A stretch of DNA of 64,000 nt from a candidate division NC10 bacterium CSP1-5 (GTDB lineage Bacteria > Methylomirabilota > Methylomirabilia > Methylomirabilales > CSP1-5), in the NCBI GenBank assembly GCA_001443495.1, contig LDXR01000005.1, positions 68,696 through 132,695 on the forward strand, read 5' to 3'. This document shows positions 1-64,000 of the stretch, piece after piece. The notes beneath the pieces are model-generated. The model saw only the letters and a list, made by a program, of their open reading frames with translations. It was not told where the DNA came from and made no database searches. The translations under genes were made by a program, and so were the position numbers. Positions within the stretch are counted from its first letter, which is position 1. Each line of letters opens with the position of its first letter.

Positions 1-1
1 G

Positions 2-1033
2 ATGAAGCGGCAGGAGGTGATCGGGCGGAATCTTTTTGAGGTCCTCCCCTCGTTGCGGCGCGGGAGGATCGAGGAGGAGTTCCGGCAGGTCTTCGAAACC
101 GGGGCCACGCTTCAGATGGAGGAAGAATCGGTACTGGAGGGGGACCGCAGGACCTTCCGGATCAGCAAGGCCCCCCTCACCAGCGGCCCGGGAGAGGTCA
201 CCCACGTGATTACCCTCGTCGAGGACATCACTGAACGCCGACGGATACAGCGGCAACTCCTGGCCAGCGAGAAGCTGGCCGGCATCGGCCAGCTCGCCTC
301 CGGCATTGCCCACGAACTGAACAACCCGATGGCCGCCATTGCCTCCTGTGCCGAGGCCCTCCTGAAACACAGCGAGGGCTCTCCGCCCACCCGGAAGGAC
401 GCCGAGCAGCTAAGCCTCTATCTCCGGATCATCGAGGAAGAGGTGTATCGATGCAAGGGAATCCTGGCCGGGCTTTCCGACCTCAGTCGAGAGGGGACCG
501 GGGAGCAGCGGCCCACCGACCTGCGCCTCCTCCTCGAGGGGATCCTCCGTGTCGTCGGCTATCAGCTACGGAGCCAGGGGATCGCCGTCATCCGCGATTT
601 CGACGACGGGCTTCCCCCCCTTCTGGGCAACGAGGGAGAGCTTCGTCAGGCGTTCTTGGCCATCCTGATCAACGCCCTCGAGGCTACGGACCGAGGCGCA
701 AGCCTCACCATCCGGGCGAAGGCGGCCGGACTCGGGGCGTGGGCCCTTGGGGGTTCACCGCGAAGGACCCCGTTCTCGCCATCAGCTCGCGGCGTCCAGG
801 TGGAGATCGAGGACACCGGCCGGGGGATCCCTGCCGAGCTCCTGCCTCGGATCTTTGAACCCTTTTTCACCACCAAGCCCCCCGGAAAGGGTGCCGGGTT
901 GGGCCTCTATATCGCCGAGGGAATCGTGAGTGCCCACGGGGGGCGGATGGAGATCCATTCAGTCGAGGGGAAAGGGACGGTCGTGCGAATCCAGCTTCCC
1001 GCCGCGAAGGGCCAGATCAGAGAGAGGGGATGA
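2..1033 (+). CDS. PAS-domain sensor histidine kinase (5' end outside window)
   Basis: ORF 343 aa; H-box [12 protein letters not shown], ATPase motifs DTGRGIP and GAGLGLYI; overlaps the downstream sigma54 regulator by 4 nt. Confidence 0.93.
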
Positions 1034-2415
1034 TGCGCAACGAACAGGGCAAGATCCGGGTTCTGATTGCCGACGATGAGAAGAATTTTGCCAGGGTGCT
1101 CAAGGCCGAGCTCGGGCGGGAGGGACACAGCACCGACGTGGCCTCGCATGGGCGGGAGGCGCTTGACAAGCTCAAGGACCAGGAATTCGACGTCCTCATC
1201 CTGGATCTCAAGATGCCCAAGCTCGGAGGGATGGAGGTCCTCAAGGAGGTCAAGAAGATGGCCCTGCCGCCCGAGGTGATCCTCCTCACCGGACACGGCA
1301 CCATCCCGACCGCCGTGGAGGCCATGAAGCTCGGCGCCTACACCTATGTGACGAAGCCCTGCAAGACGGCCGAGCTGAATCTGCTGATCCGGAAGGCGTA
1401 TGAAAAGCAGCAGATCCTCCGCGAGAATTTGTACCTCAAGACCCGCCTGGGACACGAAGAGCCGTTTCCCGAGATCGTGACCGCGAGTCCGAAGATCCGG
1501 CAGATCCTCAAGATGCTGGTCCGGATTGCGCCCACCGATTCGACGGTCCTGATCACCGGCGAGAGCGGGACCGGCAAGGAACTGGTGGCGAAGGCCGTCC
1601 ACCAGAAGTCTAAGCGGAAGGACAAACCATTTCTCGTCATCAACTGCGGGGCGCTCCAGGAGAGCATCCTGGAGAGCGAGCTCTTCGGGCACGAGAAGGG
1701 GGCGTTCACCGGGGCCCACACGGCGAAGGCCGGCCTCTTTGAGGTCGCGGATAAAGGCACCCTGCTCCTGGACGAGATCGGTGAGATCTCCCAGACCATG
1801 CAGCTCAAGCTCCTGCGGGTGATCGAGACCGGCAAGTTCTTCCGAGTCGGAAGCACCAGGGAGCGACAGGTCGACGTCCGGGTCCTCACGGCGACGAACA
1901 GGGACCTCCAGGAACTGGTCAAGGCCGGAAGGTTCCGCGAGGACCTGTTCTATCGTATCAACGTTATCCCGATCCACCTGCCTCCGCTCCGGGAGCGGCC
2001 TGAGGACGTCCCGGTCCTGACCCGCTACTTCCTGCAGCTCTTCGCCCCCTTGGGCAAGAAGACCGTCAGCAACGAGGCGATGAACTTCCTCACCCGATAT
2101 TCCTGGCCGGGGAACGTCCGCGAGCTGCAGCACGTCATGCGACGGGCGCTGATCCTCTCTCCCAAAGACCAGGTCGAAGCGGAGGATCTCCCCCTGGATC
2201 TCCAGGTAGACCGGGCGTCCCGAGGGGCCCTCGCCTCGCGCGGTGCCCTCGCCACCCTCGGGGATGTCGAGCGGCAGCACATCCTCCGGGTCATGGAACA
2301 GGCCAAAGGGCACCGGGGACAGGCAGCGGAGATCCTGGGCATCGACCCCAAGACCCTCTACCGCAAACTCCTCACCTACCGTATCGATATCGCGGAACCC
2401 CGGGACCGCCGCTGA
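1030..2415 (+). CDS. NtrC-family sigma54-dependent response regulator
   Basis: Receiver domain (VLIADDEKNF...VLILDLKMP), AAA+ GESGTGKE and GAFTGA motifs, Fis-type C-terminus (RGQAAEILGIDPKTLYRKL). Confidence 0.96.
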   Translation: MMRNEQGKIRVLIADDEKNFARVLKAELGREGHSTDVASHGREALDKLKDQEFDVLILDLKMPKLGGMEVLKEVKKMALPPEVILLTGHGTIPTAVEAMKLGAYTYVTKPCKTAELNLLIRKAYEKQQILRENLYLKTRLGHEEPFPEIVTASPKIRQILKMLVRIAPTDSTVLITGESGTGKELVAKAVHQKSKRKDKPFLVINCGALQESILESELFGHEKGAFTGAHTAKAGLFEVADKGTLLLDEIGEISQTMQLKLLRVIETGKFFRVGSTRERQVDVRVLTATNRDLQELVKAGRFREDLFYRINVIPIHLPPLRERPEDVPVLTRYFLQLFAPLGKKTVSNEAMNFLTRYSWPGNVRELQHVMRRALILSPKDQVEAEDLPLDLQVDRASRGALASRGALATLGDVERQHILRVMEQAKGHRGQAAEILGIDPKTLYRKLLTYRIDIAEPRDRR

Positions 2416-2548
2416 GACAGGCTGGCAGCACCCACCCTGCTCATAGTCAGTTTGTCAGTAACCCTCGGGCAGAATGCCACTCCTTCAGCCCGGCGCCCCT
2501 CCCGCCACCTGAGATAGCCCACCCGCCGAAGGACGAATCTTCCCATAT

Positions 2549-2565
2549 TTGGCACCGTCCTTGCT
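2549..2565 (+). promoter_or_regulatory. sigma54 (-24/-12) promoter
   Basis: TTGGCAC-CGTCC-TTGCT matches TTGGCAC-N5-TTGCW; lies just upstream of the response regulator at 2593. Confidence 0.85.
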
Positions 2566-2592
2566 AGCAAGTGATCACGAGTGGAAGAGACC

Positions 2593-2973
2593 ATGCGAAT
2601 CATCATCATCGACGACGACTACTACACCACCGAGACCCTCTCGCGGTTTCTCACGGCGAAGGGGTTTTCTATGCAGATACATACCACCGTCGCCGACGCG
2701 GTGCGGACCCTCCTCGCCGACGAGTTCGATGTGATGCTGTTGGACTACCACCTCCCGGGGTTGAATGGCACCGATGCCCTCCCTATCATCCAGGAGGTCT
2801 CTCCCCGACTGCCGGTCATCCTGATGATGCACGAAACGAGTCTCGATGATCGGGAGAAGGCCCTGCGAGCTGGGGCCTTTCACGTCTTGCAAAAACCTGT
2901 CAGCCACCGAGCGTTGCTGCGAGCCATCCTATCGACCCGACCTGCATTCCAGCCGAAGGGACGCACGAAGTAG
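2593..2973 (+). CDS. Single-domain response regulator (CheY-like)
   Basis: MRIIIIDDDYYTTETLSRFL...DVMLLDYHLPG; ATG preceded by GGAAGAG. Confidence 0.9.
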   Translation: MRIIIIDDDYYTTETLSRFLTAKGFSMQIHTTVADAVRTLLADEFDVMLLDYHLPGLNGTDALPIIQEVSPRLPVILMMHETSLDDREKALRAGAFHVLQKPVSHRALLRAILSTRPAFQPKGRTK

Positions 2974-3060
2974 GCCGGACTCCACCGCGCCGCAAGGGAA
3001 GAGGATCACAGGCGTATGACGCCTCGGCACGAGGGGTCTGCATTCAATTCACGGCCGGGC

Positions 3061-4359
3061 TCAGAAGATTGAAGTAAAGCCGAGGGCGCGCAAGGCGGCG
3101 GCGGCGGTGTAGAGAGAGCCCGTGACGAGGATCGTATCTTCCGGAGCGGCCAGGGTACGGGCCGTAGCCAGGGCCTCCGCCATGGTTTCGGCGATCCTGA
3201 CCTGGGCAAAGTACCGAGCGGCGACATCAGCTAAGGTTCCCGGTTCGGCCCCCCGGTCGCTTTCGGGGCGGGTGAGGATCACGGTCGAGGTCAGGGGGGC
3301 CAGGGTCTCGAGCATCTGCTCCCATGCCTTGTCTTTGAGGACACCGAAGACGAGGAGGCAACCCGGCAGCCTTTCCTCCTCAAGAAAGGACCGGAGGGCC
3401 TGGATGGCTGCTGGGTTGTGGGCCCCGTCCACGAGAATCCGGGGCCGGGCCGAGATCAGCTGAAGCCGGCCGGGCCAGTGGGCGGACGCCAGGCCTTGGC
3501 GTATCGGAAACTCCCCCACGGTGAATCCCTGTTCCTCGAGGAGCTCCGCCGCAGCGACGGCCGTGGTCGCGTTCACGATCTGGTGCCTGCCCAGCAAGGG
3601 GATCTGAAGGGAATCATACTCCCTGAGCCTCCCCGTCAGCCGAAAGGTCTCACCCCGCTCGGAGCGACCCAGGTACCTCACCCGGTACTCGTCTTGAACC
3701 CTGATCAGTCGCGCCCCCTTCTCACGGACAATGCGGGCGACCGTCTCGAGGGCGGCGCCCTCCGCAGCGCTCACCACCGATCCCCCCTCCCGGACGATCC
3801 CCGCCTTCTCCGCGGCGATGCTTTCCAGGGTGTCGCCGAGATGCTCCTGGTGCTCGAGCCCGATGTTGGTGATGACCGAGACCTCCGCCCGAAGGATGTT
3901 GGTCGCATCGGAGCGGCCGCCGAGACCAACCTCGATGACCCCCCAGTCCACACCGGCACGGGCGAAGTAAAGCAACGCCGACGCTGTGGCCGCCTCGAAG
4001 AAGGTGGGGGAGGAGAGCGGCGACGGCGCAAAGAGACGGTCGATGACACCGGCGACCTCGATGGTGAGGGCGGCCAATTCCCCTTCGGCAATAGGATGGC
4101 CATTCACCAGGATCCGCTCGCGAAAATCCAGCAGATGAGGCGAGGTGTAGAGGCCGATCCTGAAGCCTGCCGCCCGGAGGATTCCGTTCGTGAAGGCCGC
4201 CGTGGACCCCTTGCCGTTGGTCCCGGCCACGTGAATAGACCGGAAGGCCGCCTCAGGATGCCCAAAGGCCTCCACCAGGCGCAGGATGTTCTCGAGCCCG
4301 AGCCTGATGCCAAAACGCTGAAGCCCGTTGAGGTAAGCGAGGGCGTCAGAATAGGTCAT
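3061..4359 (-). CDS. folC: Bifunctional folylpolyglutamate synthase/dihydrofolate synthase
   Basis: IHVAGTNGKGSTAAF, SPHLLDFRERI, VDGAHNPAAI motifs. Confidence 0.95.
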   Translation of the reverse strand: MTYSDALAYLNGLQRFGIRLGLENILRLVEAFGHPEAAFRSIHVAGTNGKGSTAAFTNGILRAAGFRIGLYTSPHLLDFRERILVNGHPIAEGELAALTIEVAGVIDRLFAPSPLSSPTFFEAATASALLYFARAGVDWGVIEVGLGGRSDATNILRAEVSVITNIGLEHQEHLGDTLESIAAEKAGIVREGGSVVSAAEGAALETVARIVREKGARLIRVQDEYRVRYLGRSERGETFRLTGRLREYDSLQIPLLGRHQIVNATTAVAAAELLEEQGFTVGEFPIRQGLASAHWPGRLQLISARPRILVDGAHNPAAIQALRSFLEEERLPGCLLVFGVLKDKAWEQMLETLAPLTSTVILTRPESDRGAEPGTLADVAARYFAQVRIAETMAEALATARTLAAPEDTILVTGSLYTAAAALRALGFTSIF

Positions 4360-4430
4360 GGTTCAGGGCTTTCAGTCTTGGGTCCATGGTTCGTGCGCCA
4401 CGGTTCAGGGTTGATGGTTCAGGGTCAATA
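4356..4430. repeat. Intergenic GGTTCA-type degenerate heptamer/palindromic repeat
   Basis: Repeated words ggttcaggg / ccatggttc / ggttcagggttgatggttcaggg; same vocabulary as 22775-22850. Confidence 0.6.
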
Positions 4431-4492
4431 CTATACCATCCGTCACCCGGCAGAGCGAACATCTTTGCCGGCATTGCGCCGGAGGCGGAGGC

Positions 4493-4798
4493 GTGATACA
4501 GACGGAGCGGAAGGCGGTGGCGAAGGTCATGGCGATTCCCGAACCGATTCAGGTGTCATGCTATGCAGGCTCGAGGGGAGTAGAGGCTCCCCGTGCGTTT
4601 CGGTCCCCCACCGCCGGCCGGCTCGTCGTGGTCCGCATCCTGAAGCGGTGGCTTCAGGAGGATCTCCGAAGGGTGCAAAAGGAGTATTTCCAAGTCCTCG
4701 CCTCGAACGCCGAGACGTACATCCTGTATCGGGACTGCTCCCTGGACCTATGGTTTCTGGAGGGAAAGGATCCTGAGTATCGTGGGGCTCAACCGTGA
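4493..4798 (+). CDS. Hypothetical protein (101 aa)
   Basis: ORF in the gap between folC and the DUF362 gene; no recognised domain. Confidence 0.45.
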   Translation: MIQTERKAVAKVMAIPEPIQVSCYAGSRGVEAPRAFRSPTAGRLVVVRILKRWLQEDLRRVQKEYFQVLASNAETYILYRDCSLDLWFLEGKDPEYRGAQP

Positions 4799-4824
4799 AG
4801 ACGGGATGTAAGCCCACGGGGCCG

Positions 4825-5886
4825 CTAGTGAAGACCAACCTGTCTCCGGATGTCGGCCACAAGCCTGCCGAAGTCCGGGTCTCGGCCCGTCAGGTCCTCG
4901 GCGACCAGCTCGATCTCCTCCGGGCCGGTTGCCCCGAGGCCGAGGGCGATCGCGCGACGGATCTGGACCTGGTCCCAGACCCCCTTTGACGTCACCATCT
5001 CCCACCGCCCAAAAGCCTTGATGATCCCAAGGGCTACGATATCGGTGGCGATCGGGTCACCGCTCGCCAGGATGACCCGGGTCGGGACGGCCTCACCGGA
5101 CCAGGGCCCGCCGTGAATCATGCTCTGGAGCCCGTCTACGACGAAGAGGTGAGGGCGGACGGCCATATTGAGCTCCGCCACCGCTGGCTCCCATCCGTCC
5201 TGCCCGTAGGCCCACGGCTTGTTCTTGCCGTGGACGCATCCGACGGTATTCTTCAGGGCACAACTGAAGCTGGCACTCCGGTGCGTCTTGATCACGGGGA
5301 CGCTGATGAGCCGCTCGGCTTCGTAGGCTGCCTTGGCCACGTAGACGGTCTTCGCATATCGCGCCTGGGGGGGATCTACGCTCACCCACTCCCCCTCATC
5401 GAAGGCTACCACTTCAGCGCCCGCCTCACGGGCCGCTTCTGCGATCCCCGTCTTTTCGAGATGGCGACGCGTGGGGAGCGAGATCACAGCCGACATGTCA
5501 CCCACGGCCAGCGAGGCTGGTCGCTCTGCCTTCGCCAAAAGCGCCACGGCCTTCACCACCCGCGGGTCCGTGGTGGCCGGCGGAGGCTCGCCCCAGACCA
5601 CATTGGGTTTGACCAGAGTGCGAGCACCAGTGATCCCCAGCCGTGACATGCCCCCGATGAGATAGACCGCCCGCTCCACCATTCTCGAGACATCTTCCCC
5701 ATGGACGACCGCCACGAGACTCTTCGATCCTGAGCGGAAGGGATTGTCGGGGAGGGACGCCGGCTTCCCCGGAGTGGCATCGGGCGAAAAGAGAATCTGC
5801 GAGAGCATCTCGCGGCAGGCGGGGACAAAGATCGCCATCGCCGCGAGCGCGGCCAGTTGGAGCACCGACCGCCTGGTCACCCTCAT
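4825..5886 (-). CDS. DUF362 domain-containing protein with Tat/lipoprotein-like signal
   Basis: MRVTRRSVLQLAALAAMAIFVPAC N-terminus; VKPNVVWGEPPPATTDPRVVKAVALL, VPVIKTHRSASFSCALKNTVGC. Confidence 0.85.
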   Translation of the reverse strand: MRVTRRSVLQLAALAAMAIFVPACREMLSQILFSPDATPGKPASLPDNPFRSGSKSLVAVVHGEDVSRMVERAVYLIGGMSRLGITGARTLVKPNVVWGEPPPATTDPRVVKAVALLAKAERPASLAVGDMSAVISLPTRRHLEKTGIAEAAREAGAEVVAFDEGEWVSVDPPQARYAKTVYVAKAAYEAERLISVPVIKTHRSASFSCALKNTVGCVHGKNKPWAYGQDGWEPAVAELNMAVRPHLFVVDGLQSMIHGGPWSGEAVPTRVILASGDPIATDIVALGIIKAFGRWEMVTSKGVWDQVQIRRAIALGLGATGPEEIELVAEDLTGRDPDFGRLVADIRRQVGLH

Positions 5887-5983
5887 GAGGGCTCCGGTCC
5901 CGTTATGCGTCCGATCCCATCACCGCAGGAGTCCCGACGGCGCCGGGCGTAACAAGGGGCGGCCGGACGCCCGTGCCGTCCCC

Positions 5984-6904
5984 CTACGAGCGGTTGATGA
6001 AGTCGATCAGCTGGCGCAACCGGCCGTAGCTCGTCCGGTTGAAGGGAAGGACGAGCCGCGCGAGTTCCGGCCACTCGTCGTCTTCTGCCGGGAGCGGTCC
6101 CGAAACCGACACGACCGGGCTTTTGAGAATACCCCCAAACTCCCGCTGGAGCGCCCCGAGGGCCTCTGGCGAAAGCGGCCGCCGCAATCGCATCACCAGT
6201 TCTTCCTCCACAAACCGGTGGGAGTGAAACACCCGGTAAAAGTCGAGGATCTCCCTCCGAGCGTCCTCCACCGTCTCGGTGACGCGATACAGGTGGACAT
6301 CCTCGGGCACTATGAAGCCGCGCCCGACCATCTCCTCCCTGACGTATGCATCCCAGGCCTTCCAGTAGCCTCCCCCAGGGATGTCGAGCAGGAGCACCGG
6401 GATCATGGAGGTCTTGCCGGTCTGAATCAAGGTCAGTACCTCGAAGACTTCGTCGAACGTGCCGAAGCCGCCGGGCAAGAAACAGGCGGCGGCTGATTCC
6501 TTGAGCAGGAAGAGCTTGCGGGTGAAGAAGTATTTGAAGGTGATCAGCTTGGGGTCCTGGGCAATCCAGGGGTTGGCCTCCTGCTCGAACGGCAGCCGGA
6601 TATTCAGGCCGAAGCTCTGCTCTCCTCCCGCCCCTTCCTGCGCACCCCCCATGACGCCACTACCAGCGCCGGTGACCACCATCCATCCCGCCTTCACCAT
6701 CCGGCGGCCGAAGTCACTCGCCTGGAGCGTGATCGGGTGCTCCGGCGGGGTCCGCGCCGACCCAAAGACGGTGACTTTAGGCACCGTCCGGTACTGGGAG
6801 AAGACCTTGAAGGCGTAGCGGAGCTCCTTCAGGGCGGAGTTGGCAATCTTCAGGTCGCCGACCTCCGCGCCGTCCTCGAACAGCTTGAGGACAGTGGTCA
6901 GCAT
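5984..6904 (-). CDS. LOG/TIGR00730-like Rossmann-fold protein
   Basis: VTGAGSGVMGGAQEGA and PGGFGTFDEVFEVLTLIQT motifs. Confidence 0.9.
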   Translation of the reverse strand: MLTTVLKLFEDGAEVGDLKIANSALKELRYAFKVFSQYRTVPKVTVFGSARTPPEHPITLQASDFGRRMVKAGWMVVTGAGSGVMGGAQEGAGGEQSFGLNIRLPFEQEANPWIAQDPKLITFKYFFTRKLFLLKESAAACFLPGGFGTFDEVFEVLTLIQTGKTSMIPVLLLDIPGGGYWKAWDAYVREEMVGRGFIVPEDVHLYRVTETVEDARREILDFYRVFHSHRFVEEELVMRLRRPLSPEALGALQREFGGILKSPVVSVSGPLPAEDDEWPELARLVLPFNRTSYGRLRQLIDFINRS

Positions 6905-7145
6905 CTGGGGTAGTACTGCGATGTTTCCCGGTGAACGCCGAGCCCGGCGAGGAGGGCATCGAGCTGCCGGTTCGCCTCTTCCGATTGGAGCTGGTAGCGC
7001 CGCTCGTTGGCCATGACTCTAGTATACATCGAGCCGGAACGCTTGCGAAGTCTGGACCGTCAGCCCGGACTGCGACAAGGGGATTGCTTCTGCGGAGGCC
7101 CGCTGCCTGGCGGCGGGGGCGACCCCGTCCAGAGTCGGGACGGAT

Positions 7146-7640
7146 TCATCTGCGAATAAGGGACCTGCGGAGGGCGCGGAGATAGCTCAGGTAGCTCACG
7201 GCGAGGATGATAGGAGAGGCTCCCTGCTCGAGGGCCCGGAGATTGGCCTTCCCCTCGAGGTAGAGATACAAGAGATTCAGAAGGACCCGAACCGAAGGGG
7301 CGCGAGGGGCCCCGATCCGAAGAAGGATAAGCGGTGCGAGCTGCCAGGGATGCGCCGCGAAATCCTTGAGGTGCCCCACCTCGTGCATGAGAATCGAGGT
7401 CGCCCAACGACGTCCCTTCAGATGTTGCCGCCAGACGAAGCTGTTGCACACTAGGAAGGACTCGACCCCGAGGCCGAGCGGTCCGAGGGGGACCGCCCCC
7501 ACGTTGGGATAGACGGGGGCAAAGAGGACCCGATAGCCTTGAAAGGTCCCGATCCCGAATCGGGCCAGCGTCTTGCCACAGATCGTCCCGATCCGCCTCG
7601 CCACCGGAAACCGCTCTTCGCTGACTCCCATGCTCGTCAC
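7146..7640 (-). CDS. Hypothetical protein with HEVGH metallopeptidase-like motif
   Basis: 164 aa; SILMHEVGHLKDFAAHP followed by LEGKANLRALEQG. Confidence 0.7.
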   Translation of the reverse strand: MTSMGVSEERFPVARRIGTICGKTLARFGIGTFQGYRVLFAPVYPNVGAVPLGPLGLGVESFLVCNSFVWRQHLKGRRWATSILMHEVGHLKDFAAHPWQLAPLILLRIGAPRAPSVRVLLNLLYLYLEGKANLRALEQGASPIILAVSYLSYLRALRRSLIRR

Positions 7641-7800
7641 CTCTCCTCGGGGTTAATGTAGCAGGTCCGACTCTTCAAGCCAACCCCCTGTCTCGTCCCC
7701 GCCCTCAACGATCATCGAGTGGGAGACAGGACCATCTGGTGCGCGCCTTGACGGTCCCGAGGTGATCTGATAGTGTCCACCTGCCCTTCGCTCCCGGAGG

Positions 7801-8211
7801 ATGCGGATGCCGATGGTCGTGACAGCGGGGATCATCACCCGAGGGGGGCGCATCCTGATCTGCCAGCGGCAAAAGGGGAGCTGGGGGGAATACCGCTGGG
7901 AGTTCCCTGGCGGAAAGGTGGAGGACGGAGAGGCCCCGGCTGAGTCGCTTCGCCGTGAACTCAGGGAGGAGCTCTCCATCGAGCCGGAGATCGGTCCGCT
8001 CCTCTGTCGCCTTGCGCACCGCTATCCCGACCGGGAGGTTGAGCTGCACGTCTTTCACGTCCCGGACTACACCGGTGCGCTTCGCAACCGGCAATTTGCA
8101 AGCATCCGTTGGGTGAGGCGGGAGGAGCTTTTTCAATTTGACTTCCTCGAGGCAGACCGGCCCGTTATCGAGGCGTTAGTGAGAGAAGGCCTCGTACAGG
8201 AGGACGGGTGA
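7801..8211 (+). CDS. NUDIX (MutT-like) hydrolase
   Basis: Nudix box GGKVEDGEAPAESLRRELREELSIE. Confidence 0.92.
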   Translation: MRMPMVVTAGIITRGGRILICQRQKGSWGEYRWEFPGGKVEDGEAPAESLRRELREELSIEPEIGPLLCRLAHRYPDREVELHVFHVPDYTGALRNRQFASIRWVRREELFQFDFLEADRPVIEALVREGLVQEDG

Positions 8212-8900
8212 GGCGAACGGGGATCGCCCCGGGCCTCAAGCGGACCTTTCAGCACCGACTCCTCAGGTGGTATCGGTCCCACGGTCGGAACTTACCCTGG
8301 CGGAAGACCCGGGACCCGTACCGTATCCTGGTGTCCGAGGTCATGCTTCAGCAGACCCAGGTGGAGCGGGTCCTCGGATTCTACGACATATTTCTCACGC
8401 GGTACCCGACCGTAGAGGAGCTGGCCTCTGCAAGACCTGGCGAGGTGCGCGAGGCCTGGGAGGGGCTCGGCTACTACGCCCGGGCCAGAAACCTGCACAG
8501 GACGGCCCGACAGCTGATCCGCCGCCACAGGGGCCACTTTCCGAAAACCTTCGGGGAGGTGTGCGCCCTCCCCGGAGTGGGTCGCTCCACGGCGGGGGCC
8601 CTGTTGAGTTTTGCCTTCCACATCGACAGCCCCATCTTGGACACGAACGTCAAGCGCCTCCTTTCCCGGGTCTTTATCCAGCGCCCCTCTCCTACACCGG
8701 CGCACAGCGAGCGGCGCCTCTGGCGGCTCAGTGCCAGTGTGATCCCGACGGGGAAGGCCTGGACCTTCAACCAGGCGCTCATGGATTTTGGAGCGTTGGT
8801 GTGCACCGCGAAGAATCCTCGGTGTGACGCGTGTTGTTTCACCGACATGTGTCACGCGTATGCCAAATGGACGCTCCGGGGAGTCGACCGGCAAGGGTGA
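8208..8900 (+). CDS. mutY: A/G-specific adenine glycosylase, short form without C-terminal Nudix-like domain
   Basis: LPWRKTRDPYRILVSEVMLQQTQV, HhH LPGVGRSTAGAL, 4Fe-4S ligands C-x6-C-x2-C-x5-C (CTAKNPRCDACCFTDMC); 4-nt overlap with nudix gene. Confidence 0.92.
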   Translation: MRRTGIAPGLKRTFQHRLLRWYRSHGRNLPWRKTRDPYRILVSEVMLQQTQVERVLGFYDIFLTRYPTVEELASARPGEVREAWEGLGYYARARNLHRTARQLIRRHRGHFPKTFGEVCALPGVGRSTAGALLSFAFHIDSPILDTNVKRLLSRVFIQRPSPTPAHSERRLWRLSASVIPTGKAWTFNQALMDFGALVCTAKNPRCDACCFTDMCHAYAKWTLRGVDRQG

Positions 8901-8933
8901 GGACCGCAAGAGGCGAGGAGGCACGGGCTAGCC

Positions 8934-9620
8934 ATGCTCCGGGCGGTCATCTTCGACTTCGACGGCGTGATCGTCGATACCGAGCGATTGCATTTCCAGG
9001 CGCTCAAGCGCGTCCTCGCCGAGGAGGGAATCCCCCTCGCGTGGGAGGAGTACACCCAGGCCTATCTGGCGATGGATGACAAAAACTGCTTTCGCACCGT
9101 GCTCGCTCGTCACGGTCGGGCGATCGCGCCGGGCATTGTGGATGGGCTCAGCGAACGGAAGGCACACTATTTCTTTGACACGCTGTCCGATGCGGTTACC
9201 TTGTTCCCTGGGGTGGAAGGCCTCATCCGAGAGGCCGCGGGAAAGTACCCCCTGGCCATCGCCTCGGGGGCCCTGCGTGAGGAGATCGAGTTTCTCCTCG
9301 GGAAGGTCGGCCTCCGGGAGTTCTTCCCCGTGGTGGTCGCCGCGGAGGATGTCGTCCGGGGGAAGCCCGACCCCGAGGCCTATATCGCCGCCCTGGGCCG
9401 GCTGAATCGGCTGATATCTGGCAGGCCCGTGAGGCCCTCCGAGTGCCTGGTGGTCGAGGACTCTCGCCATGGGGTGGCCGCCGCCGCCGCCGCGGGGATG
9501 CGGTGTCTCGCCGTCACAAATTCTTACCCGCCAGAGGAGCTGACCGCCGCCCATTGCGTTTTGAAGAGCCTGGAGCAGGTCGACCTGCAACAGATTATTG
9601 AGGCCCTCTTTGTGCGATGA
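8934..9620 (+). CDS. HAD-superfamily phosphatase/phosphoglucomutase-like
   Basis: DFDGVIVDTERLH, GKPDPEAYIAA, VVEDSRHGV. Confidence 0.92.
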   Translation: MLRAVIFDFDGVIVDTERLHFQALKRVLAEEGIPLAWEEYTQAYLAMDDKNCFRTVLARHGRAIAPGIVDGLSERKAHYFFDTLSDAVTLFPGVEGLIREAAGKYPLAIASGALREEIEFLLGKVGLREFFPVVVAAEDVVRGKPDPEAYIAALGRLNRLISGRPVRPSECLVVEDSRHGVAAAAAAGMRCLAVTNSYPPEELTAAHCVLKSLEQVDLQQIIEALFVR

Positions 9621-10483
9621 CGGTTCGCATGCGGGAAGAGCGGGAAGTGGAGACCCAGCAGATCCGCAACCGGTTCGGCGCCATCGTTGCCCGGCCTGAC
9701 GAGCAGATCAACCTAGCGGAGGCAGCGCTGTTGATTGCCGCCGAGGAATACCCCCATCTCGACATCCGCGGCTATCTGGACCGCATTAGTCGCATTGCTG
9801 AACGGATCAAGGATCGGGTGGGTCCCGAGCTCGAGCCGGTTAGATTGATCCAAGAATTCAACCGCTCTCTCTTCGATGAGGAGGGGTTTCGGGGGAATGC
9901 CGAAGACTACTACGACCCCAAGAACAGCTTCCTCAACGAGGTGATCGATCGCCGGAAGGGGATCCCCATCACCCTCTCCATCTTGTACATGGAGATCGCC
10001 TGGCGCCTCGATCTGCCTCTGGTCGGAGTGGGGCTGCCGGGGCACTTTATCGTCAAGTACGAGGCCGCGGAGAGGGAGATTCTCGTCGACCCATTTCATC
10101 AGGGAGCGCTCCTCTCCGAAGAGGACTGCCAGCGCACCTTGGACCGGATCTACAGTGGCAAGGTGGCCTTCCATCGAGACCTACTCACGCGGACCCCCAA
10201 GAGACTGATCCTCGCCAGGATGTTGAACAACCTCAAGAGCATCTACCTGCAACTCGGGGATCTGCCCCGGGCACTTGGCGTCGCAGAGCGACTGGTGCTC
10301 ATCGACCCCGACTCCCCGAACCTCCTCAGGGATCGAGGCCTGATCTATGGCGAGATGAACAAGTTCGCTCAGGCCGTTGCCGACCTCCGACGCTACCTCG
10401 AGGCTGCCCCGCACGCAGAAGACCGAGAGGCCATCACCGAGCGTCTCCGGCACCTCCAGATCCGTCAGGCCTCGCACAACTGA
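9617..10483 (+). CDS. SirB1-family transglutaminase-like/TPR protein
   Basis: SFLNEVIDRRKGIPITLSILYMEIAWRL...VGLPGHFIVKY; C-terminal TPR. Confidence 0.9.
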   Translation: MTVRMREEREVETQQIRNRFGAIVARPDEQINLAEAALLIAAEEYPHLDIRGYLDRISRIAERIKDRVGPELEPVRLIQEFNRSLFDEEGFRGNAEDYYDPKNSFLNEVIDRRKGIPITLSILYMEIAWRLDLPLVGVGLPGHFIVKYEAAEREILVDPFHQGALLSEEDCQRTLDRIYSGKVAFHRDLLTRTPKRLILARMLNNLKSIYLQLGDLPRALGVAERLVLIDPDSPNLLRDRGLIYGEMNKFAQAVADLRRYLEAAPHAEDREAITERLRHLQIRQASHN

Positions 10484-10552
10484 CGATGACCGATCACCGT
10501 TAACCGATGACGTCCCACTCGGCCGCCGGTGGTCGGTCAACGGTTATCGACC
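10484..10552. repeat. Intergenic palindromic ACCGAT/GGTCGGT repeat
   Basis: gaccgatcaccgttaaccgatgac ... ggtggtcggtcaacggttatcgacc; related to 54301-54400. Confidence 0.55.
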
Positions 10553-10684
10553 AGCGGGAATTGTATTGACCCTTGGGCAGATCTTCACTAGCATATGGGC
10601 CCGTCCATCAACGAAGCCGGATTGCGCGTCATAGAGAGGCAGATCACTCTCCCTGAAGAATCCTGAGTCTTGGGAGGCCGTGGT

Positions 10685-13600
10685 ATGGATGCACGAGCCT
10701 TGAGCGAGGTGGTGGCGGCGTTTGGGGGCGATAAGGACCAGGCTGAGGCCGAGGTCGAAGAGCGGTGGCAGGCCCTGAAGCGGGTCGATCCGGGTGCGAC
10801 CCGCGATAGAGCGATGGGGCAGCTCGCCTGGGAATTCGCCTCCCGAACGATTGAGCACGTCTTTCCGGGGGATAACTGGTACTTCATGGTGAAGGCGGCC
10901 CAGTCGGCCGCCCACATCCTCCTCCTGGACCTCGAAGATGCGGTCGCCACGACCCGCAAACACGTCGCCCGCACCGTTCTCATCCTCTTGATCCGAGCCC
11001 TGCGGGGCCAGGCCATAACGGCAGAGGAGCTGGAATTCCTCAAGACCCATGCCCTGCCGGCCGGCAAGGCGGAGCAGCTCGAGCAGCAGTTTGTCCGGGT
11101 GGGAGCCGGTTTTCAGATCAAGCCGGAATGCCGATTCCCCGAACGACAGATGATCCTGGTCCGGCCCAACAATCTCCGGACCAAGTGGGCAGCGGGGGAC
11201 TACTTTCAGGTGATCCGAGAAATCGGGGACCTCATTGCGGGGATTTACCTGCCCAAGGTCAAGGGGCCGGAGGATGTCCGGGTGGCCGTCCAGATCCTCC
11301 GGGCGCTCCAGCAGGAGCGAGGGTGGGTCACGGCGACACACAAGGTCTTTGTGTTGACCGAGCTGCCTGGAGCGATTCTTCAGGCGCAGGAGATCCTGGC
11401 GGTGGCCCCCGAGGTCGAGGAGGCCAACCTGGGCGTCGTGGACTACACGGCGGCCACGGGGGGCCGCAGCGTCGTCCAGCAAGAGCAGTACACCTACATG
11501 CGCTACCCGCTGCTCAAAATAGTGGAAGCCGCCCGGGCGGCCGGCAAAGCGGCCGGGACCGGCATCACGGTGAAGTTGAACGCGGATGACACCGAGGTAG
11601 ACACCGTCCGGGCCATCGCCCTCGGGATCCATCGCAAGTGGAGTGTGCACCCCGCGCATATCGAAGGGATCGCGCGGCATGCGGCGGAGTTTCCCCCTGT
11701 TCTTCGAAAGCGCATCCCCTTCGCCGACATCCCGCCCTTCGATCTCTCCAGGCTCGAGGGCTTGGCGCAGGAGGAAAGGCCAATCCTCCCTCCGCTCGTC
11801 TTCGTCCCTCGGCCTGTGACCCTGTGCCGGTCGGTGGTCCCGGTCGCCGGGAAGGACGTTCATGGTCTCAAGACCGCGCTCACCTCGCCGGCCGACATGG
11901 TTATCATCGATGTGCAAGACATCCTCGGACCGGAGAGCCGCGAGGCGCAGCGTACGCTCACCCAGCTTTGCACCCAGGCAAGGCGCCCCTCCCAGGTGCT
12001 GGCGCTCCAGCTCGACCTGGAGCAGCCCGAGGCGGCCCAGAAGCTCCAGGCCTTCTTGCCGCTCCTGAAGGAGCAGGTCCAGGCCCTGATCCTTCCTGCC
12101 GTCGATCAGGCCCGCGTTATCCGCCATGCCGCCGGTCTGCTCACTACAATTGAACGGGAGGTCGGCCTTCCCGTCGGCTCCCTTGCCCTGGGGGCGCGCA
12201 TTACAAAGCCCGAGGCCGTCGAGCGCGAGTCCTACGCCATCGCCACCGCCAGCCGGCGGATGATGTGGTTGTTCCTCGACCTCGAGTCTCCGCAGCCGAA
12301 AGAGGACTTCAGCGATCCCAAGACGAAGGGGTATCACTACTACCGCTCGGCGCTGGTGGCCGCCACGGCCGCAGCCGACATCGACGCCGTGGACGCAGCC
12401 AGCGATCTCGCTCGGTTGGACGAAGAGTCTCTCTTCACCGCCAACCTCGGTTTCCACGGCAAGGTCGTGGGGCCAGAGCAGGCCGAGCGCGTCAACGCCA
12501 TTATGAATCCTCCGCGCGCCGGGCAGCGACCGGCTGAGCCCAAAGGGCCGGCGGCTGACGTGTTCAACGCCCGCTGGATCAACGCGGTGGAGCGAGCATT
12601 GGAGATCCTGGAGCTCTACGCCACCGCCGATCAGGAGCGGAATCTGGGGGCGGTCGCATACAACGACCCGATCACGGGCCAGGCCGAGCTGGTTGATGCC
12701 GCCACGGCGCGGATCTACTACCGCCAGCTGGAGCGGGCGCTCAAGGCCAACCATCTCAGCGACGCCGAGGCGAAGAGGTATGTGACGGCCCGGGAACGCC
12801 TCGTCCTGGCGCTCCGACCGGGCGGGATGGACCAGGTAGGTGAAGCAGTCTTTGTCGGGGAGACGCTCCAGGGAGATGCTTCATCCGTAGCCCCCTGGAT
12901 GGTCCAGGCCTTCGCCAAGACCTCGGGGGATCGGAACCGCTATCACCTCGACCGGGCGTATGCAGAGCACTCCCGGTTCCAGGGATTGGTCGCCCACGGA
13001 CTGTTCACGGTCTGTCATCTCGTGGCGAGCCTGGGCCGCCTCCGGCCGGCCTATGCTGTCGAGGCTCTTGAAGCTCACTTCCGGGCGCCGGTCTACTTCG
13101 GAGACAGCCTCACGCCGCTCGCCGAGGTCCAGGAGCTCTTGCAGGGGGGGATGGCACGTCTCCATCTTACCGCGGTGAACCAGACCGGCAAGGTCGTCTG
13201 TGAGGGGACCGCCACATTGCGGCCGGAGAAGGCGGGCGAGATCCTCCCCACACCTCCCGCAGAGATCGCCTGGCTCCGCCAGTGGGCCCAGGATGTCACT
13301 CCCTCGGTGCCTCCGGGTGTACACGACTTCACCGACCCGGCAAGTCCCCGCCACCAGACCTTCACCAAGACAATCACCCCCGAGCTCGTGCGCGCCACCC
13401 GGGCCCTGTTCGGCCCCCTCTATCCACACCAGGTGAGTCCCCTGCTCGGCCTCGGGACGCTAGCAATGACCTCGGCCGAAAGCTCGCCAGGCCACCTTCT
13501 CCTTACGGCCCGGGTGTCGCAATTCGGAGCGCCCATCGAGCCAGGAGATCAGCTCAGCATGTCAGTCTCAGCCCCGCCACCCGACCAGATCCGCCGCTCG

Positions 13601-13711
13601 CAGAAGGGGAAAGGGCCTCCGATCGTCCCGCTCGATATTGTCATCAACAATCAGCGGGGCGCTACGGTCCTCGCAGGCCAGGTGGTCAAGCTCATGGAGG
13701 AGCGGAGCTGA
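10685..13711 (+). CDS. Multidomain fusion: HpcH/HpaI (CitE-like) lyase + second degenerate CitE-like domain + MaoC-type hydratase + C-terminal hot-dog-like region
   Basis: ORF ~1008 aa; LLLDLEDAV and GITVKLNADDTEVD (CitE 1), VIIDVQDILGPESR (CitE 2), SGDRNRYHLDRAYAEHSRFQGLVAHG (MaoC). Confidence 0.85.
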   Translation: MDARALSEVVAAFGGDKDQAEAEVEERWQALKRVDPGATRDRAMGQLAWEFASRTIEHVFPGDNWYFMVKAAQSAAHILLLDLEDAVATTRKHVARTVLILLIRALRGQAITAEELEFLKTHALPAGKAEQLEQQFVRVGAGFQIKPECRFPERQMILVRPNNLRTKWAAGDYFQVIREIGDLIAGIYLPKVKGPEDVRVAVQILRALQQERGWVTATHKVFVLTELPGAILQAQEILAVAPEVEEANLGVVDYTAATGGRSVVQQEQYTYMRYPLLKIVEAARAAGKAAGTGITVKLNADDTEVDTVRAIALGIHRKWSVHPAHIEGIARHAAEFPPVLRKRIPFADIPPFDLSRLEGLAQEERPILPPLVFVPRPVTLCRSVVPVAGKDVHGLKTALTSPADMVIIDVQDILGPESREAQRTLTQLCTQARRPSQVLALQLDLEQPEAAQKLQAFLPLLKEQVQALILPAVDQARVIRHAAGLLTTIEREVGLPVGSLALGARITKPEAVERESYAIATASRRMMWLFLDLESPQPKEDFSDPKTKGYHYYRSALVAATAAADIDAVDAASDLARLDEESLFTANLGFHGKVVGPEQAERVNAIMNPPRAGQRPAEPKGPAADVFNARWINAVERALEILELYATADQERNLGAVAYNDPITGQAELVDAATARIYYRQLERALKANHLSDAEAKRYVTARERLVLALRPGGMDQVGEAVFVGETLQGDASSVAPWMVQAFAKTSGDRNRYHLDRAYAEHSRFQGLVAHGLFTVCHLVASLGRLRPAYAVEALEAHFRAPVYFGDSLTPLAEVQELLQGGMARLHLTAVNQTGKVVCEGTATLRPEKAGEILPTPPAEIAWLRQWAQDVTPSVPPGVHDFTDPASPRHQTFTKTITPELVRATRALFGPLYPHQVSPLLGLGTLAMTSAESSPGHLLLTARVSQFGAPIEPGDQLSMSVSAPPPDQIRRSQKGKGPPIVPLDIVINNQRGATVLAGQVVKLMEERS

Positions 13712-13790
13712 ATTAGTGAGTGGTGGGTAGTGGCTGGTGACCAGCGGTGAGGGGTGGACTGCTGACGGCTGATCGCCGACAGCTTCTCCT
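13712..13790. repeat. Intergenic GTG/GGTGA-rich repeat-like spacer
   Basis: gtgagtggtgggtagtggctggtgaccagcggtgaggggtgg...ctgctgacggctgatcgccgacag. Confidence 0.35.
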
Positions 13791-14698
13791 CATAGCTGCG
13801 ACCAGGCCTCGAGCAGAGTCCGTTTAGACCCCGCAATGACCATTTCGGAAGACTCACCGGGTAAGGGTTTTACCTCAAAGCCGACGATGGGTCGCTTTCC
13901 CTCGCCGAGATAACCGATCCGGAACAGCTCTCGCAGGAACTCCGCCACCTGCGGAACATCATTCTCGCTCTCCTCAAGGCCGAACCGGGGGTGCTGATCG
14001 CCGTAGGCGGGGTGCCCCGCCTTCGTGACGCAGTTGCCGATGTGCACGTGCGCCAGGTAGTCCTTGGCTACCTCAAGCGCCTCCTTCGACGTCTCGCCTT
14101 GGAGCGGAAGGTGGCTCAGATCGAGCATCAGGCCAAAGGTGGGATCGACCTTGCGGACCTCGGTGGCGACCTTAACTGCGTCGGAGGTGGGGCCGATGAG
14201 GCGGCATTTATCGACCTTCTGATCGAAGGTTTCGAGAAGGACCCGGAGGTTCCCCTTGGACCGGACATAGGAGCAGATCTCCGTGAGCGACTGGATGAGG
14301 AGTTGCATGGCCTCATCCCGCCGGTCTCTTGGATCGGGCCCGCTCAAGAGCGCCAGAGCCCCGGCGCCCAGCGTGTACGCCTCGTCCGCGGCCTCCTTGA
14401 CGGCCTGGACGGCCTTGACGCGCTCGGGGGGTTCGAAGGAGTTCACATTCAATTTCCGGGTGAGGAGTATCGGCTGCGCCCCGTATCCCACCGTGAGCCG
14501 ATTCTTCTCGAGAATCCGCGCAACCGCCTCGCGGGCCTTCGGATCGTTGATCGTAGTGACCTCGACCGCGGAGAAGAACTCATCCTCGGCGATGCGGCGG
14601 ATGGTTTCCACGATCGGGCCCTCCCCCGTGAGGGTCTCTGGATACGCCATGAAATGGACAATACCCACCCTCATGTATTTCTGGAGGTTTTCACTCAC
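13790..14698 (-). CDS. Sugar phosphate isomerase/epimerase (xylose isomerase-like TIM barrel)
   Basis: GTG start at 14698 (VSENLQKYMRVGIVHF) overlapping IclR stop (GTGA); LMLDLSHLPLQGE, HVHIGNCV. Confidence 0.85.
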   Translation of the reverse strand: MSENLQKYMRVGIVHFMAYPETLTGEGPIVETIRRIAEDEFFSAVEVTTINDPKAREAVARILEKNRLTVGYGAQPILLTRKLNVNSFEPPERVKAVQAVKEAADEAYTLGAGALALLSGPDPRDRRDEAMQLLIQSLTEICSYVRSKGNLRVLLETFDQKVDKCRLIGPTSDAVKVATEVRKVDPTFGLMLDLSHLPLQGETSKEALEVAKDYLAHVHIGNCVTKAGHPAYGDQHPRFGLEESENDVPQVAEFLRELFRIGYLGEGKRPIVGFEVKPLPGESSEMVIAGSKRTLLEAWSQL

Positions 14699-15549
14699 CG
14701 GCGACCCGCCTTCCTGGGGCTGAACGGATCGGATGACTCGATCCCCGCCTGATAGCCGAGCCCAGCCGATACCCGCCGTCCCTCCTCCAGCATGAAGGGG
14801 ACCAACTTCGAGATCCGCCGATCGGCCAGCCGGACCGTGGGTCCAGAGACCCCAAGGGCCGCCACCACCCGACCGGTATGATCTCGAATTGGGACGGCGA
14901 GACACGAGGCCCCTTTCTCGCATTCCTCGCGATCGACCGCAACGCCTTGCGCCACCACTTTCTTCAACTCCCGTCGGAGCCGCGGGAGGGACGTGATGGT
15001 GTTTCGGGTTTGCGGGACAAGGGTGACCCGACTCAGGAACTCTTCTGTTTCCTCCTCCGGCAGATGTGATAGCAGGACCTTCCCCACCGCGGTACAGTAC
15101 AGGGGGGCCCGATGCCCGATCTTGGTGAGAAACTTCAGGCTCTGGGGACTTTCGACCTTGTCCAGGTAGCAGGCCTCACCCTTCTCGAGCACAACCAGAT
15201 TCGCCGTTTCACCCGAGAGCTTGGCGATACGCTCGAGGTGGGGCCGGCTCACTCTGCGAAGGTCTCTCCAGCCGAGGGAGGCCTGAGCCAACTGGTAAAT
15301 CTTGCCGCTCAAGGCGTACCGCCCCGTCTCCGGATCCTGCTGAACATACCCGCCCGCGATCAGCGTCCCCAGGAGTCGGTGCACGGTACTCACGTGAAGC
15401 TGGACCCGCCGGCCGAGGTCGACGACCCCCATTTCTCGGCCCTCCCGCGCCAGGACATCCAAAAGGGTCAACGCCCTCAGGACCGAGTGGACCCCGGAGG
15501 CCCTTCCTCTTCGCCGCCGCCGCTCCACGCTCCCTCCGTCGAATGGCAT
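14695..15549 (-). CDS. IclR-family transcriptional regulator
   Basis: HTH RRVQLHVSTVHRLLGTLIAGGYVQQDPETGRY; effector domain. Confidence 0.94.
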   Translation of the reverse strand: MPFDGGSVERRRRRGRASGVHSVLRALTLLDVLAREGREMGVVDLGRRVQLHVSTVHRLLGTLIAGGYVQQDPETGRYALSGKIYQLAQASLGWRDLRRVSRPHLERIAKLSGETANLVVLEKGEACYLDKVESPQSLKFLTKIGHRAPLYCTAVGKVLLSHLPEEETEEFLSRVTLVPQTRNTITSLPRLRRELKKVVAQGVAVDREECEKGASCLAVPIRDHTGRVVAALGVSGPTVRLADRRISKLVPFMLEEGRRVSAGLGYQAGIESSDPFSPRKAGRR

Positions 15550-15677
15550 TTCGAATTGCGGAAATCTGTTTCTTTCAGCAGTGGGGTCTCTACCCTAAGG
15601 AAGTCACCGGGAGACGCGCACTCCCATGCGGTTGCCGGCCTAGGGGGTATGGTGAAGGTGAGGATTGTCGAGCGAAC

Positions 15678-16565
15678 CTATTGGAGCCCCTGCAGGACGT
15701 CCTGGGCCCGCCGCGCATCACCGGAGTTGGGGAACTTGGCCTTAAGCTCTTGGAGCACGCGTTTCCCCTGAGCCTTCTCGTTTAGCTCCAAATAGGCATT
15801 GCCCTGCTTCAGCATCGCGGCGGGAACCTTGGCGCTGTCGGGATACTCCTTAATCAGCTTGTCAAACTCCCGGATCGCCTCCCGGTATTTCCGTTGGCCA
15901 TAGTAGGATTCGCCAAGCCAGTACTGGGAATTGGGGACCAGACTGGTCTTGGGATAGAAGGTCAGATAGCTCTTGAAGCCGCTGATGGCCAAATCATAGT
16001 TGCCCTTGTGGTAATCGTTCAACGCCTTCGTGTACACCTCCTCCGGTGAAGGGAGGGATCCCTGCATCACCGGCTTGTCCGGAACGGTCGCGGTCGGGGC
16101 CTGCGGCAGCGCAGAGGTTCCACCCCGAGGAGGCAAGGGCTGGCCAGTCGAGGGACCAGGCTGGCCCGCACCGGCTTGGGGCGCAACACCCGGGAGGGGA
16201 GCGGGGAGCTGACCTGTCCCAGAGGTCCCGCCGGGTCTCCCCGCCTCCCCCGAGAGGCGGGCCACTTTCACCTCCGTCGCATCCAGTCGCTTGCTGAGCT
16301 CCGACAGCCGATAGTTGGCCTCTTCCAACTGGCCCTGGACCATCCGGGTCTCGACCGCAAGCTCCTCCAGGCGAGCCACGAGATCGGTCGACCGGGAAAC
16401 CCCTCCATCACCACCCGCCCGTTTCGCCACGGCGTTGACGTCCCCCCGGAGGCTTCGGACGTCCTGCTGAAGGGCCTGAAACTCTTCCGTTTTCACCATG
16501 CAGGCATTGCTCAGCAGGGCAGTGCCGACGAAGAGGAGCCAGACGAAATACCTCACCATCATCAT
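15678..16565 (-). CDS. cpoB: Tol-Pal system protein CpoB/YbgF
   Basis: Lipoprotein-like N-terminus, coiled coil and TPR (YNDYHKGNYDLAISGFKSYL...LGESYYGQRKYREAIREFDKLI); downstream of pal. Confidence 0.93.
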   Translation of the reverse strand: MMMVRYFVWLLFVGTALLSNACMVKTEEFQALQQDVRSLRGDVNAVAKRAGGDGGVSRSTDLVARLEELAVETRMVQGQLEEANYRLSELSKRLDATEVKVARLSGEAGRPGGTSGTGQLPAPLPGVAPQAGAGQPGPSTGQPLPPRGGTSALPQAPTATVPDKPVMQGSLPSPEEVYTKALNDYHKGNYDLAISGFKSYLTFYPKTSLVPNSQYWLGESYYGQRKYREAIREFDKLIKEYPDSAKVPAAMLKQGNAYLELNEKAQGKRVLQELKAKFPNSGDARRAQDVLQGLQ

Positions 16566-16610
16566 CTCCTCATGAGATCACCCGGAATACGGGTGTGTTT
16601 CCCTTGTGCG

Positions 16611-16639
16611 AAGGAGGGAGCGGACGACGCTCCCTCCTT
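16611..16639. other. Perfect 12-bp stem hairpin between pal and cpoB
   Basis: AAGGAGGGAGCG-gacga-CGCTCCCTCCTT, no U-tract on the minus strand. Confidence 0.7.
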
Positions 16640-16669
16640 CCAATTGTCAATTGTCTTCCGCTGCCTCGG

Positions 16670-17227
16670 CTACTTCTGTATAACGAAGTGGCCCCGGCGG
16701 TTCCATTTCCAGGCGGATTCGTCGTGGCCAAGGACAAAGGGCCGCTCCTCGCCGTAGCTGATCATCGAGATCCGCTTGGCATCGACCCCCCCGGCCGCCA
16801 GGTAGTCGCGGACCGCCTTGGCCCGGCGGTCGCCTAGTCCCAGGTTATACTCGTTGGTCCCGCGCTCATCGCAGTGCCCCTCGACCATGGTGCGCGCGGC
16901 CGGGTTGGCCTTGAGCCACTGGATGTTCTCGTTCAGGGCCTGCTTGGTATCGTCTCTCAGAACGGCCTTGTCGAAATCGAAGAAGACGTCCTTCAGCGGG
17001 CCCTCCGCCGTTGGCTTCGCCCCGGGCTCTACAGGAGCCTCTGTAATCGGCTTCGCCGGGGTGACCTTCTCCGCGCCCGGACCCCCCGCGGCCCCTGGAC
17101 CACCCGCTCCCACCTCCGGCTTCTTGGGACAGCCGGTCAAGAGCAGGGCCGCGCCCACGATAAGAATCGGACCCCAAAACCTCCTCCCTGGCCACTGCTG
17201 TTCTCTCGCCTCTCTCCCTCTAACCAT
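16670..17227 (-). CDS. pal: Peptidoglycan-associated lipoprotein Pal
   Basis: Lipobox LLLTGC; OmpA C-terminal VEGHCDERGTNEYNLGLGDRRAKAVRDYL; RBS GGAGG before ATG 17227. Confidence 0.96.
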   Translation of the reverse strand: MVRGREAREQQWPGRRFWGPILIVGAALLLTGCPKKPEVGAGGPGAAGGPGAEKVTPAKPITEAPVEPGAKPTAEGPLKDVFFDFDKAVLRDDTKQALNENIQWLKANPAARTMVEGHCDERGTNEYNLGLGDRRAKAVRDYLAAGGVDAKRISMISYGEERPFVLGHDESAWKWNRRGHFVIQK

Positions 17228-17277
17228 CCCCTCCTCCTTTCTGTGGTATGACACCCCCTCCCCGGCATCCGCGATCG

Positions 17278-18579
17278 TCAGGGCGACCAATCCGGGGCAA
17301 AGCTCTTCGAGCCGCTTCGTGTCAGGCGCTTCTGTCCCGACCCATCGGCGTGCATGACATAGATATCTTTTCTCCCGCTGCGGTTCGAGGTAAAGACCAG
17401 GTGCCGCCCGTCAGGCGACCAGGCGGGATCCTCGTTGACCCCGACGGTCGTGATCTGCTGCACGCCGGTTCCATTGGGATTCATGAGGTAGATCTGGAAG
17501 CCTCCACCTCCCCGGTTGGAGGCAAAGGCGATCTTGTCGCCCCGCGGCGACCAGCGGGCGGAGGCATTGTACTCCCCCTCAAAAGTCAGTCGCTCGAGAT
17601 TCGCCCCCTCGAGATCCATCATATAGATCTGCGGAGAGCCCCCCCGATCCGAGGTGAAGACGATCTGCCGCCCGTTGGGAGAGAAGGAGGGAGAGACCGA
17701 GATCGCGTGGCCGTTTGTGAGGCGACGGAGCGCCCCGCCCGTCGGCCGCATCAGGTACAGGTTCGTCCCCCCATCCTTACTCAGGGACAGGGCAAGCCAC
17801 TGGCCCGTTGGGGACCAGCCAGGGGCGATGTTGAGCCCGGGCGAGGCCGATACCTTGTCCCGCCGTCCCGTCTCGAGATTGAGGAGGTATAGATCCGGAT
17901 TCCCATCCCGGTAGGACGTATACGCGAGCAGCTTTGCGTCAGGCGAGAAGCGCGGTGAGAGGTTAATGGATCGGTTCCCCGTGGCGATCGTCGGGTTGTG
18001 GCCATCGTAGTCCATCAGGTAGAGCTCGGTCGCACCCTTCTCGGCGCTGGCGTAGGCGATCCGGGTCGAGGCAACCCCTCGCTCGCCGGTGAGCCGCAGC
18101 ACCACCTCGTCGGCCAGTCGGTGAACCATCGACCTGATGGCCGTGACCTCTCCCAAGTAACGCTTACCGCCGAGAAAGACCCCACGGCTCACGTTATAGA
18201 CACGGCCCTCAAGGGTCAGGTCCTTCCCCTGCTGTGTGAGCTCCGCCACCACCATGGCCTGGACTTTCAGGTGATTCAAGGACGGTAGCACCTTCTCCTC
18301 TTCGCCCAGGCGGACCTGCCTGGCGTCGAACGGCAGGAAGCTGGCCGGCAGCACCTCGAAAACCGTGGAGAACTCCAGATCATCCACCAGGACCGACAGG
18401 GCCTGCGCCACCAGATCCCCACCTCCCGACACGCCTGAGGGGCGCAACCCCACCACGGCGATGGGGATGCGCTGAATCACCGTCCGCGTGACTGTGATGT
18501 CCACCTGCGCTGATGCGCCGACGGCCAGCAACCCACTGGACAAGACCAAGAGCCAGATGATCCGCGCGAGCCTCGTCAT
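17278..18579 (-). CDS. tolB: Tol-Pal system beta-propeller protein TolB
   Basis: Repeated propeller blades (NLSPRFSPDAKLLAYTSYRDGNPDLYLLNLETG etc.). Confidence 0.96.
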   Translation of the reverse strand: MTRLARIIWLLVLSSGLLAVGASAQVDITVTRTVIQRIPIAVVGLRPSGVSGGGDLVAQALSVLVDDLEFSTVFEVLPASFLPFDARQVRLGEEEKVLPSLNHLKVQAMVVAELTQQGKDLTLEGRVYNVSRGVFLGGKRYLGEVTAIRSMVHRLADEVVLRLTGERGVASTRIAYASAEKGATELYLMDYDGHNPTIATGNRSINLSPRFSPDAKLLAYTSYRDGNPDLYLLNLETGRRDKVSASPGLNIAPGWSPTGQWLALSLSKDGGTNLYLMRPTGGALRRLTNGHAISVSPSFSPNGRQIVFTSDRGGSPQIYMMDLEGANLERLTFEGEYNASARWSPRGDKIAFASNRGGGGFQIYLMNPNGTGVQQITTVGVNEDPAWSPDGRHLVFTSNRSGRKDIYVMHADGSGQKRLTRSGSKSFAPDWSP

Positions 18580-18583
18580 GCCG

Positions 18584-19363
18584 TTATTCCCCACGCATCT
18601 CAAAGTGAAACCGCACCAGCAGCGTCTCCTGCGCAAAGAGCGCAGGGAAAGGGGGAAGGGGAACCGCCTCCTGGACCGCCCGCAGGGCCGATTGATCCAA
18701 AAAGATACTCCCCGAAGGGGTCAGGACCTGGATATCGCGGACCAGGCCAGAGCGTACCACGGTGAAACCAAGCGTCACCCGCTGTACCTGACGGGGCGCG
18801 AGGCCCGAGGGCGGCTCAACCCAGCGACTGCTGACCTTCTCCTGGATCGCTACCAGATAGTAGCTGAGAGAAGGATCAGCGGTCCCGGCGGAGCCGCCGC
18901 TCTCTGCGACAACCCCCGCGAGTCCACCTCCGCCCGGGCCCGCCGGCAGGGCTGCCTGAGCCGGGGCCTGGTGCGAAGATGGCATCCCGGACGACTGGGG
19001 GGCTTTCGGGGGCGTCGGCGCCACCTTCTGCTTTTTGGGCAGGGCGAGTGTATCTGGCGAAGGCGCCGGGACCTCAGGTTTTGCCTCGGGAACCTTCGCC
19101 TTCGACGGTGGGGCCGCTGGCGTCGGAGCCTTCGGGGCCTCCACCTTCACAGCCGGCTTCCCCGCAGGTGACGACGGCACCCTTTGTGTCCCCGGAAGGT
19201 CCACCAACGTCACCTTGTACGCCACTGGGACGTGAAACCGGTACGCATAGAGCGAAGGAGTCAGAAAAACCCCGGCGAAAATCAGAAAGTGCAACACCAG
19301 GGAGAAGGCCAAATTGACCGTAAGCTCTCGGCGCCCCCCGTCCATCGTCCACGGGTGCTCCAC
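18584..19363 (-). CDS. tolA: TonB/TolA C-terminal family protein
   Basis: N-terminal TM, proline-rich linker, C-terminal VQRVTLGFTVVRSGLVRDIQVLTPSGS; operon position. Confidence 0.88.
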   Translation of the reverse strand: MEHPWTMDGGRRELTVNLAFSLVLHFLIFAGVFLTPSLYAYRFHVPVAYKVTLVDLPGTQRVPSSPAGKPAVKVEAPKAPTPAAPPSKAKVPEAKPEVPAPSPDTLALPKKQKVAPTPPKAPQSSGMPSSHQAPAQAALPAGPGGGGLAGVVAESGGSAGTADPSLSYYLVAIQEKVSSRWVEPPSGLAPRQVQRVTLGFTVVRSGLVRDIQVLTPSGSIFLDQSALRAVQEAVPLPPFPALFAQETLLVRFHFEMRGE

Positions 19364-19367
19364 TCCC

Positions 19368-19802
19368 CTACTGCCCTCGCTCTTGAGGATGCAGGGGCTC
19401 GGTCACCATGCCCAGCCGGTCGATCCCGGACTTCTTGATCGCGTCCATCACCTGAACCACCACCCCATAAGGAACCTTCTCGTCAGCCCGCAGAAAGACT
19501 GCCGCCCGCGGGTTCCGCTTCTGCAGACCGGTCAGTACCTTCTGGAGTCGGTCCAGGGTGATCTGCTGGTCATCCAGATAGATCATCTTGTCCTTGGTAA
19601 CGGTCAGGATCAAGCGCTCTTCGGGCTGGACGTTTCTGGTCTCGGTGCGCGGGACCTGAACGTCGATCCCTCGGATCATCATGGGCGCGGTGATCATGAA
19701 GATAATGAGGAGCACCAACACCACATCCACGAAGGGGGTGACGTTGATCTCGGACAGGGCACCGCCCAGCCGTTGCTCCGATCCGGGAAGGTGCGCGCTC
19801 AT
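19368..19802 (-). CDS. tolR: Biopolymer transporter ExbD/TolR
   Basis: SEINVTPFVDVVLVLLIIFMITAPMM. Confidence 0.95.
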   Translation of the reverse strand: MSAHLPGSEQRLGGALSEINVTPFVDVVLVLLIIFMITAPMMIRGIDVQVPRTETRNVQPEERLILTVTKDKMIYLDDQQITLDRLQKVLTGLQKRNPRAAVFLRADEKVPYGVVVQVMDAIKKSGIDRLGMVTEPLHPQERGQ

Positions 19803-20512
19803 CGTCCCCCCACGAGCCGCTCTGCCAGGCCCATAAACTCCAGGGTAAAGAGATCCAGACGAGTCCCGATACCGCGGATGCGATTCACGAAATAGTTATA
19901 GGCGATGACCGCCGGGATGGCCGCAGCCAAGCCCGCGGCGGTGGCGATCAGCGCCTCGGCGATGCCCGGAGCCACAGCCCCCAGATTGGCGGACCCCGCG
20001 GCCCCGATCCCGACGAAGGCGTCGATGATGCCCCAGACCGTGCCAAAGAGGCCGATAAAGGGGGTCACGCTGCCGGTCGTAGCCAGGAAGATGAGATGAC
20101 GCTCTATCTGCGACAGCTCCTTCAGACTGGCATGCCTGAGCGTTCGACCGATCCCCTCGAGGATCTCACCGCCCCGCTCCGCCGGCGGCGTCAAGGGCAT
20201 CCCTCCGGGATTGCCGCCGGGGTGCGGATTTCCCCTCCCATGCTGACTGAGTTCCCGAAATCCTTCGCGAAAGAGCCCCACCACCGGAGATGCGGGGTAC
20301 CGCTTGGCCTCCTCGTACGCCGCACTGAGATTCTTGGACGTGCGAAAGAGATGGAGAAAAGCGTCCGACTGCCGCTCTGCCTTTCGCAGGGTTCTCAGCT
20401 TTGCGATAATGATGGCCCAGGAGGCGATGGAGAAGAAGAGGAGGAGGAGGAGGACCCCCTTGGCCACCGGCCCCGCTTGCAGGACGAGATGCAACACACT
20501 GATCCCACTCAT
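19799..20512 (-). CDS. tolQ: MotA/TolQ/ExbB proton channel protein
   Basis: TPFIGLFGTVWGIIDAFVGIG, ATAAGLAAAIPAVIAYN; overlaps tolR by 4 nt. Confidence 0.95.
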   Translation of the reverse strand: MSGISVLHLVLQAGPVAKGVLLLLLFFSIASWAIIIAKLRTLRKAERQSDAFLHLFRTSKNLSAAYEEAKRYPASPVVGLFREGFRELSQHGRGNPHPGGNPGGMPLTPPAERGGEILEGIGRTLRHASLKELSQIERHLIFLATTGSVTPFIGLFGTVWGIIDAFVGIGAAGSANLGAVAPGIAEALIATAAGLAAAIPAVIAYNYFVNRIRGIGTRLDLFTLEFMGLAERLVGGR

Positions 20513-20713
20513 AACGTGTCATCTATAGCACGGTCCCCCGGAGGCGTCAAGGGATAGTGCCCGCGTGTCCGTCGCTCCACCAGCACTTGAGAGACTGAGG
20601 GACCTCCTCCGGAAACAACGAAGATCCTCGGCCAGACAGAAATGTAAGCCGCCCTCTTCGCGAGGGTGCTCAAAGAGATGTGAAGGGGCCCGTACCAGCC
20701 CCTCTGGCATGCG

Positions 20714-20881
20714 TCAGGCTGCTTTGTCCCGCTTACGGCGGGGCACGGGGGCGCCACGAGCGAATTTCTTATTCGGCCCCGTAAGAGAAAGCTCCCAATG
20801 TGCCCGCTGCTTCAGGCCTGATCGGATAATCCGGAGCTCCCGGTCGCCGTACCCCCCTTCGTTTCCGAAAACCTTGTGCAT
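20714..20881 (-). CDS. Possible small basic protein (55 aa)
   Basis: MHKVFGNEGGYGDRELRIIRSGLKQRAHWELSLTGPNKKFARGAPVPRRKRDKAA; ATG preceded by GGGGGAGG. Confidence 0.4.
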   Translation of the reverse strand: MHKVFGNEGGYGDRELRIIRSGLKQRAHWELSLTGPNKKFARGAPVPRRKRDKAA

Positions 20882-21145
20882 GTATCCGCCTCCCCCGAAA
20901 GAAACCTCCTGACAGGGGGGCGAAAAAGCAACAATCGTGCCAGGGCTAGCCCGAGAATCCCCCTCCACCACCACAATAATTGAACATCTTTTGTCACCAA
21001 GAGATCCCCGTGACCGCCCCGTCTCGGTAACCACGTGCCGGGAATGAGCCGCCCTTCCCTGCGTTGACAACGCACGACCCCTTTGTTAACGTCAGATATT
21101 GTTTCGGAGAGAGCAAGACTCTATACTGCGCCCGTGTTCGCCGGG

Positions 21146-22762
21146 ATGCATATGCTGCGCCTCGACGCGATAGATGTCGCCCTTCTCCCACGGGTCAATC
21201 CCATCTTTCGGGATTACCTTCAGGGAAGGTCTCCGCTCCGCGATTTCTATCGCTGGGACCCGCGGGAGCCGCAGGAGCAACTCGTAGAGTCTCTCACGCG
21301 CCGAAGCTACCGGCGGGACGAGCTGGCCGCCATTCTCACCGACCAGAACCGGGCCTGGGGGGCAGACAACGCGCTCGTCGAAGGGATCGCACGCCTGCGC
21401 GATCCTCAGGCGATCATGGTAGTGACCGGTCAGCAGGTGGGACTCTTCGGTGGCCCCCTCTACACCTTGTACAAGGCTCTCACGGTGGTGGCGGTAGCCC
21501 GCCAGCTCGAGTCGCAATGGCAGATTCCCTGCCTCCCCCTCTTTTGGATGGCCTCGGAGGACACGGACTTTGCCGAGATTGACCACGTCGCCATGCCGGA
21601 CGAGCAGGACCGGGTCACACTTCTCCGCTACGTCCCGCATGAAGGATTTGGGACCGATCTCCCAGCGAATCATACGTTCACTCCGGAGATCGGCGGGGTC
21701 TTCGACGCGTTCAGGCAGGCGGCGGGGGCGAGTCGACTTCAGGAGAAAGTTTTTGCGCTGCTCCAGGACTGTTATCGTCCAGGGGCAAATCCGGTTGTGG
21801 CCTTCGGCCGGTTGTTGAGCTCCCTCCTTGGAAAGCAGGGCCTGATTCTGGTGGACCCTTCCGACGGACGCCTCAAGGCGTTAGCGCGCTCCCTGTTCCT
21901 CCACGAGATCGTCACCGCGCCCACCTCGGCACGGCTGGTCCAGACAGCCTGGGAGAAGCTTCGCGCTCTCGGCTACCCTCCGCAGGTCCGTCTCAGGGGA
22001 GAAGGCCCCAACCTCTTTTATCTGCACGAGGGGCGCCAGTCCCTCAAACAGATCGGGGACCGGCAAGCGCTCGTTGAGATTGTGGAGAAGACCCCGGAGC
22101 GCTTCAGCCCCAACGTGATTCTCCGGCCCATCATGGAGAGTTTCCTCTTCCCGACGCTCGCCCACGTGGGGGGGCCGCACGAGATTGCCTACTACGCCCA
22201 GCTGCGCGGGGTCTTTGACCACTTCGACATCCCGATGCCGTTTCTCCTCCCTCGGGCATCGCTCACCCTCGTGGAAGGCCGAATCGAGCGACTCGTCAAG
22301 AAACATGACCTGACGTTCCCCCGCCTCCACGAAGACCCCGAGCGGGTTCTCCGCCAGGTTCTTCGCCGCTCACTCCCCAGGAGTTTTGTGGCGAAGCAGC
22401 AGAGGGTCGTGCGGACGGTACTCAAGAGCTTCGAAGAGCTCAAGGTGCTGGTCTCGACCCTCGATCCCACCCTCACCCCCCGGGTGGGTCGGGGGGAGGG
22501 GTTGGTGAAGAAGCAGATGGAAGATATGGAGCGGCTCCTCCTCCGCTCCCTCAAGCGCCGTAACCAGGAGATCCGGACCCAGGTCCTTCGGGTCCTGACT
22601 CACTTACTCCCCCACAGAGAGTTGCAGGAGCGGGTGTACGGCTTCATGCCGTATCTCGGCCGTCACGGGCTCCCCCTCCTCGATGTGATCGCGGGTGCCA
22701 TCGACGGGCCGGGATGGGACCACCGGCTCCTCTATCTGGGCGCCTCACGCCCCGCTCGATGA
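21146..22762 (+). CDS. bshC: Bacillithiol biosynthesis cysteine-adding enzyme BshC
   Basis: VVTGQQVGLFGGPLYTLYKALTVV, PLFWMASEDTDFAEIDHV; start uncertain. Confidence 0.95.
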   Translation: MHMLRLDAIDVALLPRVNPIFRDYLQGRSPLRDFYRWDPREPQEQLVESLTRRSYRRDELAAILTDQNRAWGADNALVEGIARLRDPQAIMVVTGQQVGLFGGPLYTLYKALTVVAVARQLESQWQIPCLPLFWMASEDTDFAEIDHVAMPDEQDRVTLLRYVPHEGFGTDLPANHTFTPEIGGVFDAFRQAAGASRLQEKVFALLQDCYRPGANPVVAFGRLLSSLLGKQGLILVDPSDGRLKALARSLFLHEIVTAPTSARLVQTAWEKLRALGYPPQVRLRGEGPNLFYLHEGRQSLKQIGDRQALVEIVEKTPERFSPNVILRPIMESFLFPTLAHVGGPHEIAYYAQLRGVFDHFDIPMPFLLPRASLTLVEGRIERLVKKHDLTFPRLHEDPERVLRQVLRRSLPRSFVAKQQRVVRTVLKSFEELKVLVSTLDPTLTPRVGRGEGLVKKQMEDMERLLLRSLKRRNQEIRTQVLRVLTHLLPHRELQERVYGFMPYLGRHGLPLLDVIAGAIDGPGWDHRLLYLGASRPAR

Positions 22763-22774
22763 CCATCCAAATCT

Positions 22775-22850
22775 GTTCAGGGTTCATAGTTCATGGTTCG
22801 TGGAAAAGCGAACATCAGGAACTCTGAACGATGAACCCTGAACCATGAAC
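22775..22850. repeat. GGTTCA-type intergenic palindrome
   Basis: gttcagggttcatagttcatggttc ... gaactctgaacgatgaaccctgaaccatgaac; near-perfect inverted arms. Confidence 0.75.
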
Positions 22851-22882
22851 CCGGCCGAACGGCCTGAAAGGCCGGAGGTCCG

Positions 22883-24001
22883 ATGAAGATCGGGATCACC
22901 TGCTATCCCACCTATGGCGGAAGCGGCGCCGTCGCGGCGGAACTGGGCATCCAGCTCAGCCAGCGGGGCCATCACGTCCACTTTGTCAGCTACGCCCTCC
23001 CATTCCGCCTCCCCACGTTTCAGCAGAATCTCTTCTTTCATCAGGTAGAGATGATGTCCTATCCCCTCTTCGAACACACCCCCTACACGATCACCCTGGC
23101 GGCCAAGATGGCCGATGTCGCCGCGGCAGAAGGTCTCGATCTGCTGCATGTTCACTATGCCATTCCGCACGCCGTCTCCGCCGTCCTGGCCCGAGAGGCG
23201 GTGGGCGGCCGGTTGAAGGTCCTGACCACGCTGCACGGGACGGACATCACCCTGGTGGGAACTGATCCATCACTCCGCTCGATCACACGACTGGCCATCA
23301 ATATGAGCGACAGGGTGACCGCTGTTTCATCCTATCTGGAACAGAGAACGCGCGAAACCTTCCTTCCGGACCGCCCCATCCGGGTGATCCCGAACTTTGT
23401 CGACAGCTCTCGATTCCGCCCGGGGCGGGATGAGGAGGCCCGGAGTCGTTTTGCTCTCCCTGGAGAGCGCATCCTCCTCCACATCAGTAATTTCCGCCCC
23501 GTCAAGCGGGTCACCGACGTGATCCGGATCTTCGCCGTCGTCCAGCGCGAGATGCCGGCGAAGCTCCTCATGGTGGGGGACGGGGTCGAGCGGTTCACGG
23601 CCCAGCACCTGGCGCGAGAGATGGACATCGAAAAGAAGGTCTTCTTCCTGAGCCGCCAGGAGGACATCCCGGGCCTCATGAAGGTCGCCGACCTGTTCCT
23701 GCTCCCGAGTGAACTGGAGTCTTTCGGGCTGGCGGCGCTTGAGGCCATGAGCTGCGAGGTCCCGGTGATCGCCAGCCGGGTGGGCGGCCTGCCCGAGGTG
23801 ATCGAGGACGGCGTGAGCGGACTCTTGCGTCCTGTGGGGGACGTCGAGGGAATGGCCCGGGAGGCACTCCGGGTTCTCGCGGACGGCGCGCTGCACCTCC
23901 GTTTGGCGCAGGCGGGGCGCCGGCGAGTCCTCGAACACTTCGACGCCCCCCGGATCATCCCCCACTACGAGGCGTTGTACCGGGAGCTGCTCGGGGAATA
24001 G
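22883..24001 (+). CDS. bshA: N-acetyl-alpha-D-glucosaminyl L-malate synthase
   Basis: MKIGITCYPTYGGSGAVAAELGIQLSQRGHHVHFVSYALPFRL; GT4 family; next to bshC. Confidence 0.95.
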   Translation: MKIGITCYPTYGGSGAVAAELGIQLSQRGHHVHFVSYALPFRLPTFQQNLFFHQVEMMSYPLFEHTPYTITLAAKMADVAAAEGLDLLHVHYAIPHAVSAVLAREAVGGRLKVLTTLHGTDITLVGTDPSLRSITRLAINMSDRVTAVSSYLEQRTRETFLPDRPIRVIPNFVDSSRFRPGRDEEARSRFALPGERILLHISNFRPVKRVTDVIRIFAVVQREMPAKLLMVGDGVERFTAQHLAREMDIEKKVFFLSRQEDIPGLMKVADLFLLPSELESFGLAALEAMSCEVPVIASRVGGLPEVIEDGVSGLLRPVGDVEGMAREALRVLADGALHLRLAQAGRRRVLEHFDAPRIIPHYEALYRELLGE

Positions 24002-24063
24002 GTCCACCGATTCAAGGCGACCTTCATGACACCTCGAAAGCGAACCCACGAGAGGAGGTCCCG

Positions 24064-24477
24064 ATGATCACGCGGACCCTGAGCAAGTTCCAGACTCCTG
24101 CCCTGAACCTCCTGCGGATCATGACCGGCTTTCTCTTCTTCCCGCATGGGGCGCAGAAGCTCTTCGGCCTGTTTGGCGGATTCGGGGGGCAACCCGGCGC
24201 GACGGCGCCACTCTTGTCTTTGATAGGCGTCGCGGGCGTCCTGGAGTTTTTCGGCGGGCTCCTCGTCATGTGTGGGCTGCTCACGCGGCCGGTCGCATTC
24301 ATCCTGTCGGGGCAGATGGCAGCCGCCTACTTCATGGCGCACTTTCCCCAGGGAGTCTGGCCGCTCCTGAACGGGGGCGAGCTGGCGGCGCTGTACTCTT
24401 TTGTCTTCCTGTTCCTGGCGGCGGGCGGCGGCGGGGACTTCAGTATCGACGGCGTGCTCGTCAAGCGCAGGAGGTGA
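24064..24477 (+). CDS. DoxX family membrane protein
   Basis: LLRIMTGFLFFPHGAQKLFGLFGG, FFGGLLVMCGLLTRPVAFILSGQMAAAYFM. Confidence 0.93.
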   Translation: MITRTLSKFQTPALNLLRIMTGFLFFPHGAQKLFGLFGGFGGQPGATAPLLSLIGVAGVLEFFGGLLVMCGLLTRPVAFILSGQMAAAYFMAHFPQGVWPLLNGGELAALYSFVFLFLAAGGGGDFSIDGVLVKRRR

Positions 24478-24507
24478 GGGAGAAGACGGAGTCGGGGGGC
24501 GAGGTGC

Positions 24508-25650
24508 TCACGAACGGCGGAGGCGCTCGGCCGCCTCGGAAAGCGCGCAGAGCTTCCGGAACGCGATGTCGACCGTCCCCACCGGCCGATCGGCGAAGGT
24601 GCCGAAGCCGCAGTCGGGGTTGAGGAAGATGCGCTCGGGACCCACCACCTGCGCCACCCGCCGGACTCGCGCAACGATCTCCTCCGGCGCTTCCACCTCG
24701 GATGTCCTGGGGTTCACAGCCCCGAACCCGACCTGGGCCCCCGGAGGCAGGCCCCGGAGCGCCTCGGGTGAGCCGGCCCGTGGCGTGGCGTACTCCAGGA
24801 CGAACTGGTGGATCTTCATCCGGCCGAAGTAAGAGATCAGCGGATCATACGGGCCCTCCAGGAGGATGTCCTCCTTCTGGCTCCAGTTGCCCCGGCAGAC
24901 GTGGACCGCCAGGACGGGGCCTTCGATGCCCTCCACGACCCGATTGATGAGGTCCACGGCGAAATCGAGCTCCTTTTCGGGGCTCGCGCTGGCCGCTAGA
25001 GCCGCGCACATGAAGGTCCGCGTCGCAGATTTGCCGGCGAAGACCAGCTCCGTCAGCACTGGCTCATCGAACTGGACGATGTCGGCTCCCGCCGCCGCCA
25101 GGCCGCGAAGCTCTGATCGGAGGATCGCCACGATGTCATCCGCCAGGGCCTCCCGCGTCGGATAGGCGTCTTCCGAAAGGCCCTTGACCCAGGTCGAGCG
25201 GCTCAAGAGGTACGGACCGGGCAGGGTCACCTTCACCGGCTTGCGCGTGTGCGCGCGGAGGAACTTGAGGTCATTGGCCACCAGAGGCTCGCGCGGCCGG
25301 AGCTTCCCGACGACGGTCGGGTTCTTGATGGCGAAGGCCGGCACATCCAGGGCGTTGAGCAGCGCTTCGAAGCCCGCCTTGTCCTCGACGTACTCGAGGA
25401 GTTCCGCCATCGACATCAGCCGGATCCCCTCCAGGCGGTCGCAGATGAACGAGTAGAAGTTGTCGCGGCGTTGCTCGCCGTCCGACACGATGTCGACGCC
25501 GGCGTCCTCCTGGTACTTGATCGCCAGGAGCGTGGCCTCGTCCTGGAGCGCCGGGAGGTCGGCCCGCTTCTTCTTCATCGCCTCGAGGAGCCACGACGGG
25601 CGGGGCCAGCTCCCGACGACCGTGACCGGGTAGAGGGGCCAGCGACTCAT
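24508..25650 (-). CDS. Core (C-terminal-type) cobalamin-independent methionine synthase-like protein
   Basis: 380 aa MetE/UROD fold; VVGSWPRPSWL, HVCRGNW, LNPDCGFGTF; lacks MetE N-terminal domain. Confidence 0.88.
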   Translation of the reverse strand: MSRWPLYPVTVVGSWPRPSWLLEAMKKKRADLPALQDEATLLAIKYQEDAGVDIVSDGEQRRDNFYSFICDRLEGIRLMSMAELLEYVEDKAGFEALLNALDVPAFAIKNPTVVGKLRPREPLVANDLKFLRAHTRKPVKVTLPGPYLLSRSTWVKGLSEDAYPTREALADDIVAILRSELRGLAAAGADIVQFDEPVLTELVFAGKSATRTFMCAALAASASPEKELDFAVDLINRVVEGIEGPVLAVHVCRGNWSQKEDILLEGPYDPLISYFGRMKIHQFVLEYATPRAGSPEALRGLPPGAQVGFGAVNPRTSEVEAPEEIVARVRRVAQVVGPERIFLNPDCGFGTFADRPVGTVDIAFRKLCALSEAAERLRRS

Positions 25651-25654
25651 GGCA

Positions 25655-26386
25655 TCACACTCTCTTCAGCGGGACGTGAATCGGAACCTGCCGGACGAGG
25701 GACTGGGTAACGGGGGAGCGGACCAGCGTCTCTTCCCACAGGGCCTCGAGCACTTCGTCGTCCGCCTCGGCCTCGACGTACAGCGACCCTTCGACAGCCC
25801 GCAGGCCGGGATGTCCCTTCTGCTCGATGCCCAGGAAGACCAGGATGTTGTCGGCCTGGGCTTTCAGGGAGATCTCGAGGTTCCGGATGTCGATCCCTCG
25901 CTGTGACGCCCGCCACTGGAATCCCACGACGAGGCAGCCGCCGAGGGCCGCCAGCAGGTACTCTACGGCACTCGGGGCCGGATCCTGGGTCTCGAAGCTC
26001 GCGGGCTGCCCCACGGCGAAAGAGTGATTCCGGATGAACGCCCTCGCCTGCATCTCCCCCGTCCATCGGACGCGGGTTATCCAGGCGAAAGACCGTGCCC
26101 GCTCGAGATCGGCGCGGAGCGCGTCGTCCGCGCCCTTCTTCTGAACGAAGTACCGGATGACTCTCCCTTCGGCCGGCGCCGTCGCGAGGAGCGTGTGCCC
26201 CACCAGGCGGCACCAGGCCGGGAGATCTTCCTTGACGCTGACCTCCCGGCTCCGCAACTCAAGCACTCCTCCCGCCGGAAGGGGCTGCATCGCGTTCCGG
26301 ATGATCAGGAGCAGGCCACTCCCGCAGTCGAGATCGCCGCCGTCGCACACCGTATCGGCGACAGGCAATGGAGCTTCGCCACCCAT
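25655..26386 (-). CDS. TusA-like + OsmC fusion protein
   Basis: N-terminal DLDCGSGLLLIIRNAMQPLPAGGVLELRSR...DLPAWCRLVGHTLL (TusA); C-terminal PSAVEYLLAALGGCLVVGFQWRA (OsmC). Confidence 0.88.
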   Translation of the reverse strand: MGGEAPLPVADTVCDGGDLDCGSGLLLIIRNAMQPLPAGGVLELRSREVSVKEDLPAWCRLVGHTLLATAPAEGRVIRYFVQKKGADDALRADLERARSFAWITRVRWTGEMQARAFIRNHSFAVGQPASFETQDPAPSAVEYLLAALGGCLVVGFQWRASQRGIDIRNLEISLKAQADNILVFLGIEQKGHPGLRAVEGSLYVEAEADDEVLEALWEETLVRSPVTQSLVRQVPIHVPLKRV

Positions 26387-26407
26387 GCCTCAGCCCTACA
26401 AACCCCC

Positions 26408-26770
26408 TCAGTAGGTGACGGCGGGACTGTGCTCTCCCAGGAACTCGACCAGCTTCGCCCCTCCGACGATCACCGCGCCGTCGATGAGCCTTCCCTCGTC
26501 AAGCTTCCGCCGCTTGAAGCAGGGGGAGCAGACGTACACCTGGCCCCCAGCCTTGACGAAGTTCGACATCAGCTCCCTGAGCGGGGCGAACCCCTCCTCG
26601 TGAATATCGTCGGCATAGCCCTTCTGGCAGAGGCGCACGCCCTCGGTGCTCAGGAATACCATCGTCTGTTTCTCGGACGCCACCGCGGCATTGGCCACGA
26701 CGAAGGCGACGGTCGCCTTGTCAGGATTGTCTTTGGCAGAGGTGAGACTGACACAGAACTTGCCCCCCAC
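26408..26770 (-). CDS. DsrE family protein
   Basis: KATVAFVVANAAVASEKQTMVFLSTEGVRL...VYVCSPCFKRR. Confidence 0.88.
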   Translation of the reverse strand: MGGKFCVSLTSAKDNPDKATVAFVVANAAVASEKQTMVFLSTEGVRLCQKGYADDIHEEGFAPLRELMSNFVKAGGQVYVCSPCFKRRKLDEGRLIDGAVIVGGAKLVEFLGEHSPAVTY

Positions 26771-26773
26771 GTT

Positions 26774-27382
26774 CTATCCCTCCTTTCGTCGAATCCAGTA
26801 CTCGGGATGCTCCCACAGAAGAAGCGTGTGCCCCGTCAGGCGGCACCACGCCGGCAGATCCTCGGGAGCGCCCGGATCGTGCGCCGTAACCCGCAACACT
26901 TCCCCCGGCCCCATGGAGTGCAGGCGAATCCGCAGTTCGAGCACTAGGTCGCCGCACGCCATCTGTCCGGCGTCCCACTTCGCGTCTGTGCGGGGTGCGC
27001 CAGCCGTGCCGGAAGCGGGGTGGCGGGCCGCATCCAAGGCCCCCTTCCTCTCCTCCCCCGACGCCCACAGGCACCCAGGGGAGGAAACAGTGCCGAAGCC
27101 CTCCTGGCGACCGGCCCAGTCCCATCCCGCCCGAAAGCACTCGTGGTGATCGATATACGCGAACACATGGTCCCTGAGTTCCCCTCGATCCTGTGCCAGA
27201 GCGCCGGCCAGGCATGACAGACATCGCGGGGCATCCTTGAAGCCCATCGCAAGGCTCATCACGGCCTCGTGGCCGCACACGCCTCGCGCGCACGAGGGGC
27301 ACCCGGCTCCCTGCGTCTCTTCCAGAAAGCGCAGGACCGTCTCCGTGCGGACTGACTCGTCGGGTGCCGGCGCACCAGTCAT
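26774..27382 (-). CDS. Cys-rich N-terminal domain fused to a C-terminal TusA-like domain
   Basis: CPSCARGVCGHE, RCLSCLAGAL, DHHECFRAGWDWAGRQEGFG, then KWDAGQMACGDLVLELRIRLHSMGPGEVLRV...DLPAWCRLTGHTLL. Confidence 0.8.
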   Translation of the reverse strand: MTGAPAPDESVRTETVLRFLEETQGAGCPSCARGVCGHEAVMSLAMGFKDAPRCLSCLAGALAQDRGELRDHVFAYIDHHECFRAGWDWAGRQEGFGTVSSPGCLWASGEERKGALDAARHPASGTAGAPRTDAKWDAGQMACGDLVLELRIRLHSMGPGEVLRVTAHDPGAPEDLPAWCRLTGHTLLLWEHPEYWIRRKEG

Positions 27383-27405
27383 GATCGAAGGGCCTCTGGA
27401 CCCTC

Positions 27406-28539
27406 TTACAGCTCCCGGTAGGTGAGCTTCCGGACCCATCCGGTCTTTTCGGGATGCTCCTTCCCGTCAACCTCCACGTAGGCCTTGGGGAGGGCGTTGA
27501 CGGGCTCGCCGTCCTGCTTGGGGCTCATGATGAGGTCCCGATTCCTGGACCAGACCACCCGGCGTTCATCGAGATTCCCAAAGTAGTAGTTGACCCGGGC
27601 CGGATCGGGGCCGAAGGTGCCGTCGGCCGTCGTCAGGCGGACGAGCCTTTCGTTGTCTGCATTCACCGGGTAGTCGCCCGCGTACAAATCGGCCACGGAC
27701 ACGTCGTGGGGAATCCAGCCGATGCCGGGGGCATAGAACTCCGCCCAGCAATGGTAGCTCTGATCCTGGTCCTGGCCCCGGAGCTCGGGCTTGAGGAAGG
27801 AGCCGTACACGATCTGGGTCGGGATCCCCTTGGCCCGGGCCAGAGAGGTCCAGAGGGATTCGAAGTCGGTGCAGTTGCCGGTGCGGAAGGTCAGGCAATA
27901 GCTCGTGCTGCCGACCGGCGACGCCTTTTTGTTCTTGGGGTCCTTCACCCAGTACTCCACGTATTCCAGGGTCCAGTCGTAGAGCTTGCGGGCCGCCCGG
28001 ACCGGATTGGTCTCGTTCCCCACGATCTGGTCTGCAAGCTTGCGGATCTGGTCGTCGATCTCGACGTGCTTGTTCGGTTGCAGATACTTGGCGAAGCGCG
28101 CGCGGTCGGCGTCCGTGATCGCCTTTGCCTTGGCCGGGTCCACACTCACCCGGACCTCCGAGCGCTTCACGACGAAGCTGGTCAGCACCTTGAATTCCTT
28201 CTGCTTTGGGTTCTGGGCTTCGAGGTACAGGACCCTGCTCCCTTCGGAATCGCGCTCGATGCGATGGGCATACGGCGCCTCCACGCGGAAGCTACTCACG
28301 TGCTGCGCGGGATCGTTTTCCTGGGGAAGGGCAAACCAGACGCGCACCCTCTTGGCCCCTTCTGGAACATTGACTGTGAGTTCATTCCGCAACTCAAAGG
28401 TCGCCTGTTTGATGCCCGGCGATCCTTCCTTCGCGGCAAAGGCGCCGGGGAAGAGCGAGGCGATTCCAAGGGCGAGAACCGTCATGATGCTGAAGATCAA
28501 GAGGACTCGAGACTGGAAGTTCCGCGCATCCATCGTCAT
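27406..28539 (-). CDS. Transglutaminase-like domain exported protein
   Basis: Signal/TM; YCLTFRTGNCTDFESLWTSLARAKGIPTQIVYG, YHCWAEFYAPGIGWIPHDVSVAD. Confidence 0.9.
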   Translation of the reverse strand: MTMDARNFQSRVLLIFSIMTVLALGIASLFPGAFAAKEGSPGIKQATFELRNELTVNVPEGAKRVRVWFALPQENDPAQHVSSFRVEAPYAHRIERDSEGSRVLYLEAQNPKQKEFKVLTSFVVKRSEVRVSVDPAKAKAITDADRARFAKYLQPNKHVEIDDQIRKLADQIVGNETNPVRAARKLYDWTLEYVEYWVKDPKNKKASPVGSTSYCLTFRTGNCTDFESLWTSLARAKGIPTQIVYGSFLKPELRGQDQDQSYHCWAEFYAPGIGWIPHDVSVADLYAGDYPVNADNERLVRLTTADGTFGPDPARVNYYFGNLDERRVVWSRNRDLIMSPKQDGEPVNALPKAYVEVDGKEHPEKTGWVRKLTYREL

Positions 28540-28788
28540 GCCTCCTTGAAATGCAGTGGAACTGGGATGGGGCTGACTGAGGCGTCCGAACGGATCGTGG
28601 GGAAACGTGGCAATCAGGCTAGATCGGGATGGACTATCAGTCAAATAGGTAATACTGATCTGAAATAGGTTTCGGATTCGTGGGACCGATAGATAGCATT
28701 AGGCTGCCGACCAGGAAAATTCCCAGGCTTTGGTGGGGGATAGATATAGGAAGGCTGTGCGAAGAGTCCGAGGGAAGGGAAGTGATCG

Positions 28789-30198
28789 TCAGAAAGGAGC
28801 CACCTGCTCCTCGGTGGGCTCTGCTCAGCAGTACCATGGTTCGGTGAGGTAGGGAATCGTGGCCCGCGCCCGTGCCTCGACGGGCGGCGGGAGGGGACGT
28901 GGGGAGCCCGCGGCGGCCTGCTCGGCCAGTAACCACACCTGCGCAAAGATCTCGCGCCGACTTTCGCCGCGCGCCGTCGCCGCCCGGACGAGCGCCTGAA
29001 TCTCCCCCTGCAACTGGTCCACGCGGGGATCCGAGTGCCGCCACGGATAGACCAGGGCGGTCTCGTCAAACGGCCCCACGATCTCTTGAACTTCGGCGAG
29101 CTCCAGGAGCTTCGAGCCGGCCGGGATCAACAGGCGAATTGCGAGCTGAATAGGGGCAACGTGGTCGATGAGGTCAAGCTCTGCCAACAGCGAGAGCAGT
29201 TCCTGGTAGCCCTCGATCGAGATCCAGTGGGTAAACGCGACGAAGGTCGGATGGAGGGTAAGCCCCGCCTCACGGCAGAGACGGACGACCCGGAGAAAAT
29301 CATCGCGGGTATGGCCTTTGTTCAACCGCTCAAGGACGCGGTCATCGATCGACTCCACCGCACTGGTGACAAAGAGACACCCGGTCTCTTTCAGGGTGGT
29401 GAGATGCTCCGCATGTTTCAGGAGATGCTCGATCTTGATGGTCACATCATACGTCAGGTGTGGGTGTTCCGTACGAAGGGTCCGGACGAGGGCCAGGGCG
29501 TGACCGATCCCATTGAAGAAGTCGGGGTCGCCAAAGGTGATATGCTCCGCGCCCGCCGCCACCTGCCGCTTGATGTCTTCCAGGACCACATCCCGCTGGA
29601 CGATGCGGAATTGCCCCTGATAGACCGGGACCACCGGGCAGTGGCGGCATAGATGTTTGCAGCCGCGACTGGCCTCGGTATATCCCACGGTTCGACTCCG
29701 CCCATCGCCGACTTCGAGCTGCGCATACTTCGATAGCGCCGCGAGGCCGTTTCGGTCCGGGACCAAGAATCGCTGCTTGGCCAGCGAGACGACCGGCTCT
29801 CTTTGGAAGACCTTCTTTGCACCCGCCGGCGCAGCGCGAAGTCGCTCAATGACGCTCCCGAGCCCCGCTTCGAACTCCCCCCCCAGGACCGTGTTCGCCC
29901 CGAGCCTGCGTAACAGGGGCTCATTCATCGAGGCATAGAGCCCGTAAAAACAGAGATGCGCATCCGGATTCAGCACCTTGACCCGCTCGGCGACCCGCGT
30001 GGCGATCCTCGTCGCCGTGTGCATCGGTAGATAGAACGCCACGACCTGGGCGGCGCGAACTGCCTCCTCGTCGAGAGGCTCCACGGCGAGGTCGAGACAG
30101 GTGACGCGGGCACCCGCCTTGCGAAGCCAGGCTGCCGGGGAGGCCAGCCCGAAGGGCTGCCGGCCCAATTCATACGTGGAGATCAGTACGACCTGCAC
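28789..30198 (-). CDS. B12-binding/radical-SAM protein with UGA-encoded selenocysteine in a CUAEP C-terminal tail (putative selenoprotein)
   Basis: Called ORF ends ...TIPYLTEPWYC at UGA 28825-28827; readthrough frame TGC TGA GCA GAG CCC ACC GAG GAG CAG GTG GCT CCT TTC TGA gives C-U-A-E-P-TEEQVAPF. rSAM CKHLCRHC (CxxxCxxC); GTG start 30198 with AAGGGG upstream. Confidence 0.85.
28797..28821 (-). promoter_or_regulatory. Candidate bacterial SECIS stem-loop
   Basis: Three nt after the UGA: GAGCC(C)ACC-GAGGAGCA-GGTGGCTC, 8 bp with one bulged C and an apical loop beginning with G. Confidence 0.7.
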
Positions 30199-30299
30199 CA
30201 GAGACCCCTTCTGGCCGCCAGCGTCATCGAACGAAAGGAAACCTCTACCCTCGCTCCCCGCCGGGGCGGCGAGCCGTGTTTCAGGAGTTTTCCTCGACG

Positions 30300-30893
30300 T
30301 TACGCGAAGGGAGAGGTGCCGCCCTTGGAGGGCTGGTAAAAGGGATTCTTCCCCGCAGCGTGATCGGTTGTATCGATGACCTGGCGGATCTCGGGGACCG
30401 CCTCCTTGAGCAAGACCTCGATCCCCTGTTTGAGGGTCACATCGGCCATCCCGCACCCCTGGCAACCCCCGCCGAGGGCGATGTAGGCGATGTTATCTTT
30501 GACATCGAGGAGGGCGACGTGCCCGCCGTGGCTAGCCACCCCTGGATTGATCTGGGTGTCGATCGCATCCTGAACAGCCTGCGCCCTGGGGTCCGTCCAG
30601 AGGGGGTTCGGATTGTCGACCTTGAACCCGCTTTCGGTGACTCCATCCAAAAAATCGACCGTCGCGCCCTTCAGGTTGGGGGCGCTCTCGGGATCGACGA
30701 GCACATCGAAGCCCCCGGCATTGACCACGGTGTCCTCGGCAGCCCTCTCCCCTGCGCCCACGAACTGCAGTTCGTACCGGAAACCGCCGGGGCCGCGCCC
30801 CCTGATCGCCACGCGTAGCGCCAGATCCTTCTGCTCCTCACCTTCGAGGAGCGCCAGGACCTTCTTCTTGGCCGCATCGGTAATCGTCAGCAT
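30300..30893 (-). CDS. nfuA: NfuA-type Fe-S carrier (A-type domain + NifU-like domain)
   Basis: MLTITDAAKKKVLALL...; C-terminal GGGCQGCGMADVTLKQGIE. Confidence 0.92.
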   Translation of the reverse strand: MLTITDAAKKKVLALLEGEEQKDLALRVAIRGRGPGGFRYELQFVGAGERAAEDTVVNAGGFDVLVDPESAPNLKGATVDFLDGVTESGFKVDNPNPLWTDPRAQAVQDAIDTQINPGVASHGGHVALLDVKDNIAYIALGGGCQGCGMADVTLKQGIEVLLKEAVPEIRQVIDTTDHAAGKNPFYQPSKGGTSPFA

Positions 30894-31008
30894 TGCCTCC
30901 TCCTTACAGGGTCGAGCCCCCTGCCCGATTGCTCACAGTACGGAATATTATTATATGGAACACGCCTTGAACCAGCTAATTCATCCTACCCGTAGTTGCC
31001 CGCGCTTG

Positions 31009-32274
31009 TCAACTCGAAGCTTCCCCGCGGGTCTTGCAGGGCGGGGTGATAATGAATTCCAGCCGCCGATGCGCTTCACGGAGTGCGGCCTCGACGCGGT
31101 CGGGGGTTTCGCCCCGGGCGAAGATGAATCCCAGGTAGCGCGATCCCTCTGGCAGAGGGATGACCTCGGTGCCCACCGGGATCGTCAGTCGAATCTCTTC
31201 AATCCCTTCAACCCTTTGAGCCTCTGGGTGGCCCCGCACCTCTTTCAGGATCCCGGCCTGCGGGATCGGGATCATCATCACCCCGGCAGCCTGCCTCTCG
31301 CGGATGATGGAGTCCACCTCGAGCCCCATCGCGTGCCGAAGGATCAGCTCCTCAAGAGATATGCCATCGCCAAAGCGCAGCGCGCGCGAGCACAGCCCCC
31401 CGATGGAGCGGGGGGCGATCTCGAGGATCCACGGCCCCTGATCGTTGACCCGAAGCTCCGCATGGATGGGCCCATGCTCAAGACCCAGGGCGGCCACGGC
31501 CTGCGCCGTGCAGGTGACGATCGATTGCTGCACCGAATCCGGCAGCCGCGATGGGGTGACGTAGATCGTCTCCTCGAAAAACGGGCCCTCCAGGGGATCC
31601 GGCTTGTCGAAGATGGCCAGTACCCTGAGCTTGCCCTTTGAGAGGAGTCCCTCGACGGCGACCTCCACACCCGGGATGTAGGTCTCGACCAAGACCTGCC
31701 GCGCGAGGGGGCCGCCCTGGGCCGCGACCTCCGGCCGACGCAGGATGGCGTCCAGTCGGTGAAAGGCCGCAGCAAACTCAACCGGATCGTTGGCGCGGAT
31801 GACGCCACGGCTCGCCGCGAGGAACAGGGGCTTGACGACGCAGGGAAAGCTCACCCGGCGGGCCACGTCCCGTGGATCGTCATCGATGGAAAAGACCGCG
31901 AAGCGCGGCGAGGGGGCGCCGGCCGCCGCCAGGACATCGCGCATACGGTGCTTACTGCGGGCGGCGGCGACCGCATCGACAGAGTTGTGCGGCAATTCCA
32001 ATGCCGCGGCCGCCATGGCCCCCAGGATTGCGCCGTCGTCATCGGCCGAAACGACGGCCCGGATCGGATATCGCCTGGAGAATTCGACGATGGCGCGCGA
32101 GGCCTCCTCCGGTGCCAGAAAATCGAGGGTCAGGTGGCCACCCGGATTCGCGACCGCCAGCACCTGGTCGCGGTCGGATCCCACCACGACTGGGACGGCA
32201 AGCCGCCGGGCTGCCTCCAGAAAGGCGCTCGCCCGGTACGTCGTGGTGGTCATCAGTAGCAGCAGACGATCCAT
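31009..32274 (-). CDS. ATP-grasp domain protein
   Basis: RDVLAAAGAPSPRFAVFSIDD, FPCVVKPLFLAASRGVIRA, VLVETYIPGVEVAVEG, WILEIAPRSIGGL. Confidence 0.9.
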   Translation of the reverse strand: MDRLLLLMTTTTYRASAFLEAARRLAVPVVVGSDRDQVLAVANPGGHLTLDFLAPEEASRAIVEFSRRYPIRAVVSADDDGAILGAMAAAALELPHNSVDAVAAARSKHRMRDVLAAAGAPSPRFAVFSIDDDPRDVARRVSFPCVVKPLFLAASRGVIRANDPVEFAAAFHRLDAILRRPEVAAQGGPLARQVLVETYIPGVEVAVEGLLSKGKLRVLAIFDKPDPLEGPFFEETIYVTPSRLPDSVQQSIVTCTAQAVAALGLEHGPIHAELRVNDQGPWILEIAPRSIGGLCSRALRFGDGISLEELILRHAMGLEVDSIIRERQAAGVMMIPIPQAGILKEVRGHPEAQRVEGIEEIRLTIPVGTEVIPLPEGSRYLGFIFARGETPDRVEAALREAHRRLEFIITPPCKTRGEASS

Positions 32275-32364
32275 CTGTCTCACAACGGGTGGAACCAACC
32301 GGAGGAAGCCTCGGGTGGGTGACTGCCCTGGGGAAAGCACATCCGGCTGACCGATGCCTGCGGA

Positions 32365-34161
32365 TCAGATATTCTTCAACTCATTGAGCAGTTTCACCAC
32401 AGAGTCCCGGGCGTCCCCGAAAAGCATCATGCATTTCGGGTTGTAATAGAGTTCATTATCCACCCCGGCAAAGCCTGGACGCATGCTGCGCTTCAACACG
32501 ATAATCGCCTTGGCGCGCTCGACCTCCAGGATCGGCATCCCGTAAAGCGGGCTCGACTTGTTGTTCTTGGCCGCCGGGTTCGTCACGTCGTTTGCCCCGA
32601 CGACCAGGGCGATGTCCGCCTCGGCGAAGTAGGGATTGATCTCGTCCATCTCGAACAACTGGTCGTAGGGAACGTTGGCTTCGGCGAGGAGGACGTTCAT
32701 GTGCCCGGGCATGCGGCCGGCCACCGGGTGAATGGCATATCTGACATTGACGCCGCGCTTCCCCAGCGCGTTCGCCAGCTCACTGACCCCGTGCTGGGCC
32801 TGGGCGACCGCCATGCCGTAGCCCGGGACGATGACAACCGAACGGGCACCATCGAACAGAAGGGCCGCCTCGTTAGGCACGATGCTCCGGACCGTTCCCC
32901 TGTCGTCCGCCCCCGACCTAGCCGCCTCTGGCTCGATCTTGCCGAACGCGCCGAACAGGACATTCATCGCCGAGCGGTTCATCGCCCTGCACATGAGGAT
33001 GGAAAGAAGGAAGCCAGAGGTCCCGTCGAGCGACCCGGTGATGATCTGGATCTTGTTCATGAGCACAAAGCCCATCGCCGCATCGGCGAGGCCGGCGTAG
33101 GAGTTCAACAGGGATATGACCACCGGCATGTCCGCTGCCCCGATGGGAATCACCAGGAGGAAGCCGAACAAGAGCGCCAGGCCGGTCATGAGGTAGAAGA
33201 GCGAGCTGGCCGTCGGCACGGCGATCAAGTAGACGAAGCTCCCCACGATAACCGCCAGCAGGGTGATATTGGACGTGTTCTGCCCCTTGTAGGTGATGGG
33301 GGCTCCCCGGAGGAGTTCCTGGAGCTTGGCGGCCGCCATGAGGCTTCCCGTAAACGTCAGGCCGCCAATAACCACCTCGAAGCCGATGGCCGTCATCAGC
33401 ACCCGGTCATGGACCAGTTCGGCGCCATGCCGGACGTATTCGGAAATCCCTATCAGGGTTGCCGCTAACGCCCCGAGAGAGTGGGAAAGGGCCGTCCGCT
33501 GTGGCACGGCCGTCATAGGGATCCACCACCCCATACTCCCCCCGGCGATGGTGCCAATGATGAGACCCGCGACGATCCACCGGTAGTCGACGATGTCGTG
33601 GTGAAAGAGGGTTCCGATGACGGCCATGAGCATCCCGAATTCGGCGAGGAACATCCCCTTCCGGGCATACTTGGGCGCGCTGAGCCCTTTCAGGCCCAGG
33701 ATGAACAGAACGGCCGACACAATGTAGAAAAAGCCGAGCGCATTCGTGGGATCGACGCCACGCAAGAATCCCTGTAGCTCCTCAAGCCAAACAATGCTCG
33801 CCAGGAGGCCGGCCACAAGGATGACGAGAACCACGCGCCTTCTCAGCCGGGTCCGGACCTCCCGCTCCCCCCTGCCGTCCTCTCCCTTCTTGAACATCTT
33901 CAGCATGCGGTCGGTAATGAGAAACCCGCCGACCACGTTCGTCGACGAACATGCGACCGCGATGAATCCGAGAAACGTGCTCAACATCCCGAAATCCGCG
34001 CCCGCGACCACTAACGAACCGACCAGCGAGATCCCCGACATCGCGTTGGTGGCGGACATGAGGGGGGTGTGAAGGAGAGGGGGCACGCGGGAGATCACGT
34101 GATAGCCGAGAAAGCCCGCGAGAATGAATATGTAGAGCCCAATCTCGAGCTCTGTCGTCAT
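32365..34161 (-). CDS. pntB: NAD(P) transhydrogenase, fused PntAB (alpha-2) + PntB (beta)
   Basis: One 598-aa ORF: N-terminal PntAB TM segment (LAGFLGYHVISRVPPLLHTPLMSATNAMSGISLVGSL) followed by full PntB (VIVPGYGMAVAQAQH, NPAAKNNKSSPLYGMPIL). Confidence 0.93.
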   Translation of the reverse strand: MTTELEIGLYIFILAGFLGYHVISRVPPLLHTPLMSATNAMSGISLVGSLVVAGADFGMLSTFLGFIAVACSSTNVVGGFLITDRMLKMFKKGEDGRGEREVRTRLRRRVVLVILVAGLLASIVWLEELQGFLRGVDPTNALGFFYIVSAVLFILGLKGLSAPKYARKGMFLAEFGMLMAVIGTLFHHDIVDYRWIVAGLIIGTIAGGSMGWWIPMTAVPQRTALSHSLGALAATLIGISEYVRHGAELVHDRVLMTAIGFEVVIGGLTFTGSLMAAAKLQELLRGAPITYKGQNTSNITLLAVIVGSFVYLIAVPTASSLFYLMTGLALLFGFLLVIPIGAADMPVVISLLNSYAGLADAAMGFVLMNKIQIITGSLDGTSGFLLSILMCRAMNRSAMNVLFGAFGKIEPEAARSGADDRGTVRSIVPNEAALLFDGARSVVIVPGYGMAVAQAQHGVSELANALGKRGVNVRYAIHPVAGRMPGHMNVLLAEANVPYDQLFEMDEINPYFAEADIALVVGANDVTNPAAKNNKSSPLYGMPILEVERAKAIIVLKRSMRPGFAGVDNELYYNPKCMMLFGDARDSVVKLLNELKNI

Positions 34162-34180
34162 GGTCCTCGTTGAGGAGCGG

Positions 34181-35365
34181 TCAGGAGACCTTGGCTCCCA
34201 CCGAGAGCCTGGCCTTCACCGCCGCATGGAGGATCTCTCCCTGATGCACGACCAAGGGGCCACGCGTCAGCTCGTCGTTCAGGTCCAGATGCACTCTCCC
34301 GTCCTGGAGCAGATGCATGAGGAAATTCGTGACGGTCCTGGCGTACATCTGACTGGCGTGGAGCGGCACCGTGCTAGGGAGGTTCGTGGGGCCGATGACA
34401 ACGACGCCGTGCCTGATGACCTCCTGGCCCGGCTCGGTGAGAGCGCAGTTTCCCCCCTGCTCGGCGGCGAGATCCACAATGACGGACCCCGCTCGCATGC
34501 CCTGGACCATCTCCTCGGTGATCAGGACCGGGGCCCGCCGGCCCGGGACCAGGGCCGTCGTGATGACGACGTCCGCACCCGTCACGTATCGAGACATCAT
34601 CTGCCGTTGCTGCGTGTAGAACTCCTCTGACTGGGCCCTGGCGTACCCGGTCTTGTCCTCCGCATCCTTCGTTTCAAGGTCAACCTCGACGAACCTCGCA
34701 CCGAGACTCTCCACCTGTTCCCTCACGGTGGGTCGCGTGTCGTATGCCTCCACGACCGCGCCGAGCCGCTTCGCGGTGCCGATGGCCTGCAGCCCCGCCA
34801 CGCCGGCGCCGATGATGAGGACGCGCGCCGGGGTTATCGTGCCCGCGGCGGTCATGAGGAGAGGGAAGAGCTTCGGCAGGCGGCTCGCGGCAAGCAGAAC
34901 CGCCTTGTAGCCCGAGATGGTGCTCATGGCGCTCAAGGCATCCATCGGCTGGGCGCGCGTGATGCGCGGCATGAGCTCCATCGAGAAGGCCGTCACCCTT
35001 CGCGCGGCGAGGGTCCTGATCTCGGCGGTGCTGGTGTACGGTTGGAGGAAGCCGATCAGGGTCGAGCCTTCCTTCATTCTTCCGATTTCATCGGCTGTTG
35101 GCGGCTGTACCTTGAGGAGGATGTCGGCCCTCTGGAATATCTCTGGCTCGAGGCGCGCGCCCCTTTCGAGGTAGGAGCGGTCCGAAAAGCCGGCCGCCGC
35201 GCCCGCGCCCGACTGCACGAGAACCTCCAGACCCGCCTTCGTGAGCTTCGGAACAAGCTCGGGGACCAGCGCGACGCGCCGCTCGCCGGGGAACTTCTCT
35301 GTCGGAACACCGACGATCATGAGATCCTTGTGGGTGTGTGGTTGGCGCCACCGGGACGCCGGCAT
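34181..35365 (-). CDS. pntA: NAD(P) transhydrogenase subunit alpha-1
   Basis: GVPTEKFPGERRVALVPELVPKL, VLIIGAGVAGLQAIGTAKRLGAVVEAYD. Confidence 0.94.
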   Translation of the reverse strand: MPASRWRQPHTHKDLMIVGVPTEKFPGERRVALVPELVPKLTKAGLEVLVQSGAGAAAGFSDRSYLERGARLEPEIFQRADILLKVQPPTADEIGRMKEGSTLIGFLQPYTSTAEIRTLAARRVTAFSMELMPRITRAQPMDALSAMSTISGYKAVLLAASRLPKLFPLLMTAAGTITPARVLIIGAGVAGLQAIGTAKRLGAVVEAYDTRPTVREQVESLGARFVEVDLETKDAEDKTGYARAQSEEFYTQQRQMMSRYVTGADVVITTALVPGRRAPVLITEEMVQGMRAGSVIVDLAAEQGGNCALTEPGQEVIRHGVVVIGPTNLPSTVPLHASQMYARTVTNFLMHLLQDGRVHLDLNDELTRGPLVVHQGEILHAAVKARLSVGAKVS

Positions 35366-35456
35366 CCCGGAGCGGTCGTGTGCACCCTAACATTTCACAT
35401 CGGTCGGAGCAAGAACGGCCCGTCCGGAGCACTCGCTGCTCACACCGGCGGTCAGG

Positions 35457-36653
35457 CTACGCGATAGCGCCAGCGGCGCGCAGCTTGCCGATTTGGGCCT
35501 GATCGATGCCGAGCCAGTGCAGGATCTCCTCGGTGTGTTGCCCCAGCAGAGGAGCCGGGCGGCGGATCCGACCCGGCGAGCGAGAGAGCTTCACGGGGAT
35601 GCCGATATTCTTGATTGTGCCGGCTACGGGATGGTCCAGCTCCACGAGCATCTCACGAGCCCGCACGTGGGGGTCCTCGTACACCTGGGCCATATTATAG
35701 ATCGGGCCGGCAGGCACGCCGGCCTCCTTCAAGAGGGCGAGCCATGCTGCCGTCGTCCGCTGTCGAAAGACCGGCTGCAGGGTCGCGGCGAGTTGCCGAC
35801 AGTGGCGGACACGGTCGGCACTGCTCACAAAGCGAGGGTCCTCGGCGAGATCCTGCCGCCCGAGGACTTTGCACAGCCTTTCCCAGGTGGACTGATTCGC
35901 CGCGCCGACACTGAGCGCCCCGTCCTGGGTGTCGAAAACCTGATAGGGTGCGTTCAGTCTGTGGGCGGATCCCATAGGAAGCGGAATCTCGCCGGTGGCG
36001 AAGTAGATGGACGACTCCCAAAAGGTGTAGGCCACGGCCCCCTCTAGGAGGGAGGTATCGACGTACTGTCCCTCCCCCGTCTTCAAGCGGTGGATATAGG
36101 CCGACAGGATCCCATAGGCGGCATACATCCCCGCATTGAGATCGGAGATGGGTACCCCCACCTTCGTGGGCAGATCTCCGGGGTGTCCGGTCACGCTGAT
36201 CAGCCCGCTCATCCCCTGGGCGACGAGATCGAAGCCCCCCAGGCTCCGGTACGGGCCGGTCTGGCCGAAGCCGGAGATGGAACAATAGATGATGGTGGGA
36301 TTGATCCCCTGGATCGCCTCGTAGTGGAGCCCGAGGCTTTCCATCGTGCCCGGGCGGAAGTTTTCCACCAGGATCTCACTCCGCCTGGCGAGGCGGCGAA
36401 AGACGTCGCGCCCCTCTTCCGATTTGAGATTGAGGGTGACGCTCCGCTTGTTCCGATTGATGGCCAGGAAGGCGGCGGACTCTTCGGCAATGAAGGGGGG
36501 GCCGAAGGACCGGGAATCGTCCCCTCCCTGGAGTTTCTCGACCTTGATGACATCCGCCCCCATGTCGGCGAGGAGGAGCGTGCAGAAGGGCCCCGCCATC
36601 ACCTGGGTCGCATCGAGAACCACGACGCCTTCCAGCGGCATGCGTGCCGTCAT
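35457..36653 (-). CDS. CaiB/BaiF-type CoA-transferase
   Basis: LEGVVVLDATQVMAGPFCTLLLADMGADVIKVEK; internal ATG 36653 preferred over the long ORF start. Confidence 0.94.
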   Translation of the reverse strand: MTARMPLEGVVVLDATQVMAGPFCTLLLADMGADVIKVEKLQGGDDSRSFGPPFIAEESAAFLAINRNKRSVTLNLKSEEGRDVFRRLARRSEILVENFRPGTMESLGLHYEAIQGINPTIIYCSISGFGQTGPYRSLGGFDLVAQGMSGLISVTGHPGDLPTKVGVPISDLNAGMYAAYGILSAYIHRLKTGEGQYVDTSLLEGAVAYTFWESSIYFATGEIPLPMGSAHRLNAPYQVFDTQDGALSVGAANQSTWERLCKVLGRQDLAEDPRFVSSADRVRHCRQLAATLQPVFRQRTTAAWLALLKEAGVPAGPIYNMAQVYEDPHVRAREMLVELDHPVAGTIKNIGIPVKLSRSPGRIRRPAPLLGQHTEEILHWLGIDQAQIGKLRAAGAIA

Positions 36654-36679
36654 CGGCCTTCCCTCCCGCTCCGGGCAGC

Positions 36680-37468
36680 TCAGCGTCCGCGGAAGACCGG
36701 CTTCCTTTTCTCCAGAAACGCGCGCCGCCCTTCCTGGAAGTCCTCGGTATCGAAGCAGGCAAAGATGAGCTTTTTCTCCTCGGGCGTGAGCCCCTCGAGG
36801 CCGGGATCGCGGAGCACCGTCTCGAGCATCTGCTTGTGCCAGCGATGGCTCAATGGCGCGGTGCCGGCGATCTCCGCGGCCACCTTTTCGGTGTAGGACT
36901 CGAGTTCGTCGAGGGGGACCAGGCGCGAGATGAGGCCGATCCGGAGTGCCTCCTCGGCTTCGACCAGCCGGGCCGTGAGCAGGATGTCCATGGTCATTCC
37001 GGAACCTATCAGCTGGACCAGTCGAGACATCTCCCGGTACCCCACTACGATCCCGAGCTTGGCGGTGGGAATCCCGAACCGGGCATTGTCGGCGGCGATC
37101 CGGAGATCGGCGGCCGTGGCCAGCTCGAGCCCACCCCCCACACAATAGCCGGCCACCATGGCGATCGTCGGCCTGGGGAGATGAGCGATCGCCTCCAGGC
37201 CCTCTTCGACCGCCGCGTGATACTTGCTGGCCAACGCGGAGTTCTTGCGTTGCTCCTCGAACTCCGCGATGTCGGCCCCGGCCGAGAAAGCCTGCGTCCC
37301 GGTCCCACGGAAAACCACCACCCTCACGTCGGCGTCGGCCTCGAGTTCGGCCATCAGGGCGGCGAGCCGGTGCCACATCGCGTAGGTGACGGCATTGCGT
37401 TGCGCCGGTCGGTTGATGGTGATGATGGCAATCCCGTTGGCTCTAGCGAGCAGAATCTCTTGGCCCAT
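36680..37468 (-). CDS. Enoyl-CoA hydratase/isomerase family protein
   Basis: INRPAQRNAVTYAMW, FSAGADIAEF, GYCVGGGLELATAADLRIA. Confidence 0.94.
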   Translation of the reverse strand: MGQEILLARANGIAIITINRPAQRNAVTYAMWHRLAALMAELEADADVRVVVFRGTGTQAFSAGADIAEFEEQRKNSALASKYHAAVEEGLEAIAHLPRPTIAMVAGYCVGGGLELATAADLRIAADNARFGIPTAKLGIVVGYREMSRLVQLIGSGMTMDILLTARLVEAEEALRIGLISRLVPLDELESYTEKVAAEIAGTAPLSHRWHKQMLETVLRDPGLEGLTPEEKKLIFACFDTEDFQEGRRAFLEKRKPVFRGR

Positions 37469-37910
37469 CGCGCATCCTTTCCTCATCTCGAAAATGCTGT
37501 TCCACCGCCGTCGCCTGCCGCTCGAGTGTATCGCGCGAGTCGTTCTCTGTCATCCCCCAATAGACGAACTGAAAGTAGTGCGCCAATTCGTGGGCCAGCA
37601 GGTCCGGGCGGCTCGGCTCGACGACGATCAAGTTGGCCGAGGGGATGTAGGCAGAAAAGACCCGGCCCCCCGTGTCGAGACCGATGAGCGCCGCAAAGCG
37701 CTCCGGATCCATCTCATACCGCAGGACGATCTGCGGGCAGGGTCGGTCCTCCTCTACCCGGATATACATCAGTTCGGCCACCCGATCGAAGACCCGGCGC
37801 ACCTCGCCGTCACCGCAGGCCCCCGCCGGCCTCGGGGTTGTTGCCAGGACGACCACGAGACCCGCGATCACTAGAGCTTGACGATGTCGAGAATAAACAG
37901 GCTGAGCCAT
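37443..37910 (-). CDS. Exported hypothetical protein with HELAH motif
   Basis: Signal peptide; DLLAHELAHYFQFVYWG; overlaps neighbours. Confidence 0.7.
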   Translation of the reverse strand: MAQPVYSRHRQALVIAGLVVVLATTPRPAGACGDGEVRRVFDRVAELMYIRVEEDRPCPQIVLRYEMDPERFAALIGLDTGGRVFSAYIPSANLIVVEPSRPDLLAHELAHYFQFVYWGMTENDSRDTLERQATAVEQHFRDEERMRDGPRDSAR

Positions 37911-39148
37911 GGCACGTAGGTCACCAAGAGCGTCACGAAGACCAGCACCAGCGTGTAGACGTACCCTGCCTTGAAGACCTCCCAGAAGGGGATGTCGGCA
38001 ATGGCCGCCGTCGTGAGGAGGACGGAGGCGACAGGCGGGGTCTGCTGCCCCACGCCCAGGTTGATGGTCACGATGATGCCGAAGTGAATCGGATCGATCC
38101 CGAGCTTTCGGATCAGGGGCATCACGATCGGCACGATGAGGATGATCGCCGCAGCGCTGTGCAGGAACATCCCGGCGAGGAAGAAGAAGAGGTTCAGGAA
38201 GAGGAGGATCAGGTACTTGTTATTGGTCGTCTCGAGTATGGCCCGGGCGAACTTCTGGGGGACCTGCTCGGTGGTCAGATACCACCCGAGGACTGCCGAG
38301 GCGGCCACGATCACCATGACCGCAGCGGTCTGGAGCGACGAGTCCCTGAGGACGCGGACGAGAAAGTGCCACGAGACCTCGCGGTATATAAACGCGCCGA
38401 TGACAAGGGCCGCCACCGCCGCGAGCGCGGCGACCTCGGTGGCCGTCGCAATCCCCAAAAGGAAGCCGCCCCAGATCACGACCGGGATCAAGAGGGCCCA
38501 GGTAGATTCCAGGGTGGCCGCGCCGACTCTGCGAAGGGAGAAGGCGTCTTCCACGGGGAAGTTGTACTTGCGCGCATAGTAGTAGGACAGGAGCATCATG
38601 CACCCCCCGGCCAGGAAGCCGGGGACGAAGCCGGCGATAAAAAGCCTGGCCACCGATTCCTCCGCCATCCAGGCGTAGATGATCATGGGGATGCTGGGTG
38701 GGATCAGGATGGCGGCGCTGGCCGCGTTCGAGACCACGGCGGCGCTGAAGGCGCGGGGGTATCCCCGCTTCTCCATGGCGGGGATGACCACCTTGCCGAT
38801 GGCGGCCGCGTCGGCGACGGAGGAGCCCGAGATCTCGCTTTGGATCATCGTCGCCAGGATCGTGACCATCGAGAGTCCTCCGCGGATGTGTCCCACTACG
38901 GAGCTGGCGAGATTGACCAGGCGGAGTGAGATCCCGCCTGTCTCCATTAGGCCCCCGGCCAGGATGAAGAGCGGGATGGCGAGAAGCGGAAAGCTTGAGG
39001 AACCCGCAAAGAGGTTCAGGGGGATGACCGTCAGCGGCGCCACCCCCTTTCCGACGAGGAAGATAGCGGTGCTGAGGACCAGAGCGTAACCGATCGGGAC
39101 ACCGATCGCCGTCAGGCCGAGGACGAAGGCAAGGATCAGCCATTCCAT
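37871..39148 (-). CDS. dctM: TRAP transporter large permease (DctM)
   Basis: GVPIGYALVLSTAIFL..., GGISLRLVNLASSVVGHIRGGLSMVTI, QTPPVASVLLTT. Confidence 0.95.
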   Translation of the reverse strand: MEWLILAFVLGLTAIGVPIGYALVLSTAIFLVGKGVAPLTVIPLNLFAGSSSFPLLAIPLFILAGGLMETGGISLRLVNLASSVVGHIRGGLSMVTILATMIQSEISGSSVADAAAIGKVVIPAMEKRGYPRAFSAAVVSNAASAAILIPPSIPMIIYAWMAEESVARLFIAGFVPGFLAGGCMMLLSYYYARKYNFPVEDAFSLRRVGAATLESTWALLIPVVIWGGFLLGIATATEVAALAAVAALVIGAFIYREVSWHFLVRVLRDSSLQTAAVMVIVAASAVLGWYLTTEQVPQKFARAILETTNNKYLILLFLNLFFFLAGMFLHSAAAIILIVPIVMPLIRKLGIDPIHFGIIVTINLGVGQQTPPVASVLLTTAAIADIPFWEVFKAGYVYTLVLVFVTLLVTYVPWLSLFILDIVKL

Positions 39149-39193
39149 CGGAAATCATCCTCTGACGATCGAGGGTCGCCGAAGGCAGCGCCG

Positions 39194-39730
39194 TCACTCG
39201 GTTGCGTCACGTTGGGATCCCTCCTTCCCGAGCACCGCCCCCTGGAGGAGCCTGGCCAGGTCCGCCAGACTGACCAATACCATCAGCCCCCCGCTGATCG
39301 GGAGGACGCTGTACACCCAGCTCATCCGCACCCACTCCAGGGAAACCGCCGTCTCCACCCTGACCGCGACCATCAGAACCCAACCGTAATAGCAAAGGAT
39401 GCCCTGGAAGATCAGGACGCACACCTCCGCACCCATGGCCACCCACCGGCGGGCCTCGGGCCGGAACCCCTCGACGATGGTCTCGAAGGCGATGTGCTTG
39501 CGGTGGTACGCCGCCACGACCGCCCCGTAGAACGTCAGCCAGACGAGCAGGTACGAGGCGAATTCGTCGTACCAGATGAGCGACGCATTCAGGACATAGC
39601 GGTAGAAGACCCCGAGCGTCACGACGACGACCATGGCGATGAGCAACAACATCGCCCACACGTCCGCCAGCGCCATGAGCCACCGGTAGAGGCGCGACAA
39701 CATGGACGGACCTCCCGACGCCTGTATCAT
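39194..39730 (-). CDS. dctQ: TRAP transporter small permease (DctQ)
   Basis: VTLGVFYRYVLNASLIWYDEFASYLLVWLTFYGAVVAAYHRKHIAFE. Confidence 0.94.
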   Translation of the reverse strand: MIQASGGPSMLSRLYRWLMALADVWAMLLLIAMVVVVTLGVFYRYVLNASLIWYDEFASYLLVWLTFYGAVVAAYHRKHIAFETIVEGFRPEARRWVAMGAEVCVLIFQGILCYYGWVLMVAVRVETAVSLEWVRMSWVYSVLPISGGLMVLVSLADLARLLQGAVLGKEGSQRDATE

Positions 39731-39791
39731 GCGCCCATTGCAAAGAAGGGCGCCGCCCCGGCCTCACGGCAGAGGCGGCGCCGCGCGCGAC

Positions 39792-40799
39792 TTACCTCAA
39801 GGACTGGATGAGCTTGACCAGGTCGCCGCCTCCCTTCACCTCTACGTCGAACTCGTGGTAGATGGGCGCGGAGGCCCTGATGAAACCGCTCCTGTCCACC
39901 TCGTTCATCTTCATCTGGCCGGTCGTCAGTTTGGCAGCCAATTCCTTGTCCAGCCGCTCGCCTTCGCTTCTGGCAAAGTCCCCGACTTCGACGGCGATCT
40001 TCTCGAGGGTCTGCTGGATGTCCTTGGGGAGCTTCTGCCAGAAGGCCTCACTAATGGCAGGGTAGGCCGGGGTGTAGACGTGGCCGGTCAGGGAGAGGTA
40101 TTTCTGCACTTCGTTGAACTTCGCCGAGGCGATCTGGGGGAACGGGTTCTCTTGCCCGTCCATGACCCCGGACTGAAGCGCCGAGTAGACCTCGGCGAAC
40201 GGCATGGGGGACGGATTCGCCCCGTAGGCCTTGAACATCTTGGCCCGCCAGACGCCGCCCGGAATGCGGAGCTTGATTCCCTTCAGGTCGTCCGGCGCGT
40301 TGATGGGCCGGACGTTGTTGGTCACGTGCCGGAACCCGTTCTCCCAGTATCCGAGGAGGCGCATACCCTTGCCGGGAATCGGGGTGAACAGGGCGTCGCG
40401 GACACGCGGGTCCCCGGCGACCTTCTTCATGTGGGCCCGGTCCACAATGATATACGGCATCTCGAAGACGCCGAACTTCGTCTCAACAGTGCTCATGATC
40501 GTGGAGGGGAGGAACATCTCGAGCGCCCCGATCTTGATCCCCTTGACCATGGCTTCGTCGGTTCCGAGCTGGCTGGAGTGGAAGGTTTTCACCTCCACTT
40601 TGCCCTTCAGCGCCGCATTCACGCGCTTTGCGTACTCGTTGGCCGTTATGTCAAACAGGGAGTTCGGAAATCCCACGTGCCCGAACCGAATCTCGATGAG
40701 CGCGGCTCCCGTCGTCGGCGTCACGAACAGATGACTACCGCTGGCGATGGCGAAGATAATCAGGAGAACGGCTATGAGGACCTTGCCCCATGTCTTCAT
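39792..40799 (-). CDS. dctP: TRAP transporter substrate-binding protein (DctP)
   Basis: IRFGHVGFPNSLFDITANEYAKRVN..., LRIPGGVWRAKMFKAYGANPSPMPFAEVYSALQSGVMDGQENP. Confidence 0.95.
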   Translation of the reverse strand: MKTWGKVLIAVLLIIFAIASGSHLFVTPTTGAALIEIRFGHVGFPNSLFDITANEYAKRVNAALKGKVEVKTFHSSQLGTDEAMVKGIKIGALEMFLPSTIMSTVETKFGVFEMPYIIVDRAHMKKVAGDPRVRDALFTPIPGKGMRLLGYWENGFRHVTNNVRPINAPDDLKGIKLRIPGGVWRAKMFKAYGANPSPMPFAEVYSALQSGVMDGQENPFPQIASAKFNEVQKYLSLTGHVYTPAYPAISEAFWQKLPKDIQQTLEKIAVEVGDFARSEGERLDKELAAKLTTGQMKMNEVDRSGFIRASAPIYHEFDVEVKGGGDLVKLIQSLR

Positions 40800-43714
40800 G
40801 GCATCTCCCTCCCTTTCCCTTGCTGTAGATGCGTGATGACTGCCTCCGAGAGAATCTCGGCAGGATGCCGGGCCCGGCGGCCGGTCCCGTGCAGGATTTG
40901 CTGTCGGCAGGAGACCCCCGAGGCAACGACCTCTGCGCCCTCGCCAGCGTTCTCGATCGCCGGAAACAGTCGCTGCCGCCCGATGGCAACCGAGAGGTCG
41001 TAGTGCTCTCGCTCAAAGCCGAAGGAGCCCGCCATCCCGCAGCAGCCGGCATCGATCTCCTTCACGCTGAGGCCCGGAATCAGGCGCAGGGCCTCGAGGG
41101 TCGGACGAGTTCCCACCAATGCCTTCTGGTGGCAGTGGCCGTGGACGAGGACGCGCCGCTCGGTCGGCCGAAAGGCGCCTGCACAATCCCCCCGCCGGCC
41201 GACGAGAAATTCCTCCAGCAGCAAGCTCTGCCGCGCCACCGCCTCGGCCTCCGGCCCCTCGGCGAGCTCCGGGACCTCATCCCGCAGGGTCAACAGGCAG
41301 CTCGGCTCGCACCCCACGATGGGGATCCCTGACCTCACATACCGAGACAACCGCTCGACCGTCGCGCGAGCGCACTGCGCCGCCTCGCGCAGGAGGCCCT
41401 TGGAGATCAAGGTCCGGCCACAGCAGCCGGCCTCCGCCAGGATCACCTGATACCCCAACCCCTCCAGGAGCCGCGTGGCCGCCATCCCCACCTCGGGATA
41501 GTGATAATTCATAAAGGTATCGGGGAAAAGGGCAACCGACCCCTTGGTCGACAGCGGCGAGGCACCCCGCCTGAGGAACCATTGCGTGAAGGTCACAGGG
41601 GTAAAAGGGGGCAACGGACGCCGCCGCTCGATGCCCACCAGATGATGGAGGACCCACCGGGTTGCGGGGATCGCCGTCGCCCAATTCGACAGCGGGGCCA
41701 ACCGGCTCCCCCACTGCCCCAGCTTCGCGGCATGGGCAAAGAGCCGCGCGCGGAGGGGGATGCCGTTCTTCTCGTAGTAGCGCGCGAGGAACTCTGCCTT
41801 GAGCTTGGCCATATCGACGCTTGTAGGGCACTCGGCTTTGCAGGCCTTGCACTCGAGGCAGAGATCGAGCGCCCCGTAGAGTTCCGGCCCGCTCAGGGTC
41901 TCGGGCGGGAGCTCCCCCGAGAGGGCGGCCCGGAGGAGGTTGGCGCGACCGCGGGTCGTGTGTTCCTCCTCGCGCGTGACCATGTAGGAGGGACACATGC
42001 TCCCGTGCATCTTACGACAGTTCCCTACCCCCGAGCACCGTTCGACCGCGGCCGCGAAGCCCCCCTCATCGCGGAAGCGGTGGTGGGTCGTGACAGCGGC
42101 CGCCCGATACCCCGGGCCGTAGCGCAGGCGCCCGTTGACCGGTGGCGGATCGTCGCTGACGATCTTGCCCGGATTGAGGATACCGCGCGGGTCGAGGAGC
42201 GTCTTCACCTCCCGGAAGGCCTGTTCCAAGCCCCCGTACTGTCCCGTGATGTAAGGAGTCCGCGCCAGCCCGTCCCCGTGCTCGGCGCTGATGGTCCCCT
42301 TGAGATCCCATACGACCGCGTACGCTTCCTCGGCGATGGTCCGGATCAGGCCCACGTCCCGCGGTTCCTTCGGGTCGAGGAAGGGCAGGATGTGGAGGTT
42401 GCCGTCCCCGGCATGGCCGTAGATGCCGGCCATCACGCCGTGCTTCTCCAGGAGCGTGCGCATCCGACTGATGAAGTCGGGCAACCGGGTCGGATGCACG
42501 GCGGCGTCTTCAATGAAGGCCAGCGGCTTGCGGGGGCCTTTCACCTTGTTGGCGACCGCGCCGGCGACCTTCCGGATGGCGACGATCCTCGCCTGGTCGG
42601 CTCGATCCGTCGCGAGGAGCATGCCGGTGGCCAGCCGGCTCTCCTCGAGCAGCCGTCGATGCGTCGCCGCCATGCGCTCCTCTACCTCCTCCGGACGCTC
42701 CCCCTCGTGCTCGAGGATCAGGATCGCCTCGATCCCCTCCGGGAGGAAGGGGCGGAGTTCGGGGTTCGCCTCGCGGCTGAAATCGAGGAGCTGCCGCTCG
42801 ATGGCTTCGATCATGCTCGGCTGGAGCTCCCGGAGGAGGACCACGGCCTCTCCCATCTTCTCGAGGGCGTCGAAGGTGAGGAGCGCGATCGTCCGGTGCC
42901 TGGGATGATCCAGGATCCGGAAGCTCGCCTCGGTGAAGATCCCCAACGTCCCCTCCGATCCGGTCAAGAGCTGGCCGAGGTCGATCATCCCGTCTTGAAC
43001 GACCCGCCAGAGGTTGTACCCGCAGTTGTTGTTGGTCACCTCCGGGGCCTTCGCTTTCAATTGATCGCCATAGCGGTTCAGGATGTCGAGGAGGCCTCTG
43101 TAGATCGGGCCCTGAACCGGGTCCGTGAGCAGCGCCGCGAGGCGGGGGCCGTTCCGGTCCACGGGCTCGGTCCGGATCACCTCCCCGCTCGCCAGGACGA
43201 CGTCGAGGGACTCCAGGTAATCACGCGTCGTGCCGTACTTGACCGAGTGAGCTCCTTTGCTGTTGGTGGCCAGCATCCCGCCCAGGGCGCAGACGTCGCC
43301 GCTTGACGGGTCGGGAGGGAAATACTTGTTGTGCGCCTTGAGCGCCGTCGTAAGCGCCGTGAGCGTGCAGCCGGGCTCGACCCGCACCCGACCGTCGGCC
43401 GGCTCGAGCGCCGAAATCCGGTGCATGTACCGCGTGAAATCCAGGACGATCCCGGCGCCGAGCTCCTGCCCGCACCGGCTGGATCCGCCTCCGCGGGGAA
43501 TCACGGGGATGCCGCGGTCGGCGGCGTAGCGCACGGTCGCGATCACATCCTCGCAGCTCTTGGGGAAGACGACGCCGAGCGGCGTGATCCGATACATGCA
43601 GGCCCCGGTGCTGTAGAGCACCCGCGTCACCTCATCGAAGCGCACGTCTCCCCGGATGAGGGATTGCAGATCGGCGGCCACGGCCTGGAGTTTCGCGGCA
43701 AAGGCGTCGCTCAT
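40796..43714 (-). CDS. Fused FAD-linked oxidase (GlcD-like) + Fe-S/CCG-domain subunit (GlcF/LldE-like)
   Basis: PRGGGSSRCGQELGAGIVLDFTRY (FAD PCMH), CLECKACKAECPTSVDMAKLK (4Fe-4S), two CCG motifs (CCGRTL, CCGMAGSFG). Confidence 0.93.
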   Translation of the reverse strand: MSDAFAAKLQAVAADLQSLIRGDVRFDEVTRVLYSTGACMYRITPLGVVFPKSCEDVIATVRYAADRGIPVIPRGGGSSRCGQELGAGIVLDFTRYMHRISALEPADGRVRVEPGCTLTALTTALKAHNKYFPPDPSSGDVCALGGMLATNSKGAHSVKYGTTRDYLESLDVVLASGEVIRTEPVDRNGPRLAALLTDPVQGPIYRGLLDILNRYGDQLKAKAPEVTNNNCGYNLWRVVQDGMIDLGQLLTGSEGTLGIFTEASFRILDHPRHRTIALLTFDALEKMGEAVVLLRELQPSMIEAIERQLLDFSREANPELRPFLPEGIEAILILEHEGERPEEVEERMAATHRRLLEESRLATGMLLATDRADQARIVAIRKVAGAVANKVKGPRKPLAFIEDAAVHPTRLPDFISRMRTLLEKHGVMAGIYGHAGDGNLHILPFLDPKEPRDVGLIRTIAEEAYAVVWDLKGTISAEHGDGLARTPYITGQYGGLEQAFREVKTLLDPRGILNPGKIVSDDPPPVNGRLRYGPGYRAAAVTTHHRFRDEGGFAAAVERCSGVGNCRKMHGSMCPSYMVTREEEHTTRGRANLLRAALSGELPPETLSGPELYGALDLCLECKACKAECPTSVDMAKLKAEFLARYYEKNGIPLRARLFAHAAKLGQWGSRLAPLSNWATAIPATRWVLHHLVGIERRRPLPPFTPVTFTQWFLRRGASPLSTKGSVALFPDTFMNYHYPEVGMAATRLLEGLGYQVILAEAGCCGRTLISKGLLREAAQCARATVERLSRYVRSGIPIVGCEPSCLLTLRDEVPELAEGPEAEAVARQSLLLEEFLVGRRGDCAGAFRPTERRVLVHGHCHQKALVGTRPTLEALRLIPGLSVKEIDAGCCGMAGSFGFEREHYDLSVAIGRQRLFPAIENAGEGAEVVASGVSCRQQILHGTGRRARHPAEILSEAVITHLQQGKGREMP

Positions 43715-43718
43715 GACT

Positions 43719-44270
43719 TCACCGTCTGGATTCCGCGACCGCCTGGGCGGCCGCCTCGAGAGCCCGGAGGGCCTGCTGTCGTGCGCGACCCGACGTCTCT
43801 GCCCGGACCACCGCCGCGAGTGCCTTCTGGGTCATGACGCCTAAGAGAGCCGCTGTCGCAGCGGCCATCGGTAGCGCCAGGTCCGTGGCGAATCGCCGGG
43901 CGATCGCGTCGAGATCGGCGACCGCGGTCCGGGCCCGGCCTTTCAGGGAGACCGGCGACCTGCCGTTGACCAGCACGACTCCGGTCTCTTTGAGCCCGGC
44001 GGTGACATCGACCGCCGTCAGGATGCTCGCATCCGTCACCGCTACCAGATCCAGGACGTACTCCTGGGAGGTGCTTTCGATCGGCTCGGTGGCCACCCGC
44101 AGGTGCGCCGCCTCGGGCACGTAGCCCCGGAGGAAGAGCCAGGGCGGCCGGAACTGGACCTGCTTCCCCTCATGGAGCGCCGCCGTCGCCAGCAGGCGTG
44201 CGGCGTCGACGAAGGGGGCCGTGTGATCGTAACGGGGAAGGCGGCGGCCGTGGAAGCGGAGCTCCTTCAC
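43719..44270 (-). CDS. 2-oxoacid:acceptor oxidoreductase gamma-type subunit (divergent)
   Basis: GTG start overlapping beta stop (GTGA); KELRFHGR..., TDASILTAVDVTAGLKETGVVLVNGR; canonical GGQG motif absent. Confidence 0.75.
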   Translation of the reverse strand: MKELRFHGRRLPRYDHTAPFVDAARLLATAALHEGKQVQFRPPWLFLRGYVPEAAHLRVATEPIESTSQEYVLDLVAVTDASILTAVDVTAGLKETGVVLVNGRSPVSLKGRARTAVADLDAIARRFATDLALPMAAATAALLGVMTQKALAAVVRAETSGRARQQALRALEAAAQAVAESRR

Positions 44271-45148
44271 GGGGTGGCCCTCCAGCTTTCGTCGACACGC
44301 TTCTGGAGACGTTGCGCCTCGCGACGGCCGAGATGCGCGAACCGCCGCTGGAGCGCGAGATATTCGCGCACCGGCCGACGCCGTTTCGGGCGGTAGCTGA
44401 TCTTCATCCGCCCGTCCGTGATCTCGTAGAGCATCCACATCCCTGTCTCGACGGCCGCCCGTGTGACCTCGATGGTCTGGTCGTGGGGATAGCCCCAAGC
44501 GATGGGACACGGGCTGAGCACGTGCAGATACCGAAACCCCCGGACGCGGGCGGCGCGCTTGAGCTTCGCCCGGTAGTCCGCAAGATGCGAGACCGCGGCC
44601 GTCGCGACGTAGGGGACGCCGTGCGCGGCCATGATGCGGGGTGCATCCTTCTTCAGTGTGGGGACGCCTCCCGGCGTGGTCGGCGTGCGGGCCCTGACCG
44701 GCGAGCTGGAGGTGGCCTGCCCCTGCGTGTTCATCGCGACTTCGTTGTCGTAGCAGATGTAGAGGATGTTTTCGTTGCGACTCGCGGCCCCCGACAGGGC
44801 CTGGAAGCCGATGTCGAGCGTCCCGGAGTCCCCGGCAAAGCAGACGACCTGCACGTCCCGCATGCCGCGCGCATCATAGGCATGCCGCAGCCCGGTCGCC
44901 GCGGCCGGCGCGCTTTCGAAAATCCAGTGGACGAAGGGGACTGCCCACGAGGCGTTGGTATAGGAGAGGCTGAAGGTGGCCGCGCAACTCGCCGGGCATA
45001 TCACGGCCATCTTCGGCCCGAGCAGCTCGGCCAACAGATCGGCCGCGGGGAGGGCTCCGCAGCCCTCGCACGCGGTCCCCTTCATCACCGGCGGCAGGCT
45101 GAAGCGCCGCGAGCGGGGGATCGTCGGCAGTGGTGCGGGTCGGCCCAT
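44267..45148 (-). CDS. 2-oxoacid:ferredoxin oxidoreductase beta subunit (TPP-binding)
   Basis: CEGCGALPAADLL, FAGDSGTLDIGFQALSGAASRNENILYICYDNEVAMNTQGQ. Confidence 0.92.
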   Translation of the reverse strand: MGRPAPLPTIPRSRRFSLPPVMKGTACEGCGALPAADLLAELLGPKMAVICPASCAATFSLSYTNASWAVPFVHWIFESAPAAATGLRHAYDARGMRDVQVVCFAGDSGTLDIGFQALSGAASRNENILYICYDNEVAMNTQGQATSSSPVRARTPTTPGGVPTLKKDAPRIMAAHGVPYVATAAVSHLADYRAKLKRAARVRGFRYLHVLSPCPIAWGYPHDQTIEVTRAAVETGMWMLYEITDGRMKISYRPKRRRPVREYLALQRRFAHLGRREAQRLQKRVDESWRATP

Positions 45149-45160
45149 GGCGGTTTCTCC

Positions 45161-46390
45161 CTAGCCGGCCCGCGCCAGGGGGCGGGCTTGCGGTGACTCG
45201 TCGCGCACGCGCGCCCGGTCGAGGCCGAGCCACTCGATGGCGTCGTCCCTCTTATCAAACGGCGGCTCCCCCTTGAGTGCCCTCCGCGCGACCTCCTTGA
45301 TCTGTCGGACGGTCACGTCGCGGCCGCCGAGGCCGGCGATAACGCCCACGACTCGGGGCGGGCCGGCAGTGCCGTAGAGCGCCGACCGAACCTCGTCGTA
45401 CAGGACCCCGTGACTCCCGGCGGCGCAGTTTCGGTCGATGGCGATGACCAGCTCGGCTTCTCCGAGCGCCTTCCGAATGGCCTCGGCCGGAAAAGGCCGG
45501 TAGGCGCGGACCCTGAGGAGGCCGACGGAGAGCCCCTCGGCCTTGAGCTCGCGCACCGCCCGGCGCGCCGTCTTGGCGATCGAGCCCATGGACACGATCA
45601 CAGAGCGGCCCACGGGTTCCGTCGTCTCGATCAGTCCCCGGGGGCGGCCTCCGAACGCCTCGGCGTACGCCCTACCCACTTCGGGGATGACGGCAAGTGC
45701 CGCTTCCATTGCCTGATGCTCGACGAATTTAAACTCCGTATACCACTCGGGGGGCGTAGGTGGGTTCAGCGAGCGCGGCACTGCCGGATCGAGCAATGCC
45801 TCAACGTGGACTCCGCTGAGAAATCGGTCCACCGCCTTGGCCTCCGGAACCACAACCCCCTCGGCGGTGTTCGAGTGGATGAAGGACTCGTAGCAGAGCA
45901 TCCCGGGCAGGCGGACCCGCGGGTCCGCGCAGATCCTGAAGAGCTGGATGGTCGTCTCGAGAATCTCCTGCGCGTCCTCGCAGAAGAGCTGGAGCCAGCC
46001 GGCGCGGTTCACGGCCAGGGCATCATTGTGGTCCGCGTACCGGCTATGGGGGACCGAAATGGCGCGATTGACCACCGCCATCACGATAGGGCAGCGGCTG
46101 CCCGAGGCGGTGTAGAGGTGCTCGGCCATGAAGAGGAGCCCCTGGGAATTGGTCGCCGTGAAGACCCGCGCCCCGCCGAGGGAGGCCCCCACGGCCGCGG
46201 CCATGGCGGCGTAGTCCGACTCCATGTTGAGAAATTCGGCCCTCAGCAGGCCCTTCTCGACATCCCGGGCGATAATCTCGAGCATGGGAGACTGGGGGGT
46301 AATGGGATAGGTGGGAATCACCTGAGGCTTCGACACGCGGACCGCCCGGGCCGCCGCCTCGTTGCCGGTGAGGAGCTCTGTGCGGCTCAT
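45161..46390 (-). CDS. 2-oxoacid:ferredoxin oxidoreductase alpha subunit
   Basis: TGNEAAARAVRVSKPQVIPTYPITPQSPMLEII, NSQGLLFMAEHLYTASGSRCPIVMAVVNRAIS. Confidence 0.93.
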   Translation of the reverse strand: MSRTELLTGNEAAARAVRVSKPQVIPTYPITPQSPMLEIIARDVEKGLLRAEFLNMESDYAAMAAAVGASLGGARVFTATNSQGLLFMAEHLYTASGSRCPIVMAVVNRAISVPHSRYADHNDALAVNRAGWLQLFCEDAQEILETTIQLFRICADPRVRLPGMLCYESFIHSNTAEGVVVPEAKAVDRFLSGVHVEALLDPAVPRSLNPPTPPEWYTEFKFVEHQAMEAALAVIPEVGRAYAEAFGGRPRGLIETTEPVGRSVIVSMGSIAKTARRAVRELKAEGLSVGLLRVRAYRPFPAEAIRKALGEAELVIAIDRNCAAGSHGVLYDEVRSALYGTAGPPRVVGVIAGLGGRDVTVRQIKEVARRALKGEPPFDKRDDAIEWLGLDRARVRDESPQARPLARAG

Positions 46391-47067
46391 GGCGTCTCGT
46401 TCCTCCTCGTCTCCCCTCGACTCTTGAGATGCGCGAGCACGGTCTCCTTCTTCCGGAGGACGTGCTCGACGATCAGCCGTTCGGCCCGCGCCGGATCCCG
46501 GTCCTTGATCGCCTGGAGAATCGCCCGATGCTCCTGTAACCAGGCCTTTCGGGCCCGGCCCACCTCAAGCGTGATCCGGCGGTAGCGCAGGATCTTGTCG
46601 TGAATCGCCTGGAGGAGCTGCTGGAGCTGCGCGCTTCCGCTCAAGACGTTGAGCCCGTCGTGAAACCGCGTGTTCCACTCCAGGAGTCGCTCGGGCGCCT
46701 CCCCGTCCAACGTAGTTTCCGACCGGTTCAAGATCCCTTCGAGCAGTGCGATCCCCTCAGGCGCTGCCCGCTCGGCCGCCAGGCGCGCCGCCAAGCCCTC
46801 CAGCACCGCCCGGATCCGAAAGGTCTCTTCCACCTCCTCGGGCGACATCGCGCTCACGAGCAGGCTGCTCCCGGGGCCTTTGGAGAGAAACCCCTCGGCC
46901 TCGAGCTTTCTAAGTGCCTCCCGGACCGGGGTCCGGCTGATTCCCAGCCGGCCCGCCAACTCGGTCTCCACAACCCGATTCCCGGGCGAAAGCTCTCCCT
47001 GGACGATAGCCCGACGGAGGGCGTCGTAGACCTCTTCGCGGAGCGGTCGGTGAACCCGGATCTTCAT
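46387..47067 (-). CDS. GntR-family (FCD domain) regulator
   Basis: LREEVYDALRRAIVQGELSPGNRVVETELAGRLGISRTPVREALRKLEAEGFL; ATGA overlap with alpha subunit. Confidence 0.95.
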   Translation of the reverse strand: MKIRVHRPLREEVYDALRRAIVQGELSPGNRVVETELAGRLGISRTPVREALRKLEAEGFLSKGPGSSLLVSAMSPEEVEETFRIRAVLEGLAARLAAERAAPEGIALLEGILNRSETTLDGEAPERLLEWNTRFHDGLNVLSGSAQLQQLLQAIHDKILRYRRITLEVGRARKAWLQEHRAILQAIKDRDPARAERLIVEHVLRKKETVLAHLKSRGETRRNETP

Positions 47068-47089
47068 GGAGGGCCTTTCATAGAGACGG

Positions 47090-47126
47090 TTGTACACTGT
47101 ATACGGTATACAAATTTGCTTGTCAA
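47090..47126 (-). promoter_or_regulatory. Sigma70 promoter overlapped by a GntR-type palindromic operator
   Basis: Minus strand TTGACA(47126-47121)-N17-TATACA(47103-47098); dyad TTGTATACCGTATACAGTGTACAA (47113-47090). Confidence 0.8.
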
Positions 47127-47283
47127 TCCAGATACTCGGCTGGCCTCTGGAGCCCTGAGGGGGGTGTGGAAGGCGCACGATTGCCGGACACTTGACGGGC
47201 ATTTTTCGATACCCCGAACGCCATAGTAGGTTACGGATCGAGAAGGATCAATTGAAAATCAGGACTTTAAGCTTGGCAGAGAT

Positions 47284-47300
47284 TTGGCACAAAGCTTGCT
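47284..47300 (+). promoter_or_regulatory. Orphan sigma54 promoter
   Basis: TTGGCAC-AAAGC-TTGCT; no convincing + strand CDS for >1 kb downstream. Confidence 0.8.
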
Positions 47301-47308
47301 AGTCTAAC

Positions 47309-47400
47309 AGTGTCAAGAAGGGGAAACCAAAGCCTCTCTCCTTCTGCTAGGGCCTCGGGGGCGGGCCTTTGACCCATAAGGGAGCCCTCATTATTTATTT
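47309..47400 (+). ncRNA. Candidate sigma54-driven small RNA
   Basis: Begins just downstream of the -12 element; ends with hairpin agggcctcggg...cccataagggagccct followed by cattatttattt. Confidence 0.35.
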
Positions 47401-47507
47401 CAATCATCTCTATGATCTGTTCTCCACCTGATCCTGCCCTCCTTTCCGCCTGAACTCACCACTTTAGTTTGCACTGAGCTCCTCCAAGAACCGGTTCGCG
47501 TCTCACC

Positions 47508-47587
47508 GAAAAGAAAAAGCCCCGATGGAGCCTGCGGTCGGTTCAAAAGCAGCCGGGCCGCCCCGCCGGTGAAAGCGGGACCATCGG
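47508..47587 (-). terminator. Rho-independent terminator-like structure on minus strand
   Basis: CCGATGG...CCATCGG closing stem followed by GGGCTTTTTCTTTT (minus strand). Confidence 0.6.
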
Positions 47588-47979
47588 AGCCGGTGGTGCC
47601 TGGGCCTTCCAGGCAGCCAACCTAGTCTTACGGGTGCGCTGGCCTAGGAGGCCACCACCTCACAGATCACCATCATTATCTCCACGACTGGACCACCTCC
47701 TCTCTCGGCGCATCCACCATCACGGGCCCAGTACCCGCCAGCCCGAAGCCGACCGCCGAAATCGACCCCGAACCTGGTCCGCCCTTGGCCTGCCCCATTA
47801 CAGGCGAGGACGCGAGGGGGCCTGTGTCGACCCCGACCAAGGTGTTATGGTAGCCGCCTTCCTCCAGTCTGTCTAGCAATTCTTGCTTTGTCCCGCCAGC
47901 CGTAGCCCCACCCCGCCGTCCCCGCGTATAGCTGGGCACTCTCTCTTGAGGTTTGCCTCAGCGTCCCTCTCATCGGGCG

Positions 47980-48483
47980 TTAGTCGGAGAGTTCGCGATC
48001 GAGGATCTCGTGCAGGAAGCGATCGATCGAGACGGGATAGAACTTGACGTCTGGTGAGAGGATCAGGCCGGTGTCCCAGATCTCGCGCCGCGCCAGTTCG
48101 TCGAGGATCCGCTCGATGCGCGCTTCCGGGTCCCCCTCGGCGGGACGGATGGTGAGTTCCTCGCTCTCGATGACCGCGTGCCGGCGAGCGGGGTAGCGGA
48201 AGGCAAACACCCGCCCCACCAGCGTCCGGTCCATCAGCTCGGAGTCCCCGAACACCTCCCCGTAGGTCTGCCCCTCGCCTCCCGGCCGGACCACCAGACG
48301 CGGCGAGACGCGGATCGTGCCCCGCACCTCGACGGCGCCCCGTTCCATCTCTACGTCTGGCCCCACCAGGATGTAGGGCAGCACGTGGTACCCGACCACG
48401 ATGCCGGTGATGGGCCTCCGCAAGACTCGCGTCCGCTCAAAGATTCCACGGAGGAACATTGGATCATACGGACGGTCAAACAT
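47980..48483 (-). CDS. Conserved-looking hypothetical protein
   Basis: MFDRPYDPMFLRGIFERTRVLRRPITGIVVGYHVLPYILVGPD...; no domain recognised. Confidence 0.7.
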   Translation of the reverse strand: MFDRPYDPMFLRGIFERTRVLRRPITGIVVGYHVLPYILVGPDVEMERGAVEVRGTIRVSPRLVVRPGGEGQTYGEVFGDSELMDRTLVGRVFAFRYPARRHAVIESEELTIRPAEGDPEARIERILDELARREIWDTGLILSPDVKFYPVSIDRFLHEILDRELSD

Positions 48484-49076
48484 ACGATTCCGCGATCCCC
48501 AGCGAGAAGACCAGGATGCCAACCGGGATGGTCCTGGGCGAGAACAAGGAGACGTCAATGGGCATTATGCATAGCTTTCCGAAACGCGTCAAGGTATCGC
48601 CACGAGAGATTGCGGAATGTCTGCGGGTGCATTATGCTATCGTCAGTCGGAAGGGACCTGGATCCGCGGAGAGGGGCGCGTACGCCGGAGATACCTTGCT
48701 GGCGATGCCTAGAGAAAGGCGTGTGGGTTTCCGAGACTTAGCCGCCCTCGTGTTGTTGCTCGCCTTCGTGTTCGTTTTTGGGATGACCGTTATGTTGCTC
48801 TTCGGCTTCACGATCGCGCCACTGCTGCTCGGTGCACCTGGCCGGCCGGTTTCCCACGGCATCGAGATCTCATTATTCCTTATGATGGTAGTGACTAGCT
48901 TCCCTGTCGGAGGACTCATCGGCGGCCTGATTTGGGTTGCCATCATGGGACTCCTGCTACCGCGTGACAGAGTCCTCAGGTTGCTTTACCTCGGTCCCCA
49001 GCTACCCGTGTTGACGGAATTGTGCGTCGACGTTCTCGATGCGGTGAGCGGACATAGGAGGAGGTCCGCCACGTGA
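48459..49076 (+). CDS. Hypothetical membrane protein (start uncertain; possibly internal ATG near 48558)
   Basis: Two hydrophobic TM segments LAALVLLLAFVFVFGMTVMLLFGF and LFLMMVVTSFPVGGLIGGLIWVAIMGLLL. Confidence 0.65.
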   Translation: MDHTDGQTYDSAIPSEKTRMPTGMVLGENKETSMGIMHSFPKRVKVSPREIAECLRVHYAIVSRKGPGSAERGAYAGDTLLAMPRERRVGFRDLAALVLLLAFVFVFGMTVMLLFGFTIAPLLLGAPGRPVSHGIEISLFLMMVVTSFPVGGLIGGLIWVAIMGLLLPRDRVLRLLYLGPQLPVLTELCVDVLDAVSGHRRRSAT

Positions 49077-49768
49077 TCGAACGCGCCGCATCGATGAGCC
49101 GGCACACGGAGGTGTTGGAATCGCAGTGGCAGAGGACCCGGGCTATGGGACGAAGATGGGGAATTGTCCTCGTCACCGGTGTGAGCGCGGTCCTGGCTGC
49201 CTGCGCGACTGCCCATAAGCCTCCAGAGGCCTATCTCTCTCAGTACGATGTGATGAACCCGCAGCCGGCCCAATTCCCCGTCTGCTATGGTTTCGGATGC
49301 CAACAATCAAAGACCGTTCGCCTTACCGATCAGCAATGGGGGGACGTAGGGGCGTTTTTCAACCCGCGCCCGACCGATGCCGAAAGCGAGCGTGCCCAGG
49401 TGGCCAAGGCGGTTGCGTTGCTAGAGAGCATCGTCGGCCCTCAGGCGAATACGTCCGGCGATCGGGGCCGCAACACCATCCCACCAGACGAATCGCCTCA
49501 GCTCGACTGCATCGACGAAACGGTTAACACCACCACCTTCCTCCTCATGATGCAAGAGGCCGGTCTCATCACCTGGCACCGGGTCCGCTTTCCGGAGCAT
49601 CGGGGATTCGCCGACCTCCTGTGGCCTCACAACACGGCAGTCTTGGCAGAAAGTGCCACGGAGAGCGCCTTCGCCGTTGATTCCTGGTTCTTCGACAACG
49701 GACACCCGCCCGAAATCGTTCCCCTGGCAGTATGGAAAGAGGGATACGAGCCCGGAGAGATGAAATGA
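49073..49768 (+). CDS. Hypothetical lipoprotein
   Basis: Lipobox SAVLAACAT; overlaps upstream ORF by 4 nt. Confidence 0.75.
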   Translation: MIERAASMSRHTEVLESQWQRTRAMGRRWGIVLVTGVSAVLAACATAHKPPEAYLSQYDVMNPQPAQFPVCYGFGCQQSKTVRLTDQQWGDVGAFFNPRPTDAESERAQVAKAVALLESIVGPQANTSGDRGRNTIPPDESPQLDCIDETVNTTTFLLMMQEAGLITWHRVRFPEHRGFADLLWPHNTAVLAESATESAFAVDSWFFDNGHPPEIVPLAVWKEGYEPGEMK

Positions 49769-49916
49769 AGAGAGGGGGATTCGGGTGTCCGCGATGACGA
49801 GCCACCCCATTTAGGCCCGGGAATTGCACTGCCCCTGATCCGTGGGGAGGTGCCCAGGTCCCGTTGGACCGTCAGGCGTACAATGCCGGTCCTCGGAGCA
49901 GACGGAAGTCATCACG

Positions 49917-50396
49917 ATGAGTGAAGAGATAGTTCGGGCAGACAGATCGTATCGCAGGCAGTTTTTCACTTGGCACGCTATCTTTATCGCGCTCGGTGCC
50001 GCGGTCATCGTATGGGGTCTCCCGTGGTTCGAGGAGTACCTCAGGCACGCAAATCCAAAGGTCGCAGCGGGGATTCTCAAGGGGTGGTTCATTTTTGCCT
50101 TTCTCAGTATGATTCCAATCGCCCTCTATATGCTGTTGCTCGGGCGGAAGGTGATCAAACACGAACGGATTCCGCTGCCAGGCGCAAAGGTCATCATCGA
50201 CACCAGGCCGGTCGTGGGTCAAAAGGCGAGACTGCGAGGTCGAGTGCTGGTCGGTGTCTCGCTGCTTCTCATTGCCCTCGGTCTGTCCGGCGCTCTGTAT
50301 ACTCCCTTCATGCTGGACAAGATAACCAGTGAACAGGCGAGGATCAAGGGCCCTGCCCATTTGCTGCAGGAGACCGCTCTCCCGCGTCGCCCCTGA
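49917..50396 (+). CDS. Hypothetical membrane protein
   Basis: MSEEIVRADRSYRRQFFTWHAIFIALGAAVIVWGLPW; three TM-like segments. Confidence 0.7.
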   Translation: MSEEIVRADRSYRRQFFTWHAIFIALGAAVIVWGLPWFEEYLRHANPKVAAGILKGWFIFAFLSMIPIALYMLLLGRKVIKHERIPLPGAKVIIDTRPVVGQKARLRGRVLVGVSLLLIALGLSGALYTPFMLDKITSEQARIKGPAHLLQETALPRRP

Positions 50397-50426
50397 ACCT
50401 GGCGTTCAGCCGGGGCCAGTGCTAAG

Positions 50427-51311
50427 GTGCGAAATGCTCCCTGGGCAAACGGGGCTGTCATGAAACTCAAGACGAGCCACAACGCTGCGAGAGAAAGACT
50501 GAATGAAATGATCGTCTCGGGGAACACCCTCCTCGACAAGGTCACCGGTGAGTATTATGCCGCAAAGACCGCCGAGGCTTTTTCTGAAGAGCACCACATA
50601 CCGCAATGGAAGGAGCAGTATGTTGATTGGCTCCACAAGTGTCTCGGCTCTCTGCAGGACATATTCCCGACCCCCCAGCAAGCGATAACACTGCAGAACG
50701 CACAGGGGTCGGGATCTCTAAAGATGCATGTCAAATGGGCCAGTTTGACGGCAGACATCAAAGCAAAGCTGTCGACCTTGGAAAGCACCATCAAATCGGT
50801 CGATGACTATTCGATAGAGATGACGGATGAACTGTTCATCGAGGACATTGATTCCTTCGCCAAGGCCCGGGACATCAACCCGCGACAGGTAAAGCGGCTT
50901 TTGCCACTGAACCTGTCAGCAGATCAAGTCCGGACCTTCTTGGGGGAAATTCTCGGGGAACCCCTGCGGAGGTCCGACGATGGGGACGCCGCAACCGACA
51001 TCTTTACGTCCACGGTAAGAACCGGCGGCGATCGCGCACGAACCGCCCTCCTACTCAAAGGGGCCACCACGAGGGGGAAGCTGACGCTCAAGAAATGCGG
51101 GAAGCGCGGCGAGCAGATCGCACGGCTCGTTGCCGTTCCCGCAGAACTTTACATGCTCCAGCACCTCGATCAGATTGAGACCCCAGTTATCCGGGAATTG
51201 AAAACCAAGATCCAATCGCTGAATGGCGAAGGGAAGCAGTGCCGGATCTGCCTCGTGGACGGCATGGACACCGCTCGAATTCTCGTGGCGTACGGCAAGA
51301 TCTCGCTGTAA
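50427..51311 (+). CDS. Hypothetical protein, possible nuclease-like C-terminal domain
   Basis: TALLLKGATTRGKLTLKKCGKRGEQIARLVAVPAELYMLQHLDQIETPVIRELKTKI...CRICLVDGMDTARILVAYGK. Confidence 0.65.
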   Translation: MRNAPWANGAVMKLKTSHNAARERLNEMIVSGNTLLDKVTGEYYAAKTAEAFSEEHHIPQWKEQYVDWLHKCLGSLQDIFPTPQQAITLQNAQGSGSLKMHVKWASLTADIKAKLSTLESTIKSVDDYSIEMTDELFIEDIDSFAKARDINPRQVKRLLPLNLSADQVRTFLGEILGEPLRRSDDGDAATDIFTSTVRTGGDRARTALLLKGATTRGKLTLKKCGKRGEQIARLVAVPAELYMLQHLDQIETPVIRELKTKIQSLNGEGKQCRICLVDGMDTARILVAYGKISL

Positions 51312-51406
51312 CGAGGAAAATCCTAAAATCCGCCTTGCAATTCTTGCTGCGGACGGCCCCCGGGTAGGACCGTGAACGGCCGGCATACGAATGCGCCGCA
51401 TATGTC

Positions 51407-52354
51407 GTGAGCCGAATGGCGGAACCGCACGTCCCCAAGAGCTGCGAGTCTCCCCGACTGAGCAACCTCCACGGGATGTTTTTGCTCATTCTCCTCCTGC
51501 TGTATGGAGAGGCGGAGGCCGCCCACAAGGTTGCCCACTGCCGGCCCCTCCCCGCGGATGCGGCCTTCCCCTCAGATTTTCCGGCCCTGCAGGATCAGGA
51601 ATGGGGCTACCGTCTCGGCGGATGGGGCGGCCTTCCCAAGGGGCGCCCGGTGCGCCGGCGTCCTGTCATCTTCATCCACGGCAATACCCGTGATGCCACT
51701 GACTGGGATGAACCGGGGCGCAGTGTGAAGAAACGCTTCCTGGATGCCGGCTATTCCCCGCAAGAGCTCTGGGCCATCTCGTACAGCGGGAAGAGCACCA
51801 AGGACCGCCCGCCGGGCTCACAGTGCGTGACTGACAACCGGACCAACATTCCGGACCTGGCCGCGTTCGTGAAGGGGGTTCTGGCCTATACGGGGGCCGC
51901 AAAGGTGGACCTCATCGCCCATTCCCTGGGGGTGACGATTGCCCGGGGCATGCTGGCACAGCACCCGGAGCTGGCCCGGATCGTCGAGCATTTTGTGGCC
52001 ATCGCCGGCCCGAACCACGGGACGACGGTCTGCCGGCGGCTGTGGTTGGTCTGGATCATCGGGTGGAGGGACCATATGGGATGCGACGAGTTGGTACCGG
52101 GGTCGGCCTGGTTACACAGCCTGAATGGTCCGAACGCTGAGAAAGAGGCGCCCGGCCCGACGCGGGTTCTGACCATTTATGATGGGACAGGGGCCGACAT
52201 CCTCTACCTCCCCTGGCTGTTGGGGTGGCCGGTGCGGGACCAGGACAGTCCGGCACTCAAAGGGGCACAGAACGTGAAGATGCCGGGGCTGACCCACGAT
52301 GAACTCAGGACAAGTGATGATGCCGTCTCCGCCTACCTCCGCTTTGTCAATTAG
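51407..52354 (+). CDS. Exported lipase/alpha-beta hydrolase
   Basis: VIFIHGNTRDATDWDEPGRSVKKRFLDAGY, nucleophile elbow IAHSLG, AGPNHGTT. Confidence 0.88.
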   Translation: MSRMAEPHVPKSCESPRLSNLHGMFLLILLLLYGEAEAAHKVAHCRPLPADAAFPSDFPALQDQEWGYRLGGWGGLPKGRPVRRRPVIFIHGNTRDATDWDEPGRSVKKRFLDAGYSPQELWAISYSGKSTKDRPPGSQCVTDNRTNIPDLAAFVKGVLAYTGAAKVDLIAHSLGVTIARGMLAQHPELARIVEHFVAIAGPNHGTTVCRRLWLVWIIGWRDHMGCDELVPGSAWLHSLNGPNAEKEAPGPTRVLTIYDGTGADILYLPWLLGWPVRDQDSPALKGAQNVKMPGLTHDELRTSDDAVSAYLRFVN

Positions 52355-52410
52355 CTCCTCACCTCCTGGCATACCATTTGCAAACCCCCACAGCGAGCCA
52401 GGGGGACTCT

Positions 52411-53151
52411 ATGCGGAACCGGCCAATCTTGCTGATTGACGACGATCCTCAGTCATGCGAACTGGTCACCGCTATTCTCAGCATCGCCGATTTCGAGGTC
52501 CTCTCGGCTCCCGATGGCCTCTCAGGAATCGAACTGGCGCGCACGGCCCAACCCATCGCAATCATCTTGGATATGATGATGCCCGGTATGGACGGTATCA
52601 GCACATTGCAGCGCCTGAGACGGGACCCCGTTCTTAAGGGTATCCCTGTGGTCGGCATCACAGCCTCAACGGACCTCACGTATACCGAGAAGGCCTTTCG
52701 CGCTGGCGCCCAGTTCTTCTTGCCAAAGCCTTTTCGTGCGGCAAGCCTGCTCCGTGTGGTGGAGCTGGCAGAAGACTTGGCTCTACGCGATACCCCGATG
52801 CACCGTCGTCGCCGCCACCCCCGTCACCTGGCAGAGGTCCCCGTGTCCTGCTTTATCAGCGGGCATCTAAGCAAGGCCTCGGAACTCAAGGGGAAAACGG
52901 GCAACGTCAGCCTTGGCGGACTCCTGGTCTTGTTACCAGAAACGCTGGCGCCTGGGACCCCCCTTCAGCTCGGGCTGGGACTCCCCGACGGCCCAATCAC
53001 CGCCCGAGGCAGAGTGATGTGGCGGGATCCGAAACCAATCGGCGAGGGGAGATTTCACCACGGGGTTCGACTTTTGGGCTTCAAAGACGATGGTGGCCTC
53101 GGTCAATATACGGGCTACCTCGACCAGTTAGAAGTAGGGCGCACTGCGTAA
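52411..53151 (+). CDS. Response regulator with C-terminal PilZ domain
   Basis: ILLIDDDPQSCELVTAI...ILDMMMPGMDG; RRRHPRHLAEVPVSCFISGHLSKASELKGKTGNVSLGGLLVLLP (RxxxR...NxSxGG PilZ). Confidence 0.9.
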   Translation: MRNRPILLIDDDPQSCELVTAILSIADFEVLSAPDGLSGIELARTAQPIAIILDMMMPGMDGISTLQRLRRDPVLKGIPVVGITASTDLTYTEKAFRAGAQFFLPKPFRAASLLRVVELAEDLALRDTPMHRRRRHPRHLAEVPVSCFISGHLSKASELKGKTGNVSLGGLLVLLPETLAPGTPLQLGLGLPDGPITARGRVMWRDPKPIGEGRFHHGVRLLGFKDDGGLGQYTGYLDQLEVGRTA

Positions 53152-53154
53152 CCT

Positions 53155-53340
53155 TCAGGCCCTCGCCACTCTGTCTCTCGGCATGAGCAAAAAACCCGCC
53201 CATTGATCGAGTGTCACCGATGACACGACCTTCAGTGATGCCTTTTCCAGCAGGCTCAAGAATTCGGATTGGGCAACTGCGGGCACCCCTGATATGACGA
53301 TGTGACCATCCGGCTGAGCGCGTGCCCTCAATGCGGACCT
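53155..53340 (-). pseudogene. C-terminal remnant of a SAM-dependent methyltransferase (PrmA-like)
   Basis: Open frame without start: ...SALRARAQPDGHIVISGVPAVAQSEFLSLLEKASLKVVSSVTLDQWAGFLLMPRDRVARA*. Confidence 0.4.
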
Positions 53341-54281
53341 TACTTCGTCTTCAGCAGCTTTTTGGCCTCGGCGACGATATTGTCGATTGACAGGCCGAAC
53401 TTCTTGTACAGAGCCACCGGGTCTCCCGATTCCCCGAAATCGCGCACCGCGATCCGCCGGACCACTCCCTCGCCCCGTTCGGCCACCACCTCGCAGACGG
53501 CGCCTCCGAGCCCACCGTGAAGGCCGTGATCCTCGACCGTCAGGATCCGTCCCGAGCGCTGGACGCTGTCGAGAACCAGCTCTTCGTCGATGGGTTTGAG
53601 GGTGTGGATGTTGACCGCCCGCACATCGAGACCCTGGCTTCTCAACTCGCGCGCGGCCTCTCGCGCGTTATGAACGGTGCCGCCGGTGGCCATGATCGTC
53701 AGGTCCCGCCCCTCGCCCCGAGCGGCATCTACGATCACCCCTTTTCCGAACTCAAAGCGGTAGTCAGGTGGATTGACGTCCTCCACCTTCTGGCGGGTCA
53801 AGCGCAGGAACACCGGGCCCTCGTGCTCCACGATGTATTCCACGGCCCTTTCGGTCTCGATCGCATCACCGGGCTGGATCACGCTCATATTGGGAAGTGA
53901 CCGCATGAGGGCGATGTCCTCGAGGCCCATCTGGCTGTACCCGTCCTCGCCGATGCCTATCCCGGCATGGGTCCCCACGATCTTCACGTTGGCGTGGTTG
54001 TATGCCACCGAAACGCGAATCGTCTCGAAACGCCCCGCCACAAAGATCGCGAAGGTGCAGATAAACGGGATCCAGCCCTCGAGCGCCAGGCCGGCCCCGA
54101 TCCCGATCATATTGGCCTCGGCGACCCCCACGTTGAATGATCGGTCAGGGTACTTCTCGACGAACTTCACCGTGTTGGTGGACTTGCCCAGGTCGGCATT
54201 GATGACGACGACCCGATCGTTCTTGGCGGCGACCTTGAGCAGGGCCTCGCCGAAGGCTACGCGGGTTGCCTTCCCACCCAT
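53340..54281 (-). CDS. Transketolase, C-terminal subunit
   Basis: RVVVINADLGKSTNTVKF, THAGIGIGEDGYSQMGLEDIALMRSLPNMSVIQPGD. Confidence 0.95.
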   Translation of the reverse strand: MGGKATRVAFGEALLKVAAKNDRVVVINADLGKSTNTVKFVEKYPDRSFNVGVAEANMIGIGAGLALEGWIPFICTFAIFVAGRFETIRVSVAYNHANVKIVGTHAGIGIGEDGYSQMGLEDIALMRSLPNMSVIQPGDAIETERAVEYIVEHEGPVFLRLTRQKVEDVNPPDYRFEFGKGVIVDAARGEGRDLTIMATGGTVHNAREAARELRSQGLDVRAVNIHTLKPIDEELVLDSVQRSGRILTVEDHGLHGGLGGAVCEVVAERGEGVVRRIAVRDFGESGDPVALYKKFGLSIDNIVAEAKKLLKTK

Positions 54282-54300
54282 GGTTCACTCCTCTAAGATT

Positions 54301-54400
54301 CGATAACCGATGTCCGATGACCGACGACGAGGTCATGCGTGTCCAGTCACCACTCACGACTCCCTGGTGGTCGGTTAACGGTCATCGGTGAACGGTCGGC
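54301..54400. repeat. Intergenic palindromic ACCGAT/GGTCGGT repeat between transketolase halves
   Basis: cgataaccgatgtccgatgaccgacgac ... ggtggtcggttaacggtcatcggtgaacggtcgg. Confidence 0.65.
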
Positions 54401-54404
54401 GCCG

Positions 54405-55277
54405 CTATAGCGGCGCGGCCAGGATTTCCTGGACGGCGCGCTCAGCCTCTTCCCGAGTGGGCGCCTTGCCATGCCACTCGGGATTGTTCTCCATAAAGGA
54501 GACGCCCTTCCCCTTCACGGTCCCAGCGATGATGACAGACGGCTTTCCCTTGACCCCCTCGACATCCTCCAGCGCCTGCACCACCTCTGAGATCTCGTGC
54601 CCATTCACCTGGATCACGTGCCAGCCAAACGCCTCCCACTTGGCGCGGAAAGGTTCAAGGCTCAGGGTCCGCTCCACAAAGTCGTCGTTCTGGATCCTGT
54701 TTTGATCGACGATCGCGCAGAGGTTGTCCAGCCTGTATTTCGGGGCGAGCATCGCCGCCTCCCAGACCTGGCCCGCCTGACACTCTCCATCCCCAAGCAA
54801 CGGGTAGACCCGGTGCGCCTTCCTGGCCAACCGTCCCGCCAGCGCCATGCCGATGGCGATAGAAAGGCCCTGCCCAAGAGAGCCGGTGGCCGCCTCGATG
54901 CCGGGCACCCGCCGATCCGGTGGGCCAGGATACGGGTGGCCTTGGAGGCGGCTCCCCAGCTTTCTGAAGGTGAAAAGCTCCTCCTGTGGGATATAGCCGG
55001 CCTTGGCCAAAGTGGCATAGTAGATAGCAGTGCAATGCCCCTTGGAAAGGATAAAACGGTCCCGGTCAGACCAGAAGGGGTCATCGGGGCGGTGGCGCAT
55101 CTTGTGGAAAAACAGCGCGGTAATGATCTCGACGGCAGAGAGGGAGCCGCCGGGATGGCCCGATCCGGCCTCGGTGAGTATCCGGATCACATCCACTCGG
55201 AGCTCTTGGGCAATCTTTTTCAGGCGCTGGATATCCGCGGCCACCTGGGGCATGCACCCTCCGAAAAATCCGTCCAA
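54405..55277 (-). CDS. Transketolase, N-terminal subunit
   Basis: LTEAGSGHPGGSLSAVEIITALFFHKM, DRFILSKGHCTAIYYATLAKAGY, GDGECQAGQVWEAAMLA. Confidence 0.95.
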   Translation of the reverse strand: MDGFFGGCMPQVAADIQRLKKIAQELRVDVIRILTEAGSGHPGGSLSAVEIITALFFHKMRHRPDDPFWSDRDRFILSKGHCTAIYYATLAKAGYIPQEELFTFRKLGSRLQGHPYPGPPDRRVPGIEAATGSLGQGLSIAIGMALAGRLARKAHRVYPLLGDGECQAGQVWEAAMLAPKYRLDNLCAIVDQNRIQNDDFVERTLSLEPFRAKWEAFGWHVIQVNGHEISEVVQALEDVEGVKGKPSVIIAGTVKGKGVSFMENNPEWHGKAPTREEAERAVQEILAAPL

Positions 55278-55480
55278 TTGTCTCCACGAGGCTCTGCGAT
55301 GTCAACCAAAAATGAGTAGAAGGTTGCGGGGCCTGCCCCAATTTGTTACGCTAGTGCCGTTCCAACTCGCTGAGCCGCATGTGACCCGGCTGCCTTACTG
55401 CAACGGGTGTCGGCGTGTGCGGCGCAAAGGTGGGCACGCAGAGTTGGCACGGACCGAGCTTCAAGAACCGACGGGGAGAG

Positions 55481-56017
55481 ATGATGGCCATCCTGAAGAT
55501 CGCCCAGATGGGGAATCCGGTGCTCCGCCGCAAGGCCGACCCCGTGCCGGTCAAATCGATCAAGTCGCCGATGGTGCAGAGATTCATCGACGACCTGGTC
55601 GAGACCATGCGAGAGTACCACGGGGTTGGGCTGGCCGCGCCGCAGGTCCATGAATCCCTCCAGGTCCTGGTCATCGAGGCTCAGGAAAACCCTCGCTATC
55701 CTCAGGTTCCCAATATCCCCCTCACCGTCCTCATCAATCCCACGGTAGAGCTGGTGAGCCAGGACATGGAACAGGACTGGGAGGGGTGTCTCAGCATCCC
55801 CGACATCCGCGGAAAGGTCCCCCGGCATCGCGAGGTGCGGGTGCGGGCCTACGACCGGGAGGGGAAACCGCTTGATTTTTCCGCCAAGGACTTCTTCGCC
55901 CGCGTGATCCAGCATGAATCCGATCACCTGCAGGGCATCCTCTTTTTGGACCGCATGCCGAGACTCGACACGCTGACCTATCTGGCGGAGTATCAGCGGT
56001 ACTGGGTCAAGGAATAG
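55481..56017 (+). CDS. def: Peptide deformylase
   Basis: GVGLAAPQV, EGCLSIPD, QHESDHLQGILFLDRM. Confidence 0.95.
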   Translation: MMAILKIAQMGNPVLRRKADPVPVKSIKSPMVQRFIDDLVETMREYHGVGLAAPQVHESLQVLVIEAQENPRYPQVPNIPLTVLINPTVELVSQDMEQDWEGCLSIPDIRGKVPRHREVRVRAYDREGKPLDFSAKDFFARVIQHESDHLQGILFLDRMPRLDTLTYLAEYQRYWVKE

Positions 56018-56031
56018 GGTGGGAGCCCCCC

Positions 56032-56457
56032 ATGGGACAGGACGGCAAGACGATCCTCGCCTTTGTTCCGGATCTCTTCTTTTCCACCAAGATCCAGGAT
56101 ACGGCGAAACATCTGGGCCATACCGCAACGATCTCTCGCACACCCGATGATTTCGTCCGAAAGGCCCAGGAGCTCTCCCCGGCCCTGCTGATCGTGGACC
56201 TGACCGCAGAGGGCACGAGCCTCGAAGAGCTCCTGATGCAGGTTCGGCGGGAGATCCAGGCTTCCCCCATTCCACTCCTGGCCTTTACCACCCATGCCGC
56301 CTGGAAGCAGACGGCACCGCTCCATCGCCTCTGCGATCAGGTCGTGACCAAAGAGGCCCTCGCCCGCGACCTTGCCGCCCTCCTGGGGAAACACCTGGGC
56401 GGAGAGACAAAGGAATCGGGGACGGCACACCATGGCACACCGAAGTCCCCTCGATAA
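56032..56457 (+). CDS. Degenerate receiver-like hypothetical protein
   Basis: KTILAFVPDLFFSTKIQDTAKHLGHTATISRTPDD...LLIVDLTAEG. Confidence 0.7.
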   Translation: MGQDGKTILAFVPDLFFSTKIQDTAKHLGHTATISRTPDDFVRKAQELSPALLIVDLTAEGTSLEELLMQVRREIQASPIPLLAFTTHAAWKQTAPLHRLCDQVVTKEALARDLAALLGKHLGGETKESGTAHHGTPKSPR

Positions 56458-57514
56458 TCTCCACCGCTCTCTCGGAGCAATCCTCCAGGAGGAGGGAGGA
56501 TGGGAGCTGCCGGTGCGATACCGGGACCCGATCGAAGAACATCGGGCCGTCCGGGAAAGGGTCGGCCTCATCGACCTTGCCTTCCGGACCTTGATACGCG
56601 TGACCGGCACGGAGCGGATCCGGTTCCTGAACGGCATGCTCAGCAACGACATCGCTCAGCTCGAGGAGGGGAAAGGGTGCTACGCGTGTCTCCTCAATCC
56701 GCAGGGAAAGATTCTGGCCGACGTGAATGTCATCGCCCTGTCCGACTGCCACCTTCTCGAGATTGACGCTCGTTGGAAAGAGGGGGCCCTGGACCACCTG
56801 AATAAATATGTCATCGCGGATGACGTCGCCTTCCAGGAACTGACGGACGACGTCCTGCTGGCCCTGCAGGGACCCGGCTCACCGACTCTTCTGGAGCGCC
56901 TCGCACCCGGCATCATCCCGCCGGCAGCGGAGCACCAGTCAACCCAAGTCACCATCGACGGCCACCCATGTCGGCTCACCCGGGCTTCGATGACAGGCGA
57001 GGAGGGATACACGCTCGCCACCTCCGTGAAGGGGGCCGGCTCCCTGTGGCAGGCCCTTCACGCGGCGGGTGCGACCCCGGTCGGCATGGCCGCCTTGAAT
57101 ACCCTGCGCCTGGAGGCCGGGATCCCCTGGTTCGGCGTGGACTTTGACGAGGGAAACTTCCCGCAAGAGGCGGGGATCGAGGATAAAGCGGTCAGCTTCA
57201 CCAAGGGGTGTTACATCGGGCAGGAGTTTGTCATCCGGATCGCCCATCGGGGGCACGTCAACCGGCGCATCGCCGGTTTCGCCGTAGAGCGCGAACCGAT
57301 TCCCCGCCCGCGGGACCGGATCCTGCATGACGACAAAGAGGTCGGGCGCATCACGAGCGCCGCCTCGTCCCCCACTCTGGGAAAGATCATTGCCCTGGGG
57401 ATGCTCCGGCGTGAATGGCAGGCGCCTGGAACGGTTCTTCAGATTAACAGCCAGGACGGGTCAGTTCCGGCCCGGGTGACCCCCCTCCCCTTCTACCGGC
57501 GCCCCAGTGGTTGA
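56432..57514 (+). CDS. GcvT-like/YgfZ folate-binding protein
   Basis: TERIRFLNGMLSNDIAQLEEGKGCYACLLNPQGKILADV; KGCYIGQEFVIRIAHRGHVNRR. Confidence 0.92.
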   Translation: MAHRSPLDNLHRSLGAILQEEGGWELPVRYRDPIEEHRAVRERVGLIDLAFRTLIRVTGTERIRFLNGMLSNDIAQLEEGKGCYACLLNPQGKILADVNVIALSDCHLLEIDARWKEGALDHLNKYVIADDVAFQELTDDVLLALQGPGSPTLLERLAPGIIPPAAEHQSTQVTIDGHPCRLTRASMTGEEGYTLATSVKGAGSLWQALHAAGATPVGMAALNTLRLEAGIPWFGVDFDEGNFPQEAGIEDKAVSFTKGCYIGQEFVIRIAHRGHVNRRIAGFAVEREPIPRPRDRILHDDKEVGRITSAASSPTLGKIIALGMLRREWQAPGTVLQINSQDGSVPARVTPLPFYRRPSG

Positions 57515-57630
57515 CCTGTGTTGGGGTGGAGGGACCAGAGGTATCCAACTAGCTGCCACGTGCGTCTAAGGAGTGCAGGCCAAGAGCTGACTGCCGGAGG
57601 CTGACCGCCTCCGTTCGCGAGGAGTAAGCC

Positions 57631-58611
57631 ATGCACTACCTGCGTAGGCCCGGTTGGGCGATTCCGGAGCACGAAGCGACGCCCGAGGCGGTGTTCATGG
57701 ACCGCCGCCGGTTCCTAAAGGGTGCTCTAGGGGTGCTCGCCGGGGGCATTGCCGGGGGCATCCCCCTGGCTGGCGCCGCCGAGAAGACGGCCGAGGAGCC
57801 AGCGGATAGGACCCTGAATCTCTACCCCGCCAAACGGAATCCGAAGTTTACCCTTGACCGGCCGCTGACGCAGGAGTCGGTGGCCGCCACCTTCAACAAT
57901 TTCTACGAGTTTGGCGGGACGAAGACGATCCACTTCCTCGCCCAGCGGCTCAAGACGCGACCCTGGCAGGTGCGGGTGGGGGGTCTCGTCCGCAAGCCTA
58001 AGGTATACGACATCGACGACCTGATCCGTGCTATGCCCCTTGAAGAGCGTCTCTACCGCTTCCGCTGCGTCGAGGCGTGGGCGATGGCGGTGCCCTGGAC
58101 CGGCTTTTCCCTGTCCGCGCTGATCAAGGCCGTCGAGCCTACCAGCGAGGCCCGGTTCGTCAAGATGACCACATTTCTCGACCGAACGGTGGCGTTCGGG
58201 CAACTGCAGTTCTGGCACCCGTGGCCCTACGTTGAAGCGCTCACGTTGGACGAGGCGACGAACGAACTGGCGATCCTGGTGACCGGCGTGTACGGCAAGC
58301 CCCTGCCCAAGCAGCACGGCGCGCCCCTCCGCCTGATCACGCCGTGGAAGTATGGCTTTAAGAGCATCAAGTCCATCGTCGCCATCGAGTTCGTCAAAGA
58401 ACGGCCGAAGACCTTTTGGGAGACCGTGGGCCCCAGTGAGTACGGCTTTTGGGCGAACGTGAACCCCACCTTTCCCCACCCGCGCTGGTCCCAGGCGACC
58501 GAGCGACTGATCGACACCAACGAGGTCCGCCCCACCCAGATCTTCAACGGCTACGGCGAGTGGGTCGCCAAGCTCTACCCCGACCTCACCTCCCGCACCT
58601 ACTTCACGTAA
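57631..58611 (+). CDS. msrP: Protein-methionine-sulfoxide reductase catalytic subunit
   Basis: Tat motif DRRRFLKGALG; YRFRCVEAWAMAVPWTGFSLSALIK; APLRLITPWKYGFKSIKSIVAIEF. Confidence 0.95.
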   Translation: MHYLRRPGWAIPEHEATPEAVFMDRRRFLKGALGVLAGGIAGGIPLAGAAEKTAEEPADRTLNLYPAKRNPKFTLDRPLTQESVAATFNNFYEFGGTKTIHFLAQRLKTRPWQVRVGGLVRKPKVYDIDDLIRAMPLEERLYRFRCVEAWAMAVPWTGFSLSALIKAVEPTSEARFVKMTTFLDRTVAFGQLQFWHPWPYVEALTLDEATNELAILVTGVYGKPLPKQHGAPLRLITPWKYGFKSIKSIVAIEFVKERPKTFWETVGPSEYGFWANVNPTFPHPRWSQATERLIDTNEVRPTQIFNGYGEWVAKLYPDLTSRTYFT

Positions 58612-58644
58612 GCTCGCCTCAGTCAGCAGTCAGCGTCACGTCCA

Positions 58645-58744
58645 GGTTCCGGGGACCTTGACAAGGCCTCGGAAACGGCCGAGAATCCCCGCATTCCGTA
58701 CGAAGTCTCAGGCATATGCCGACCAGCCTCCTCAATAGTTGGGT
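58645..58744 (+). repeat. ~100-bp intergenic repeat, copy A
   Basis: ttccggggaccttgacaaggcctcggaaacggccgagaatccccgcat...gaccagcctcctcaatagttggg; homologous to 59903-60008. Confidence 0.8.
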
Positions 58745-58762
58745 GCCAGTGCATTAGAGGCA

Positions 58763-59359
58763 ATGATGACGCGCCGAAACATTTACATCTTGTGCGGAAT
58801 AGTTGCCCTTCTCCTTATTATTATGGCTGCTGGTTTGATAGGCGGATGTACGAGCATGATTTTGCCTCGCTCGCCTTCACATGCAGAACTGGCTCGAGTT
58901 AGCAAGACTCGCTTTCATGTCTCCATCGGTGTAGAGAAAGACGAAAATCCATTGTATTCAGATAGGCTCGTCCAGGCCCTCCGACGTACTGGGTTGTTTA
59001 GTAGAGTTGAAAAGCTTGAGGACTTGCCACATGCCGATTTAGTTGCGCGGGTGAATCGACACATTTATGGTACAGCAACTCTCCCCATTCTCACAGGCTT
59101 GTCGCTTGGCTTCATCCCGACAGTGGTGAGTGAAGAATGGGGAGAGGTCTTCACTCTTCATGCCAATAATAAAGGCGGCTCCTCCGTTACAATCGATTTC
59201 ACTTACAGAGGCGCTACAGTTCTCGGGTGGGTTGCAGGCTTCTTGAACATCTCCTCCGACCGCACATCAACCGATCCGAGGAAGACGCAGCGATTTTATC
59301 AAGCGTTCGCATCTGTTATTTGTACCCAGGAAAGTGACATAAGACGCCTGATAGAATAG
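58763..59359 (+). CDS. Hypothetical lipoprotein
   Basis: MMTRRNIYILCGIVALLLIIMAAGLIGGCTS signal/lipobox. Confidence 0.8.
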   Translation: MMTRRNIYILCGIVALLLIIMAAGLIGGCTSMILPRSPSHAELARVSKTRFHVSIGVEKDENPLYSDRLVQALRRTGLFSRVEKLEDLPHADLVARVNRHIYGTATLPILTGLSLGFIPTVVSEEWGEVFTLHANNKGGSSVTIDFTYRGATVLGWVAGFLNISSDRTSTDPRKTQRFYQAFASVICTQESDIRRLIE

Positions 59360-59391
59360 CGGCGACACCGCCAGAAGGGAGGGCTCTGGTC

Positions 59392-59883
59392 ATGAGAGTC
59401 AGGTTTCCGGTTGTGGCTCTTGCCCTCCTGCTGATGCCGGTTTCAACGTGTTCGGACGGGCCGAAGCCCACCACCAGGAATCCGCCGGCGAGGCACGTCA
59501 TAGTCGCGCCGGAGCAACTGGTCTGGAAGTTGATCATACCCGGCACCGAGATGGCCGTCGTCTCTGGCAACCCAGACAAGAAGGGCGGCATGTATGTGAT
59601 CCGCATCCGTACCAAAGGCGAGGTCACGGTGCCACCGCATTGGCACCCGAGCGAGGAACACATTACGGTGCTGGAGGGCTCGTTCCTGATGGCTCACGGA
59701 GACAAATACGATGCCTCCAAGCTGGTCGAGCTGAAGCCCGGCGCGCACTCCATCGTGCCGGCGACGATGCGCCACTTTGGCTTTCACAAAGCCGGGAATG
59801 TGATCGAGGTCTTTGGAGAAGCACCGTTTGTCATCAACTGGGTGAATCCGGAGGACGACCCGAATAGACCCAAGGCCAAATGA
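59392..59883 (+). CDS. Cupin-domain exported protein
   Basis: VTVPPHWHPSEEHITVLEGSFLMAHGDKYD...PATMRHFGFHKAGNVIEVFGEAPF. Confidence 0.9.
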   Translation: MRVRFPVVALALLLMPVSTCSDGPKPTTRNPPARHVIVAPEQLVWKLIIPGTEMAVVSGNPDKKGGMYVIRIRTKGEVTVPPHWHPSEEHITVLEGSFLMAHGDKYDASKLVELKPGAHSIVPATMRHFGFHKAGNVIEVFGEAPFVINWVNPEDDPNRPKAK

Positions 59884-59902
59884 GAATCGGCCCGCAATGG
59901 CG

Positions 59903-60008
59903 GCTTCCGCGGGACCTTGACAAGTCCTTGGAAACCGCCCAGAATCGCCGCATCCGTTCGAAGCCTCAGGACCGGGATAAGCTGACCAGCATCCTCATAT
60001 AGTTAGGC
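59903..60008 (+). repeat. ~100-bp intergenic repeat, copy B
   Basis: ttccgcgggaccttgacaagtccttggaaaccgcccagaatcgccgcat...gaccagcatcctcatatagttaggc. Confidence 0.8.
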
Positions 60009-60039
60009 CACGCCTTTCTGCCTTCGTGAGGATCTCGGT

Positions 60040-60579
60040 ATGACTTGGGAAGAGCTAGCTCGTACACTCGCCCTGCTTGGCTTCTCAAGCACGGTTGTGG
60101 GAGGAGCTATCGGCTTTGTGCTCAAGGGAGTCGTAGAGAACCAGTTCAAACAGAACCTCGAGCGCTTCAAGATCCAGTTCTCCAAGCTGCATGAAATGCG
60201 AGCGAGTGTCATAGCGGAGCTATACGGATCGATCGTGGACGTGGAGCAAGCCCTTCACGACTGGATCTACAAGGATATGCCAGTCGGTGTGGCGCCACCC
60301 GCGGTCGATGTCCTAAAGGCGGTCGCACAAGTCCGTGCGCTTCGCTTACTCGCGCTTCGCTCTCGCATTCTACTGCAGCAAAGGACTTGCGAAGCAGTTG
60401 ACGCTGTTGTGCGCGACCTTGAGAACGTGAGCATCCGGCTTGAGAACCGAGAGATCATGTCTGACGACGACGCTCGGTGGGCTGCTCATAAGGAGGTTCT
60501 TGACCGGCTTCAGATTGTATTGCCCACAGTGAAGAACGCCCTTGAGGAGGAATTTCGGTCGATTCTTGGTGCGGTCTAA
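60040..60579 (+). CDS. Hypothetical protein with N-terminal TM segment
   Basis: MTWEELARTLALLGFSSTVVGGAIGFVLKGVVENQFKQNLERFKIQFSKLHEMRASVIAELYGSI. Confidence 0.8.
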   Translation: MTWEELARTLALLGFSSTVVGGAIGFVLKGVVENQFKQNLERFKIQFSKLHEMRASVIAELYGSIVDVEQALHDWIYKDMPVGVAPPAVDVLKAVAQVRALRLLALRSRILLQQRTCEAVDAVVRDLENVSIRLENREIMSDDDARWAAHKEVLDRLQIVLPTVKNALEEEFRSILGAV

Positions 60580-60638
60580 CCCGGGAATCCAGGCGGACGG
60601 TCGCAGAACAATTTTGTGCGAAAGCCTATAATGCGGGG

Positions 60639-61268
60639 CTAATATGCTATTCTTGCCACGAGGAACTCGTATCCAGTGCCTCGCGGCATTCCCATCTCCC
60701 TGCCCAAGCCTTCTGAGCTATTGACCAGACGGCCCAGCATTCGGATCTTGGCGTGCTGTTTCATAGCCACCAAGAGTCGTCGGGACTCGGGATCCAAATC
60801 TCTCGGTCTGAAATAACAGTGGATATTGGCAAATGCACTGCTGTTCAGGTCTCTGACTATGAGATGCCCGACAGTATCACGAAACTCTGGCCCATAGTAT
60901 AAGCTACCCTCAACGATTATTTCTTTGTCGAGATAATTCTCCGGAATGGCCACCAGTTCACTGACAGGCAGCACCTGTCCTTCGATGGGAGGCTGAATGG
61001 TCCTTATTTTGCCTATCAACTCACCTACTTTCTTTCTCTCCACCTCGAGTTCTCTTTCAAGTCTAGCTGCGTGGTCTTGGTGCCACGCCTTTACTTCCTC
61101 AAGTTCCGTCTGGAGGGAATCTACTTGGGACCTCAAGGCTTGGATCTCTGACTCTTTGTCTTGAACCCGCGGACCGGCACAGGAGGACAAAACGAGTCCC
61201 GAAAGGGCCAACAGCGACAGCGTGATCATGAAGGTCTTTTGGGGGAATCTTAACCACCGCATCGCCAA
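60639..61268 (-). CDS. Hypothetical coiled-coil lipoprotein
   Basis: LSLLALSGLVLSSCAGP lipobox; coiled coil KESEIQALRSQVDSLQTELEEVKA. Confidence 0.8.
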   Translation of the reverse strand: MAMRWLRFPQKTFMITLSLLALSGLVLSSCAGPRVQDKESEIQALRSQVDSLQTELEEVKAWHQDHAARLERELEVERKKVGELIGKIRTIQPPIEGQVLPVSELVAIPENYLDKEIIVEGSLYYGPEFRDTVGHLIVRDLNSSAFANIHCYFRPRDLDPESRRLLVAMKQHAKIRMLGRLVNSSEGLGREMGMPRGTGYEFLVARIAY

Positions 61269-61370
61269 AACCTCCGTCCTGCTCTTTCCTCACCGCTTCC
61301 GAACGGGAGGTTTTGCAAGAGATATGCCAGGCAATCGGTTAAGGAAACCTAAGACCCAAGAGCCAAATTA

Positions 61371-62693
61371 TTAGAGGTGGGCGATGGTGTAGCGGAGGAG
61401 GAAGAGGGCGGCGAAAAGATAAAGGGGCCAGGGGATCCGGTGAAACTGGCGGGTGGCAAGCTTCAGGAAGACGAACGAGATAAAGCCGAAGGCGATCCCG
61501 TCGCTGATGCTGAAGCTAAGTGGCATCATGATCATTGTCAGAAACGCCGGGATCGCCTCGCTCGGATCATCCCACGGAATCTCCCGCACGTTCTTGACCA
61601 TCAGGCTCCCCACGACGATCAGGGCTGGCGCGGTGACGGGATACAAAAGTGCGCCGCCTGTCTGATACCCTCCCCCGACCATCAGGACGAGCGGAAAAAA
61701 GAAGAGGGAGGCCAGGAAGAGCGCGGCGGTGACCAGATTGGCCAGGCCCGAGCGTCCCCCCGCGGCCACGCCGGCCGCGCTTTCGATGTAGCACGTGACG
61801 GTCGAGGTCCCCAGGAGCGCCCCACCCGTGGTCCCCAAGGCGTCGGCGAGGAGCGCCTGCCTCGCCCGTGGCAGCTTGCCGCCCTTGAGAAAGCCGGCCT
61901 GCTGGCTCACCCCGATCAGCGTCCCCGCCGTATCGAAGAGGGCCAAGATCAGGAACACGAAGATGACCGTCGCCAGCCCCGGATCCAGCGCGCCGGCGAT
62001 ATCGAGGCGAAGAAAGACCGGGGCAAGCGAAGGAGGCGGGCTCACCAGTCCCTGGTACTGGAGCAATCCCGAGACGAGCCCGACCAGCGTGGAGGCCCCC
62101 ATCCCCCACAGGATAGCCCCCTTCACCTTCAGGACCATCAGGAGCGAGACCGTCCCCACACCGAATATGGCGAGCAGCACGGGAGGGCCCCTCAAGTCTC
62201 CCAACCCGACGAGGGTCCCGGGAGAATCCATGACGATCCCGGACCACTGCAGTCCCACCATCGCGATCAGCAACCCGATGCCGACCGCGATCGCATGCTG
62301 GAGCGATTCGGGGACGGCGTGGATGATCGCCTCCCGTAGCCCAAAGAGAGAGAGGACGATGAAGAGGCTCCCGGCGATGAAGACGGCCCCCAGGGCGATC
62401 TCCCACGAAACCTTCATCCCGAGGATAACCGTGTACGCGAAGAAAAAGTTATGGCCCATAGCGGGGGCCACCGCGATGGGATAGTTGGCGAGAAAGGCCA
62501 TGAGGACCGTGGCCAGGGCGCTCGAGAGGCAGGTCGCGACGACCACCGCGCCGAAATCCATCCCCGCGGCCTGCAGCACGGTCGGCTGGACCACGATGAT
62601 GTAGGCCATCGTCATGAATGTGGTGGCGCCGGCGAGGATCTCGGTCCGGACATCGGTGCGAAGTTCGGCGAGCTTGAACCAACGCTCAAGCAT
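61371..62693 (-). CDS. NCS2-family (AzgA-like) nucleobase permease
   Basis: RTEILAGATTFMTMAYIIVVQPTVLQAAGMDFGAVVVATCLSSALAT; ALLGTSTVTCYIESAAGVAAGGRSGLA. Confidence 0.95.
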   Translation of the reverse strand: MLERWFKLAELRTDVRTEILAGATTFMTMAYIIVVQPTVLQAAGMDFGAVVVATCLSSALATVLMAFLANYPIAVAPAMGHNFFFAYTVILGMKVSWEIALGAVFIAGSLFIVLSLFGLREAIIHAVPESLQHAIAVGIGLLIAMVGLQWSGIVMDSPGTLVGLGDLRGPPVLLAIFGVGTVSLLMVLKVKGAILWGMGASTLVGLVSGLLQYQGLVSPPPSLAPVFLRLDIAGALDPGLATVIFVFLILALFDTAGTLIGVSQQAGFLKGGKLPRARQALLADALGTTGGALLGTSTVTCYIESAAGVAAGGRSGLANLVTAALFLASLFFFPLVLMVGGGYQTGGALLYPVTAPALIVVGSLMVKNVREIPWDDPSEAIPAFLTMIMMPLSFSISDGIAFGFISFVFLKLATRQFHRIPWPLYLFAALFLLRYTIAHL

Positions 62694-62740
62694 CCCTTAT
62701 CCCTTCATCCCTTCATCCCTTCATCCCTTCATCCCTTCAT
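62694..62740. repeat. Tandem octamer repeat (CCCTTCAT)x5 plus one imperfect unit
   Basis: cccttat followed by five perfect cccttcat units (62701-62740). Confidence 0.95.
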
Positions 62741-63317
62741 CCCCGCCCTTCTCCCCACGGAGGATGTACGAGACCGCTCGAGCGACGTTTGTCTTCAGGG
62801 GTTGCTCCGTATCAAGGTCCAGGTGGGGAAAGGGGATGGGGGTGCGGGGCGGCTGCTCTGTGAGGAACGCGTGCCAGTTTTCAAGCTTCCACCGATCGCG
62901 CTCCTCTCCCCGAGCCTCGAGCCGCTGGCGCAAGAGCTCCTCACGACAGTAACAACGAATCGCCCGTAACCAAGCCCCTGCCTCTGCCGCAAGATCCTGG
63001 ATCAATCGGCACCACTCCGGATCCTGGGCCTGCCTGATATGGGGGGCATCGAGCAGGACGGAATTGCCGATCCGAAGATTTTCCCCGGAAATGCGATAGA
63101 GGGCGGCGTAGAGATTGTCTCGAAGGGCAAGATAGCTCTCGTCGGTCCGCGATCCGGGCGAAAAGGCATCGGCGAGAAAATTGTTATCGAGATAGACAGC
63201 GGGGATCTGCTCGAGAATGGCTCTAGCCAGCGCACTCTTGCCGCTGCCGGCCACCCCCATCACCAGGATGAGCCTTGGTGGTGAAAGCAGAGTGGCCGCT
63301 TTGGGACGCTTCTTCAC
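62721..63317 (-). CDS. P-loop ATP-binding protein (kinase-like)
   Basis: Walker A VMGVAGSGKSALAR; C-terminus runs into octamer repeat. Confidence 0.85.
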   Translation of the reverse strand: MKKRPKAATLLSPPRLILVMGVAGSGKSALARAILEQIPAVYLDNNFLADAFSPGSRTDESYLALRDNLYAALYRISGENLRIGNSVLLDAPHIRQAQDPEWCRLIQDLAAEAGAWLRAIRCYCREELLRQRLEARGEERDRWKLENWHAFLTEQPPRTPIPFPHLDLDTEQPLKTNVARAVSYILRGEKGGDEGMKG

Positions 63318-63424
63318 CAGTCGCCACCCACCTCCTTGGGTTCATCCGCGACCAGCCTGTGCCCCCCGATGAGGATCTCGTGCTGCAGATTTTGCAGGAA
63401 CCGAACGGTCACATCGCCGCCCAT
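63314..63424 (-). pseudogene. 36-aa OsmC N-terminal-like fragment
   Basis: MGGDVTVRFLQNLQHEILIGGHRLVADEPKEVGGDW*; RBS GGAGGGGG; GTGA overlap with next gene. Confidence 0.5.
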
Positions 63425-63522
63425 CGCCCCCTCCCGCGTCCGAAAGCCTTTGACAAGGGTATCCCCTGAGACTAGACTGCACCATACCACTGCCGCCCTG
63501 CGTCTGCAAATAAGGGGAGATC

Positions 63523-64000
63523 ATGGCGAAAGAGAAGCGTCTGAAAAGACCGACGACCCTCGGCGCCCTCATGCGGAGCCATTTCACCGAGGCGCGCACC
63601 GCGCGGAGAACCGTCCGTGAGGAGATGCGCGAGAACCTGCTTCGGATGTTGAAAGGAAAAGAGCCGCTCTTTCCCGGCATCGTCGGATACGACGAGACGG
63701 TGATCCCCCAGATCGTCAATGCCATCCTCTCGAAGCACCACATGATCCTTCTCGGGCTGCGAGGCCAGGCCAAGAGCCGGATCCTGAGGGGTCTCACGGC
63801 CTTCCTGGACGACGAGGTCCCGAGCATCGAGGGATGTGAGATTCATGACAACCCCTACACCCCCATCTGCGCTGCCTGCCAGCAGAAGCGCGCCACGATG
63901 GGCGAGGACACACCCATCACCTTTATCCCTCGCGAGAATCGCTACGTCGAAAAGCTGGCCACCCCGGACGTCACGGTGGCCGATCTCATCGGGGACATCG
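63523..64000 (+). CDS. Mg-chelatase ChlI-like AAA ATPase (3' end outside window)
   Basis: MAKEKRLKRPTTLGALMRSHF...VIPQIVNAILSKHHMILLGLRGQAKSRILRGLTAFLDDEVPSIEGCEIHDNPY; open to window end. Confidence 0.85.
   Translation, partial: MAKEKRLKRPTTLGALMRSHFTEARTARRTVREEMRENLLRMLKGKEPLFPGIVGYDETVIPQIVNAILSKHHMILLGLRGQAKSRILRGLTAFLDDEVPSIEGCEIHDNPYTPICAACQQKRATMGEDTPITFIPRENRYVEKLATPDVTVADLIGDI

Follow-up and report, generated by a model that had tools for sequence, protein, structure and literature searches.

A fused CitE-CitE-MaoC protein of Methylomirabilota with complementarily degenerate lyase barrels, a candidate mesaconyl-CoA hydratase/beta-methylmalyl-CoA lyase

A single gene in the 64,000-nucleotide stretch of DNA analysed here (referred to as the window) encodes a protein in which two tandem CitE-type barrels are joined to a MaoC-type hydratase half. 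The first barrel has the active-site residues of malyl-CoA lyases and no lid, whereas the second has lost these residues and carries the lid. Both this fusion architecture and the complementary degeneration of the barrels are well supported. We propose, with a probability of roughly 0.6, that the protein unites a mesaconyl-CoA hydratase with a beta-methylmalyl-CoA lyase and would catalyze the final two reactions of the ethylmalonyl-CoA pathway, usually the task of separate enzymes, with barrel 2 acting as a lid-donor pseudoenzyme. From the features described below we infer the substrates, the placement of the lid on barrel 1, and any channelling between the sites.

The window is a part of contig C5 of a 2.77 Mb genome, estimated to be 99.7% complete. 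Its close relatives, as far as the species-level genome collection shows them, are without exception metagenome assemblies of Methylomirabilota/NC10, a little-known group of bacteria. The gene is a single intact open reading frame of 1008 aa, beginning with ATG and ending with a stop codon (Table 1), in agreement with the uninterrupted frame of about 1009 aa given by the initial annotation. Although the frame is open further upstream, to a TTG at 10670, the ATG at 10685 was taken as the start because it is common to the orthologs and is preceded by GGGAGG at 10672-10677. Orthologs with identities of 94, 79, 78 and 66% retain the frame at full length, as do two divergent homologs (36-38%), and dN/dS values in the folded domains are mostly 0.09-0.25; thus, the frame does not arise by chance. 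A 736-aa antisense frame crossing the gene (10544-12754) was disregarded, being a shadow frame of the kind seen in high-GC DNA.

Table 1. Features of the fusion gene (coordinates of the window) and of its split paralog (coordinates of its own locus)
Feature	Location	Strand	Basis
Fusion gene: CitE barrel 1 - CitE barrel 2 - lid - MaoC hot-dog - degenerate hot-dog	10685..13711	+	
GGGAGG, Shine-Dalgarno-like sequence, 7 nt 5' of the ATG at 10685	10672..10677	+	sequence
Residues 1-54, N-terminal extension, helical; one of the least conserved regions (identity 62-76%, dN/dS highest)	10685..10846	+	
Residues 55-335, catalytic CitE/malyl-CoA-lyase-type TIM barrel (D1), no lid, the more conserved barrel	10847..11689	+	Pfam, hhalign, AF2 model
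Arg160, oxoacid-binding residue corresponding to Arg76 in R. sphaeroides MCL	11162..11164	+	alignments
Glu226, predicted Mg2+ ligand, equivalent of MCL Glu141	11360..11362	+	alignment
Asp253, predicted Mg2+ ligand, equivalent of MCL Asp168	11441..11443	+	alignment
Residues 376-608, degenerate CitE barrel (D2): Arg->Gln442, Glu->Arg505, Asp->Glu534/variable	11810..12508	+	Pfam E 3e-9, alignment
Residues 622-709, lid as found at the C-terminus of CitE/MCL proteins (helix - beta-hairpin - helix), on D2	12548..12811	+	hhalign, AF2 model
Asp671, predicted catalytic lid Asp, equivalent of Asp299 RsMCL / Asp318 CaMCL	12695..12697	+	alignment
Residues 723-850, catalytic MaoC / R-hydratase hot-dog	12851..13234	+	Pfam; PDB 5cpg E 4e-14
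Asp749-Arg-Asn-Arg-Tyr-His754, predicted catalytic Asp/His pair of R-hydratases	12929..12946	+	sequence comparison
Residues 880-1005, second hot-dog, no catalytic motif	13322..13699	+	AF2 models, Foldseek double-hot-dog matches
Split paralog, MaoC ORF + CitE-CitE-lid ORF, order reversed relative to the fusion	L007 (own genome C7) 8282-13378	-	

The domain search revealed Pfam HpcH_HpaI in three stretches of the protein (E 1.6e-27 in total), each CitE barrel alone passing the cut-off of this model, and MaoC (PF01575) with an E-value of 1e-11; FAS1_DH was also matched, and beyond residue 880 no Pfam match was obtained. The AF2 model of the whole fusion (pLDDT 82, pTM 0.79) is divided into barrel 1 (56-330), barrel 2 (383-606), a helix-hairpin-helix segment (622-709) and two hot-dogs (727-847 and 890-1003), and a model of the hot-dog pair alone (713-1008) reached a pLDDT of 92. 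The outline drawn by the initial annotation stood in these analyses: its intact CitE-like domain with LLLDLEDAV is barrel 1, its degenerate CitE-like half with VIIDVQDILGPESR is barrel 2, its hydratase motif SGDRNRYHLD...AHG is present in the MaoC domain, and the further C-terminal region that it called hot-dog-like folds as a second hot-dog in the AF2 model despite having no Pfam match. A single CitE domain without MaoC, which the same annotation had considered, is not what the search returned.

Judged by its sequence matches and its Mg-site motif, barrel 1 resembles malyl-CoA lyases (MCLs). Two of these, 5ugr and 4l9y, are its best sequence matches in the PDB. The LGVVDYTA motif of barrel 1 fits the G-x-A-D of MCLs and not the GAED of the CitE structure 1sgj. 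Arg160, Glu226 and Asp253 are invariant in every family member aligned. When compared with stand-alone NC10 CitE proteins, barrel 1 gave an hhalign E-value of 4e-38 (this and the following hhalign E-values for the barrels and lid refer to single comparisons), the match covering the barrel only, with no lid after it.

The properties of barrel 2 are the reverse. All three active-site residues of the barrel-1 type are lost from it in all members: Gln (Glu in one member) stands in place of the Arg, Arg (Trp in one member) in place of the Glu, and the Asp position varies. A phmmer search of the PDB with this barrel alone gave no match. It has evolved faster than barrel 1 (55% versus 79% identity to L012), and is under purifying selection (dN/dS of about 0.2). 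Together with the segment that follows it, barrel 2 matches a whole CitE protein from end to end in hhalign comparisons with five stand-alone NC10 CitE proteins (E 5e-27), and that segment alone matches the CitE C-terminal lid with an E-value of 1.5e-4. This lid stretch, located between barrel 2 and MaoC, holds nearly all of the family-wide invariant columns, including Asp671, which is invariant in 13 of 13 sequences. A different assignment of the stretch, as a malate synthase C-terminal domain, was suggested by the DAATAR/DAATAE likeness of its ELVDAATAR motif, and was rejected: the hhalign P was 0.22, PF20659 gave no match in the fusion, no malate synthase was found among the PDB matches, and the CitE lid accounts for the stretch.

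In solved malyl-CoA lyases, which are trimers, each lid covers the active site of an adjacent subunit and contributes the catalytic Asp to it, so that monomers cannot be active (PMC3832036). The fusion shares with the lyases of R. sphaeroides (4l9y), M. extorquens (5ugr) and C. aurantiacus (4l7z) the PF03328 barrel, the Arg/Glu/Asp Mg site, the lid with its catalytic Asp and the likely reaction; it differs from them in about 20% structural-alignment identity, in the C-terminal hydratase, and in combining a live barrel devoid of a lid with a dead barrel bearing one. As each barrel has kept what the other has lost, the degeneration is complementary, and barrel 1 together with the lid on barrel 2 would form one complete lyase site. 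The simplest reading is that this lid serves a barrel-1 site, in the same or in another chain. The degenerate CitE half is more than the structural element that the initial annotation suggested it may be: it carries the lid, with a predicted catalytic Asp, which barrel 1 lacks.

The hydratase half has a double hot-dog fold, as indicated by both AF2 and Foldseek. Near the top of the Foldseek matches were the C. aurantiacus MaoC protein 4e3e, Rv0216 and MeaC (8hgn), with the itaconyl-CoA hydratase PaIch lower down; malyl-CoA lyases were also among the matches of the fusion. The Asp-x4-His motif of Asp749 and His754 is invariant in all members having the MaoC domain. MeaC, the PF19315-type mesaconyl-CoA hydratase, resembles this half in its double hot-dog, its likely reaction and its place in the pathway. 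However, its catalytic Asn/His pair lies in the second, C-terminal hot-dog (PMC10164722), whereas that of the fusion lies in the first, and the fusion gives no match to PF19315 and is joined to a lyase. Therefore, the hydratase of the fusion does not belong to the MeaC family, even if the two are alike in action.

A survey of 95 Methylomirabilota genomes detected the full-length fusion in all but one of the seven that make up its own genus. Beyond the genus, full-length matches came from G028, which belongs to another family (66% identity), and from G002 and G004, which belong to a third (36-38%). The seventh genome of the genus (G011) contains only fragments, which resemble a split paralog that is also present in the source genome. 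There, contig C7 has a MaoC frame of 402 aa, then a CitE-CitE-lid frame of 716 aa, and then an MFS transporter; both frames carry their own copy of the lid segment, and Trp319 of barrel 1 is replaced by Thr or Ser. The same gene order occurs in G010 (L048), and pieces consistent with it in G011 (L049/L050). Such an arrangement would be expected if the gene had been duplicated in tandem and the two copies had then lost opposite halves. In the tree of D1 and D2, which has long branches, all first barrels form one clade and all second barrels another, so the tandem barrels go back to a single old event before these families parted. A protein search of the plasmid collection yielded partial CitE or MaoC matches only and no full-length fusion. 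The possibility, raised by the initial annotation, that the architecture is common does not apply, as we found it only in some NC10 bacteria, by a search of low sensitivity outside the phylum and a genome scan that reached close relatives only.

What the fusion might do is indicated chiefly by the genes that accompany it. None of the seven genomes of the genus has a PF03328 gene other than the fusion and the split paralog, and none has the PF19315 mesaconyl-CoA hydratase. The source genome has a malate synthase, and nothing above the cut-off for isocitrate lyase was found in it. Among the order's 35 genomes, 10 have a crotonyl-CoA carboxylase/reductase that scored above the curated cut-off, and an eleventh (G010) has one split over two contigs. 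With G011 scored as having the fusion, the latter occurs in 8 of these 11 genomes versus 2 of the 24 others (Fisher p 2.6e-4, 35 genomes), and the co-occurrence is seen also outside its own family (p 0.006), both p-values overstating independence because the genomes are related. The carboxylase is present without the fusion in G001, G003 and G022; the two genomes with the fusion and no carboxylase match over the cut-off, G008 and G011, are both incomplete.

An acyl-CoA dehydrogenase and an acyl-CoA mutase adjoin the carboxylase in G028 and G022, and are referred to as Mcd and Ecm by virtue of this linkage, not of an equivalog model. Relatives 73-80% identical to them occur in the carboxylase set as well as in G008 and G011, and in the remaining genomes the best relatives reach at most 63% and 47%. 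In the source genome, such a dehydrogenase and mutase pair is followed by thiolase and PHA synthase (contig C10), and at least one part of the carboxylase/dehydrogenase/mutase module was found in all 10 fusion genomes. In the divergent genome G002 (L046), the fusion directly follows a mutase, and is itself followed by a transposase and methylmalonyl-CoA epimerase; the mutase fragment is 61% identical to the carboxylase-linked mutase, compared with 51-53% to others. G004 shows the same succession of fusion, transposase and epimerase. In its own genus, the fusion is not adjacent to pathway genes and has no metabolic neighbours. The genes together make up the set of the ethylmalonyl-CoA pathway, and we infer with good reason, at somewhat better than even odds, that the fusion stands in for mesaconyl-CoA hydratase and malyl-CoA lyase. 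The step of the beta-methylmalyl-CoA/mesaconyl-CoA type, originally a guess, is now the best supported reading, owing to the genome context.

Two further observations concern genes of these genomes. A frame of 370-399 aa without Pfam or NCBIfam match adjoins the epimerase downstream of the fusion in each of the two divergent genomes (L046 1708-2907, minus strand; L047 6457-7569, plus strand). Contig C14 of the source genome (L056, match 53499-54128) encodes, in a 781-aa frame, a malate synthase-like protein with only a marginal PF20659 match in its C-terminal domain; proteins of this type occur in four of the seven genus genomes.

According to the proposed mechanism, the MaoC hot-dog would add water to mesaconyl-CoA, giving beta-methylmalyl-CoA, which would be cleaved at the Mg2+ site of barrel 1 (Arg160, Glu226, Asp253) to glyoxylate and propionyl-CoA. 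Barrel 2 would have been kept as a pseudoenzyme because its lid closes a barrel-1 active site and supplies Asp671, such supply within one chain replacing the exchange of lids between trimer subunits of known malyl-CoA lyases. That two tandem paralogous barrels, degenerated complementarily, make up the lyase site of an obligately asymmetric chain which hands beta-methylmalyl-CoA between sites in one assembly is a more tentative idea, to which we give slightly less than an even chance. Several facts count against the proposed function: substrates are not readable from the fold, the hydratase is not of the PF19315 type, PaIch is among its structural matches, pathway neighbours are missing in the genus, and the fusion reaches no curated equivalog cut-off (38.8 of 500 bits for the haloarchaeal MCL model NF041626, and 95.6 of 443 bits for TIGR01588).

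The main rival, which we regard as unlikely, is a fused enzyme of C5-dicarboxylate degradation, in which an itaconyl-CoA (or mesaconyl-C4-CoA) hydratase would act with a citramalyl-CoA lyase to form acetyl-CoA and pyruvate. The same pair of enzyme families would be employed, and PaIch appears among the structural matches, but the score of 79 bits with the RipC model (NF038242) is far under its cut-off of 375, and the Mg-site motif of barrel 1 is MCL-like and not of the CitE type. The window itself contains, at 35457-40799 (minus strand), genes for a TRAP transporter (DctP, probably DctQ, and DctM) adjoining a family III CoA-transferase that resembles, below cut-off, succinate-glutarate and succinyl-CoA:mesaconate CoA-transferases; this cluster is possibly a C5-dicarboxylate uptake route. 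It lies, however, more than 20 kb from the fusion, and degradation of itaconate would leave the co-occurrence with the carboxylase, dehydrogenase and mutase unexplained.

Other genes of the window deserve a brief mention. Next to the TRAP genes, at 40796-43714 (minus strand), there is a 972-aa FAD-linked oxidase, possibly a fusion of the glycolate- or lactate-dehydrogenase-like kind, whose C-terminal half is unmatched at E 1e-20. BshC, a protein of bacillithiol biosynthesis, is encoded in this NC10 genome at 21083-22762 (plus strand).

Less probable still than C5-dicarboxylate degradation is catabolism of longer or branched hydroxyacyl-CoAs, for instance a leucine-type cleavage of (R)-3-hydroxy-3-methylglutaryl-CoA as by Rv2498c, the co-occurrence with the carboxylase then being due to descent only. 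There is precedent for a CitE-like lyase that acts on more than one substrate (PMC6689899), and the isolation of the fusion from metabolic genes in its own genus would suit this explanation, but the persistence of the co-occurrence outside the family and the mutase and epimerase neighbouring the fusion in divergent genomes argue against it. Similarly improbable is operation in the synthase direction, with condensation of glyoxylate and an acyl-CoA (malate-synthase-like or 3-hydroxypropionate-bicycle-like) and dehydration of the product by the MaoC half, for although reactions of the lyase family are reversible and a weak likeness to the malate synthase barrel exists (E 0.007), PF01274 scored 15.8 of the 26.4 bits needed, PF20659 was not matched, and the source genome has a separate malate synthase.

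As regards known systems, RipB/RipC and Ich/Ccl of itaconate degradation also consist of a MaoC hydratase and a CitE-like lyase acting in succession, but these are separate proteins, and the fusion is far from the RipC model. The aldolase of the Shy-Sal system is of a different kind from the CitE-type lyase of the fusion. In the Shy-Sal complexes of steroid side-chain degradation, a MaoC hydratase and a retro-aldol enzyme are likewise physically coupled, though non-covalently (PMC11321319). In the open-access literature searched, we found no report of a CitE-MaoC fusion or of the ethylmalonyl-CoA pathway in NC10.

The residue-level predictions, with R160, E226 and D253 on one barrel and D671 on the other, make the idea of a donated lid directly testable. 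If the proposed function is correct, the protein would be a natural fusion of two glyoxylate-releasing steps, which might be useful for synthetic acetyl-CoA assimilation, and would represent a case in which a pseudoenzyme domain became fixed through complementary degeneration of a trimeric lyase. It would also supply two missing steps of acetyl-CoA assimilation in uncultured NC10 bacteria, for which most of what is said about carbon metabolism is inference.
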